Source: Candidatus Woesearchaeota archaeon (GTDB taxonomy: Archaea; Nanobdellota; Nanobdellia; Woesearchaeales; GW2011-AR9). From it: DNA of 35,661 nucleotides. Position numbers and translations under genes: made by a program. The notes below the pieces were generated by a model. That model made no database searches, was not told the origin of the DNA, and saw only the letters and a program-made list of their open reading frames with translations. The stretch spans positions 1 to 35,661 of the forward strand of contig JACPND010000028.1 of the NCBI GenBank assembly GCA_016185625.1, written 5' to 3'. This document shows positions 1 to 35,661 of this stretch, one piece after another (position 1 is the first letter of the stretch; each line of letters begins with the position of its first letter).

Positions 1-383
1 ATAAGTTGACGAATTTGTTTTGTTTGCCAGCCTTGCTTAATATTATGCCTGCGCACAGTTCGACGCAAATTAGTTTCTTGCTTTTGGGAGATTTTTCTTG
101 GTCTTCCGGATTGTTTTTTAGTGTAACGACCAAGCACTCCAGATTTCTCATATCTCTTTTTCCAATAATCCACTTTGCCGTGTGTGCAGCCATAGGAGGC
201 TGCAACATCACGCAATGGTTTCTTGTAGGCATCCCGAATCATAAGAAGCCTATTTTGTATAACTGGCTCTTTTATCCTCTTTAACGAAGCATTGATATTA
301 GATGTTATGTTTGCCCTAATTTCACCTCTTTTTGTAGAATTAAAGAGAATAAGTATATAAATCTGTCTAGAAACTAATGTCAC
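1..383 (-). CDS. IS630-like transposase, N-terminal part (cut by window edge)
   Basis: The minus-strand frame read leftward from about 293 gives a helix-turn-helix region with the string RLLMIRDAYKKPLRDVAASY, then a WKKRYEKSG segment and GRPRKIS. This is the usual N-terminal layout of IS630/Tc1-type transposases (HTH, basic linker, second HTH). The DDE catalytic part would lie beyond position 1. The only in-frame start codons are ATG at 242, which falls inside the HTH, and GTG at 383, which directly follows a TAA, so the 5' limit is uncertain. I saw no convincing terminal inverted repeat. It may be an intact element continuing outside the window or a remnant. Confidence 0.75.
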   Translation of the reverse strand, partial: MTLVSRQIYILILFNSTKRGEIRANITSNINASLKRIKEPVIQNRLLMIRDAYKKPLRDVAASYGCTHGKVDYWKKRYEKSGVLGRYTKKQSGRPRKISQKQETNLRRTVRRHNIKQGWQTKQIRQL

Positions 384-487
384 TTACTATAGTACGTCAA
401 GAGCGATTACTGGATCTCTATCCTCGAGAGGTACATCCTGAAACAGCGGGAATGTCAGAAACGCATTATATTCTTCCACTCAGATAG
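377..487 (+). CDS. possible 36-codon small ORF
   Basis: An ATG-initiated ORF of 36 codons (starting MSLTIVRQERLLDLYPREV) follows a TATA-like tatataaat at 353-361 by about 20 nt, the spacing expected for a leaderless archaeal transcript. I recognise no family. It sits between the transposase and the deaminase fusion and could be a gene remnant or chance. The rest of 384-563 shows nothing else I can name apart from the promoter at 525-542. Confidence 0.2.
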   Translation: MSLTIVRQERLLDLYPREVHPETAGMSETHYILPLR

Positions 488-524
488 AACAGCAACTTAT
501 ACCCTGAATCCTCTCTTTTCCATC

Positions 525-542
525 ACGAAAATTATTATAAAG
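525..542 (+). promoter_or_regulatory. promoter (BRE/TATA) of the kinase-deaminase gene
   Basis: An acgaaa BRE-like stretch is followed by attattataaag. The TATA lies 22-33 nt ahead of the ATG at 564, which implies a leaderless mRNA and supports that start. Confidence 0.6.
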
Positions 543-563
543 CACATTATTTCTGAGAAACGT

Positions 564-1568
564 ATGATTATTGGCGTCACCGGAAATTACGCAGCCGGCA
601 AAGATACTGTTGCCGAGCTCCTGCAGAAAATGAATTTCTATCATGTCTCCTTCTCAGATCTGCTGCGGGAAGAACTGGCGCAACGCAAAGTAAAGATTAC
701 CCGAGACAATCTTATCACTATCGGCAATGAACTGCGCCAGCAGAACGGTGCCGATATACTGGCCCGCCGAGCGCTGGAAAAACTGAAAGACGGTGAAAAT
801 CACGTCTTTACATCCATCCGCAATCCGGCAGAAGTGCAGTTGCTCCAGAAACGTTCTGATTTTCTGTTTATAAATGTCGAGGCCCCGGAAGAGATCCGGC
901 TCCAGCGGATTATCCAACGGGCCAGAGAAAACGATCCACGAACACTAAAAGAGCTGCGCCAGAAAGAAGCGCGTGAAAACAGCACTGATCCCAATGCCCA
1001 GCAGCTGCAAAAAGCAGCAAGCCTGGCTAAGATTACACTAATCAACGATGCCACCGTCGAGAAACTGCAGCAGAAAGTGGAAAAATTAGTGAAGGACTGG
1101 ATGTTCAAACTGCAGTCGCCGCGTCCCGATTGGGATCATTATTTCATGAATATCGCCGAGCAAGTCAAAATGCGCTGCAATTGCCTGTCGGCGAAAAAAG
1201 GAGCGGTTATCGTCCAGGATAAAATGATCATCTCGACGGGCTATAATGGCACGCCGAAAGGCATTGTGCATTGCACGGCTGGCGGATGCCCGCGCTGCAC
1301 TTCCCGCCATTTAGGTAAAATCAAGTCCGGAGACTATTCGCAGCCCTGCATCTGCTGTCATGCCGAAGAGAATGCTATTGTGCAGGCCGCGTATAATGGC
1401 ACGTCCACCAAGGGAGCACGGATGTATACTACATTTACCCCCTGCTCCACCTGTGCAAAAATGATTATCAACGCTGGGGTAAAAGAAATCGTGGCCAAGG
1501 TAATTTATCCTGATGATGTCGGGACAGCGCTGTTGAAAGATGCCGGAGTCATTCTTCGAGTACTCTGA
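564..1568 (+). CDS. P-loop nucleotide kinase-like / dCMP deaminase fusion
   Basis: A two-domain protein of 334 aa. Residues 1 to about 180 form a P-loop kinase-like domain with Walker A GNYAAGKDT (7-15), resembling dephospho-CoA/nucleoside monophosphate kinases. Residues about 188-334 are a zinc deoxycytidylate deaminase: HAEEN with zinc His266 and catalytic Glu268, and PCSTC with zinc Cys294 and Cys297. Further Cys/His residues at about 236-265 may bind a second zinc, as in T4-type dCMP deaminases. The deaminase would turn dCMP into dUMP for dTMP synthesis. A kinase-like N-terminus joined to a dCMP deaminase is also known in fungal Dcd1. Whether the kinase half is active, and on what, cannot be told from sequence. 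The gene appears monocistronic with its own TATA. Confidence 0.9.
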   Translation: MIIGVTGNYAAGKDTVAELLQKMNFYHVSFSDLLREELAQRKVKITRDNLITIGNELRQQNGADILARRALEKLKDGENHVFTSIRNPAEVQLLQKRSDFLFINVEAPEEIRLQRIIQRARENDPRTLKELRQKEARENSTDPNAQQLQKAASLAKITLINDATVEKLQQKVEKLVKDWMFKLQSPRPDWDHYFMNIAEQVKMRCNCLSAKKGAVIVQDKMIISTGYNGTPKGIVHCTAGGCPRCTSRHLGKIKSGDYSQPCICCHAEENAIVQAAYNGTSTKGARMYTTFTPCSTCAKMIINAGVKEIVAKVIYPDDVGTALLKDAGVILRVL

Positions 1569-1573
1569 TAGCC

Positions 1574-1945
1574 TCAGGATTTATGGATGGAGAGGATCAT
1601 AGTCTCTAAAATGGGCTTATAAATTTTAGGATCCTTGATGACAAAACCGTAAGCTCCATAATCACTTCTTGCCAGATTAGCAATAGTATCTCCGGGATAA
1701 TCTCTGGAGACGATTAATACTGGTTGAGTAAATCCTTCCTTTTTTAATTCGTCCGTCACCAAACATCCATTCTCCTTACCCAGCTGAAAATCCATGAGTA
1801 TAGCATCGATGGTTTGGTCTTTTAATTTTTCTCTCGCTTCCTTACTACTATCAGCTGCGATAAGGTTGTAAATTTGCCCAAGTTCACGCTGATATTCCTG
1901 GTGCTCTTTTCCATCATCATCCACACATAATACGGTTGGTCTCAT
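1574..1945 (-). CDS. stand-alone response-regulator receiver domain
   Basis: A 123-aa protein made only of a CheY-like receiver domain. The acidic pocket is Asp9/Asp10 (VDDD), the phospho-acceptor is Asp52 in ILMDFQ, the switch Ser is Ser80 (IVSRD) and the conserved Lys is Lys104 (VIKD). There is no output domain. The ATG at 1945 is preceded by a GGAGGAG ribosome site at 1955-1961 on the minus strand, which fixes the start; most neighbours are leaderless. No histidine kinase is encoded in this window, so the partner is unknown. It ends 5 nt from the convergent deaminase gene. Confidence 0.9.
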   Translation of the reverse strand: MRPTVLCVDDDGKEHQEYQRELGQIYNLIAADSSKEAREKLKDQTIDAILMDFQLGKENGCLVTDELKKEGFTQPVLIVSRDYPGDTIANLARSDYGAYGFVIKDPKIYKPILETMILSIHKS

Positions 1946-2136
1946 AAAATATTACTCCTCCACAAAATTCTCTATACAGTTCTGATGCTCTTCCACTTGA
2001 TCCGGATAATTGTAATGCCCTTGTTGTATCCTCTTATGGTTTTATATGTTGAAAAGAGATCTTATTTATTAAACTATCGCTATTTTAAAGTGATAAATCA
2101 ATGAAATAACTCCTTCGTTTCTTTCTTAAGAGTGAA

Positions 2137-2153
2137 CGCAATCTTTATAAATA
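2137..2153 (+). promoter_or_regulatory. strong promoter of the rpl7ae operon
   Basis: The sequence gcaatctttataaataa matches the promoter core upstream of tuf (8861) and tRNA-Asp (29970): a TTTATAAATAAACC-type TATA box. Expected transcription start is near 2178, leaving a leader of about 75 nt before rpl7ae. Confidence 0.65.
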
Positions 2154-2175
2154 AACCGCCTTTTTGAAAGAATAT

Positions 2176-2247
2176 TACCGATGACCAACACAGAGGTAAC
2201 AAGTCTTAGGGTTACTTCTTGCTGTTGTCTTTAAAATAGTCGAGGTA
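2176..2247 (+). promoter_or_regulatory. structured 5' leader of rpl7ae
   Basis: The leader can fold into one long hairpin. TACC (2176-2179) pairs with GGTA (2244-2247), GAC (2183-2185) with GTC (2239-2241), CAACA (2186-2190) with TGTTG (2223-2227), and GAGGTAAC (2193-2200) with GTTACTTC (2211-2218). The lowest internal loop is GAT opposite GA, which resembles but does not fully satisfy a kink-turn. L7Ae is known to control its own mRNA through a leader kink-turn in some archaea, so autoregulation is a reasonable guess. The pairing was found by eye. Confidence 0.4.
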
Positions 2248-2253
2248 CACACT

Positions 2254-2565
2254 ATGGCCGATGAAGCGAAAATATTAGAAGCGGTGGAAATTGCCCGCAC
2301 CACCGGAAAAATCAGGAAAGGGGCCAATGAAGCGACGAAAGCGATTGAAAAAGGCGAAGCAAAATTAGTGGTCTATGCCGCTGATGTCAGCCCCAAGGAA
2401 ATCGTCATGCATCTGCCCCTGCTCTGTAAAGAGAAAAATATTCTTTGTGTACAAGTGAGCAAGAAAGATGAATTAGGGGCTGCCGCCGGATTAGGATTAG
2501 GAACGTCCGCCGTCGCGATCGTCAAAGAAGGAGACGCGAAAGCCGCGATTGAATCATTAAAGTGA
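2254..2565 (+). CDS. rpl7ae: ribosomal protein L7Ae / kink-turn-binding protein
   Basis: The 103-aa product has the L7Ae/L30e/Gadd45 fold pattern: KGANEATKAIEKGEAKLVVYAADVSP, then a VPI-like loop and GAAAGLGLGTSAVAI near the C-terminus. It binds kink-turns in 23S rRNA and in C/D and H/ACA guide RNAs, and in some archaea RNase P RNA, so it is both a ribosomal and an RNP core protein. It is slightly shorter than the typical 120 aa. It leads a five-gene translation operon (L7Ae, S28e, L24e, Ndk, EF-2), with 24 nt to the next gene. Confidence 0.95.
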   Translation: MADEAKILEAVEIARTTGKIRKGANEATKAIEKGEAKLVVYAADVSPKEIVMHLPLLCKEKNILCVQVSKKDELGAAAGLGLGTSAVAIVKEGDAKAAIESLK

Positions 2566-2589
2566 TGAATAGGAATTATTGAGGTAAGC

Positions 2590-2868
2590 ATGGGAAAAAA
2601 AATGCCGGTAAAAGGTCAAGAAGAAGTGAAAGCAGAAGGCGTGATTACATTTCCCCCAGGATTTGCCGCGGAAGTGAAAGAGATTGTCGGACGAACGGGA
2701 ACGCGGGGAGAAGTCACCCAAGTGATGTGCCAGATTCGCGATGGCAGGGATAAGGATAAAGCCATCCGGCGTAATGTCAAAGGCCCAGTCCGTATCGGCG
2801 ATATCATCGTCCTATTGGAAACAGAGATTGAAGCGCAGAGAATAGGCGGCGGCAGGAGAAGCGGATAA
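2590..2868 (+). CDS. rps28e: 30S ribosomal protein S28e
   Basis: The 92-aa product contains the S28e core from about residue 24, with [34 protein letters not shown] and a basic RRSG tail. It is an OB-fold protein of the small subunit near the mRNA exit. The N-terminal 20 residues ([20 protein letters not shown]) extend beyond the usual start of about 70-aa homologues; the first ATG is kept because no other start lies near the core. The stop overlaps the next start (TAATG), suggesting translational coupling to rpl24e. Confidence 0.92.
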
Positions 2869-3074
2869 TGGCAAAGTGCTCTTTTTGCGGCAACCAGATT
2901 GAAGCTGGAACGGGAAAGATGTTCATCTTTAATACAGGTAAGATTAATTATTTCTGCTCGCGCAAATGCGAGACGAATCTCTTGTCATTGAAACGCAAGC
3001 CTCTGGAAACCGCCTGGACACAGGAATACCGAAGGGAACATAAGAAAGGAGTGAAGAAAGAGACTAAACCATGA
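2868..3074 (+). CDS. rpl24e: 50S ribosomal protein L24e (zinc ribbon)
   Basis: The 68-aa protein has the L24e zinc ribbon: CSFCG near residues 4-8 and CSRKCE near 30-35, a Cys4 metal site. Its basic C-terminus ends HKKGVKKETKP. S28e, L24e and Ndk are adjacent in many archaea. Its start overlaps the rps28e stop by one base, and its stop overlaps the ndk start (ATGA), so the three genes are probably translated together. Confidence 0.95.
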   Translation: MAKCSFCGNQIEAGTGKMFIFNTGKINYFCSRKCETNLLSLKRKPLETAWTQEYRREHKKGVKKETKP

Positions 3075-3568
3075 TTGAGCGAACCTTAGTTCTCTTAAAG
3101 CCCGATGCGGTGCAACGCGAAATTATGGGAAAGATTATTTCTCGCTTTGAAGATGCAGGATTAAAAATAGTGGGAGTTAAAATGGTCTGGGCAGATACAG
3201 CCTTCGCCAGAAAGCATTATGATGAGATTGGAGAAGTCGGAAAGCGACGAGGCGAAAAAGTGCTGCAACATATGCTTAAAGTATTAAGCAGCGGGCCAGT
3301 GTTAGCGTTGTGTATTGAAGGAGTTAATGCAGTAGAAAATGTTCGGAAGATGGCTGGGGCGACCGAACCAAAAGCAGCTCCGCCCGGCACGATCCGTGGC
3401 GATTTTTCTCATACAAGTTTTGCGCATGCAGATCAGTTAAATAAAGGTGTCGAGAATGTGATTCACGCTTCGGGCAGTATTGACGATGCCACCAAAGAAA
3501 TTTCATTGTGGTTCTCTTCCAAAGAACTTCATAATTATAAAACAGTGCATGAGGCACACGTCTTTTAG
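3071..3568 (+). CDS. ndk: nucleoside diphosphate kinase
   Basis: The product transfers the gamma phosphate of ATP to NDPs through a phospho-histidine. Family marks are ERTLVLLKPDAV at the N-terminus, GTIRGDF near 106-112 and the active-site stretch NVIHASGS with catalytic His132; most homologues read NVIHGSDS, so this is a mild variant. At 165 aa it is longer than the common 150 because of an insertion (SHTSFAHADQLNKG) between GTIRGDF and the active site, as in several archaeal enzymes. It overlaps rpl24e by 4 nt and lies 3 nt before fusA. Confidence 0.95.
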   Translation: MIERTLVLLKPDAVQREIMGKIISRFEDAGLKIVGVKMVWADTAFARKHYDEIGEVGKRRGEKVLQHMLKVLSSGPVLALCIEGVNAVENVRKMAGATEPKAAPPGTIRGDFSHTSFAHADQLNKGVENVIHASGSIDDATKEISLWFSSKELHNYKTVHEAHVF

Positions 3569-3571
3569 ACC

Positions 3572-5764
3572 ATGGCAGGCATGATTGAATTGGTGACGAA
3601 GATCACCCAGAACCCGAAATACATCCGTAATATCTGTACGTCTGCCCACATACATCATGGAAAAACTGCCTTTACTGACAATCTTCTCGCGGCGTCCGGA
3701 AAAATGGCTTCTAAATATGCCGGACAATTAGAAGGAGGCATGGCCACCTGGCTGCATGCCGACGAGCAGGAACGATTGATGACCGTCGACGCGGCAAATG
3801 TCTCCATGGTGCACGAATTTGATGGCCACGAATATCTGATTAATCTGATTGACACGCCCGGACACGTGGATTTTGGCGGGAATGTGACGCGGGCAATGCG
3901 GGCAGTGGACGGAACGGTAGTTCTTATTTGCGCTGTAGAGGGCATCATGCCGCAGACGGAAACAGTGGTCAGGCAAGCCCTGCGCGAACGCGTCAAGCCG
4001 GTGCTCTTCATCAATAAGATGGATAGGCTGGTGAAAGAATTGAAGCTTTCTCCGGAAAAAATTGCCGAGCGGGTTATGACCTTGATGACGAACTTCAACG
4101 AATTGATTGATCGCATTGCGGAACCGGAATACAAAGAGAAATGGAAAGTGAAAGTGCAGGATGGCAGCGTCGCCTTTGGCAGCGCACGGGAGAATTGGGC
4201 GCTGAGTTTTCCGTACATGAACAAGAAGGGAATTAAATTTGCCGATGTCCTGCGGATTTATGAGATGGAAGAAGAGGAGCGCAAGAAATGGGTGTGGGAG
4301 AATGCGCCACTGCATGAAGTTATTTTAGACATTGTGATCAAGCACCATCCCGATCCATTAGAAGCCCAGTTATATCGTATCCCGAAGATCTGGCATGGCG
4401 ATGCCGAATCAGAATTTGGCAAAGATTTGCTGCATTGCAATCCGGATGGCAAAGTTGGTTTTGTGATCACGCGTATCGTGATTGATCCCCGCTCAGGAAA
4501 AGATATTGCTGCCGGCCGCTTGTTCAGCGGGACGCTAAAAGGCGGCATGGAAGTATATCTGAATAACGCGAAACAGAAACAGCGCGTGCAGAATGTCTAT
4601 ATTTACAATGGTGTCAAGCCGGAAATCATCGAATCGCTTCCCGCGGGAAATGTCCTGGCGATTTCCGGCGTACTGGGTTTTGCCGGAGAGACGATTACTC
4701 TTGAGCCGGAACAGCCTTTTGAAGAACTGAAGCATATTTTTGAGCCGGTGATCACCAAGGCAATTGAGCCGAAGAAGTCCGGCGATCTGCCAAAATTGAT
4801 TGAAGTGCTGCGCAAAGTCAGCCGGGAAGATCCGTCGATTAAAGTGGAGATCAATGAAGAGACCGGACAGAATCTCATCAGCGGGATGGGAGAATTGCAC
4901 TTGGAGATTGTGGAGAATAGGATCATCACGGAAAAAGCTGTCGAAGTGAAAACCTCGCCGCCGATTGTCGTCTATCGGGAAAGCATCAATAAAAAAAGTC
5001 CGGAAACGGAAGGAAAATCGCCCAACAAGCATAACAAATTATATTTCTATGTAGAACCGCTAGAGCCGGAGATTGCCCAGGGGATTAAAGACGGGAAAAT
5101 GACCGTAGGACGATTGCGCAAGAAAGACGACCAAGTAATTTCCTTCCTGCGTGATGAATGCGGCTGGGATACCAAGACGGCGCAGCAGGTGAAAGCAGTC
5201 ATCAACGGGAATATGTTCATGGATGCGACGCGGGGCATTGTCTATATCAACGAGATCATGGAATTGGTATTGGATATGTTTGAAGATGTGATGAAAGCTG
5301 GTCCTTTGGCAAAGGAGCCGTGCATGGGCATTAAAGTAGTGATGACGGATTGTAATTTGCACGAGGATGCGATTCACCGTGGCCCGGCGCAGATGTACCC
5401 AGCAGTCAGAGAAGGTATTCGGGGTGCGATCATGCAGGCTGGCCCGGTGATGTTTGAGCCGCTGCAAATCATGAGAATTGAAGCGCCGACTGCGTATACG
5501 GGAGAGATTTCGAAACTCGTGACGTCGAAACGGGGACAATTATTAGACATGAACCAGGAGAGGGAGGAAGTGATCGTGAAAGCCAAACTTCCCGTGGGAG
5601 AGATGATCGGCTGGAGCAATGACTTGCGCTCGGCGACGGAAGGACGGGGAAACTCTTCTTTGGTTGACCAGATGTTCGAGAAATTGCCGCATGAACTGCA
5701 GGAGAGGATACGGCAGCAGATCATCCAGCGAAAAGGATTGACGGCAGGGGAGTTAGGGGCATAA
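3572..5764 (+). CDS. fusA: translation elongation factor aEF-2
   Basis: A 730-aa GTPase that translocates the ribosome. G1 is AHIHHGKTA, where most EF-2s read AHIDHGKTT; the P-loop A-x4-GKT is intact. G2/switch I is ERLMTVDAA, G3 is DTPGHVDF and G4 is NKMD. Domains II-V follow. Domain IV carries LHEDAIHRGPAQMYP, with the diphthamide-candidate His near 602, so the modification site is kept. It is the last gene of the rpl7ae operon, 3 nt after ndk. A weak hairpin (CAGGC/GCCTG, 5779-5799) follows the stop. Length is typical. Confidence 0.97.
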   Translation: MAGMIELVTKITQNPKYIRNICTSAHIHHGKTAFTDNLLAASGKMASKYAGQLEGGMATWLHADEQERLMTVDAANVSMVHEFDGHEYLINLIDTPGHVDFGGNVTRAMRAVDGTVVLICAVEGIMPQTETVVRQALRERVKPVLFINKMDRLVKELKLSPEKIAERVMTLMTNFNELIDRIAEPEYKEKWKVKVQDGSVAFGSARENWALSFPYMNKKGIKFADVLRIYEMEEEERKKWVWENAPLHEVILDIVIKHHPDPLEAQLYRIPKIWHGDAESEFGKDLLHCNPDGKVGFVITRIVIDPRSGKDIAAGRLFSGTLKGGMEVYLNNAKQKQRVQNVYIYNGVKPEIIESLPAGNVLAISGVLGFAGETITLEPEQPFEELKHIFEPVITKAIEPKKSGDLPKLIEVLRKVSREDPSIKVEINEETGQNLISGMGELHLEIVENRIITEKAVEVKTSPPIVVYRESINKKSPETEGKSPNKHNKLYFYVEPLEPEIAQGIKDGKMTVGRLRKKDDQVISFLRDECGWDTKTAQQVKAVINGNMFMDATRGIVYINEIMELVLDMFEDVMKAGPLAKEPCMGIKVVMTDCNLHEDAIHRGPAQMYPAVREGIRGAIMQAGPVMFEPLQIMRIEAPTAYTGEISKLVTSKRGQLLDMNQEREEVIVKAKLPVGEMIGWSNDLRSATEGRGNSSLVDQMFEKLPHELQERIRQQIIQRKGLTAGELGA

Positions 5765-5778
5765 AGCTGAACATTTCT

Positions 5779-5829
5779 CAGGCCGCTTTTCTAAGCCTGT
5801 GTTGATAAAAGGCTATTTGACTATTTTTT
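5779..5829 (+). terminator. possible terminator after fusA
   Basis: CAGGC (5779-5783) can pair with GCCTG (5795-5799), and a six-T run follows at 5824-5829 at the very end of the convergent lipoprotein gene. In archaea the T-run is the main termination signal; the hairpin may be incidental. Confidence 0.35.
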
Positions 5830-8319
5830 ATTGAAATTCCCCGTTCTCTGATTATCGTGTCGAGCAGTAGGCCAAGGGGCTTCTTTATCTAACGGTTGTG
5901 TTCCGCAGACTGAATAAAGCACACCATTTACTGCATTGCAGAAATATAGTGTACCATTATCTCCTAAGACCAAGTTATTCGGCGAGATCCAATTCGGCCC
6001 TACTGGATCAGTTGTTAAATACATCATTGTATCTCCTTTTTCTGCGTCGGCTATCTCTAGACCACCAGAACCGAACAGATATAAAACGTCGTTGGAGGCT
6101 ATAACAGCCTGCGAAAAGGAGTATTGATCAGTTTCCCAATGAACAAATCCGGCAGATGATATTGCTCCTTGTTTCGAATACAAATCCCCCTTCACATCAA
6201 TCACTGGCAACCCCTGACCCCACTTTTGTATCATCCAGATAGATCCGCCAGAATAAGCTACCAGGTCCTGGGAAGTTGTCGTGAAAAAAAATAATTCACC
6301 CTTAGGGCCAAATAAGGGGGGGCTTTTAATATAACCCGCGTATAAATTGCTAAAATCTTGTTCCCACTTTAATGTTCCGGTTGGATCCAACGCGTAGAGC
6401 TTAGCGTATCTGCCGGCGTAAATCGTTTCATCCGGACCAACCGATGTTCCTGTTTCAAAGGGACCAATATCATAAGCCCATTGGCCCTCGCCGCTTTTAG
6501 TGACAGCCTCGATGTGCCCGCAGGATTTATAAGGAGCAACATTAATACTTTTTAACCTTACACTGGCATACGCAATTCCATTAGGTGAAAGTGAGATATT
6601 GAAAACACCACTATCACTGGTGAGGTCTGCGTCACTAAAAACATCACTTCCACAGACAGAAAAATGGTAGTCCCATTTCTCTTCTAAAACAATCTCCTCC
6701 AGAGCTTTCATCGTAGTGCCGTGTCTGGCATAAATGATTCCATCACCAGAAATAACCGGGTCTATGGCAACAGTATCAGATTGCCCTTCCAGTGTTCCAT
6801 CTTTAGGATTAATGGCGAATAGGTAACCGGCGTCATCATTAACGTATATTATTCCGTCCTTTCCCAGAGCTATAAAAGGGAATTGCGCAGCACTGCAAGT
6901 GACTGCCTCAGATCTCCAGAGAATGCTTCCACATACCTTCGGATTATCATCGAATAAGTCTAAATTGTTATCCACATAACCTTCCGGCTTCTGGCAGTCT
7001 AGAATTATTTTTTCTGATGCGCCATATCCATCATTATCTCCATCTTTGAACCAAGTTACCCCATTTAAGCCTTCGTCAACTGCCCCATCGCAGTTGTTAT
7101 CAACATGATCACATACCTCTGGTTCTGGTTTAGGTGCAGTACACTCCTTCCATTGTTCATTCACGCAGCCTTCTATCCCCTCTCCGCAAGCTGTTGAACA
7201 GATCTTCAGGAGATTTTCGTCAATGAGGCCATTACAATCGTTGTCAATTCCATCGCATACCTCTTCCTCTGGCAGTGGCGCCGTGCAGGCCGTCCAGCCG
7301 CCATTTTCACAAAGCTGAGAACCTGTTCCGCATCCGGTATAACATTCGAGAATCAAGCTTTCATCTACCTGTCCATCGCAGTTGTTATCGACGTTATCAC
7401 AAACCTCGGTTGTATTTGGATTGATATCAGGATCAGAATCGTTGCAGTCCTGAGGGTTATTAACGTATTCCCCAGGGGGTATATTACAGAAAAATTCTTT
7501 GGTATCTTGATCGCCAAAACTATCTTGGTCATTATCTTTGTACCACGCAGATAAAGGAAGCCCCTCATCCATTTGTCCGTTGCAATTGTCATCTAGGCCA
7601 TTACAGACCTCAATAGCAACAGGACTAACATCGATCTCAGAATCATTGCAATCCCAGGGATCAAGAGGATTATGGGCCCTATATCCTTCAGGCGGCATAC
7701 AGGCTTTAACACTTTCAGAACTAGTAGGAAAGCCATCGCCATCATGGTCTTTATACCAATCGTTAAAGGTTACTCCTTCGTCTGTTTGTCCATCGCAGTT
7801 GTCATCAATACTGTTGCAGATATCTTCAATAGCAGGATTTCGATTAGGATTATTATCGTCACAATCTCCTAAGTTAGAAACATAACCGGATGGCGCTTTA
7901 CAAGACTGTTCGCTTATTTCTTTGACGCCATAGCCGTCTCCATCATTATCCCAAAAAAATGTTTTCTTTTCGCAGGGGGGATTAGCAGTTTCCTCATTAT
8001 AATTATCTGGAGAACTAATCCCCTCTTGCCGACTGATCTCCTCTTGTTGCTTAGAATCTTGAGAATCAACATCAAAATAACTTACTGCACCTGTTTCAGC
8101 ATAATTATCCCGAGAACGAATCTCATCTTGTTGCTCAGGATCTTGAGGAACCACATCAACCACATCATAAACATCACTTACCACGTCTCTTCCAGATATA
8201 TTGGTTTTAGGATAATTTTTGCCGACACCGTCCTCTCCACATCCAGCTAGCCCTAAAAGAAGCGCACCAGTAGCTAATGTTCTTTGAAAAGCAAATTTTC
8301 GTAGTATTTTTTCTAACAT
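5821..8319 (-). CDS. MopE-repeat metal-binding lipoprotein with PQQ-like beta-propeller
   Basis: An 832-aa secreted protein. Residues 1-26 are a signal peptide ending in the lipobox LAGC (Cys27), so it is probably lipid-anchored on the outer face. Residues about 30-115 are an acidic linker with two related repeats (QDPEQQDEI / QDSKQQEEI). Residues about 120-450 contain five MopE-type motifs of the form VCDxxDNxCDGxxDE, alternating with four thrombospondin-3-like WYKDxDGDG calcium motifs. From about 470 to the end are short repeats such as GKDGIIYVNDDAGYLFAINPKDG, typical of PQQ-like beta-propellers. MopE motifs are common in bacterial surface proteins (Myxococcota, for example), so acquisition is possible. 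Role: surface binding of metal or polymers, inferred. It stands alone between convergent fusA and a divergent orphan. Confidence 0.85.
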   Translation of the reverse strand: MLEKILRKFAFQRTLATGALLLGLAGCGEDGVGKNYPKTNISGRDVVSDVYDVVDVVPQDPEQQDEIRSRDNYAETGAVSYFDVDSQDSKQQEEISRQEGISSPDNYNEETANPPCEKKTFFWDNDGDGYGVKEISEQSCKAPSGYVSNLGDCDDNNPNRNPAIEDICNSIDDNCDGQTDEGVTFNDWYKDHDGDGFPTSSESVKACMPPEGYRAHNPLDPWDCNDSEIDVSPVAIEVCNGLDDNCNGQMDEGLPLSAWYKDNDQDSFGDQDTKEFFCNIPPGEYVNNPQDCNDSDPDINPNTTEVCDNVDNNCDGQVDESLILECYTGCGTGSQLCENGGWTACTAPLPEEEVCDGIDNDCNGLIDENLLKICSTACGEGIEGCVNEQWKECTAPKPEPEVCDHVDNNCDGAVDEGLNGVTWFKDGDNDGYGASEKIILDCQKPEGYVDNNLDLFDDNPKVCGSILWRSEAVTCSAAQFPFIALGKDGIIYVNDDAGYLFAINPKDGTLEGQSDTVAIDPVISGDGIIYARHGTTMKALEEIVLEEKWDYHFSVCGSDVFSDADLTSDSGVFNISLSPNGIAYASVRLKSINVAPYKSCGHIEAVTKSGEGQWAYDIGPFETGTSVGPDETIYAGRYAKLYALDPTGTLKWEQDFSNLYAGYIKSPPLFGPKGELFFFTTTSQDLVAYSGGSIWMIQKWGQGLPVIDVKGDLYSKQGAISSAGFVHWETDQYSFSQAVIASNDVLYLFGSGGLEIADAEKGDTMMYLTTDPVGPNWISPNNLVLGDNGTLYFCNAVNGVLYSVCGTQPLDKEAPWPTARHDNQRTGNFNKK

Positions 8320-8468
8320 CTTTATTCGGCCACACCAGAAACCACCAATCTTTACTCTTTTTTATTGTTTCTTTAATAATGTTTCGCTTCAGAAAGCTCT
8401 ATAGAAAAAGTCGCCTAGACCGTTAGTTTCAGAAACTTTTAATAGCAGTTCTTAGGGCAGTTGGAATC

Positions 8469-8834
8469 ATGTATAAAAACCCATTCATCTCTTCACCAGC
8501 CATTATCGAAGATGTCCTTCTGGACGTTCTGGACAGGTTCACGGAGGAAGAGCCAGATTTTACGCCGCGCATACAGCAAAAATTCAAGGAATACGGCTTC
8601 AACGCAGATATTTACCGTGCTTCGTCATTCTATAAAGCCATCTGGTGGTATTTTCTGGATCGGCGAGAGCTGGCACCCGCGATGAAGAGCTCCTTAGGGA
8701 GACTAGATACCGAACGGTACAAGGCTGTCGATGCTGACTATGTACGGCAGAATAGGGGAAATATCCTAGATACGGTGTATGAAAGGGAGGAGGTTCTGCT
8801 GAAAGCAAATTTAGAAGGAATTCTCCACAAATGA
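8469..8834 (+). CDS. hypothetical protein, 121 aa
   Basis: I do not recognise a family. The protein is soluble, mixed helical and rich in charged and aromatic residues, for example the stretch YKAIWWYFLDRRELAP. ATG 8469 is preceded by cttttaatagc at 8436-8446, a TATA at the right distance for leaderless initiation. Other frames here lack this support. It lies between the lipoprotein (divergent) and tuf, with the tuf promoter just after its stop, so it is probably monocistronic. Confidence 0.65.
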   Translation: MYKNPFISSPAIIEDVLLDVLDRFTEEEPDFTPRIQQKFKEYGFNADIYRASSFYKAIWWYFLDRRELAPAMKSSLGRLDTERYKAVDADYVRQNRGNILDTVYEREEVLLKANLEGILHK

Positions 8835-8860
8835 GTATCGTTTGTGTTTATGATTGCCAC

Positions 8861-8877
8861 CGAAATCTTTATAAATA
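8861..8877 (+). promoter_or_regulatory. strong promoter of tuf
   Basis: The sequence cgaaatctttataaata is a BRE (cgaaa) plus TATA. The same core is seen at 2137 and 29970, so genes for abundant products share it. Expected start is near 8902, inside the inverted repeat at 8894-8912. Confidence 0.7.
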
Positions 8878-8893
8878 AACCCCAATCCAAAGC

Positions 8894-8912
8894 TTTAAAC
8901 ATTACGTTTAAA
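8894..8912. repeat. inverted repeat in the tuf leader
   Basis: TTTAAAC (8894-8900), spacer ATTAC, then GTTTAAA (8906-8912): a perfect 7-bp inverted repeat about 20 nt past the tuf TATA. It lies about where transcription should start, so it could be an operator or a small 5' hairpin. Confidence 0.4.
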
Positions 8913-8937
8913 CTAAGACTTAAAATGGAGGGAAAGT

Positions 8938-10230
8938 ATGGCAAGAACAAAAGAACACATCAATCTGGTATTCATTGGTCATGTTGATCACGGTAAATCA
9001 ACGACCGTCGGACGGCTGCTTTTTGACACAGGAAACGTCGATGAGCAGGCGATGCGGAAACTTAAAGAGAAAGCGCAGCAATTAGGAAAATCCGGCTTTG
9101 AATTTGCCTTTGTCATGGACACGCTGAAAGAAGAGCAGGAACGGGGAGTTACCATTGACCTATCGCACAAGAAATTTGAGACGGACAAATACTTTTTTAC
9201 CATCATTGATGCACCCGGGCACAGAGACTTCATTAAGAACATGATTACCGGCGCTTCTCAGGCCGACTGTGCAGTTATTGTAGTCGCTGCCAACGACGGT
9301 GTGAGCGCACAGACGATTGAGCACTTAAAATTGTCAAAGATCTTTGGAGTCGGCCAACTATTGGTCGCCATCAACAAGATGGATATTGCCGGAGTGGATT
9401 ACAAGGAATCACGATTTAAGGAAGTGGTGGAAGACGTCAAGAAGCATGCGGTACAGGCAGGATGGAAAGCAGACACGCTGCGCTTTCTGCCCATTGCTTC
9501 CTATCCGGGAGAAAACATCGCCAAGAAATCAGAGAAGATGTCCTGGTGGACGGGCGACAATTTACTGCAAGCTATTAATAAATTTACCGTGCCTCAGAAA
9601 CCAGTTGATCTGCCGCTGCGGCTGCCTATCCAAGATGTGTATAACATCACGGGAATTGGTGTCGTTCCGGTAGGAAGAATTGAAACTGGCGTGATGAAAG
9701 TAGGCGACAAAGTCATGATTGTCCCGGGACGGGAAGGGAAAGGAGTTCCGGGAGAAGTCAAGACGATTGAAATGCATCACGAAGCAGTTCAGACGGCTGA
9801 GCCAGGAGATAACGTCGGCTTTAACGTGCGGGGTGTCCAGAAGAAAGACATCGCTCGGGGAGACGTTCTCGGAAAAGCAGATAATGTTCCGAATGTGGCG
9901 ACCGAGTTTACGGCACAAGTGGTGATCATGAACCATCCCAGTGTTGTAACAGTGGGTTACACGCCGGTGTTCCACATCCACACTGCGCAGGTAGCCTGTC
10001 AGTTTATCGAGATTGTCAAGAAGCTTAACCCGGCGACGGGACAGGAAGTGACTGAAAATAAAGACATCCTAAAGAATGGGGATGCTGCTGTCGTGAAGTT
10101 AAAACCGATGCAGCCCATCGTCATTGAACGACAAAAAGAAATTCCACAGATGTCCAGATTTGCCATTCGGGATTCCGGTGCAACCGTCGGAGCCGGGATG
10201 TGCATTGATTTAGTGAAGAAACAGCTGTAA
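8938..10230 (+). CDS. tuf: translation elongation factor aEF-1A
   Basis: A 430-aa GTPase that delivers aminoacyl-tRNA to the ribosome. G1 is GHVDHGKST (14-22), switch I is [11 protein letters not shown]3 is DAPGHRDF and G4 is NKMD; two beta-barrel domains follow. Length is that of archaeal EF-1A. ATG 8938 is preceded by GGAGGG at 8927-8932, a good ribosome site, unlike most genes here. It is followed closely by rps10, the conserved archaeal tuf-rps10 order. A small hairpin (AATCCC/GGGATT) lies at 10229-10246 between them. Confidence 0.97.
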
Positions 10231-10246
10231 TCCCTTTTTTGGGATT
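10229..10246 (+). other. small hairpin between tuf and rps10
   Basis: AATCCC, a TTTTTT loop, then GGGATT starts at the tuf stop codon. It could be a partial terminator or processing site that lowers rps10 output relative to tuf. Seen directly; function inferred. Confidence 0.35.
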
Positions 10247-10280
10247 TTACTCCTAAGGCAACTTGGGGGTATGACAGACT

Positions 10281-10595
10281 ATGGCAACACGCGCACGAAT
10301 TAAAGTAGCAAGTATTGACATTGGCAGAGTTAATCAGATCTGCAAGGATATCCGCGACATTGCAGAGAAAACCGGTGTGGATTTCCGCGGGCCGATCCCT
10401 TTGCCGACAAAAAGGATGAAAGTTTCTACCCGGAAATCACCGTCGGGAGAAGGAAAAGCGACTTGGGAGAAGTATGAGTTGCGCGTGCATAAGCGGCTGA
10501 TCGATCTGGGAGCGGATGAGAGAACGCTGCGTATGGTGATGCGGGTGCCTATTCCCGAGGGATTGAGTATTGAGATTGAGATGGTAGATAATTAA
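10281..10595 (+). CDS. rps10: 30S ribosomal protein S10
   Basis: The 104-aa product is a clear archaeal uS10: IRDIAEKTGVDFRGPIPLPT, then a SGEGKATWEKYELRVHKRLI-type segment ending RVPIPEGLSIEIEMVDN. It is part of the 30S head (and acts as NusE in bacteria). It lies 50 nt after tuf, the usual archaeal pairing, and is probably co-transcribed. Its last 14 codons have a diverged copy at 10631-10672. Confidence 0.96.
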   Translation: MATRARIKVASIDIGRVNQICKDIRDIAEKTGVDFRGPIPLPTKRMKVSTRKSPSGEGKATWEKYELRVHKRLIDLGADERTLRMVMRVPIPEGLSIEIEMVDN

Positions 10596-10608
10596 GTCCT
10601 GAAGGCGC

Positions 10609-10626
10609 CGAAAATCGCTATTTTCG
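10609..10626 (+). terminator. hairpin downstream of rps10
   Basis: CGAAAAT (10609-10615) and ATTTTCG (10620-10626) form a 7-bp stem with loop CGCT. It sits between the real rps10 end and its partial copy. No strong T-run follows, so termination is uncertain. Confidence 0.35.
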
Positions 10627-10630
10627 CTTG

Positions 10631-10672
10631 CGGGAAGGATTGAGTATCGAAATAGAGGGGAGGGATGTGTAA
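10631..10672 (+). pseudogene. diverged copy of the rps10 3' end
   Basis: These 42 bases read REGLSIEIEGRDV-stop, matching the true rps10 end (10554-10595) PEGLSIEIEMVDN-stop. By eye 29 of 42 bases agree, and the frame and stop coincide exactly. It has no start codon and no upstream rps10 sequence, so it looks like a relic of a tandem duplication or of recombination with another rps10 allele. Confidence 0.6.
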
Positions 10673-10747
10673 TTCTTTGTTACTTTTTAGTAAGAAACTA
10701 TTTAAATGAAAGGGCTTTTTAGAGGTTTATGGCTATGGAAAAAATGC

Positions 10748-11158
10748 TTACCTCCGGAGATATGCTTCAAACGCCGGGATAAGATTATCAATCAAATTGT
10801 AGTTTCTGAATTCTTGGGGACCAATCCATTCATAATGATCATGATCTTGGCTTAATGTTACTTTATCATCATTTGCAAAACATTCAAGGAACAGGCCAAT
10901 AATCTGCCACTGTTCTCCTTTCACTATCGGCCGCCATTCTCCGACAAAGAACGGCTTTCCTATCCTGGCAGTTAATCCGGTTTCTTCTTGTATTTCCCGC
11001 AATAAACAACTGTCCCAGGATTCTCCTGGCTCAATTCTGCCGCCGACAACATCGAATTTCGCAGTATTTGTTCCTACGGGATTTTGAGAGGATTCCCGGA
11101 GGATGAGCACTTTCCCAACAAAAACTACAAATGCTTTCATGGCTACGAATTGTCTCAT
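10748..11158 (-). CDS. Nudix hydrolase
   Basis: A 136-aa Nudix protein. The Nudix box runs from Gly40 to Leu62 (GGRIEPGESWDSC, then REIQEETGL), with the metal-binding REIQEE at 54-59. Such enzymes cleave nucleoside diphosphates linked to a second group; the substrate cannot be read from sequence, and a MutT-like or ADP-ribose role is possible. Its ATG overlaps the fen stop (ATGA), so it is probably coupled as last gene of the operon starting at 13855. Met7 is an alternative start. Confidence 0.9.
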   Translation of the reverse strand: MRQFVAMKAFVVFVGKVLILRESSQNPVGTNTAKFDVVGGRIEPGESWDSCLLREIQEETGLTARIGKPFFVGEWRPIVKGEQWQIIGLFLECFANDDKVTLSQDHDHYEWIGPQEFRNYNLIDNLIPAFEAYLRR

Positions 11159-12195
11159 CCAAAAAACCTCTTCAGCCCCGTCTGCTGAAACTGCTTCTGC
11201 GCCGAGATCACTTTCTCTACTTTACTACGCACTCGCTCTTCGCCAAAATCATGCTCTTTAACGAGCAATTCCATAATCTCTTTCTCATTTATTTTCTTCC
11301 ACTCTAACTCATAGTCGTCTGTCACCGGAATGTGTTTGATGGTATTGAATACCTCTTTCCATTCCAGATCCGGATAGTGCTTCTTCCATTCTACTTTTGT
11401 AAAAATTCCTTCAAAATCATGTGAAAATTCCTTAACTAACTTCAATGCCGTCTTTGGCCCAATCCCTTTCACCCCGCCAGGATTATAATCAGTGCCACTC
11501 AATATCGCCATCACCATTAATTGCTCCAAATCCACACCTAAATGGCCCAGCACCTCTTTCAACAGGATCATTTCAGGATTCACTTTCTGATAGGCCACAG
11601 TTCCCGGTTTCTTCCGACGCCCTTCTACTGACAAATTCCGAATCAGAACCGGACAGCCGAAGATCAGATTGTCATAATCCTGCGAAACCGAAGCATAAGC
11701 ATCGCCTTTTTTCACCATATACGCTGTCTGCGCTTCGCCTTCTGATGGCGCCTGCACGACGGGTAATCCCAACAAATGAATCACACGTTGGGCATCGGCA
11801 ACCATCTCTTTTGTCAACACCGCGGTTCGGGACGCATATTTTTTCATTTCTTCCATCTCGCCGGCGGCCGTGGCTTCTTTCAATCTCAACGCCGCTTCTT
11901 CTTTCACGGCGGTCCGTCTCTCCCACGTTCTCCGCTTGATTTCCGGCGGCTTGCCGTCAAAGACGAAGGCTAATCTCAATCCCTGTTCCATCAACGCCGT
12001 CGTCCGGCTGAACAATCCAATCAGATGAGAAGTCACCCGGCCTTTTTTGTCGGTCAGCACCGATCCATCCGGACTGCGGATGGTGGTTAAGAATTGATAG
12101 AGCATATTCATCGAATCGATGGCCAGTATTTTTCCCTGTAGCTCTTTGATGGAAATTTCCTGTTTAACGACTAGTTCTTTGAATTGAAGCCCCAT
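11155..12195 (-). CDS. fen: flap endonuclease FEN1
   Basis: A 346-aa structure-specific 5' nuclease that removes Okazaki-fragment flaps and acts in base-excision repair. Active-site acidic residues are visible: Asp27 (AIDSMN), Asp80 (VFDGKPP), the EGEAQ motif, DYDNLIFG and SGTDYNPGGVKGIGPKTA (helix-hairpin-helix). The C-terminus QTGLKRFFG is a PCNA-binding PIP box. The ATG overlaps the upstream stop by one base (TAATG). Length and motif order are normal for archaea. Confidence 0.97.
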   Translation of the reverse strand: MGLQFKELVVKQEISIKELQGKILAIDSMNMLYQFLTTIRSPDGSVLTDKKGRVTSHLIGLFSRTTALMEQGLRLAFVFDGKPPEIKRRTWERRTAVKEEAALRLKEATAAGEMEEMKKYASRTAVLTKEMVADAQRVIHLLGLPVVQAPSEGEAQTAYMVKKGDAYASVSQDYDNLIFGCPVLIRNLSVEGRRKKPGTVAYQKVNPEMILLKEVLGHLGVDLEQLMVMAILSGTDYNPGGVKGIGPKTALKLVKEFSHDFEGIFTKVEWKKHYPDLEWKEVFNTIKHIPVTDDYELEWKKINEKEIMELLVKEHDFGEERVRSKVEKVISAQKQFQQTGLKRFFG

Positions 12196-12893
12196 TATTG
12201 CTCCAGAATCTCCATCAGATTTTTATAATTTTCCGTCGTTTCGTTGAACCAGGATAAAGTTAGTGCAGCTACAAGAAAAAGGGCATTTCCGACCAGGGGA
12301 GCCAACCAGGCCATTCCCGCAACAGCAGTATAGGCTTTTTGCTTCTTTTCTTCGCGGCGAACCATCGCCTGAATTCGCCGAACTTCGTCTTCATTCCGCT
12401 GGGCGATGGCGATAACTGCCAGCATGAGCAAATACTCCTTGCGAATCGTCCGCTTGAGCAGATGCTCGGTGATGGTGCGCAGAAAGTTGACTGAAAAGAA
12501 TTTTGCCGCAGCTCCTCGTCTCATCATGCTGCTCATGAGCTTACTCTGCCTGCGCCGCAGCTTTTCGATAATTTTTATACGCTGCTCCATAAAGCGATAG
12601 CGAACCAGCAATCCCTGAAAGGCGGCGGTTTTGTGGCCCTCTGGTTCCAGCAGCAAAACATACGCCATCATTTTTTCATAGGTATCGGTAAATCCCTTGA
12701 TCGCCAGCAGTGATGCTCCATTAAGCCGGATAAATTTCGTATACCGTACGGCATCTTTTTCCAGTTCTTTAGTACCCAGAAATTCTCCCAGGCATTTCAA
12801 ACGCTGGCGGTCATTGTCGCGGAGAAAAGAAGAAGTATCCTGCAGTTTTTGATTCAACAGGGCTAATTCTCCTCGTACTTTCTGCTCATTCAT
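12195..12893 (-). CDS. hypothetical helical membrane-anchored protein
   Basis: I do not recognise this 232-aa protein. It is almost entirely alpha-helical and basic, with coiled-coil-like stretches (for example RFMEQRIKIIEKLRRRQSK), and has a hydrophobic segment near residues 190-213 (GMAWLAPLVGNALFLVAALT) that may be one or two membrane passes, followed by a short tail. It is wedged between the wHTH protein (4-nt ATGA overlap) and FEN1 (1-nt overlap). The context suggests a link with DNA processing, but no function is shown. Confidence 0.75.
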   Translation of the reverse strand: MNEQKVRGELALLNQKLQDTSSFLRDNDRQRLKCLGEFLGTKELEKDAVRYTKFIRLNGASLLAIKGFTDTYEKMMAYVLLLEPEGHKTAAFQGLLVRYRFMEQRIKIIEKLRRRQSKLMSSMMRRGAAAKFFSVNFLRTITEHLLKRTIRKEYLLMLAVIAIAQRNEDEVRRIQAMVRREEKKQKAYTAVAGMAWLAPLVGNALFLVAALTLSWFNETTENYKNLMEILEQ

Positions 12894-13855
12894 TCCATTT
12901 TCCTCAGGATGATATTTTCAAAGGCACCTGATCCCACCATCTCCAGCGCTTTTTTATGCATTTCGTTGGAATAGAGAAATAATAACGGTAACTTTTTTAT
13001 CTGTGCTTCCATATAGGCAGAGGCCAGGTCTTTCTCATCGCATCTGCCTTTATTTTTGACTTTGCAGAAATACGTCACTCGGCCAAGGACTGAAGGAACT
13101 TTGACCAGCAGATTTAATTCTGCGTTTTTTCGCACGGTTTCCTGCTGTTCAACGGCAATATTTAGTTTCTTTAAGAATTCATGGACCTCTGGGAGCAGTT
13201 CTTCCTCTTCGATCTTTCTCTTTCGTCTTACTTTTGGCTTGGTTTCTTCTTTTGACGGAATTTCCGGCACTTTCTGCGTCAGCGTTTCTTGTCTGGAAAT
13301 TTCCGGAGAAGGAATTTCTGCCGGCTCTTCTTTTATTTGTTCTTGGGGAACCTCTAGTCGTTCTTGAGGAGCTTCGGCGATTACTTTCGGCTCTTCTTTC
13401 GGCACTTCTTTGAGCCCCAGAATCTCACCGATGCGTTGTCCTATCTCGTCACGTGAAAGCAGATGCCATTTCCAGAATAATTCTGTCTTTCCCTGTACCG
13501 TCACCTGCAATGGGACGGCAAAATCTTTTATTTGGCGAAGCGCTACTTTGGACAATAAATCGACGTCTGCTTCCCGCACAACCTTTTCCTGGCGCAATCG
13601 TTCCAGCACTTGGAAGTCTTTGGGATTGAGATTGCCCGCCGCAAAATGATAGAGTTGCTCTTCCTGCCCCGGCAGGTAATATAATGGTGTTCCGCCAATC
13701 TTCAAATTTGATACTTTCACTTTCCCTTGTGAGACGAGATCAGACAAATGGGCTGAGGCGATGAGAATTTCGCTTTTGATATTTTTGGCTACTTTACCAG
13801 GGATAGTTGGTCCAACAACCCTAAGGAAGTTCAGAATTTTATCCTGGTCGAGCAT
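12890..13855 (-). CDS. winged-helix plus PD-(D/E)XK-like domain protein
   Basis: A 321-aa protein with three parts. Residues 1 to about 75 look like a winged helix (VGPTIPGKVAKNIKSEILIASAHLSDLVSQG and a wing ending PLYYL). Residues about 150-225 are a low-complexity Pro/Glu/Lys linker. Residues about 235-321 resemble a restriction-endonuclease fold (AELNLLVKVPSVLGRVTYFCKVKNK, then SAYMEAQIKKLPLLFL). The expected D...ExK residues appear as Asn and Cys-Lys, so catalysis is doubtful. A TATA (13877-13887, minus strand) lies about 25 nt ahead of the ATG. It is first in the operon with the membrane protein, FEN1 and Nudix. Confidence 0.75.
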   Translation of the reverse strand: MLDQDKILNFLRVVGPTIPGKVAKNIKSEILIASAHLSDLVSQGKVKVSNLKIGGTPLYYLPGQEEQLYHFAAGNLNPKDFQVLERLRQEKVVREADVDLLSKVALRQIKDFAVPLQVTVQGKTELFWKWHLLSRDEIGQRIGEILGLKEVPKEEPKVIAEAPQERLEVPQEQIKEEPAEIPSPEISRQETLTQKVPEIPSKEETKPKVRRKRKIEEEELLPEVHEFLKKLNIAVEQQETVRKNAELNLLVKVPSVLGRVTYFCKVKNKGRCDEKDLASAYMEAQIKKLPLLFLYSNEMHKKALEMVGSGAFENIILRKME

Positions 13856-13974
13856 TTTATTTTAGGGTACAAGGAAGTTTAAATAGTTTTTGTTGGTGGA
13901 ATAGCTGTTTTTCTATTATCACAGGAAATATTCATTGGCAAAAATTTATAATGGTAGGAAAATTAATGTGACAG

Positions 13975-14484
13975 ATGAACAAATATGCCTTTCGTCACTA
14001 CCATCCTGAATATTCGAAATTCTTTACTTTGGAGAAAAAGAGAGTACAACTCATTCTTTCTTTTGCTGAAGTTGAACATATCGGCTCTACGGCAATCAGG
14101 GGGTTAAGCGGTAAGGGCATTCTGGACATTTCCATTGGCGTACCAAAGAATAAGTTACTTTTGGCAAAAAAGATTCTCCAAAGAAGGGGCTACGAATTTC
14201 GGGCCAAAGCCAGCACCAAGCAGCGTTTTTTCTTTCGCCGGGACTGTCCCTACAAGCGCGGAATACGAAGAGTGCATCTCCATCTAACCAAGCTTGGTGG
14301 TAAAGATTGGCGGGAAATGCTCTTTTTCCGGAATTATTTGAGAAAAAATCCAAAAGCTCGCCAGGAATATGTTAACCTCAAAAAAGAGGCTGTGCGATTA
14401 GCATGTGGCGTTGGCGAACTGTACCGAAAACACAAACAGAAATTCATTCAGGATATTCTCCAGAAACAAAAACTCTCTGGATAA
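13975..14484 (+). CDS. GrpB family (UPF0157) nucleotidyltransferase-fold protein
   Basis: The 169-aa protein has the GrpB signature VEHIGSTAIRGLSGKGILDISI near residues 33-54, a nucleotidyltransferase-type fold; GrpB family biochemistry is poorly known. The C-terminal half, with HLHLTKLGGKDWREMLFFRNYLR, is also typical. TATA tttataatgg lies about 25-30 nt ahead of the ATG, giving a leaderless transcript. The gene ends 4 nt from the convergent endA gene. Confidence 0.88.
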   Translation: MNKYAFRHYHPEYSKFFTLEKKRVQLILSFAEVEHIGSTAIRGLSGKGILDISIGVPKNKLLLAKKILQRRGYEFRAKASTKQRFFFRRDCPYKRGIRRVHLHLTKLGGKDWREMLFFRNYLRKNPKARQEYVNLKKEAVRLACGVGELYRKHKQKFIQDILQKQKLSG

Positions 14485-14488
14485 AGCC

Positions 14489-15136
14489 TCACGGTCGCAT
14501 CCACTTGATTTCATAATACGTGACATCTCCTTCGTCATCGACAATGCCGATCAATAGCCTTTTCTTGGTTGAATGTGCCACCCGATTCTTGGCCGCGAAT
14601 TCATACCAGGTTAAGGTCTCGCCTTCATGCACCGGATAGACAATCCAGCGGGCATGATCCTCTCCTGGCTTCACGCCTCGGTCATAGACGCGGAAATCCG
14701 CGCCAAATTTCAAAGCTGTTTTGATGATGTACCCGCGATTGCGCATGTCCCTGAATACACAATACCGGATCCAGAAATTCGGCTCCGCTTTCCTGGCTTT
14801 CTTCAAATACATTTCAAATGCCAGCACTTTGCCCGATTCGCTTTCAATCTGTAATCGCCCTTTCTCCATCAAATACAGCGCTTCCAGCAGGGACAATTCC
14901 ACCTTCCCAGATCCGGACAAGTTTCCAAAGCGTGATTGGTTATAAAATTCGCGGGCGTCGTCAGACGATTCGGTGATGACCTTCTCTCCACCCAGAATAG
15001 CTCGCACTAACTTTTTTGGCTTTTTTTCTCCATTCTCTTCTGCTTTAGGTTCTTCTAGTTTAGGTTCGTCTAACTTTAATTCCTCTACAGAAGTCTCAGC
15101 CACTGCTGCTTCTTTAGAGGCCTTTTTCTTGGCCAT
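14489..15136 (-). CDS. endA: tRNA-splicing endonuclease EndA
   Basis: It cuts bulge-helix-bulge motifs in pre-tRNA. Residues 1 to about 45 are a charged Lys/Glu/Ala tail unusual for the family. The N-terminal domain is at about 46-110 and the catalytic domain at about 120-215. The catalytic triad is Tyr151 (FRVYDRG), His161 (DHARWIVYP) and Lys191 or 192 (AHSTKKRLL). The C-terminus GDVTYYEIKWMRP is canonical. It carries a single catalytic unit, so it resembles homotetrameric enzymes, though a second subunit could lie elsewhere. Three double-intron tRNAs in this window are its likely substrates. A TATA lies at 15157-15167 (minus strand). Confidence 0.95.
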   Translation of the reverse strand: MAKKKASKEAAVAETSVEELKLDEPKLEEPKAEENGEKKPKKLVRAILGGEKVITESSDDAREFYNQSRFGNLSGSGKVELSLLEALYLMEKGRLQIESESGKVLAFEMYLKKARKAEPNFWIRYCVFRDMRNRGYIIKTALKFGADFRVYDRGVKPGEDHARWIVYPVHEGETLTWYEFAAKNRVAHSTKKRLLIGIVDDEGDVTYYEIKWMRP

Positions 15137-15240
15137 ACGATAAAATTAAGAGGGATGTTTTTAAAGGTTTTCGTTGGATTTATCATGATAAGATAGTTTG
15201 CATTGATACCTTTAAAAATAATTCTTACTTTCTACTGGTC

Positions 15241-15813
15241 ATGCGCTCACAAAAACTTTATCAGAAGTATGCTCATGGTCGGCATTGGGAAAAGCATCCT
15301 ACCATATATGCCAAACGCTTTGCTGCTTTTTTAAAAGAAAGAAATTTTAATGGTTTGCTAGTTGATGTTGGTTGTGGAAATGGCCGTGATGTAGCTTTTT
15401 TTTCTAAATTTGGTTTTAATGCTTCGGGTATAGATTACTCAGAAAAAGAAATTGCATTAGCAAAAGAAAAATTTCCGACACTACAATTTGAAGTTCGAAA
15501 TGCGGAAAATTTGAAATTTAAAGATAATTCTGTTGGTGCTTTCTTTATGATTAATCTTATTCATTACGTCAATATGGAGAAAGCTCTTAGAGAAGTTTAT
15601 AGAACCTTAAAATCACGGGGATATTTCTTTACTCATTTCAATATTTCTATAATTGATAAAGAGGGAAAGGTTGATTATTCCCATGACCTTCAGGATATTT
15701 TAAAATTGGTATCAAAGTTCAAAATTATCTGTAAGAAAACATTTGAAAGAGTGGATTTGCAACCCATAGAACACACCCATAAAATTATAGAATTAATCTT
15801 ACAAAAACCATAA
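15241..15813 (+). CDS. SAM-dependent class I methyltransferase
   Basis: The 190-aa protein has Rossmann motif I LVDVGCGNGRD (about 40-50), an acidic motif II SGIDYSE, NAENLKF and an INLIHYV motif IV: a Methyltransf_11/25-type small-molecule or tRNA/protein methylase. The substrate is unknown. The gene is markedly more A+T-rich than flanking endA and trpS, suggesting recent acquisition. TATA tttaaaaata at 15211-15220 is 21-30 nt ahead of the ATG. The stop directly abuts the stop of convergent trpS. Confidence 0.88.
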   Translation: MRSQKLYQKYAHGRHWEKHPTIYAKRFAAFLKERNFNGLLVDVGCGNGRDVAFFSKFGFNASGIDYSEKEIALAKEKFPTLQFEVRNAENLKFKDNSVGAFFMINLIHYVNMEKALREVYRTLKSRGYFFTHFNISIIDKEGKVDYSHDLQDILKLVSKFKIICKKTFERVDLQPIEHTHKIIELILQKP

Positions 15814-16923
15814 CTACAGCATAAACTTCCCTACCTGCTTCTCCGCCAATTTCCTTCTCTTCTGATGCTCTGCCAGGAATCCATTAATCTTCTCAATTAG
15901 CATTCCTTTTAATTCTCCCGACAATAGCTTCCCTGACTTGTAATCCTCATAAATCTTTTTCACTTTCTTATCATCTTCCTCAAAAAACAGCAGCCATTGG
16001 TAGCTGACGTCAATATCCGGATTGCCGCCTTTTTTGCGATGCTCTTCCACTGTCGGCTTTCCACCGGAAAAAGCGTGCTTGTTGATCTTATTCTTTACTG
16101 TTTTGGCATCATCGGTAGTGTAAATGGCAGTGCTTTCCTCTGAGGAAGACATCTTTCCCGTAACACCGGTCAAAGGCGGTAAAAACTTGCATTGGATGGA
16201 CGCCGGCTTGTAATATCCCAATTTGGGAATGACATCTCTACTGACCCTAAAGTGCGGATCCTGATCAATTGCATGCGGAATCAGACAGGGCATCTTTTTC
16301 TTTTTCAACACACAGGGTAAAAACGCGGGAACGGCCTGCATGGACGTATAAAAAATGCTGCCAATATTGGTCTCGTTGGTCATGCCAAATACCGCTTTCA
16401 CGGTCGAGAAGGTAATCCGTTTCGCCACTTTCAGTGCTTCCGGGTACATCAGATTGGCATGTTGGGTATCAATCAGAAATTTCGTTTTCTTGGGATCAAA
16501 GCCCATGGCAATCACATCAAGCATATTTTCCTGCAAATACATCTGTGATTCCTCCCAGCTTAGATTCTCTTTGAACAGGAATTTTTCTTCATCGGGGAAT
16601 TGGAAGTACAGTTCCACATCAAAGTTGTCTTGCAGCCATTTGGTAAACATCCAAGGAACGAGATGGCCGATATGGACTGGCCCACTGGGTGCCCTTCCGG
16701 TATACAAAAAGAATTTATTGCCCTTCTCATATTCATCTAATACTAAATTCAGGTCCCGATGGGCGAAAAAGATGCCTCGGCGCAGGAAAGGGTGTACTTC
16801 GCCAGCAAGCTTTTTGATTCTATTGAGCAGGGTTTGATCTATCTTCGACACGCCGAATTCGGTAATCAGTGTGTCGTAATCTACGACTCCTTTCACTTCC
16901 CAGGGGGTGACGGTTGCGGTCAT
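15814..16923 (-). CDS. trpS: tryptophanyl-tRNA synthetase
   Basis: A 369-aa class I synthetase of the archaeal/eukaryotic type. HIGH is at residues 84-87 (SGPVHIGHLVPW) and KMSSS at 257-261 (TGKMSSSEES). AIDQDPHFRVSRDVIPKLGY is typical of this clade. It charges tRNA-Trp. Its ATG overlaps the stop of a 39-codon gene upstream (16920-17039) by 4 nt. The intended promoter therefore seems to be the TATA at 17057-17067, in front of that small gene. Confidence 0.97.
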   Translation of the reverse strand: MTATVTPWEVKGVVDYDTLITEFGVSKIDQTLLNRIKKLAGEVHPFLRRGIFFAHRDLNLVLDEYEKGNKFFLYTGRAPSGPVHIGHLVPWMFTKWLQDNFDVELYFQFPDEEKFLFKENLSWEESQMYLQENMLDVIAMGFDPKKTKFLIDTQHANLMYPEALKVAKRITFSTVKAVFGMTNETNIGSIFYTSMQAVPAFLPCVLKKKKMPCLIPHAIDQDPHFRVSRDVIPKLGYYKPASIQCKFLPPLTGVTGKMSSSEESTAIYTTDDAKTVKNKINKHAFSGGKPTVEEHRKKGGNPDIDVSYQWLLFFEEDDKKVKKIYEDYKSGKLLSGELKGMLIEKINGFLAEHQKRRKLAEKQVGKFML

Positions 16924-17039
16924 GCTTCTTCTCTTCCTTTATGCCAACCAAGATGCCCGAATACTTTAGCATCAAGTTTATTTACTGAATCCTTAAGGTA
17001 AAACGAATAGCCAAGATTAGTGGTCAGCAGGGCATACAC
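16920..17039 (-). CDS. 39-aa small protein coupled to trpS
   Basis: A GTG-initiated ORF of 39 codons (YALLTTNLGYSFYLKDSVNK and so on) ends in a TGA that overlaps the trpS ATG (ATGA). TATA AAATATATAAA on the minus strand at 17057-17067 lies 18-28 nt ahead of the GTG, fitting a leaderless start. The N-terminus is hydrophobic. It has only one Trp codon, so it is not an obvious attenuator peptide. Family unknown; recognised from position, coupling and promoter. Confidence 0.5.
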   Translation of the reverse strand: MYALLTTNLGYSFYLKDSVNKLDAKVFGHLGWHKGREEA

Positions 17040-17086
17040 GCGTAAGAGAAGAAGGGTTTATATATTTATCTTTAGATCCTACTTAT

Positions 17087-17269
17087 TTAGCTGAAGTATG
17101 TTCTCCCGTATATAGCTCTCGGCTTATCAACGACAAAAATGTTAGCTTTCCTTTCTCCAGCAACCTCCGTGTCTGAAAGAGGAGATCTTTCTCTCTTGGC
17201 CATAAGTTCCAGAAATTTTTTTGCTTCTTTTCCCCGTAACGTGGGCGTTGCCCTGATTGGTTTTGCCAT
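17087..17269 (-). CDS. small basic protein, possible antitoxin-like
   Basis: A 60-aa protein beginning MAKPIRATPTLRGKEAKKFL. This ATPTLRG-type N-terminus recurs in short archaeal proteins, some of them next to toxins, but no toxin gene is seen here. TATA TTTAAATATA on the minus strand at about 17289-17298 is 20-29 nt ahead of the ATG. The same AT-rich box can serve the divergent DUF212 fragment. Confidence 0.65.
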   Translation of the reverse strand: MAKPIRATPTLRGKEAKKFLELMAKRERSPLSDTEVAGERKANIFVVDKPRAIYGRTYFS

Positions 17270-17288
17270 ACAGTTAAGAAAGAGGAGG

Positions 17289-17300
17289 TATATTTAAAAT
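17289..17300. promoter_or_regulatory. shared TATA region between divergent small genes
   Basis: The sequence tatatttaaaat reads as a TATA box on both strands, placed correctly for the 60-aa gene (ATG at 17269) and, less well, for the TTG start at 17312. Confidence 0.45.
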
Positions 17301-17311
17301 TAGCTAGTGAT

Positions 17312-17551
17312 TTGGTAATTTTTGCGTGTTTCTTCGCTATCAGTCTGGTACTGGCGTTCATCGTCATCCGCGATGCTTTTGGTGTGCGCCGGACGGTAGG
17401 CGAGGAAGGTTTGGTCATAAATAAAATCATCAGGAAAATAAAGATGAGCAAAGCCACGCACTTTTCTATGGGTCATACGCCGCTGCAGGTGCTGGTGGGA
17501 TCGGCATTGGGGTTGGTTGTATCACTGTTAGTATTTTATCTGCTGCCGTAA
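17312..17551 (+). pseudogene. C-terminal half of a divergent PAP2 (DUF212) membrane protein
   Basis: The 79-aa reading frame (TTG start) contains DAFGVRR, VINKII and GHTPLQVLVGSALGLVVSLLVFY, the C-terminal motifs of DUF212/divergent PAP2 phosphatases. These are normally about 140-150 aa and start with a PSSHS catalytic segment. That N-terminal half is absent: the preceding bases encode the 60-aa gene on the other strand. It is either a decayed fragment or a shortened membrane protein with two hydrophobic segments. No ATG or GTG is available in frame. Confidence 0.6.
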
Positions 17552-17591
17552 TTCCAAAAATTATTTAAATTCCGTTCTATAGTAGCTCTCC

Positions 17592-18221
17592 ATGATTACC
17601 TCTCAGCAGATGCGTGAACTCGAAGACTACGCCGAATCCGAAGGCGTCCTGCCTGAAGAATTGATGGAAAATGCCGGACGGCAAGTATTTCAAGTAATCA
17701 AAGAAAGATATGAACACGAGCTTGAACATAAACGAATAATCATCTTCTGCGGCCAGGGCAATAATGGCGGTGATGGATTTGTTGCCGCCCGTTATTTTGC
17801 AAAAACAAATCTGGTCCTGATTATGTTTTTTGGATACGAGAGAAAGTTATCTGAAGAAGCAAGGAAAATGTATGATAAAGTCAAAAAGCAGGTTACGATC
17901 GTCCAAATAATGACGAAAGAGGATTTGGATAAATTTCAGGTGCAGCCGGGATTGGATCTTATCTGCCTTGACGCCCTGACCGGAACTGGATTTAATGGAC
18001 CGGTTCGCGATCCTCTCTCTTTTGCCATTGATTACTTTAATTCACTTCCAGGCATTAAAATCGCCGTCGATGTTCCTTCCGGATTAAATGCAGATACAGG
18101 AGAAGCGGAAAAAAAGTGTGAAGTGGATTTGATTGTCACGTTTCATGATGCTAAAGTAGGATTGCAACCATTCCTAGATAAAGTGGTCGTGGTGGATATC
18201 GTGATTCCTAAATCTGATTAA
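17592..18221 (+). CDS. nnrE: NAD(P)H-hydrate epimerase
   Basis: A 209-aa YjeF N-terminal (NnrE) domain protein. It epimerises damaged R-NAD(P)HX to the S form for repair by a dehydratase. Marks are GQGNNGGDGFVAAR near residues 54-67, LDALTGTGFNGPVR and VDVPSGLNADTG. The usual fused C-terminal dehydratase (NnrD) is missing, so that activity must be elsewhere. TATA attatttaaatt at 17559-17570 sits 22-33 nt ahead of the ATG. The 3' end overlaps the convergent HD gene by 14 nt. Confidence 0.93.
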   Translation: MITSQQMRELEDYAESEGVLPEELMENAGRQVFQVIKERYEHELEHKRIIIFCGQGNNGGDGFVAARYFAKTNLVLIMFFGYERKLSEEARKMYDKVKKQVTIVQIMTKEDLDKFQVQPGLDLICLDALTGTGFNGPVRDPLSFAIDYFNSLPGIKIAVDVPSGLNADTGEAEKKCEVDLIVTFHDAKVGLQPFLDKVVVVDIVIPKSD

Positions 18222-18768
18222 AATATCCCTCCTCTTTTAAATAAGCCATGATCTTCTCAAACATCTCTTTCGTCTCCGGAAATTCCTCGAACAGCGGGCC
18301 TTTCTTCTTCCGCAAAAATTCCTCGGTCCAGCCTTTCCAGTCCTGCTTGTAATCAAGCTCATGGATTTCCGCGTCCAGCGCATCAATTGCCTTGGCGAAA
18401 CGTGCTTCTTTGGTTTTCATTTCCTCAAACTCAGTAAATAAAGCCACTAATTTATCTTTCATTGCTGGCGGAATTTTTTCTTTAAGGATATGTATGGCTT
18501 CCTGCTCCATCTCTTGTTTCTTCTTGCGCTTCTCTTCTTCCGTAATGCAGACATCGCCCGCTTCAATCTCGACGACATCATGGTAGAGCAACAATTCATA
18601 CACTCTCAGCCGGTCTAATTTGGTCTTCATCGTGCTCAAAAAATAATCAGCTAAGATCAAACAGCTCCAAGAATGTTCAGCCGAACTCTCCTTGCGGCAG
18701 GAAACTGAGTTAGCGCGCTCAATTTTTTTGAGTTCATAGAATTTACGGAGTTTGTTAATGTTTTCCAC
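18208..18768 (-). CDS. HD-domain hydrolase (YfbR/HDDC2-like)
   Basis: The 186-aa protein has the HD metal-site pattern: AEHSW near residue 30, LYHDVVEIEAGD near 62-73 and a downstream Asp in ALDAEIHELDY. Relatives are 5'-deoxynucleotidases that act on dNMPs, a plausible role here. The start overlaps the end of the upstream 58-66-aa gene by 14 nt, suggesting an operon. The 3' end overlaps nnrE by 14 nt in convergent orientation. Confidence 0.88.
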   Translation of the reverse strand: MENINKLRKFYELKKIERANSVSCRKESSAEHSWSCLILADYFLSTMKTKLDRLRVYELLLYHDVVEIEAGDVCITEEEKRKKKQEMEQEAIHILKEKIPPAMKDKLVALFTEFEEMKTKEARFAKAIDALDAEIHELDYKQDWKGWTEEFLRKKKGPLFEEFPETKEMFEKIMAYLKEEGYFNQI

Positions 18769-18931
18769 TGGCTTCGCCTTTCAACTGTAAATATTCTTGA
18801 GGAGAAAGAGTGTAATGCTTCGCACTCTGCATCATGGCATTGATCAGTTTCCGATGCTCTTCCCAAGCTTTCTCAGGATTATTCTTGATATACTCCGCCC
18901 AGTATATCACAAATTCTTTCCGTGATGCCAT
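18755..18931 (-). CDS. small hypothetical protein upstream of the HD hydrolase
   Basis: A 58-aa protein MASRKEFVIYWAEYIKNNPE... containing HRKLINAMMQSAKHYTLSPQEYLQLKG. It is helical and acidic-basic, with no family that I can name with confidence. A longer start at 18955 would add eight residues (MLKTHGDN); the inner ATG at 18931 was chosen because the added residues overlap the end of a decayed upstream reading frame. It overlaps the HD gene by 14 nt. Confidence 0.6.
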   Translation of the reverse strand: MASRKEFVIYWAEYIKNNPEKAWEEHRKLINAMMQSAKHYTLSPQEYLQLKGEASGKH

Positions 18932-18935
18932 ATTA

Positions 18936-19031
18936 TCACCATGTGTTTTGAGCATAGTCTTTGATTAATTCTTTGTACTTTTTAATCTTTTCGTCATCAC
19001 TTGTAGCATTAAGGACTTGAGAAAAAATAAC
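18936..19031 (-). pseudogene. C-terminal gene remnant
   Basis: An open frame of 31 sense codons without a start codon ends YKELIKDYAQNTW-stop just before the 58-aa gene. The composition looks like a genuine protein tail. Together with the shortened frame at 19126-19389 it suggests a gene or two decaying in this stretch; 19032-19125 holds only short frames and A+T-rich sequence. Confidence 0.3.
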
Positions 19032-19125
19032 TTATTAAATTTTTGGGAAGATAGTATAATTCCAGTTTTGAAATAATAAATCGTTTTTAATCCGCAGTGT
19101 GGTCATCTCTTCTTTAGAAACTTTA

Positions 19126-19389
19126 CTATCTTATTTTGTCTTGAACCATAAGGCAGTGAAAATTATTATCCAAGAATTCGTGATACAGCGCAACAAATTT
19201 TGCTTTGTCCATAAACCTCATAAAGAGATTAACATCTTCCGTACTTCTGCCAAACAATAAGGAGATATAGCCGCTGATAATCACATAGTCAACGTACTTC
19301 TCCAGAATTCGGATAAATCGCAGCAAAAATTCATCTAAATAGTTCAATGGCCGTTCCAATAAAATTCGTCGTTCTGCAATAAATCTCAT
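19126..19389 (-). pseudogene. truncated nucleotidyltransferase-like protein
   Basis: The 87-aa frame contains YVDYVIISGYISLLFGRSTEDVNLF, the signature of archaeal AbiEii-like nucleotidyltransferases. These usually read GRSRxTEDVD and, from memory, are about 200 aa. Here two residues seem deleted, the catalytic DVD is DVN, and the frame stops soon after (MVQDKIR). It therefore looks inactive. It starts 1 nt after the orc1 stop and was presumably in one operon with it. Confidence 0.55.
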
Positions 19390-19390
19390 T

Positions 19391-20458
19391 CTAGAATTCC
19401 GTCAGCTTTTTATTCGCGTTATAATAGATGAGGGTGGTATTTCCCTCTCCGCCGGATATCTTCTCCGCAGTTATGAACCTCGCTTCGCTCAACTTGAGGA
19501 TCTTCCGCTGGAAATGGCGATAACTTATCTCGCCGATGCGTTCAACATAGGTGCTGTAAATCTCCCCTATCTTCTTTCCATCTTGCTCCTTGATAATATC
19601 TAAAATCTTCAACAGGTCGTCTTCCAGCCCTTCTTTCGGCTTGATGTGGAATTCATCTACTTTCTTGATAGCTTCAGCCACATGCGACGTAATGATTCTC
19701 TTTGAGTTTCGCTCTTCTGCAATATTCCCTGCTTCCCGCATCAGGTATAATCCGATCCGCACGTCGTTGGTTTCCGCGCATTTTTCAATGATCTCTGCAA
19801 ACGAGTCTTCATCCCAGCAGTCCTGCACGAAGGCATATCCCCGCCGCTGCTTGAGAATCTGCGCAATCTCCACTTCATTATATGGCCGAAAAAACAGAAA
19901 TTCAGGATTCAGTCGGCTGCGGATACGCTCATCCATCTCCGAATAACTATCTCGATAATTTGTGATGAGAAAGATTGATTTTCGGTAAATATCTTCCAGA
20001 ATCGCGTAGAGGAAGTCCGTATCTTCCAATTTATCAATCTCATCGAACACAAATACAACCGCAGTCCTGTTCAGTTTGCTTTTAATCAGATCCCATAATT
20101 CGCTGGTTTTTTTGCTTTGGATAAACTTAAATCCCAAATCCTCGCATAACTTGTAAAAAATCTTGAAAGTGGTATTTTCTTTCCAGCAATTGATGTACAT
20201 CGAAGCAATGTCATCCGTGGTTTCTTCCAATTCCCGCAGCACGTGCTTGCAGGCTGTCGATTTCCCCACGCCGGGTGGGCCATAGACAAAGACATTCCGG
20301 CCATTATTACCTTGCAGCAAGGGCCGGATGCCGATGGCAAACCGTTGCTGTTCATTCTCCCGGCAGGATAATATTTTCGGCTGGAAGTCATAGCTGAGGA
20401 AGACGGTATCGCGGAACAGCGATTCACCAGAACCCAGCATATCTTTGAAGAGGGGCAT
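19391..20458 (-). CDS. orc1: Orc1/Cdc6 replication initiator (AAA+ ATPase)
   Basis: A 355-aa product, counting from ATG 20458. Walker A is GPPGVGKST (about 61-69), Walker B VFVFDEIDKL, sensor 1 LITNYRD, and an arginine-rich RIRSRL sensor region follows. The C-terminal winged helix (about 265-355) includes ISYRHFQRKILKLSEARFI. It binds and unwinds origins and loads MCM. A longer frame reaches 20560, but TATA TTAATATAAAACC (20478-20490, minus strand) lies 20-32 nt ahead of ATG 20458, so the extra 34 residues are probably not made. Downstream is a decayed nucleotidyltransferase. Archaeal origins often lie beside this gene. Confidence 0.93.
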   Translation of the reverse strand: MPLFKDMLGSGESLFRDTVFLSYDFQPKILSCRENEQQRFAIGIRPLLQGNNGRNVFVYGPPGVGKSTACKHVLRELEETTDDIASMYINCWKENTTFKIFYKLCEDLGFKFIQSKKTSELWDLIKSKLNRTAVVFVFDEIDKLEDTDFLYAILEDIYRKSIFLITNYRDSYSEMDERIRSRLNPEFLFFRPYNEVEIAQILKQRRGYAFVQDCWDEDSFAEIIEKCAETNDVRIGLYLMREAGNIAEERNSKRIITSHVAEAIKKVDEFHIKPKEGLEDDLLKILDIIKEQDGKKIGEIYSTYVERIGEISYRHFQRKILKLSEARFITAEKISGGEGNTTLIYYNANKKLTEF

Positions 20459-20552
20459 GCGACTGTAAAAATAGGCTGGTTTTATATTAATTGTGGGGGT
20501 GGAGAGAGGATTGATGATCCTAGAGATGAAGAAGGAGGCAGGGAAAGTTTCG

Positions 20553-20568
20553 TTTAACACCCGTTAAA
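20553..20568. repeat. inverted repeat upstream of orc1
   Basis: TTTAAC (20553-20558), spacer ACCC, GTTAAA (20563-20568): a perfect 6-bp inverted repeat in an A+T-rich gap upstream of orc1, near a G-run at 20494-20498. It could be an initiator or regulator site; no clear full origin-recognition box is visible. Confidence 0.25.
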
Positions 20569-20595
20569 TCCAATAAAATTTAAGTTATTGAAACG

Positions 20596-20718
20596 CTAAA
20601 AACAGGCTCCCTCATTACAAAAATTAAACTCTCTTCTTCTAACCGAATGTAAAAACTCTAATGATGGCTTTATGCTTACTTCAACCCCTTTAATAATTTC
20701 GATTTTTTCTTCATTCAT
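20596..20718 (-). CDS. 40-aa small protein coupled to the RecB-type nuclease
   Basis: A 40-codon ORF (MNEEKIEIIKGVEVSIKPSL and so on, ending NEGACF) starts at an ATG that overlaps the TGA of the nuclease gene (ATGA), so it is probably translated by coupling. It has no recognisable family. It sits between the nuclease and the orc1 promoter. Confidence 0.45.
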   Translation of the reverse strand: MNEEKIEIIKGVEVSIKPSLEFLHSVRRREFNFCNEGACF

Positions 20719-21386
20719 TTTAGCCCACAATTACACACATCAACCCATTTACAAAAACCACATTCTCCCGAAGCTTCTGGCATATCTCCTTCTAAAACTT
20801 TAAGTGCTTTCTTAAAAATATTCTCGGCGTTCTGGATATTGACTTTAATCTTGACTAAATCTGTATTAAAACAAACATGACCACTTTCTTCAACTTGATG
20901 AGGGTGATAAAACAACAGATAAGTATAATCCTCTGTTTCATAGCCATTCTTTCGTAAGAGAAAATTGTAAATATCCATCTGATCCTGATAATGCTCGTGC
21001 GTATCCTCTTTTAATGGGAAGCCTCTAGTTTTATAATCCAAAACAATCAGTTTCTTTCCTTTCTTGAGGAGATTATCGATTGCTCCATGAAAAAGATTGC
21101 CTTTCTTGTCAGTCCATGGAATACCTTTAAAGTTGCTTCTCCAGACTTTCAGCAGTTCTTCATTATCAAAGAGCTTTACTTGACCGTTTAATTGTTGCAG
21201 TTCTGGGGGTAATTCTCCTCTTTTCATAAATCGGTCAAAGTGTTCTTTGAGAACTTTATCCATTCCGCTGGGCAAAGAGGGGAAGATTGTATCTGGACGT
21301 TTGATATTCTTGTTAAAATTAAGCCAAAAACATCTAGGGCAATCTTTCAGTAACGATAAACTTGATGGGCTGAATTTGTAGGGCAT
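20715..21386 (-). CDS. PD-(D/E)XK nuclease, RecB/Cas4-like
   Basis: A 223-aa protein of the PDDEXK_1 superfamily. FSPSSLSLLKDCPRCFWL is at the N-terminus; the active-site segment is HGAIDNLL with LIVLDYKTRG (Asp...DxK), followed by the QMDIYNFLL helix. CPRC near residues 16-19 and CGFCKWVDVCNC at the C-terminus could bind an Fe-S cluster as in Cas4/AddB. No cas1/cas2 or CRISPR array is in the window, so a stand-alone repair or defence role is more likely. The gene is A+T-rich and followed by a coupled 40-aa ORF. Confidence 0.85.
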   Translation of the reverse strand: MPYKFSPSSLSLLKDCPRCFWLNFNKNIKRPDTIFPSLPSGMDKVLKEHFDRFMKRGELPPELQQLNGQVKLFDNEELLKVWRSNFKGIPWTDKKGNLFHGAIDNLLKKGKKLIVLDYKTRGFPLKEDTHEHYQDQMDIYNFLLRKNGYETEDYTYLLFYHPHQVEESGHVCFNTDLVKIKVNIQNAENIFKKALKVLEGDMPEASGECGFCKWVDVCNCGLK

Positions 21387-21391
21387 TTTTG

Positions 21392-21563
21392 CGTCAACCG
21401 TCCCGTCAACGAAGTGTCACATTTTGATGTTGTTTAATATTCTTTTTTAATGACGCTAAATAAAATCTAATTGGCAATAATCAATCTTGTAGCTCTTCGG
21501 TTTTAGCGTGGAAGAATCCCTTATCATAAACAATACTAATCTGGCACACTTCGTCCCGTCAAC
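21392..21563. repeat. repeated CGTCCCGTCAAC motif flanking an A+T-rich gap
   Basis: CGTCCCGTCAAC occurs at 21399-21410 and 21552-21563, with a further CGTCAAC at 21392-21398. Next to them, ACGAAGTGTCAC (21409-21420) is nearly an inverted copy of GGCACACTTCGT (21543-21554). The 131 bases between show no gene that I can support. The first cluster lies just ahead of the nuclease start; the second overlaps the end of the wHTH gene. Confidence 0.5.
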
Positions 21564-21735
21564 CATTTTTTGGGAGGTAATAAATGGCTTTATTTTCCAC
21601 TTTAGGTTCAATTACGCCTAATTCAATCATTTTTTTGAGTTCTTTATGGACAGCTTGACGGCTAATCTTGAACATTTCTTGCATCTCTCCACTGGTTATC
21701 CTGCCATTAGCTACCCTTTTTCCCATAATTTTCAT
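21559..21735 (-). CDS. small winged-helix-turn-helix regulator
   Basis: A 58-aa protein: RITSGEMQEMFKISRQAVHK, then a recognition helix and wing (LKKMIELGVIEPKVENKAIYYLP). This is a compact wHTH DNA-binding domain with no effector domain. It starts 10 nt after the serS stop, so it may be co-transcribed with serS. The upstream and downstream CGTCCCGTCAAC repeats are candidate binding sites. It could be the isolated C-terminal HTH of a former larger regulator. Confidence 0.7.
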   Translation of the reverse strand: MKIMGKRVANGRITSGEMQEMFKISRQAVHKELKKMIELGVIEPKVENKAIYYLPKNG

Positions 21736-21745
21736 CTGTTAATAT

Positions 21746-23038
21746 TCATTTCTTTCTTTTAATCTCCTTCATCCCCATATACGGCCAAAGAACTTTCGGA
21801 ATCTTCACACTGCCGCCTTTCGTCTGAAAGTTCTCTAAGATCGCCACCATCGCTCTCGACGTTGCTATCGCCGTATTATTGAGAATATGTGTATACCCTT
21901 TCGTTCCATCCTGAGTAACAAACCGCGTATTCAGCGTCACCGCCTGATACTCTAAGCAATTGCTGCACGATGTCACTTCCCGATACGTTCCCTTTTTCTC
22001 ATTCTGCCCGGGAAACCAGGCTTCGATATCATACTGCAAACTCTGCTTGTTGCCAATATCACCGCTGCAAATCGATACGACTCGAAACGGTATTCCTAAC
22101 TGTTCAAAGATATACTCAGAAAGACCTTCCATCTCGGTAAAGAGTTTCATCGAATCCTTCGGCCGGCAGAAGACAATCATCTCTACCTTATTGAATTGAT
22201 GCACGCGGAAAATTCCCTTGGTGTCACGGCCATGTGCTCCTAGCTCTTTGCGGAAACAGGTGCTCAGACCGCCGATCCGCAACGGCAAGTCTTTTTCCTG
22301 CAGCAGTTTGTCTTTCTGCAGGGCAATCAACGCATGCTCAGATGTGCCGATTAGATATAAGTCCTCAGTGTCAATCTTATAGATTGTATCCTGGAATTCC
22401 GTCAGATTCACGCCGCCTTCCAGCGCCGCCCGATTGAGCATGAACGGCGGACAATACATCACAAATCCTTTCCGCAGCAATACATCCATCGCAAATCGCT
22501 GCAAGGCCAGATCCAGCAGTATGGCTTCATTCTTCAGATAATAAAATCGCGCTCCCGCAACCGATGCAGCAGTATCCAGTTCAAATAAATCCAGCTCCAA
22601 CCCTAATTCTATGTGATCTTTTATCGGAAACGGAAACTTCGGCACTTTGCCCGATTTTTTGATTTCTTTGTTATCATTCTCATCTTTGCCCAACGGAACT
22701 GCTTTATCTAACACATTCCCTATCCTTTTCAGTGTTTCATTGCGTTGCCGTAGGAAGCCATCGGCCTTTTCCTCGCCTTGCCGGATTTCTTCTGCTACTT
22801 CCCTCATCCGTTTGATTTTTTGTTCGGCCAGCGCATTCTGCTTCGCTTTCTTGGCTGCATTGATCTCTTCAGAGACGACATTCCGCGTGTGCTTCAGCTC
22901 TTCGACATTCTTCAGCGATTTTCGCCACTGTTCATCAGTATTCAGAACTTCATCGACGATCGCTGGTTCGCGGCCCCGTTTCTTTTCCGAGAGCTTGACT
23001 TTGTCCTGATTCTCCCGCAGGAAATGGATGTCTAACAT
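21746..23038 (-). CDS. serS: seryl-tRNA synthetase
   Basis: A 430-aa class II synthetase of the common type, not the rare methanogenic type. Residues 1 to about 110 form the tRNA-binding coiled coil. Motif 2 is FRKELGAHGRDTKGIFRVHQF and motif 3 is LNNTAIATSRAMVAILEN. It charges tRNA-Ser. TATA TTTATATAAATA (23057-23068 on the minus strand) lies 19-30 nt ahead of the ATG: leaderless. The small wHTH gene follows after 10 nt. Confidence 0.97.
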   Translation of the reverse strand: MLDIHFLRENQDKVKLSEKKRGREPAIVDEVLNTDEQWRKSLKNVEELKHTRNVVSEEINAAKKAKQNALAEQKIKRMREVAEEIRQGEEKADGFLRQRNETLKRIGNVLDKAVPLGKDENDNKEIKKSGKVPKFPFPIKDHIELGLELDLFELDTAASVAGARFYYLKNEAILLDLALQRFAMDVLLRKGFVMYCPPFMLNRAALEGGVNLTEFQDTIYKIDTEDLYLIGTSEHALIALQKDKLLQEKDLPLRIGGLSTCFRKELGAHGRDTKGIFRVHQFNKVEMIVFCRPKDSMKLFTEMEGLSEYIFEQLGIPFRVVSICSGDIGNKQSLQYDIEAWFPGQNEKKGTYREVTSCSNCLEYQAVTLNTRFVTQDGTKGYTHILNNTAIATSRAMVAILENFQTKGGSVKIPKVLWPYMGMKEIKRKK

Positions 23039-23095
23039 AGCTTCAGAAGGAAGGAGTATTTATATAAAGGTTGCGGCTTGGTGGGCTATGTGTAA

Positions 23096-23269
23096 CTAAG
23101 ACTTCTTGTTCTTGAGAATATCATCTGCCGCCTTTAGTTTTTTAAGCATCCTCTCTACAGTTCCGATGTACAATAAAACCCTCTGTTTTATCTTGCCCGC
23201 ATCTCTAAATGCTTCAACGATATAATAATAATTCTTTCCTTTCAGTTTCTTAGTGCGTAAAAAGACCAT
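23096..23269 (-). CDS. 57-aa protein resembling the N-terminus of IS1634-type transposases
   Basis: MVFLRTKKLKGKNYYYIVEA, then GKIKQRVLLYIGT and a Lys-rich helical end. This beta-hairpin opening (RTKKxKGxxYYYxVE...QRVLxYIG) is shared with the N-terminal domain of IS1634-type transposases and with stand-alone small archaeal proteins. No catalytic part follows, so it is a domesticated or independent small protein or a remnant. TATA TATTTATAAATAAG at 23291-23304 (minus strand) fits a leaderless start, and a palindrome ATCAC-TCT-GTGAT (23268-23280) covers the start. Confidence 0.65.
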   Translation of the reverse strand: MVFLRTKKLKGKNYYYIVEAFRDAGKIKQRVLLYIGTVERMLKKLKAADDILKNKKS

Positions 23270-23367
23270 CACTCTGTGATGTAGGCATTACTTATTTATA
23301 AATATTATTGTTTTGTAGTATATAATAAACCAAAAGATAGTTATATGAGTTAGGCATTACTATTAAA

Positions 23368-23667
23368 ATGGTAAATCGATATTCTCTGCTGGAAGTTACC
23401 TTATTATATGAATATGACCAGATGATTAAGAGCACGATTCCAACCAAAAAGACCAAGACTGACCATCCAAAAGCTAAAATAAAGAAGGAACGATATCTCC
23501 GAAACGAGTCAGCATACAATGCTCACCAAGAAAATGAGTTCATTTTCTTTATAACCACTCTCCCCTTTATCGTCTTCAGCGCTCTTGCCGAAGTATTAGG
23601 GATTAAACCTCATGAAGAGGGGTATATTTATCCAGAAGGGAAAAATAAGTTAGTGATTGAGATTTGA
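23368..23667 (+). CDS. hypothetical protein, 99 aa
   Basis: A basic, A+T-rich reading frame (MVNRYSLLEVTLLYEYDQMI and so on) with one hydrophobic stretch FIFFITTLPFIVFSALAEVLG near residues 57-77. I recognise no family. The upstream gap of 23270-23367 is shared with the divergent 57-aa gene and contains an 11-bp direct repeat taggcattact at 23282 and 23351. An overlapping minus-strand frame is less protein-like. Confidence 0.45.
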   Translation: MVNRYSLLEVTLLYEYDQMIKSTIPTKKTKTDHPKAKIKKERYLRNESAYNAHQENEFIFFITTLPFIVFSALAEVLGIKPHEEGYIYPEGKNKLVIEI

Positions 23668-23751
23668 GTGATTTTTCATCTCAAACTTTTTCAGTCATTC
23701 TTCTAGGAATTATCTAAAGAATTTAAAATAAACGACCATTTCCATCGAACA

Positions 23752-24033
23752 ATGAACACTATCACTCCTGAAAAACTGAACAAATACTTCGCCATCACCA
23801 AAGAAGCTCTTGATAAGGCAGAAAAAGCTTTGGACAGTTCGCGTCTCGAGCAGGCACGTGATTTCCTGAATATGGCTTCCCATTATTTTTCTGACGCCCA
23901 TTATTTTGCCCAAAAAGAAGATCTCGTCAACGCCTTTGCCTGCCTGAATTACGCCCACGGCTGGCTGGATGCGGGCGCGAGAATACAATTGTTTAAAGTA
24001 CATGATAGCCGGCTTTTTACGGTGGATGACTAA
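23752..24033 (+). CDS. DUF357 family helical protein
   Basis: The 93-aa protein matches the archaeal DUF357 pattern: KLNKYFAITKEALDKAEKAL, DFLNMASHYFSDAHYFAQKEDLVNAFACLNYAHGWLDAGARIQLF and an acidic C-terminus. The family is conserved in archaea with an all-helical fold; its function is unknown to me. TATA gaatttaaaataaac at 23718-23732 lies 20-34 nt ahead of the ATG, a leaderless start. Confidence 0.88.
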   Translation: MNTITPEKLNKYFAITKEALDKAEKALDSSRLEQARDFLNMASHYFSDAHYFAQKEDLVNAFACLNYAHGWLDAGARIQLFKVHDSRLFTVDD

Positions 24034-24096
24034 TAGTACTAAAGAGTAACAAAAACAATAAAATTTATAAAGAACAGAAGATAATTTCTCTTCGCG

Positions 24097-25299
24097 ATGA
24101 CCGTTTACAAGATACAGGACGAACGCCTGCAAGAACCTGAACTGAGACAGTTTTATGCTGATTTGGCTGCCCAGCGCGCTGCCGAAATCAAAGGTGGAAA
24201 AAAATTAGATATACGCGACGTTTGCCATAATGAACTGGAGATGCTGGTGCTTCATGGTGCGCTCTCTGCGGACGTGTTGCAAAAAGGATGGAACTCGTGT
24301 GTTGATTATGTTCAAGGAGGCACGTTCAGAGATGTACGTCGAAGAATTTTGAATGACTTACTGGGTGAAGAGATTGCTTCGCTTGATGTCCCTACACGTG
24401 CAAAGCTCGAAGAAGTGCGAGATCCCGTACTTGACGTGGCTCTGCCCGCAAAAAATGTTTCTGATGTTGATCCGGGACTGTATAACCATTACCATGATCT
24501 GATGGCCTATATGCGGACGCTTACTTTTCTGGAAGTACTGAAAGCAAGCCCGGAAGTTGTCAAGAAGCTTTCCTCTGATTCTTCTCATTTTCCGCACCGC
24601 CTTTTTGAGTCGAAAACGCCGACCATGGCAGAATTAGAGCGGGAGATTGCGGAAGAGTTTCTGACGATGTTTCCAGAAGAGCTTCACGAAAGAATTGCCG
24701 CTATTGACTTATCATTTAAGCGGGTTAATGGTCTGTCAACTTTTCATAAATCGCTCGGAAAATTCAGGATTCCTCAAAATGTAGCCTATTGCTTTACGGA
24801 AGCCGCATCAGAAGCCGAATTGAATTTATTTTCCGAGATAAAAAGTGTCGTCTATTCTACGCTTCTGGACTATACTTCCCTTGCGCAGAACACGCTGCAC
24901 GACGCAGGCAAAACCGGAAAAGCGTTATCGCATTACAAATCTCAAGGAGGGAAACTTGGATTCTCTCCTGCTGAATACGCGACCATCCTGACTCAGGTTG
25001 CGAATTATGCCCGGAATCAAATTTTAGGCCACTGGAGCAAAGGAAATAATTTTCAGCCGCCGCTCGCTCGCAGGCTGGGAATGAAAATTCAGGTAGAGGA
25101 TGAACGTCTGACCATCACCTATCGAGGAAACATGGAAACATACCGAAAAGATTCATCGTTACTGAACACCACGGCGTACTTTCCGCTCTGCGTCCTGCTG
25201 CTGAATAGGGCGTATCAGGGTGTCAGGGAATTGGCGGAAGGAGGAGAAAGAATAACGTCAACAACAGTGGAAAGCAATCCTCAGCCAAATGCAGTATAA
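24097..25299 (+). CDS. hypothetical helical protein, 400 aa
   Basis: I do not recognise this protein. It has no signal peptide or clear membrane segment and is predominantly helical, with a C-terminal part containing YRGNMETYRKDSSLLNTTAYFP. Cys and His are scattered without a zinc pattern. TATA aaatttataaag at 24061-24072 gives its own promoter. It lies between DUF357 and a TrmB regulator whose promoter shares the same layout, so it appears monocistronic. Confidence 0.65.
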   Translation: MTVYKIQDERLQEPELRQFYADLAAQRAAEIKGGKKLDIRDVCHNELEMLVLHGALSADVLQKGWNSCVDYVQGGTFRDVRRRILNDLLGEEIASLDVPTRAKLEEVRDPVLDVALPAKNVSDVDPGLYNHYHDLMAYMRTLTFLEVLKASPEVVKKLSSDSSHFPHRLFESKTPTMAELEREIAEEFLTMFPEELHERIAAIDLSFKRVNGLSTFHKSLGKFRIPQNVAYCFTEAASEAELNLFSEIKSVVYSTLLDYTSLAQNTLHDAGKTGKALSHYKSQGGKLGFSPAEYATILTQVANYARNQILGHWSKGNNFQPPLARRLGMKIQVEDERLTITYRGNMETYRKDSSLLNTTAYFPLCVLLLNRAYQGVRELAEGGERITSTTVESNPQPNAV

Positions 25300-25322
25300 C
25301 CACTTAAAAGTACTAAATCGAC

Positions 25323-25338
25323 CGAAAGATTTATAAAG
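25323..25338 (+). promoter_or_regulatory. promoter of the TrmB-type regulator
   Basis: A cgaaag BRE and atttataaag TATA stand about 90 nt before the ATG, leaving a leader of about 60 nt. The leader contains GGAGGA twice, the second just ahead of the start, and the palindrome TGTATACA at 25398-25405, a possible operator for autoregulation. Confidence 0.5.
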
Positions 25339-25424
25339 AAAAGCCTATTCTAACCGCTAAGTAACAATAATAAAATCGTTCCGGGGAGGAGTTTAGGTGT
25401 ATACAACCCACGGAGGAATATACC

Positions 25425-26216
25425 ATGATCGTACAAAAGGATTTTTTGAACAAACTCAAGGACTTTGGTTTAAATAGTTATGAGAGCAAACTTTGGATCG
25501 CGCTGTTATCACGGGGTGTCTCTACTGCCGGCGAATTATCTGATATCTCAAATGTACCTAGAAGCCGAGCATATGACGTTCTGGAATCATTAGAAAAGAA
25601 AGGCTTTATCATTGTCAAAGTGGGCAAGCCGATAAAGTATTTGGCGGTTCCTCCGGCGGAAGTCGTGGAGCGCGTCAAGAAGAAAGTGTTTGAAGATGCA
25701 GAACTACAGAACAAAATCTTATCCAGCCTCAAAGGCAGTGAAGTTCTGGATGAACTGAATACCTTGCATACCGAAGGCATTAAGTTAGTTGATCCTACCG
25801 ATAGGAGTGGAGCCTTCCGGGGACGCGAGAAAGTCTATGAGCATCTGGTGACGTTAATCAAGAATGCGCAGAAGAGCGTCGTGGTTATGACTACGAAAGA
25901 AGGCTTTGAACGCAAGTACGACGTGCTTAATGCTCCGTTGAAGAAAGCAGCGAAGGCTGGCGTTGATGTCCGCTTTTTCGTGCCGCAGACGGCGAACAAG
26001 GATTTGGTCAAGGAAGCGCAGAAGTTTGCTTCCGTGAAGTTCCACAAGGACGAAAACTGCACGCGCTTTTGTATCGTGGACAAGCTCCATCTCGTGTTCA
26101 TGCTGACGGACGACAAGAAAGTCCATAAGAGTTACGACAGCGGCGTCTGGGTCGAAGCGCCTCAATTTGCGGAATACTTCACCTCGCTGTTTGAGAAGGA
26201 GTGGAAGAACGGGTAA
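25425..26216 (+). CDS. TrmB-family transcriptional regulator
   Basis: A 263-aa protein. The N-terminal winged helix (about 5-80) reads FGLNSYESKLWIALLSRGVSTAGELSDISNVPRSRAYDVLESLEKKGFI, typical TrmB. A short coiled coil follows, then a C-terminal phospholipase-D-like regulatory domain from about 125, with GREKVYEHLVTLIKNAQKSVVVMTT. TrmB regulators respond to sugars or redox state; the ligand here is unknown and no sugar transporter is adjacent. It is initiated from a GGAGG ribosome site rather than leaderless. Confidence 0.93.
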   Translation: MIVQKDFLNKLKDFGLNSYESKLWIALLSRGVSTAGELSDISNVPRSRAYDVLESLEKKGFIIVKVGKPIKYLAVPPAEVVERVKKKVFEDAELQNKILSSLKGSEVLDELNTLHTEGIKLVDPTDRSGAFRGREKVYEHLVTLIKNAQKSVVVMTTKEGFERKYDVLNAPLKKAAKAGVDVRFFVPQTANKDLVKEAQKFASVKFHKDENCTRFCIVDKLHLVFMLTDDKKVHKSYDSGVWVEAPQFAEYFTSLFEKEWKNG

Positions 26217-26293
26217 AGACGGCAGGACGCGATTACGAAGCAAGTAAGGTCTAACTCTTGGCTGCATCACGTACAAAACGGATTGTGCCGTAA

Positions 26294-26608
26294 TCAAATC
26301 TCGATACCTTCTTGTATTGCTTCCTTGATTACTCCTATTTTCGCTTTTCTTTCCTCAAATTCTTTAGGCGTCAAACAAATAATGTCCCTGGGTGCAGGAA
26401 TTTTTCGTTTGAGAAAATATATTCTTGCGGCACGTTTTTCCCTGTCAACATTTTTAAATTTTGGACTTATTATTAAAAAATCATAATCACTCGTTTTCTT
26501 GGCTTTTTTCTTGGCTCTCGAACCAAATAGAATAATTGTACAGGGAGAGATATTTTTCCTTACTACTCGTGCAAAAGAGGAGATTATTCGATCTTTTCTT
26601 GAACCCAT
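26294..26608 (-). CDS. MNT-type minimal nucleotidyltransferase
   Basis: A 104-aa minimal nucleotidyltransferase with the motif ILFGSRAKKKAKKTSDYDFLII (GSRA...SDYD) near residues 26-47. In MNT/HEPN modules this protein is the antitoxin and can AMP-modify the HEPN toxin. It overlaps the upstream HEPN frame by 25 nt, the standard module order. The catalytic residues look complete, while the partner is disrupted. Confidence 0.9.
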   Translation of the reverse strand: MGSRKDRIISSFARVVRKNISPCTIILFGSRAKKKAKKTSDYDFLIISPKFKNVDREKRAARIYFLKRKIPAPRDIICLTPKEFEERKAKIGVIKEAIQEGIEI

Positions 26609-26964
26609 TGTAGAATGACCTCCCCCTCTTTAAGATGTACTTCAGCTTTTGCAAGATTATAATATTTTGCAGGGATTTCAGGAAGTACTCCGGGATAACG
26701 CATGGGGATGTAGGTTACGCTTAATTTTCCCGCACAAGATAAAATATTTTCTGGCGCTTTTACCAGCCGCCCTAATTCCACTAAATCATGTATTTTTAGA
26801 GGAGTTTTTTTTAAAATTTGCATATAAAGCGCTTTTAGTGCCTTTTCTGCACACTGCTGAGAGAATAAGACCGAAGCATAGAAATTAGCACTTAAAATAT
26901 TATCCTGCGCCGTCTTACGATCTGCAATTGCCTGCTCAGGCCAATTCAGGATTTCTTATCGCAT
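26584..26964 (-). pseudogene. HEPN-domain toxin gene with a stop at codon 3
   Basis: The in-frame reading from 26955 gives WPEQAIADRKTAQDNILSAN, then FYASVLFSQQCAEKALKALY and the rest of a HEPN domain (KTPLKIHDLVELGRLV, TYIPMRYPGVLPEIP). The only proper start is ATG 26964, at the right distance from TATA ttatataaaac (26985-26995), but it reads ATG-CGA-TAA. The next in-frame ATG is 26823, which loses the first two helices. This suggests a nonsense mutation. A non-AUG start (CTG at 26949) or readthrough cannot be excluded. The minimal 79-aa frame is 26584-26823. I see no canonical RX4-6H motif. Confidence 0.7.
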
Positions 26965-27070
26965 AGAAGAGAAATACGTGCTAGTTATATAAAACTTTTC
27001 AGATTGGCGATGATTTCATGAGATCCGTTGTGGAAGAAATATTTAAATATATCAGAAAAAGCATTTTTTT

Positions 27071-27793
27071 GTGGTAAATGCACTGGAGATTAAGAATCTG
27101 GTAAAAGTCATCACGCAGAAAAAGAGGGAAGTATTTCGCTTGGACATCCCTCATCTCCAGGTTCACGAAGGCGACTTATTCGCCCTTCTCGGCCCGAATG
27201 GTTCGGGAAAGACCACGCTGATTTACGCTTTATTAGGATTGATGAAACCTGACCAGGGCACGATTGCCATTCTGGGCAAAAATCCCTGGGACAAAAATGC
27301 CCTGCGCGAAGTCAATTTTCTTCTTACAGACCAGTCAGAACCATGGCCCATGCGCGTGAGGGACATTCTTGATTTTTACGCCGATGTCTATGAAGTGAAA
27401 GATAAGAAGGAGCGAATTGAAGAGCTTGCTGAATTGCTGAACTTGCAGAAACTGTTGGAACAGCCGCTGTATAAATGTTCTTCCGGAGAGCAAACGCGGG
27501 TGATGATTGCGAAAGCCTTGATTAACAAACCGCATTTATTACTACTGGATGAGCCGACGCATAATCTGGACACCAGCACTGCAGAAAAACTGCGGACTTT
27601 TCTCCTGAAGTTAAACCAAGAGGGAACAACCATTTTCTTCACCAGCCATATGGTCGCTGAGATCGAACGGCTGGCTAAGAGAGTAGCGTTTATTAAGAAT
27701 GGAACAATTCAGGAAATTTTAACGAAGAGTGCGATAAAGAAAAAATACGGATCGGTGCGGCAATTCATGAATCAGCGATCACACGAAACATGA
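27071..27793 (+). CDS. ABC transporter ATP-binding protein
   Basis: The 240-aa ATPase has Walker A LGPNGSGKTT (about 38-47), an SSGEQTR signature (LSGGQ variant), Walker B LLLLDEPTHNLD and an H-loop FFTSH. It powers the adjacent permease. GTG 27071 is preceded by TATA aatatttaaatatatc (27037-27052), a leaderless start. The stop overlaps the permease ATG (ATGA). Confidence 0.93.
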   Translation: MVNALEIKNLVKVITQKKREVFRLDIPHLQVHEGDLFALLGPNGSGKTTLIYALLGLMKPDQGTIAILGKNPWDKNALREVNFLLTDQSEPWPMRVRDILDFYADVYEVKDKKERIEELAELLNLQKLLEQPLYKCSSGEQTRVMIAKALINKPHLLLLDEPTHNLDTSTAEKLRTFLLKLNQEGTTIFFTSHMVAEIERLAKRVAFIKNGTIQEILTKSAIKKKYGSVRQFMNQRSHET

Positions 27794-28563
27794 GATGGAC
27801 ACGAATTGCGAGTCTGGTAAGACGGGATTATCGCTGCTTCCAGAACAGCAGATGGAAATGGATGGAAGTATTTTATTTTCCCATCACCTCAGTCATTATC
27901 TGGGGCTTGTTTGCACTCTGGAGCCATGAACTGGGAACCGAATTGGGAAAAATAGCCGTTATTCTCAATATTTTCTGGTCGTATGTGTATATCGTACAGT
28001 CTACTGCGGATATTCAGGTAAATGAAGACATGTGGGCGAAAAGCGGACGAAACGTCTTCGCTGCCGGCGTGACGGTGTGGGAGTATATCACTGCGCACAG
28101 CTTGTTTTCGCTCTTGGTCTCCATTCCGGCACTGTTGCTGATCCTGCTGGTGAGTTATGTTTTCTTCGGGCTGAATTTTATGGTCGCTCAGCCGCTCCAG
28201 ACACTCCATCTGCTGACGATTACAGCCTTTGTAGGTGTGACCTGGGGCATCATCATCGGGGCAATCTTATTTCTCGCCGGACGCGATTTTGCCTTCCTGT
28301 CCTGGTCGGTGTTTCAATTGTTTATCATGCTCTCCTTCCCGCTGTTTCCAGTGAGCTTGTTGCCAACCGGTGTGCAAACCATCGCTGGATTAATGCCGCT
28401 GACGTCTATCTTTGAAGCAGTGCGCCATTTTGCAGTAGGAGAAAGCATAGTGTTGGGAAAAGCGTGGATCCTTTCGGTGATGTATTTTGCATTCTCGCTG
28501 CTGTTCTATTGGTGGGCGACAGATTATGCAAAGAAGACAGGAAAACTGGTAAAGAGTTTTTGA
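27790..28563 (+). CDS. ABC-2 type permease
   Basis: A 257-aa membrane protein with about six hydrophobic segments: VIIWGLFALW, VILNIFWSYVYIV, LFSLLVSIPALLLILLVSY, LTITAFVGVTWGIIIGAIL, FQLFIMLSFPLFPVSLLP and ILSVMYFAFSLLFYWW. GLMPLTSIFEAVR is typical of ABC-2 exporters. With the ATPase (4-nt overlap) it forms a two-gene exporter of unknown cargo. The 3' end is followed by a 20-nt imperfect tandem repeat (28559-28597) that includes its stop codon. Confidence 0.92.
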   Translation: MRWTRIASLVRRDYRCFQNSRWKWMEVFYFPITSVIIWGLFALWSHELGTELGKIAVILNIFWSYVYIVQSTADIQVNEDMWAKSGRNVFAAGVTVWEYITAHSLFSLLVSIPALLLILLVSYVFFGLNFMVAQPLQTLHLLTITAFVGVTWGIIIGAILFLAGRDFAFLSWSVFQLFIMLSFPLFPVSLLPTGVQTIAGLMPLTSIFEAVRHFAVGESIVLGKAWILSVMYFAFSLLFYWWATDYAKKTGKLVKSF

Positions 28564-28597
28564 TCCTATCTTAATAAATTTGATCCTATCCTGATAA
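28559..28597. repeat. 20-nt imperfect tandem repeat at the permease 3' end
   Basis: TTTGATCCTATCTTAATAA (28559-28577) and TTTGATCCTATCCTGATAA (28579-28597) differ at two positions. The first copy spans the permease stop codon. A short duplication after the stop, comparable with the one after rps10. Confidence 0.6.
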
Positions 28598-28642
28598 TAA
28601 TCTCTCGCCTATTTTCCTGGGAAGATTTCTTTATTCAGCACA

Positions 28643-28658
28643 CAAAATTTTATAAATC
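28643..28658 (+). promoter_or_regulatory. promoter of tRNA-Tyr
   Basis: The sequence caaaattttataaatc provides a TATA centred about 27 nt before the tRNA 5' end (28680), so the transcript may start at or near the mature end. Confidence 0.6.
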
Positions 28659-28679
28659 ACCCTCTTATCTGCCGTTCAT

Positions 28680-28829
28680 CCCCTCTTAGTTCAGCGGCCA
28701 GAACACTCGGCTGTAGCAGTGGTGTGACAATCGTCTTAGCGACGTCTGGATGAAACACGATCAGCTTGTGGTCACCGAGGAATCCCCGGTTCGAACTCAA
28801 AGGACAGTATGAAAATCCGGGAGAGGGGA
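28680..28829 (+). tRNA. tRNA-Tyr (GTA) with two introns
   Basis: Acceptor stem CCCCTCT/AGAGGGG (C1-G72 as in archaeal tRNA-Tyr), D-stem GTTC/GAAC, anticodon stem CTCGG/CCGAG, T-stem CCCGG/CCGGG, discriminator A. Anticodon GTA is at 28713-28715. Intron 1 at 28717-28773 (57 nt) is the usual 37/38 type. Intron 2 at 28796-28815 (20 nt) lies in the T-loop between positions 59 and 60. TTCG (54-57) pairs with intron TGAA, leaving bulges AAC and AAT, each cut after its second base. A T-run at 28830-28835 follows as terminator. CCA is not encoded. Confidence 0.93.
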
Positions 28830-28835
28830 TTTTTT
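28830..28835 (+). terminator. T-run terminator of tRNA-Tyr
   Basis: Six T residues directly after the discriminator base; T-runs alone suffice for archaeal termination. Confidence 0.5.
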
Positions 28836-28888
28836 ATCTGTTTCTCTCTTTCAGAACCTTTATTAAATGGTTAAGCTGTGCTTAGGCC

Positions 28889-29194
28889 ATGACGGAATTA
28901 TATCCCCTTAATGATCTTCAGAGACTGGGTGCAGGAAAAGGAACGTGTCTGGAAATATATCTGCTGGCTGGCGCTGTGCAGGAGGAGACAGAGTACTATA
29001 CAGAATACAAAGCTCCTGAGGGAACAGAACCGAAGAAATCATATTCTCTCCTTGGTTACGTTGTTGCTTTCGATGCAGATTTTTTGGAGATCTCTCAGGG
29101 CTGGAACCATGACCAGGAAGTACGAAGCGGTGACCGTATCCGCGTTTACAGAAGTGCTATCTATGACTGCCGGATTTTAACAGAACAAAAGTAA
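28889..29194 (+). CDS. hypothetical protein, 101 aa
   Basis: A soluble, Tyr- and acid-rich protein (MTELYPLNDLQRLGAGKGTC, later FLEISQGWNHDQEVRSGDRIRVYRS). I recognise no family; its predicted beta-rich C-terminus might be a small barrel. TATA ctttattaaatgg at 28858-28870 lies 19-31 nt ahead of the ATG. A second overlapping plus-strand frame is a shadow. Confidence 0.55.
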   Translation: MTELYPLNDLQRLGAGKGTCLEIYLLAGAVQEETEYYTEYKAPEGTEPKKSYSLLGYVVAFDADFLEISQGWNHDQEVRSGDRIRVYRSAIYDCRILTEQK

Positions 29195-29242
29195 TACGCA
29201 ATGGCGGCTTACTGTTTTTTTTATGCCCTAATCATCTGGTTC

Positions 29243-29653
29243 TTAAATTCGCAGATACCACTGTCGGAGATAGCACATGAGTCCAACATCCCCGTTGATT
29301 CTCGTGAGCATTCCTACTTTTTTTCCATTATAACATGCCACGATTGCTGGTACGGCGATTTCTTGCTTTCCAAAAGAACTCCACAGAGATGGATTGTCAG
29401 AGGAGATATACGCGCCCTGTACGTTCTGCCTTTGAAGGAACTGTTGTATTTCATCCGTTGCTAAACGGCTGTCCAGATCAAGGCAGTCCGGAGAATCGTT
29501 GACAAACACCACCAAATGCTTCCCCTGCTGCAGTGCAGCCGGAAGTGTTTCGGCGTGAGTATCGATACTTTCGGTACTGAGTACCGGAAACGCCCTTAAT
29601 TTATGATGTGGTGCTTGCGGTGTTGGTGGTTGTACCGGCGCAGAGTATACCAT
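29243..29653 (-). CDS. thioredoxin-fold-like protein
   Basis: A 136-aa protein from ATG 29653. After a Pro-rich start it reads KHLVVFVNDSPDCLDLDSRL and then FGKQEIAVPAIVACYNGKKVGML, which looks like a thioredoxin-type fold: strand, helix, then a cis-Pro VPAIV and GKKVG. There is no CxxC (CLDLD instead), so redox activity is doubtful. A longer frame to 29731 is possible, but TTTAAATG-type TATA at 29676-29685 (minus strand) places the start at 29653. It might be a UAS/thioredoxin-like binding protein. Confidence 0.6.
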   Translation of the reverse strand: MVYSAPVQPPTPQAPHHKLRAFPVLSTESIDTHAETLPAALQQGKHLVVFVNDSPDCLDLDSRLATDEIQQFLQRQNVQGAYISSDNPSLWSSFGKQEIAVPAIVACYNGKKVGMLTRINGDVGLMCYLRQWYLRI

Positions 29654-29767
29654 AATGAGTAAATAGAATATATACTCATTTAAAAATATTCTGAATTTAT
29701 GATACAGGAAGAAGAGTGTCAGCAAAAACAATCATCTTTTCATTTGCCGGCACAATCCAAAACACAA

Positions 29768-29787
29768 AGTGAAGAAACTACTTCACT
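29768..29787. repeat. hairpin AGTGAAG/CTTCACT
   Basis: A perfect 7-bp inverted repeat with loop AAACTA. On the minus strand it is followed by a T-rich stretch, so it could terminate a transcript coming from the structured element at 29822-29955. Confidence 0.4.
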
Positions 29788-29795
29788 GGTGCACA

Positions 29796-29815
29796 GATGA
29801 GGTCGTTGCCTCATC
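29796..29815. repeat. hairpin GATGAGG/CCTCATC
   Basis: A perfect 7-bp inverted repeat with loop TCGTTG, directly beside the large hairpin at 29822-29955. Confidence 0.4.
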
Positions 29816-29821
29816 TTGTGA

Positions 29822-29955
29822 GTGAGTGATGTGCCGCAGTTCGGGTGGATTAATCGTAGTGATTTCGCAGCATCTCGCTGCGTTTATAGTGCTAATCCAA
29901 CCTCCGAACAGCATTATACTTTCTCCCTCACTGCACTCCTTGGCACATCACTCAC
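29822..29955 (-). ncRNA. candidate structured RNA or inverted-repeat element
   Basis: A 134-nt region closed by a perfect 14-bp inverted repeat, GTGAGTGATGTGCC (29822-29835) with GGCACATCACTCAC (29942-29955). Nested inside are GTTCGG (839-844)/CCGAAC (904-909), TGGATTA (846-852)/TAATCCA (893-899) and CGCAGC (866-871)/GCTGCG (877-882), numbers offset by 29000. There is no ORF of note. The minus strand is preferred because a TATA-like TTTATAAA at about 29977-29984 is 22-29 nt ahead of the outer arm; the same box also drives the tRNA on the plus strand. It matches no 5S, SRP or RNase P core that I can see. A MITE-like relic is the main alternative. Confidence 0.5.
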
Positions 29956-29969
29956 AAACGGCCATTTGC

Positions 29970-29988
29970 CGAAAGCTTTATAAATAAA
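29970..29988 (+). promoter_or_regulatory. strong promoter of the tRNA-Asp/tRNA-Lys/rpoH cluster
   Basis: The sequence cgaaagctttataaataaa has the same BRE/TATA core as the tuf and rpl7ae promoters. Expected start is near 30008, leaving about 55 nt of leader before tRNA-Asp. The leader contains GGGCAT (30015-30020), which could pair with ATGCCC at the tRNA 5' end (30062-30067). Confidence 0.65.
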
Positions 29989-30063
29989 CCCCTGTTTTAA
30001 AGCCAAACATGGCCGGGCATTTTCTCTACAGCGTTGTTTTGCAGTAGAAGATGCTACGTCTAT

Positions 30064-30175
30064 GCCCTGGTAGTGTAGCGGCCTAGCATGGAGCCCTGTC
30101 GTCGACAAGGCAGCAAGGCTCCGACCCGGGTTCAAAATGCTCAAAAGAGGGGCTATGAGACTCCCGGCCAGGGCG
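30064..30175 (+). tRNA. tRNA-Asp (GTC) with two introns
   Basis: Acceptor GCCCTGG/CCAGGGC, anticodon stem GAGCC/GGCTC, T-stem CCGGG/CCCGG, discriminator G. Anticodon GTC is at 30098-30100. Intron 1 at 30102-30115 (14 nt, 37/38): CTGT (32-35) pairs with GCAG, leaving bulges CGT and CAA, a textbook bulge-helix-bulge. Intron 2 at 30137-30161 (25 nt, 59/60 in the T-loop): TTCA (54-57) pairs with TGAG, bulges AAA and ACT. The D-stem is weak (GTGT/GCAT). CCA is not encoded. Only 17 nt separate it from tRNA-Lys, so the two are probably one transcript. Confidence 0.93.
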
Positions 30176-30192
30176 TCCCTTTCGGGGGAAAT

Positions 30193-30320
30193 GGGCCGGT
30201 AGCTCAGCTTGGTAGAGCGCTTGACTTTTAGACAAGCGAGGATATCAAGCGGTCGCGGGTTCAAAAGCAGGTAACCTATGCTGAAAGATAGGTTGCTATA
30301 TGAAAGTCCCGTCCGGCCCG
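30193..30320 (+). tRNA. tRNA-Lys (TTT) with two introns
   Basis: Acceptor GGGCCGG/CCGGCCC, D-arm GCTC/GAGC, anticodon stem CTTGA/TCAAG, T-stem GCGGG/CCCGT, discriminator G. Anticodon TTT is at 30227-30229. Intron 1 at 30231-30243 (13 nt, 37/38): CTTT pairs with GAGG, bulges TAG and ATA. Intron 2 at 30266-30306 (41 nt, 59/60): TTCA pairs with TGAA, bulges AAA and AGT; it carries an internal AACCTAT/ATAGGTT hairpin. The mature sequence is an ordinary archaeal tRNA-Lys. It ends 12 nt before the rpoH start. Confidence 0.94.
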
Positions 30321-30332
30321 CTCATATTGACC

Positions 30333-30554
30333 ATGGAACATCGCCTCATCCCACCCCATAGTAAATTGAACGAATCGGAAAAGAAGCAGCTCTTGGAAAA
30401 ATATAATCTCTCCGTGAAAGACCTTCCAAAAATCATCAAGGATGATCCCGCCTTGGGAAAAATACAGGTAAAGGCGGGAGATATCATCAAAATCGAACGA
30501 AAGAGCCCAACCGCTGGCCTTTCCTATTATTATCGTGTGGTTGTTGAAGAATGA
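30333..30554 (+). CDS. rpoH: RNA polymerase subunit H
   Basis: A 73-aa small RNA polymerase subunit (Rpb5 C-terminal homologue): EHRLIPPHSKLNESEKKQLL, later DPALGKIQVKAGDIIKIERKSPTAGLSYYYRVV, the canonical ending. A longer frame starts at 30300, but its first 11 codons overlap the 3' end of tRNA-Lys, so ATG 30333 is the start. Its stop overlaps the rpoB'' start (ATGA). It begins the conserved rpoH-rpoB-rpoA order. Confidence 0.96.
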   Translation: MEHRLIPPHSKLNESEKKQLLEKYNLSVKDLPKIIKDDPALGKIQVKAGDIIKIERKSPTAGLSYYYRVVVEE

Positions 30555-32023
30555 TGGATCGCTCTATTTTAGTGCAGAAATACTTCGAAGAGAAGAAATT
30601 TGTGGACAGTAATATCCAATCATTCAATGCCCTTCTTACGAAAGGGCTTCAGGAAGTCATCGACGAGAACAAAGAAGCTGAGCCGACGATCATTCCCAGC
30701 AATATCGAAAAATTCAAAATCCGTTTTGGGCGCATCACGATCGGCAAGCCGGAGATAACTGAGGCTGATGGAAGCAAGCGGAAAATCTATCCTCTGGAAG
30801 CCCGGCTGCGTAAAATATCATATTCTGCACCTCTTCAGCTGGAAATCAGCACGTATATTAACGACGTGCAGCGGGAAAATTTTGTTGCGGATATCGGAAA
30901 AATTCCGGTCATGCTACGCAGTAAATTCTGCCATCTTGATAAATTATCCACTGAAGAATTGATTAAGCATGGTGAAGATCCTAATGATCCAGGGGGATAT
31001 TTCATCATCAACGGCACGGAAAAGGTTATTGTGAATGTTGAGGATCTAGCCGCCAATAATTTTCTCGTCGAATCTGACAAAGGAGAAGTGACCGGCCGCT
31101 TCTTTGCCTCCAAGGGATCGTATAAGATTCCCCATTCCATGGAAAAGAAAAAAGACGGCATTTATTATATCACCTTCAGCCGTGTGAAGCTGATGCCGGT
31201 GATTATCGTTCTCAAGGCCCTGGGCATGATCAAAGATGATGAAATCATGCGTTCTATCTCTTCCGAGAGGAATTACGATGAGCTGGTGCTGAACCTGCTG
31301 GAGTTTGTCGACGTGAAGACACAGGACGATGCCATTGACTACATCGCCAAGCGAGCCGGCATTGTGCAGCAGAGGGAGATCCGCCTGGAGCGGACCAAAG
31401 AAATACTGGACAAGTTCCTGCTCTGCAATATTGGTATGGACACAGATGCGCGGCTGGATAAGGCCAGAAGCCTCTGCAAAATGCTGAAAAAGTACATTGA
31501 TGTAGAGCACGGCGTCAAAGATGCAGAGGATATCGATCATTATATGCACAAGCGCGTGCGCATGAGCGGAGATCTGCTGATTGATCTGTTCCGCGTCAAT
31601 TTCAAGGTCTTAGTCAGCGACATCCTGTATAACTTCCAGCGGATCATCAAACGGGGAAAACTGCCTTCGATTCGCGTGATCATCAGGGAGAAATTGCTGA
31701 CCTCCAGGCTCTATTCATCAATGGCGACGGGAGAATGGGTGGGCGGCCGCCAGGGGATTTCCCAACGTATGGACCGATCAAATTATCTTGCGATGATTTC
31801 ACAGTTGCAGAAAGTGGTCAGTCCGCTTTCCAGTTCTCAGGAAAACTTCGAAGCCCGGGCCTTGCATCCGACACATCTGGGACGCTTATGCCCCATCGAA
31901 ACACCAGAAGGGACGAACATCGGATTGCGGAAAAATCTGGCGATGCTCTGTTCCATCAGCCAATTCAACGATGAGCAGTTGGTGATAGAAAAAGCCAAAG
32001 CGCTGGGGTTAAAGGAAATCTAA
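30551..32023 (+). CDS. rpoB2: RNA polymerase subunit B'' (N-terminal part of B)
   Basis: A 490-aa N-terminal half of the second-largest subunit: protrusion, lobe and the start of the fork. Conserved segments include GGYFIINGTEKVIVNVE, the HYMHKRVRMSGDLLIDLFR region and the fork motif SSSQENFEARALHPTHLGRLCPIETPEGTNIGLRKNLAML at the end. The B subunit is split into B'' and B' as in many euryarchaeal and some DPANN lineages. The stop is one base from the rpoB' start. Confidence 0.96.
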   Translation: MMDRSILVQKYFEEKKFVDSNIQSFNALLTKGLQEVIDENKEAEPTIIPSNIEKFKIRFGRITIGKPEITEADGSKRKIYPLEARLRKISYSAPLQLEISTYINDVQRENFVADIGKIPVMLRSKFCHLDKLSTEELIKHGEDPNDPGGYFIINGTEKVIVNVEDLAANNFLVESDKGEVTGRFFASKGSYKIPHSMEKKKDGIYYITFSRVKLMPVIIVLKALGMIKDDEIMRSISSERNYDELVLNLLEFVDVKTQDDAIDYIAKRAGIVQQREIRLERTKEILDKFLLCNIGMDTDARLDKARSLCKMLKKYIDVEHGVKDAEDIDHYMHKRVRMSGDLLIDLFRVNFKVLVSDILYNFQRIIKRGKLPSIRVIIREKLLTSRLYSSMATGEWVGGRQGISQRMDRSNYLAMISQLQKVVSPLSSSQENFEARALHPTHLGRLCPIETPEGTNIGLRKNLAMLCSISQFNDEQLVIEKAKALGLKEI

Positions 32024-32024
32024 G

Positions 32025-33827
32025 ATGGCCGACGTCTATATCAATTCACGATTTATTGGAACAGTGGAAGATCCAGAGACCTTTACTCAGAACTTCAAGG
32101 ATGAACGGCGCAAGGGCGCAGTTGCCGAGCAGGTCAATGTTTTCTTTGATCCTCAGACACGTGATGTCTGTATCTGGTCTGATGAAGGCCGCGCCCAGCG
32201 TCCGCTGATTGTCGTGAAAGACGGAAAAGCGTTGCTGACGGAGCGCCACCTGAAGCAGCTTGCTGACGGTGAGATTATCTGGGCCGATCTGGTGCGGCAA
32301 GGTGTTGTTGAATATCTTGATGCTGCAGAAGAGGAGAACGCCCTGGTCGGCTATTCTGACGAGCAGCTTACGGCTGAACACACCCATCTGGAGATCACGC
32401 CTTGGGCGATCAGCGGGATTATCAGCGCCCTCGTGCCTTCTGGGCATTACAATCAGTCCTCGCGGTTAATCATCGGAAGCAAGAACCAGAAACAATCTCT
32501 CGGCTTCTATGCGGCAAATTATCATCTGCGGATGGATATGGATGCGAATGTGCTGCATTATCCTCAGTATCCATTAGTGAAGACGAAGATTCATGATGTG
32601 ACTGACTATGCCCAGCACCCCTGTGGCCAAAACATGATTGTCGCAGTGATGTGCTATGACGGGTATAACATGGAAGACGGAGTTATCCTTAACAGGGCAT
32701 CAACAGAACGGGGTTTAGGAAGAAGCACCTATTTCCGCCCGGTCGGTGCGGCAGAACTTCGCTATTCCGGCGGATTGATGGATCAAATAGGCATTCCCGA
32801 CAAGGATGTCAAAGGATATAAGAGCGAACGCGATTATCGCCTGCTGGAAGAAGACGGCATCGTCTATCCTGAAGCGACAATGTTGGAAGGAGACGTGGTG
32901 ATCGGAAAGAGCAGTCCGCCGCGCTTTCTGAGCAGTTTGGAAGAATACAACCTCTCGGCTTCCATTCGGCGTGAAAGCTCCGTCTCGCTGAAGTATGGGG
33001 ATCAGGGCATTGCTGATTTTGTGGTCATTACGGAGAATGAAGAAGGCAACAGATTAGTGCAGGTGCGGCTGCGGGAGCATCGTATTCCAGAAATCGGTGA
33101 TAAATTCACCAGCCGGCATGGGCAGAAGGGAGTCACGGCCATGCTGGTACGCCAGGAAGATATTCCTTTCTCCGCGTCAGGCATCATCCCTGATTTGATC
33201 TTCACGCCGCATGGCATTTCCTCACGGATGACCATTTCGCATCTGCTGGAGCTTATCGGCGGAAAGGTAGGGGCGCTGGCCGGACGATATGTTGATGGAA
33301 CATTATTTGAAGGAGAAAAAGAACAGGATCTTCGTAGCGAATTGCAAGGTCTCGGCTTTCGCGAAGATGGGATGGAAGTGTTTTATGACGGACGTACCGG
33401 AAAAAAAATGATGGCGCGCATTTACGTTGGAAATATGTATTATCTGCGCCTGCGCCACATGGCGGCAAATAAAATACAATCACGGGCCCGCGGACCAATC
33501 CAGCTCTTGACGCGTCAGCCGACGGAAGGGAAGGCCAAAGAAGGAGGATTGCGGTTGGGAGAGATGGAAAAGGACACCTTTGTGGCACATGGGGCTTCGT
33601 TGCTGCTCAAAGAGCGGTTTGACTCAGATCGCGTGGTGATTCCCGTCTGCGAGAAGTGCGGCCTCGTGGCCGTAGAAGACCATTACAAGAGCAGGAAATA
33701 TTGCCTGATGTGCGGCGAGGATATCGAGATCAATTACATTGAAACCAGTTATGCTTTCAAACTGCTCCTCGATGAGTTCCGCAGTCTGGGCATCTACTCG
33801 AAATTAAATCTCAAGACAAAATATTGA
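32025..33827 (+). CDS. rpoB1: RNA polymerase subunit B' (C-terminal part of B)
   Basis: A 600-aa C-terminal half of B. It contains the hybrid-binding region NMIVAVMCYDGYNMEDGVILNRAS, EIGDKFTSRHGQKGV, and the anchor/clamp region MYYLRLRHMAANKIQSRARGPI. The C-terminal zinc site is CEKCGLVA with CLMCGE. Length is normal for split B'. It starts 1 nt after rpoB'' (TAAGATG), so translation is coupled. Confidence 0.97.
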   Translation: MADVYINSRFIGTVEDPETFTQNFKDERRKGAVAEQVNVFFDPQTRDVCIWSDEGRAQRPLIVVKDGKALLTERHLKQLADGEIIWADLVRQGVVEYLDAAEEENALVGYSDEQLTAEHTHLEITPWAISGIISALVPSGHYNQSSRLIIGSKNQKQSLGFYAANYHLRMDMDANVLHYPQYPLVKTKIHDVTDYAQHPCGQNMIVAVMCYDGYNMEDGVILNRASTERGLGRSTYFRPVGAAELRYSGGLMDQIGIPDKDVKGYKSERDYRLLEEDGIVYPEATMLEGDVVIGKSSPPRFLSSLEEYNLSASIRRESSVSLKYGDQGIADFVVITENEEGNRLVQVRLREHRIPEIGDKFTSRHGQKGVTAMLVRQEDIPFSASGIIPDLIFTPHGISSRMTISHLLELIGGKVGALAGRYVDGTLFEGEKEQDLRSELQGLGFREDGMEVFYDGRTGKKMMARIYVGNMYYLRLRHMAANKIQSRARGPIQLLTRQPTEGKAKEGGLRLGEMEKDTFVAHGASLLLKERFDSDRVVIPVCEKCGLVAVEDHYKSRKYCLMCGEDIEINYIETSYAFKLLLDEFRSLGIYSKLNLKTKY

Positions 33828-33923
33828 TAAAGAATGCATCGATAAAGTATGAATATGCACAAAAAATAAAAGATTTAAAATGTCAATGACCAAAAAACAA
33901 AATATCCATACCCCAAAACTACC

Positions 33924-35661
33924 ATGAGCGTCTACAAAAAAATCGACAGTATCACCTTCGGCCTGTTTTCGCCAAAGATGTTGGTGGAATTAGCGGCCGC
34001 TAAAATAGTGACTCCTGAATTATACGATCGTGAAGGGTATCCGGTTGACGGCGGATTGATGGATATCCGTCTGGGCGTCATTGATCCTGGCTTGCGCTGC
34101 AAGACCTGTGGCGGAAAATTAAAAGAATGTCCGGGTCATTTCGGCTATATCGAACTGGCGCGCCCAGTGTTCCATGTCAAGTTCATCAAGCATATTTATG
34201 ACGTGCTGCGCTCGACCTGCCGCTATTGTTCGCGCGTACTGATTCCGGAAGTGCAGATGAAAAAATATCTGGCATATCTTGATCAGCTGGAAACGGAAGA
34301 AGGCTTTGACGCCCGTCGACGAAAAGTCAAGGATATTGTCGATAAATCCAAGGTGAAGGACAAGTGCCCCCACTGTGAGAAAAAGCAGGAGAAAATCAAG
34401 TTTGAAAAACCCTACAACTTTTATGAGAATGAAGTGCGTTTAAGCCCCATCGAAATCCGGGCCAGATTAGAGAAAATCCCAGATGAGGATCTGCTTATCT
34501 TTGGCTTCAATAACAAAACCGTGCGGCCGGAATGGGTCGTCTTGACCATCATGCAAATCCCGCCGGTGACGATGCGGCCAAGCATCACGCTGGAGACCGG
34601 AGAACGGAGCGAGGACGACTTGACCCACAAGCTCGGTGATATTGTGCGGATCAATCAACGCTTGTTCGAGAATATCAACGCTGGCGCGCCAGAAGTGATC
34701 ATCGAGGATCTCTGGGACTTATTGCAATATCACGTGACCACTTTCTTTGATAATGAAGTGCCTCAACTACCACCGGCACGGCATCGTGGCGGGCAAGTGT
34801 TGAAGACCTTGACGGACAGAATCAAGAGCAAAGAGGGGCGTATCCGCCATAACCTAGCGGGAAAACGCACTGACTTTTCCGCGCGTACGGTGATTAGTCC
34901 TGATCCGCTCATTCAGCTCAATGAAGTCGGTGTGCCGGAAAGCGTGGCGATGAGCCTGACGGTGCCGGAGCGGGTCACGGACTGGAATAAGGCCTACTTG
35001 CGAAAATTTGTGGAAAATGGCCCCAAACTGTATCCTGGAGCGAATTATATCATCAAGCCGGACGGACGGCGGAAAGCGATCAGTAATGAAACAAAAGAAG
35101 AAATCCTGAACGAGCTTGATGTGGGATATACTGTCGAGCGCCATCTGATTAATGGCGATATTGCACTGTTTAACCGCCAGCCATCACTGCACCGGATGTC
35201 GATGATGTGCCATAAAGTGTTCGTGCTTCCTGGGTTGACGTTCCGATTAAATCCGGCGGTCTGTAATCCCTACAACGCTGACTTTGACGGAGACGAAATG
35301 AACCTGCATATCCCTCAGACGGAAGAAGCCAGAGCAGAAGCGGAAATTTTGATGCTGGTGGAAACCCAGATCATCAGTCCCCGTTATGGATTGAGCGTCG
35401 TAGGCTGCATCCACGATGGCATTACAGGAAATTATTTATTGACGAAAGAACTGGTGCTAACGCGCCAGGAAACGGTCGATTTACTTTATAACTGCGGCAT
35501 TGAAGATCCCTTTGGCTTGCTCTCGGACAAGGATAAATTTGACGGTAAGGAAGTATTCTCTGCGCTGCTGCCGAAGGATTTTCAGTTCCTGGGCAAGGAT
35601 CGTCTGGGCAATGAAGTTAAGATCGTGAACGGACAGCTTAAATCGGGTGTGATGGATAAGG
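33924..35661 (+). CDS. rpoA1: RNA polymerase subunit A' (5' part, cut by window edge)
   Basis: The largest subunit's N-terminal portion, 579 codons in the window. Zinc clamp: CKTCGGKLKECPGHFG near residues 53-68, then CRYC and CPHC. KRTDFSARTVISPDP is the lid/rudder area, and YNADFDGDEMNLHIPQ near 450-465 has the three catalytic Mg-binding Asp residues. The gene starts at ATG 33924 (MSVYKKIDSITFGLFSP), 96 nt after rpoB'. The intervening region is A+T-rich with no obvious separate promoter. It continues beyond 35661. Confidence 0.97.
   Translation, partial: MSVYKKIDSITFGLFSPKMLVELAAAKIVTPELYDREGYPVDGGLMDIRLGVIDPGLRCKTCGGKLKECPGHFGYIELARPVFHVKFIKHIYDVLRSTCRYCSRVLIPEVQMKKYLAYLDQLETEEGFDARRRKVKDIVDKSKVKDKCPHCEKKQEKIKFEKPYNFYENEVRLSPIEIRARLEKIPDEDLLIFGFNNKTVRPEWVVLTIMQIPPVTMRPSITLETGERSEDDLTHKLGDIVRINQRLFENINAGAPEVIIEDLWDLLQYHVTTFFDNEVPQLPPARHRGGQVLKTLTDRIKSKEGRIRHNLAGKRTDFSARTVISPDPLIQLNEVGVPESVAMSLTVPERVTDWNKAYLRKFVENGPKLYPGANYIIKPDGRRKAISNETKEEILNELDVGYTVERHLINGDIALFNRQPSLHRMSMMCHKVFVLPGLTFRLNPAVCNPYNADFDGDEMNLHIPQTEEARAEAEILMLVETQIISPRYGLSVVGCIHDGITGNYLLTKELVLTRQETVDLLYNCGIEDPFGLLSDKDKFDGKEVFSALLPKDFQFLGKDRLGNEVKIVNGQLKSGVMDK

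Follow-up and report, generated by a model that had tools for sequence, protein, structure and literature searches.

Position 59/60, in the T-loop, is listed among the known noncanonical tRNA intron sites of archaea in PMC4090602 and PMC8450103, which also cite Sugahara 2008 and Fujishima 2010 for large-scale tRNA intron transposition in Thermoproteales. With respect to the tRNA-splicing endonuclease EndA, the α4 and α2 types are described as cleaving canonical bulge-helix-bulge (BHB) motifs only (PMC4033280), and noncanonical introns are described as accompanying the (αβ)2 or ε2 types and their loops (PMC12397907). Within the literature searched, beyond which papers may exist, no report of tRNA introns in Woesearchaeota or Woesearchaeales was found. 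This study analysed a stretch of 35,661 nucleotides (hereafter the window) from a Candidatus Woesearchaeota archaeon (contig JACPND010000028.1 of GCA_016185625.1, an assembly of 1.16 Mb in 46 contigs that is rated 100% complete). Three of its tRNA genes carry T-loop inserts that are, with high probability, archaeal 59/60 tRNA introns, removed by the EndA encoded in the window, rejoined by RtcB, and partly inherited and partly spread between genes.

The three genes lie on the forward strand, namely, I) tRNA-Tyr(GTA) at 28680..28828, with a 57-nt intron at position 37/38 (28717..28773) and a 20-nt T-loop intron at 59/60 (28796..28815); II) tRNA-Asp(GTC) at 30064..30174, with introns of 14 nt at 37/38 (30102..30115) and 25 nt at 59/60 (30137..30161); and III) tRNA-Lys(TTT) at 30193..30319, immediately 5' of the genes for RNA polymerase, with introns of 13 nt at 37/38 (30231..30243) and 41 nt at 59/60 (30266..30306). 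TATA-like sequences are present on the same strand ~22-31 nt 5' of tRNA-Tyr (28649..28658) and 5' of the tRNA-Asp/tRNA-Lys pair (29977..29985). The initial annotation had described two inserts per tRNA, T-loop inserts of 20, 25, and 41 nt, and a common 3' end ATGARAN followed by T60, all of which was borne out: the T-loop inserts lie between A59 and T60 and end in ATGAAAA, ATGAGAC, and ATGAAAG, and complete cloverleafs with all exon stems paired are obtained once both inserts are taken out. In the unspliced window, ARAGORN and Rfam, the latter also at a lax threshold, detected no tRNA, i.e., standard tRNA finders saw none of the three genes. From the doubly spliced sequences, to which the discriminator and CCA had been appended, ARAGORN called Tyr(gta), Asp(gtc), and Lys(ttt). 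R1, a covariance model derived from the tRNAs of this set, scored Tyr at 48.2 bits over its full length, Asp at 42.4 bits, and Lys at 75.1 bits. The exact cut point of the inserts can shift by one base, because of runs of A. Since standard finders missed all three tRNAs here, the tRNA counts and quality grades of similar metagenome-assembled genomes (MAGs) are likely underestimated.

Two further elements of this region were observed. The 37/38 intron of tRNA-Tyr (28717-28773) is conserved across Woesearchaeota and contains a k-turn-like, covarying helix of 6 bp around UGA...GAUGA; it is possibly a guide RNA that binds L7Ae. An intergenic inverted repeat or structured RNA at 29805-29965, with the long stem TTGTGAGTGAGTGATGTGCC...GGCACATCACTCACAA and a z-score of -6.0, has no Rfam match.

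If the T-loop inserts are spliced via a BHB, four bases close to the intron 3' end are expected to be complementary to bases 54-57 of the T-loop, and this prediction was assessed on 108 distinct T-arms. Overall, 93.5% of the cells were paired; the C56-G pair was invariant, and base 57 formed A-U in 52 T-arms, G-C in 30, G-U in 6, and other combinations in 20. None of 500 shuffles reached the covariation observed at base 57, the pairing was lost when the partner was slid by 1-3 bases, and an earlier test on the first 79 T-arms had given a Fisher p of 3.5e-8. This covariation of the YGAA intron end with base 57 indicates that splicing of the T-loop introns through the bulge-helix-bulge is under selection, although the absence of the fourth pair (base 57) from 20 of the 108 rows counts against this explanation. 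It also bears on the possibility that the insert is retained as an expanded T-loop or is trimmed by another nuclease without religation: the YGAA partner changes in concert with base 57, in register with a BHB, the inserts range from 12 to 106 nt, a freedom of length that a T-loop with D-loop contacts could hardly tolerate, and orthologs without an insert have a normal T-loop, so that we consider it very unlikely. The same lengths are too short for self-splicing group I introns, which are known from Woesearchaeota rRNA (PMC6125680); with no Rfam group I match in addition, the probability of that origin is close to nil, and the insert size excludes it.

The inner part of the motif is less regular. 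The 4-bp central helix described in the initial annotation is present in all three window tRNAs, and of the poor inner helices claimed for Tyr and Lys that of Tyr was confirmed (one adjacent pair), whereas Lys has no adjacent pair but a long helix beyond a 3x3 internal loop; Asp has two adjacent pairs. Among 136 T-loop motifs, the strict hBHBh' form (two bulges of 3 nt, with the inner helix adjoining the bulge) was found in 27, compared to ~14 expected from shuffled interiors, and a nearby inner helix of three or more pairs, set off by a few bases, in 117, compared to 83 in shuffles. In most T-loop motifs, some bases separate the inner helix from the bulge, and 27 strict motifs out of 136 count against the preferred explanation, since the only EndA found is of the type reported to cleave canonical BHBs only.

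In the mechanism that we propose, the invariant T-loop UUCRAA would serve as the exon half of the bulge-helix-bulge, with the T-stem as outer helix, bases 54-57 paired to YGAA near the intron 3' end, and A58-A59^i1 and N-N^U60 as the 5' and 3' bulges. EndA of the window would excise the 59/60 insert from the precursor, in vivo as we infer, and RtcB would rejoin the exons. The intron would only have to supply the YGAARR end; the exon half is the same in every tRNA, which would make the intron portable between genes and would explain the repeated use of position 59/60. The fixed site thus suggests a simple rule of spread, by which an intron that ends in YGAARR can enter any tRNA. Transcription in archaea can do without an intact B box, and an interruption of the T-loop is therefore tolerated. 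The order of splicing and the way in which the introns move are likewise inferences.

Relatives of the window were collected via its RpoB' protein, for which the search returned 80 named loci, nearly all from MAGs of Woesearchaeota or Nanoarchaeota, with 80% identity at best. This places the window in a Woesearchaeota MAG (DPANN), in line with the earlier impression of a lineage other than Thermoproteota. A finder that demands acceptor, D, anticodon, and T stems detected 118 tRNAs in the 80 loci, of which 73 carried a T-loop insert. In the control, reversed and Markov-shuffled versions of the relatives' DNA, equal in size, yielded no hit, compared to 121 in the real sequences. Where the variable loop is unusual, some of the anticodons assigned automatically (for example, CAG/CAA with v=6 in the relatives) are probably register errors for Gly-GCC, which leaves the T-loop counts unaffected. 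The order tRNA-Asp, tRNA-Lys, RNA polymerase genes is conserved, and near rpoB' of the related MAGs a T-loop intron is carried by 36 of the 45 genes for Asp, 14 of the 21 for Tyr, and 14 of the 29 for Lys. Syntenic orthologs with an intact T-loop match the spliced window tRNAs with up to 97% (Lys), 95% (Asp), and 88% (Tyr) identity, which confirms the exons deduced here, and the interspersion of intron-bearing and intron-free orthologs points to frequent gain or loss.

Beyond this locus, Asp-type 3' halves interrupted at 59/60 were found in 29 genomes of the same order, which represent 13 families, and in G146, a genome from another order of the class. A stricter general T-loop signature gave 37 matches in the own order, compared to 15 in the reversed control (18 genomes). 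Across 84 genomes from elsewhere in the class, the general signature stayed at background level (18 matches, 18 in the control), and outside the own order only individually parsed genes were therefore accepted; true 59/60 cases parsed in this way belong to families f20 (G025), f29 (G046/G057), f9 (G079/G146), and f26 (G087).

For the genome of the window itself, tRNA genes were located by combining an Rfam scan, R1, the T-loop signature, and parsed stretches; R1 scored 150 of the 296 genome candidates, and the tRNA list is therefore partial. At least 17 of the 32 tRNA genes located carry a 59/60 intron, namely, Tyr, Asp, Lys, Val-TAC, Val-GAC, two Met-CAT, Gly-CCC, Gly-TCC, Gly-GCC, Cys, Ile-TAT, four Arg (TCG, TCT, CCT, and GCG), and Pro-CGG, and in Ile-TAT the motif is a strict BHB. 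When extended to the genome, the "three out of three" of the initial annotation is thus overstated: about half of the located tRNAs have a T-loop intron. Introns at 37/38 occur in ~20 and D-loop introns in 5 of the located genes, and Leu-TAG appears to be the only uninterrupted gene among the 32. Further introns were seen at loci L139, L146, L147, L009, L017, and L141, in the D-loop of Ala-CGC, Arg-CCT, Pro-CGG, Pro-GGG, and Leu-CAA, and in the anticodon stem of Arg-TCT at ~28/29. Arg-CCT apparently has three introns.

The census also addresses the possibility that the three window genes are decaying pseudogenes or misassembled loci, with intact functional tRNAs elsewhere. The data come from a single MAG assembly; yet no further copy of the Tyr, Asp, or Lys gene that is intact, including one with a single intron, was found in the genome by R1 (150 of 296 candidates scored), the Rfam scan, which readily detects tRNAs with an intact T-loop, or the Asp search. 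Moreover, dozens of independent MAGs have the same inserts at the syntenic position, all exon stems are still paired, and base 57 covaries, which makes pseudogenes or misassembly extremely improbable.

The initial annotation had left a choice between systematic invasion and a common origin, and both hold. On the one hand, the Asp introns at one syntenic locus are related across genera, with GGTTG...CAATC in L024, L031, and L038-L040. On the other hand, intron sequence is common to different tRNAs: when the 17 T-loop introns of the genome are compared with one another, 26 of the 136 pairs reach p<=0.0034 for similarity, compared to 0.46 by expectation; the T-loop introns of Met, Gly-CCC, and Cys contain a 20-nt identical run, with GCAAGTAACCTATGCAAGTT exact in all three; and that of Lys has GCAGGTAACCTATGC, one base off its counterparts in Gly-CCC, Met, and Cys elsewhere in the genome. 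In G146, adjacent Asp and Lys genes have a near-identical 32-nt intron (L172). Such sharing between unrelated tRNAs of one genome argues that introns were copied between tRNAs. Purely ancestral introns, each inherited with its own tRNA and similar by convergence on a good BHB hairpin, would account for the Asp introns related across genera, but hardly for the identical run and the common hairpin (see below) in Met, Gly-CCC, and Cys, the Asp/Lys introns of G146, or the interspersed intron-free orthologs, and we consider this explanation unlikely. The comparisons support T-loop introns that were partly inherited, with gain and loss, and partly spread within Woesearchaeota genomes.

The hairpin common to the Met, Gly-CCC, and Cys 59/60 introns has the form UCAAG-[stem]-CGA, shows compensatory changes at 6 of 7 pairs, and has no match in Rfam. 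All four copies in this genome (G000:C2:376-415, C3:11858-11890, C11:3881-3914, and C25:17522-17546) lie within tRNA introns, one at 37/38 (Val-CAC) and three at 59/60. In other Woesearchaeales, most non-coding copies are located inside or within ~200 nt of tRNA genes (L177, L188, L192, L194, and others), and in one genome the hairpin forms tandem arrays. Two further loci deserve mention as observations. In L053 (4334-4357, reverse strand), the 59/60 intron of a tRNA-Asp contains the hairpin in reverse orientation, a hint that it was inserted as DNA, and in L189 (G090) the hairpin, next to a tRNA, is flanked on either side by a duplicated 22-nt piece of the tRNA 3' end.

Regarding the processing machinery, the window encodes a METJA-like (α4-like) EndA of 215 aa on the reverse strand (14489..15136), with N and C domains (Pfam PF01974 and PF02778), which is the single significant PF01974 gene in the genome; an RtcB ligase gene is present as well. 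A second, weak EndA match, L022 (PF01974, 13 bits, E 0.1), was judged to be due to chance. The closest solved fold is 1a79 (METJA, TMt 0.94), the identity to the M. jannaschii homotetramer is 38%, and the catalytic triad Y151/H161/K192 is invariant. The crenarchaeal loop insertion, which is linked to broad specificity, is absent, with a 10-residue deletion at that site relative to the S. tokodaii EndA (2cv8), and is likewise absent from all 29 class relatives compared. A Lys/Glu-rich N-terminal tail of ~40 residues, modelled with low confidence, is present in several but not all relatives. The window EndA is presumed to cut both the 37/38 and the 59/60 introns, and an enzyme that accepts relaxed motifs, as proposed in the initial annotation, fits the sequences. 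Either METJA-like EndA would then be broader in specificity than thought, or a partner would be missing. We give roughly even chances to a more far-reaching interpretation, in which a METJA-type homotetrameric EndA without specificity loop processes relaxed T-loop BHBs in Woesearchaeota, breaks the coupling between EndA type and noncanonical introns, and has let a 59/60 intron family, some members with the tRNA-associated hairpin, spread via the invariant T-loop as a universal landing site. An entire order that has a METJA-like EndA and is rich in noncanonical introns would make the model of EndA-intron coevolution directly testable.

Among the described systems, the Thermoproteales (Pyrobaculum and relatives) resemble this genome in having noncanonical BHB introns that include position 59/60, several per tRNA and related across tRNAs of one genome; the density is comparable, with ~44 introns in 32 located tRNAs here (partial census) and 71 in 46 in P. 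calidifontis. They differ in that the host here is a DPANN archaeon with a 1.16-Mb genome in which 59/60 is the dominant noncanonical site, and in that a single METJA-like EndA without the crenarchaeal loop takes the place of (αβ)2. ARMAN (Micrarchaeota), also DPANN-type archaea of small size, likewise have tRNA introns at uncommon sites, but their ε2 EndA is a three-unit ε fusion with an ARMAN-specific loop (PMC12397907), whereas the EndA here is a short single unit. Nst1, from related nanoarchaeal archaea, also has a tRNA-Tyr intron and a catalytic EndA for which no β subunit was detected, but two tRNA introns in all, and Nanoarchaeum equitans differs by its split tRNAs and (αβ)2 enzyme; proliferation of T-loop introns is described for neither (PMC3655853). 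The α4 EndA of Methanocaldococcus jannaschii (1a79) agrees with that of the window in size, domain order, catalytic triad, and fold, and differs in that the latter has the ~40-residue Lys/Glu-rich N-terminal tail and a predicted range of substrates that includes relaxed T-loop BHBs. Archaeal BHB introns, the 59/60 site, and intron transposition were thus already known, and what appears to be new, as judged from the literature searched, is the occurrence of T-loop BHB introns in the Woesearchaeota lineage.
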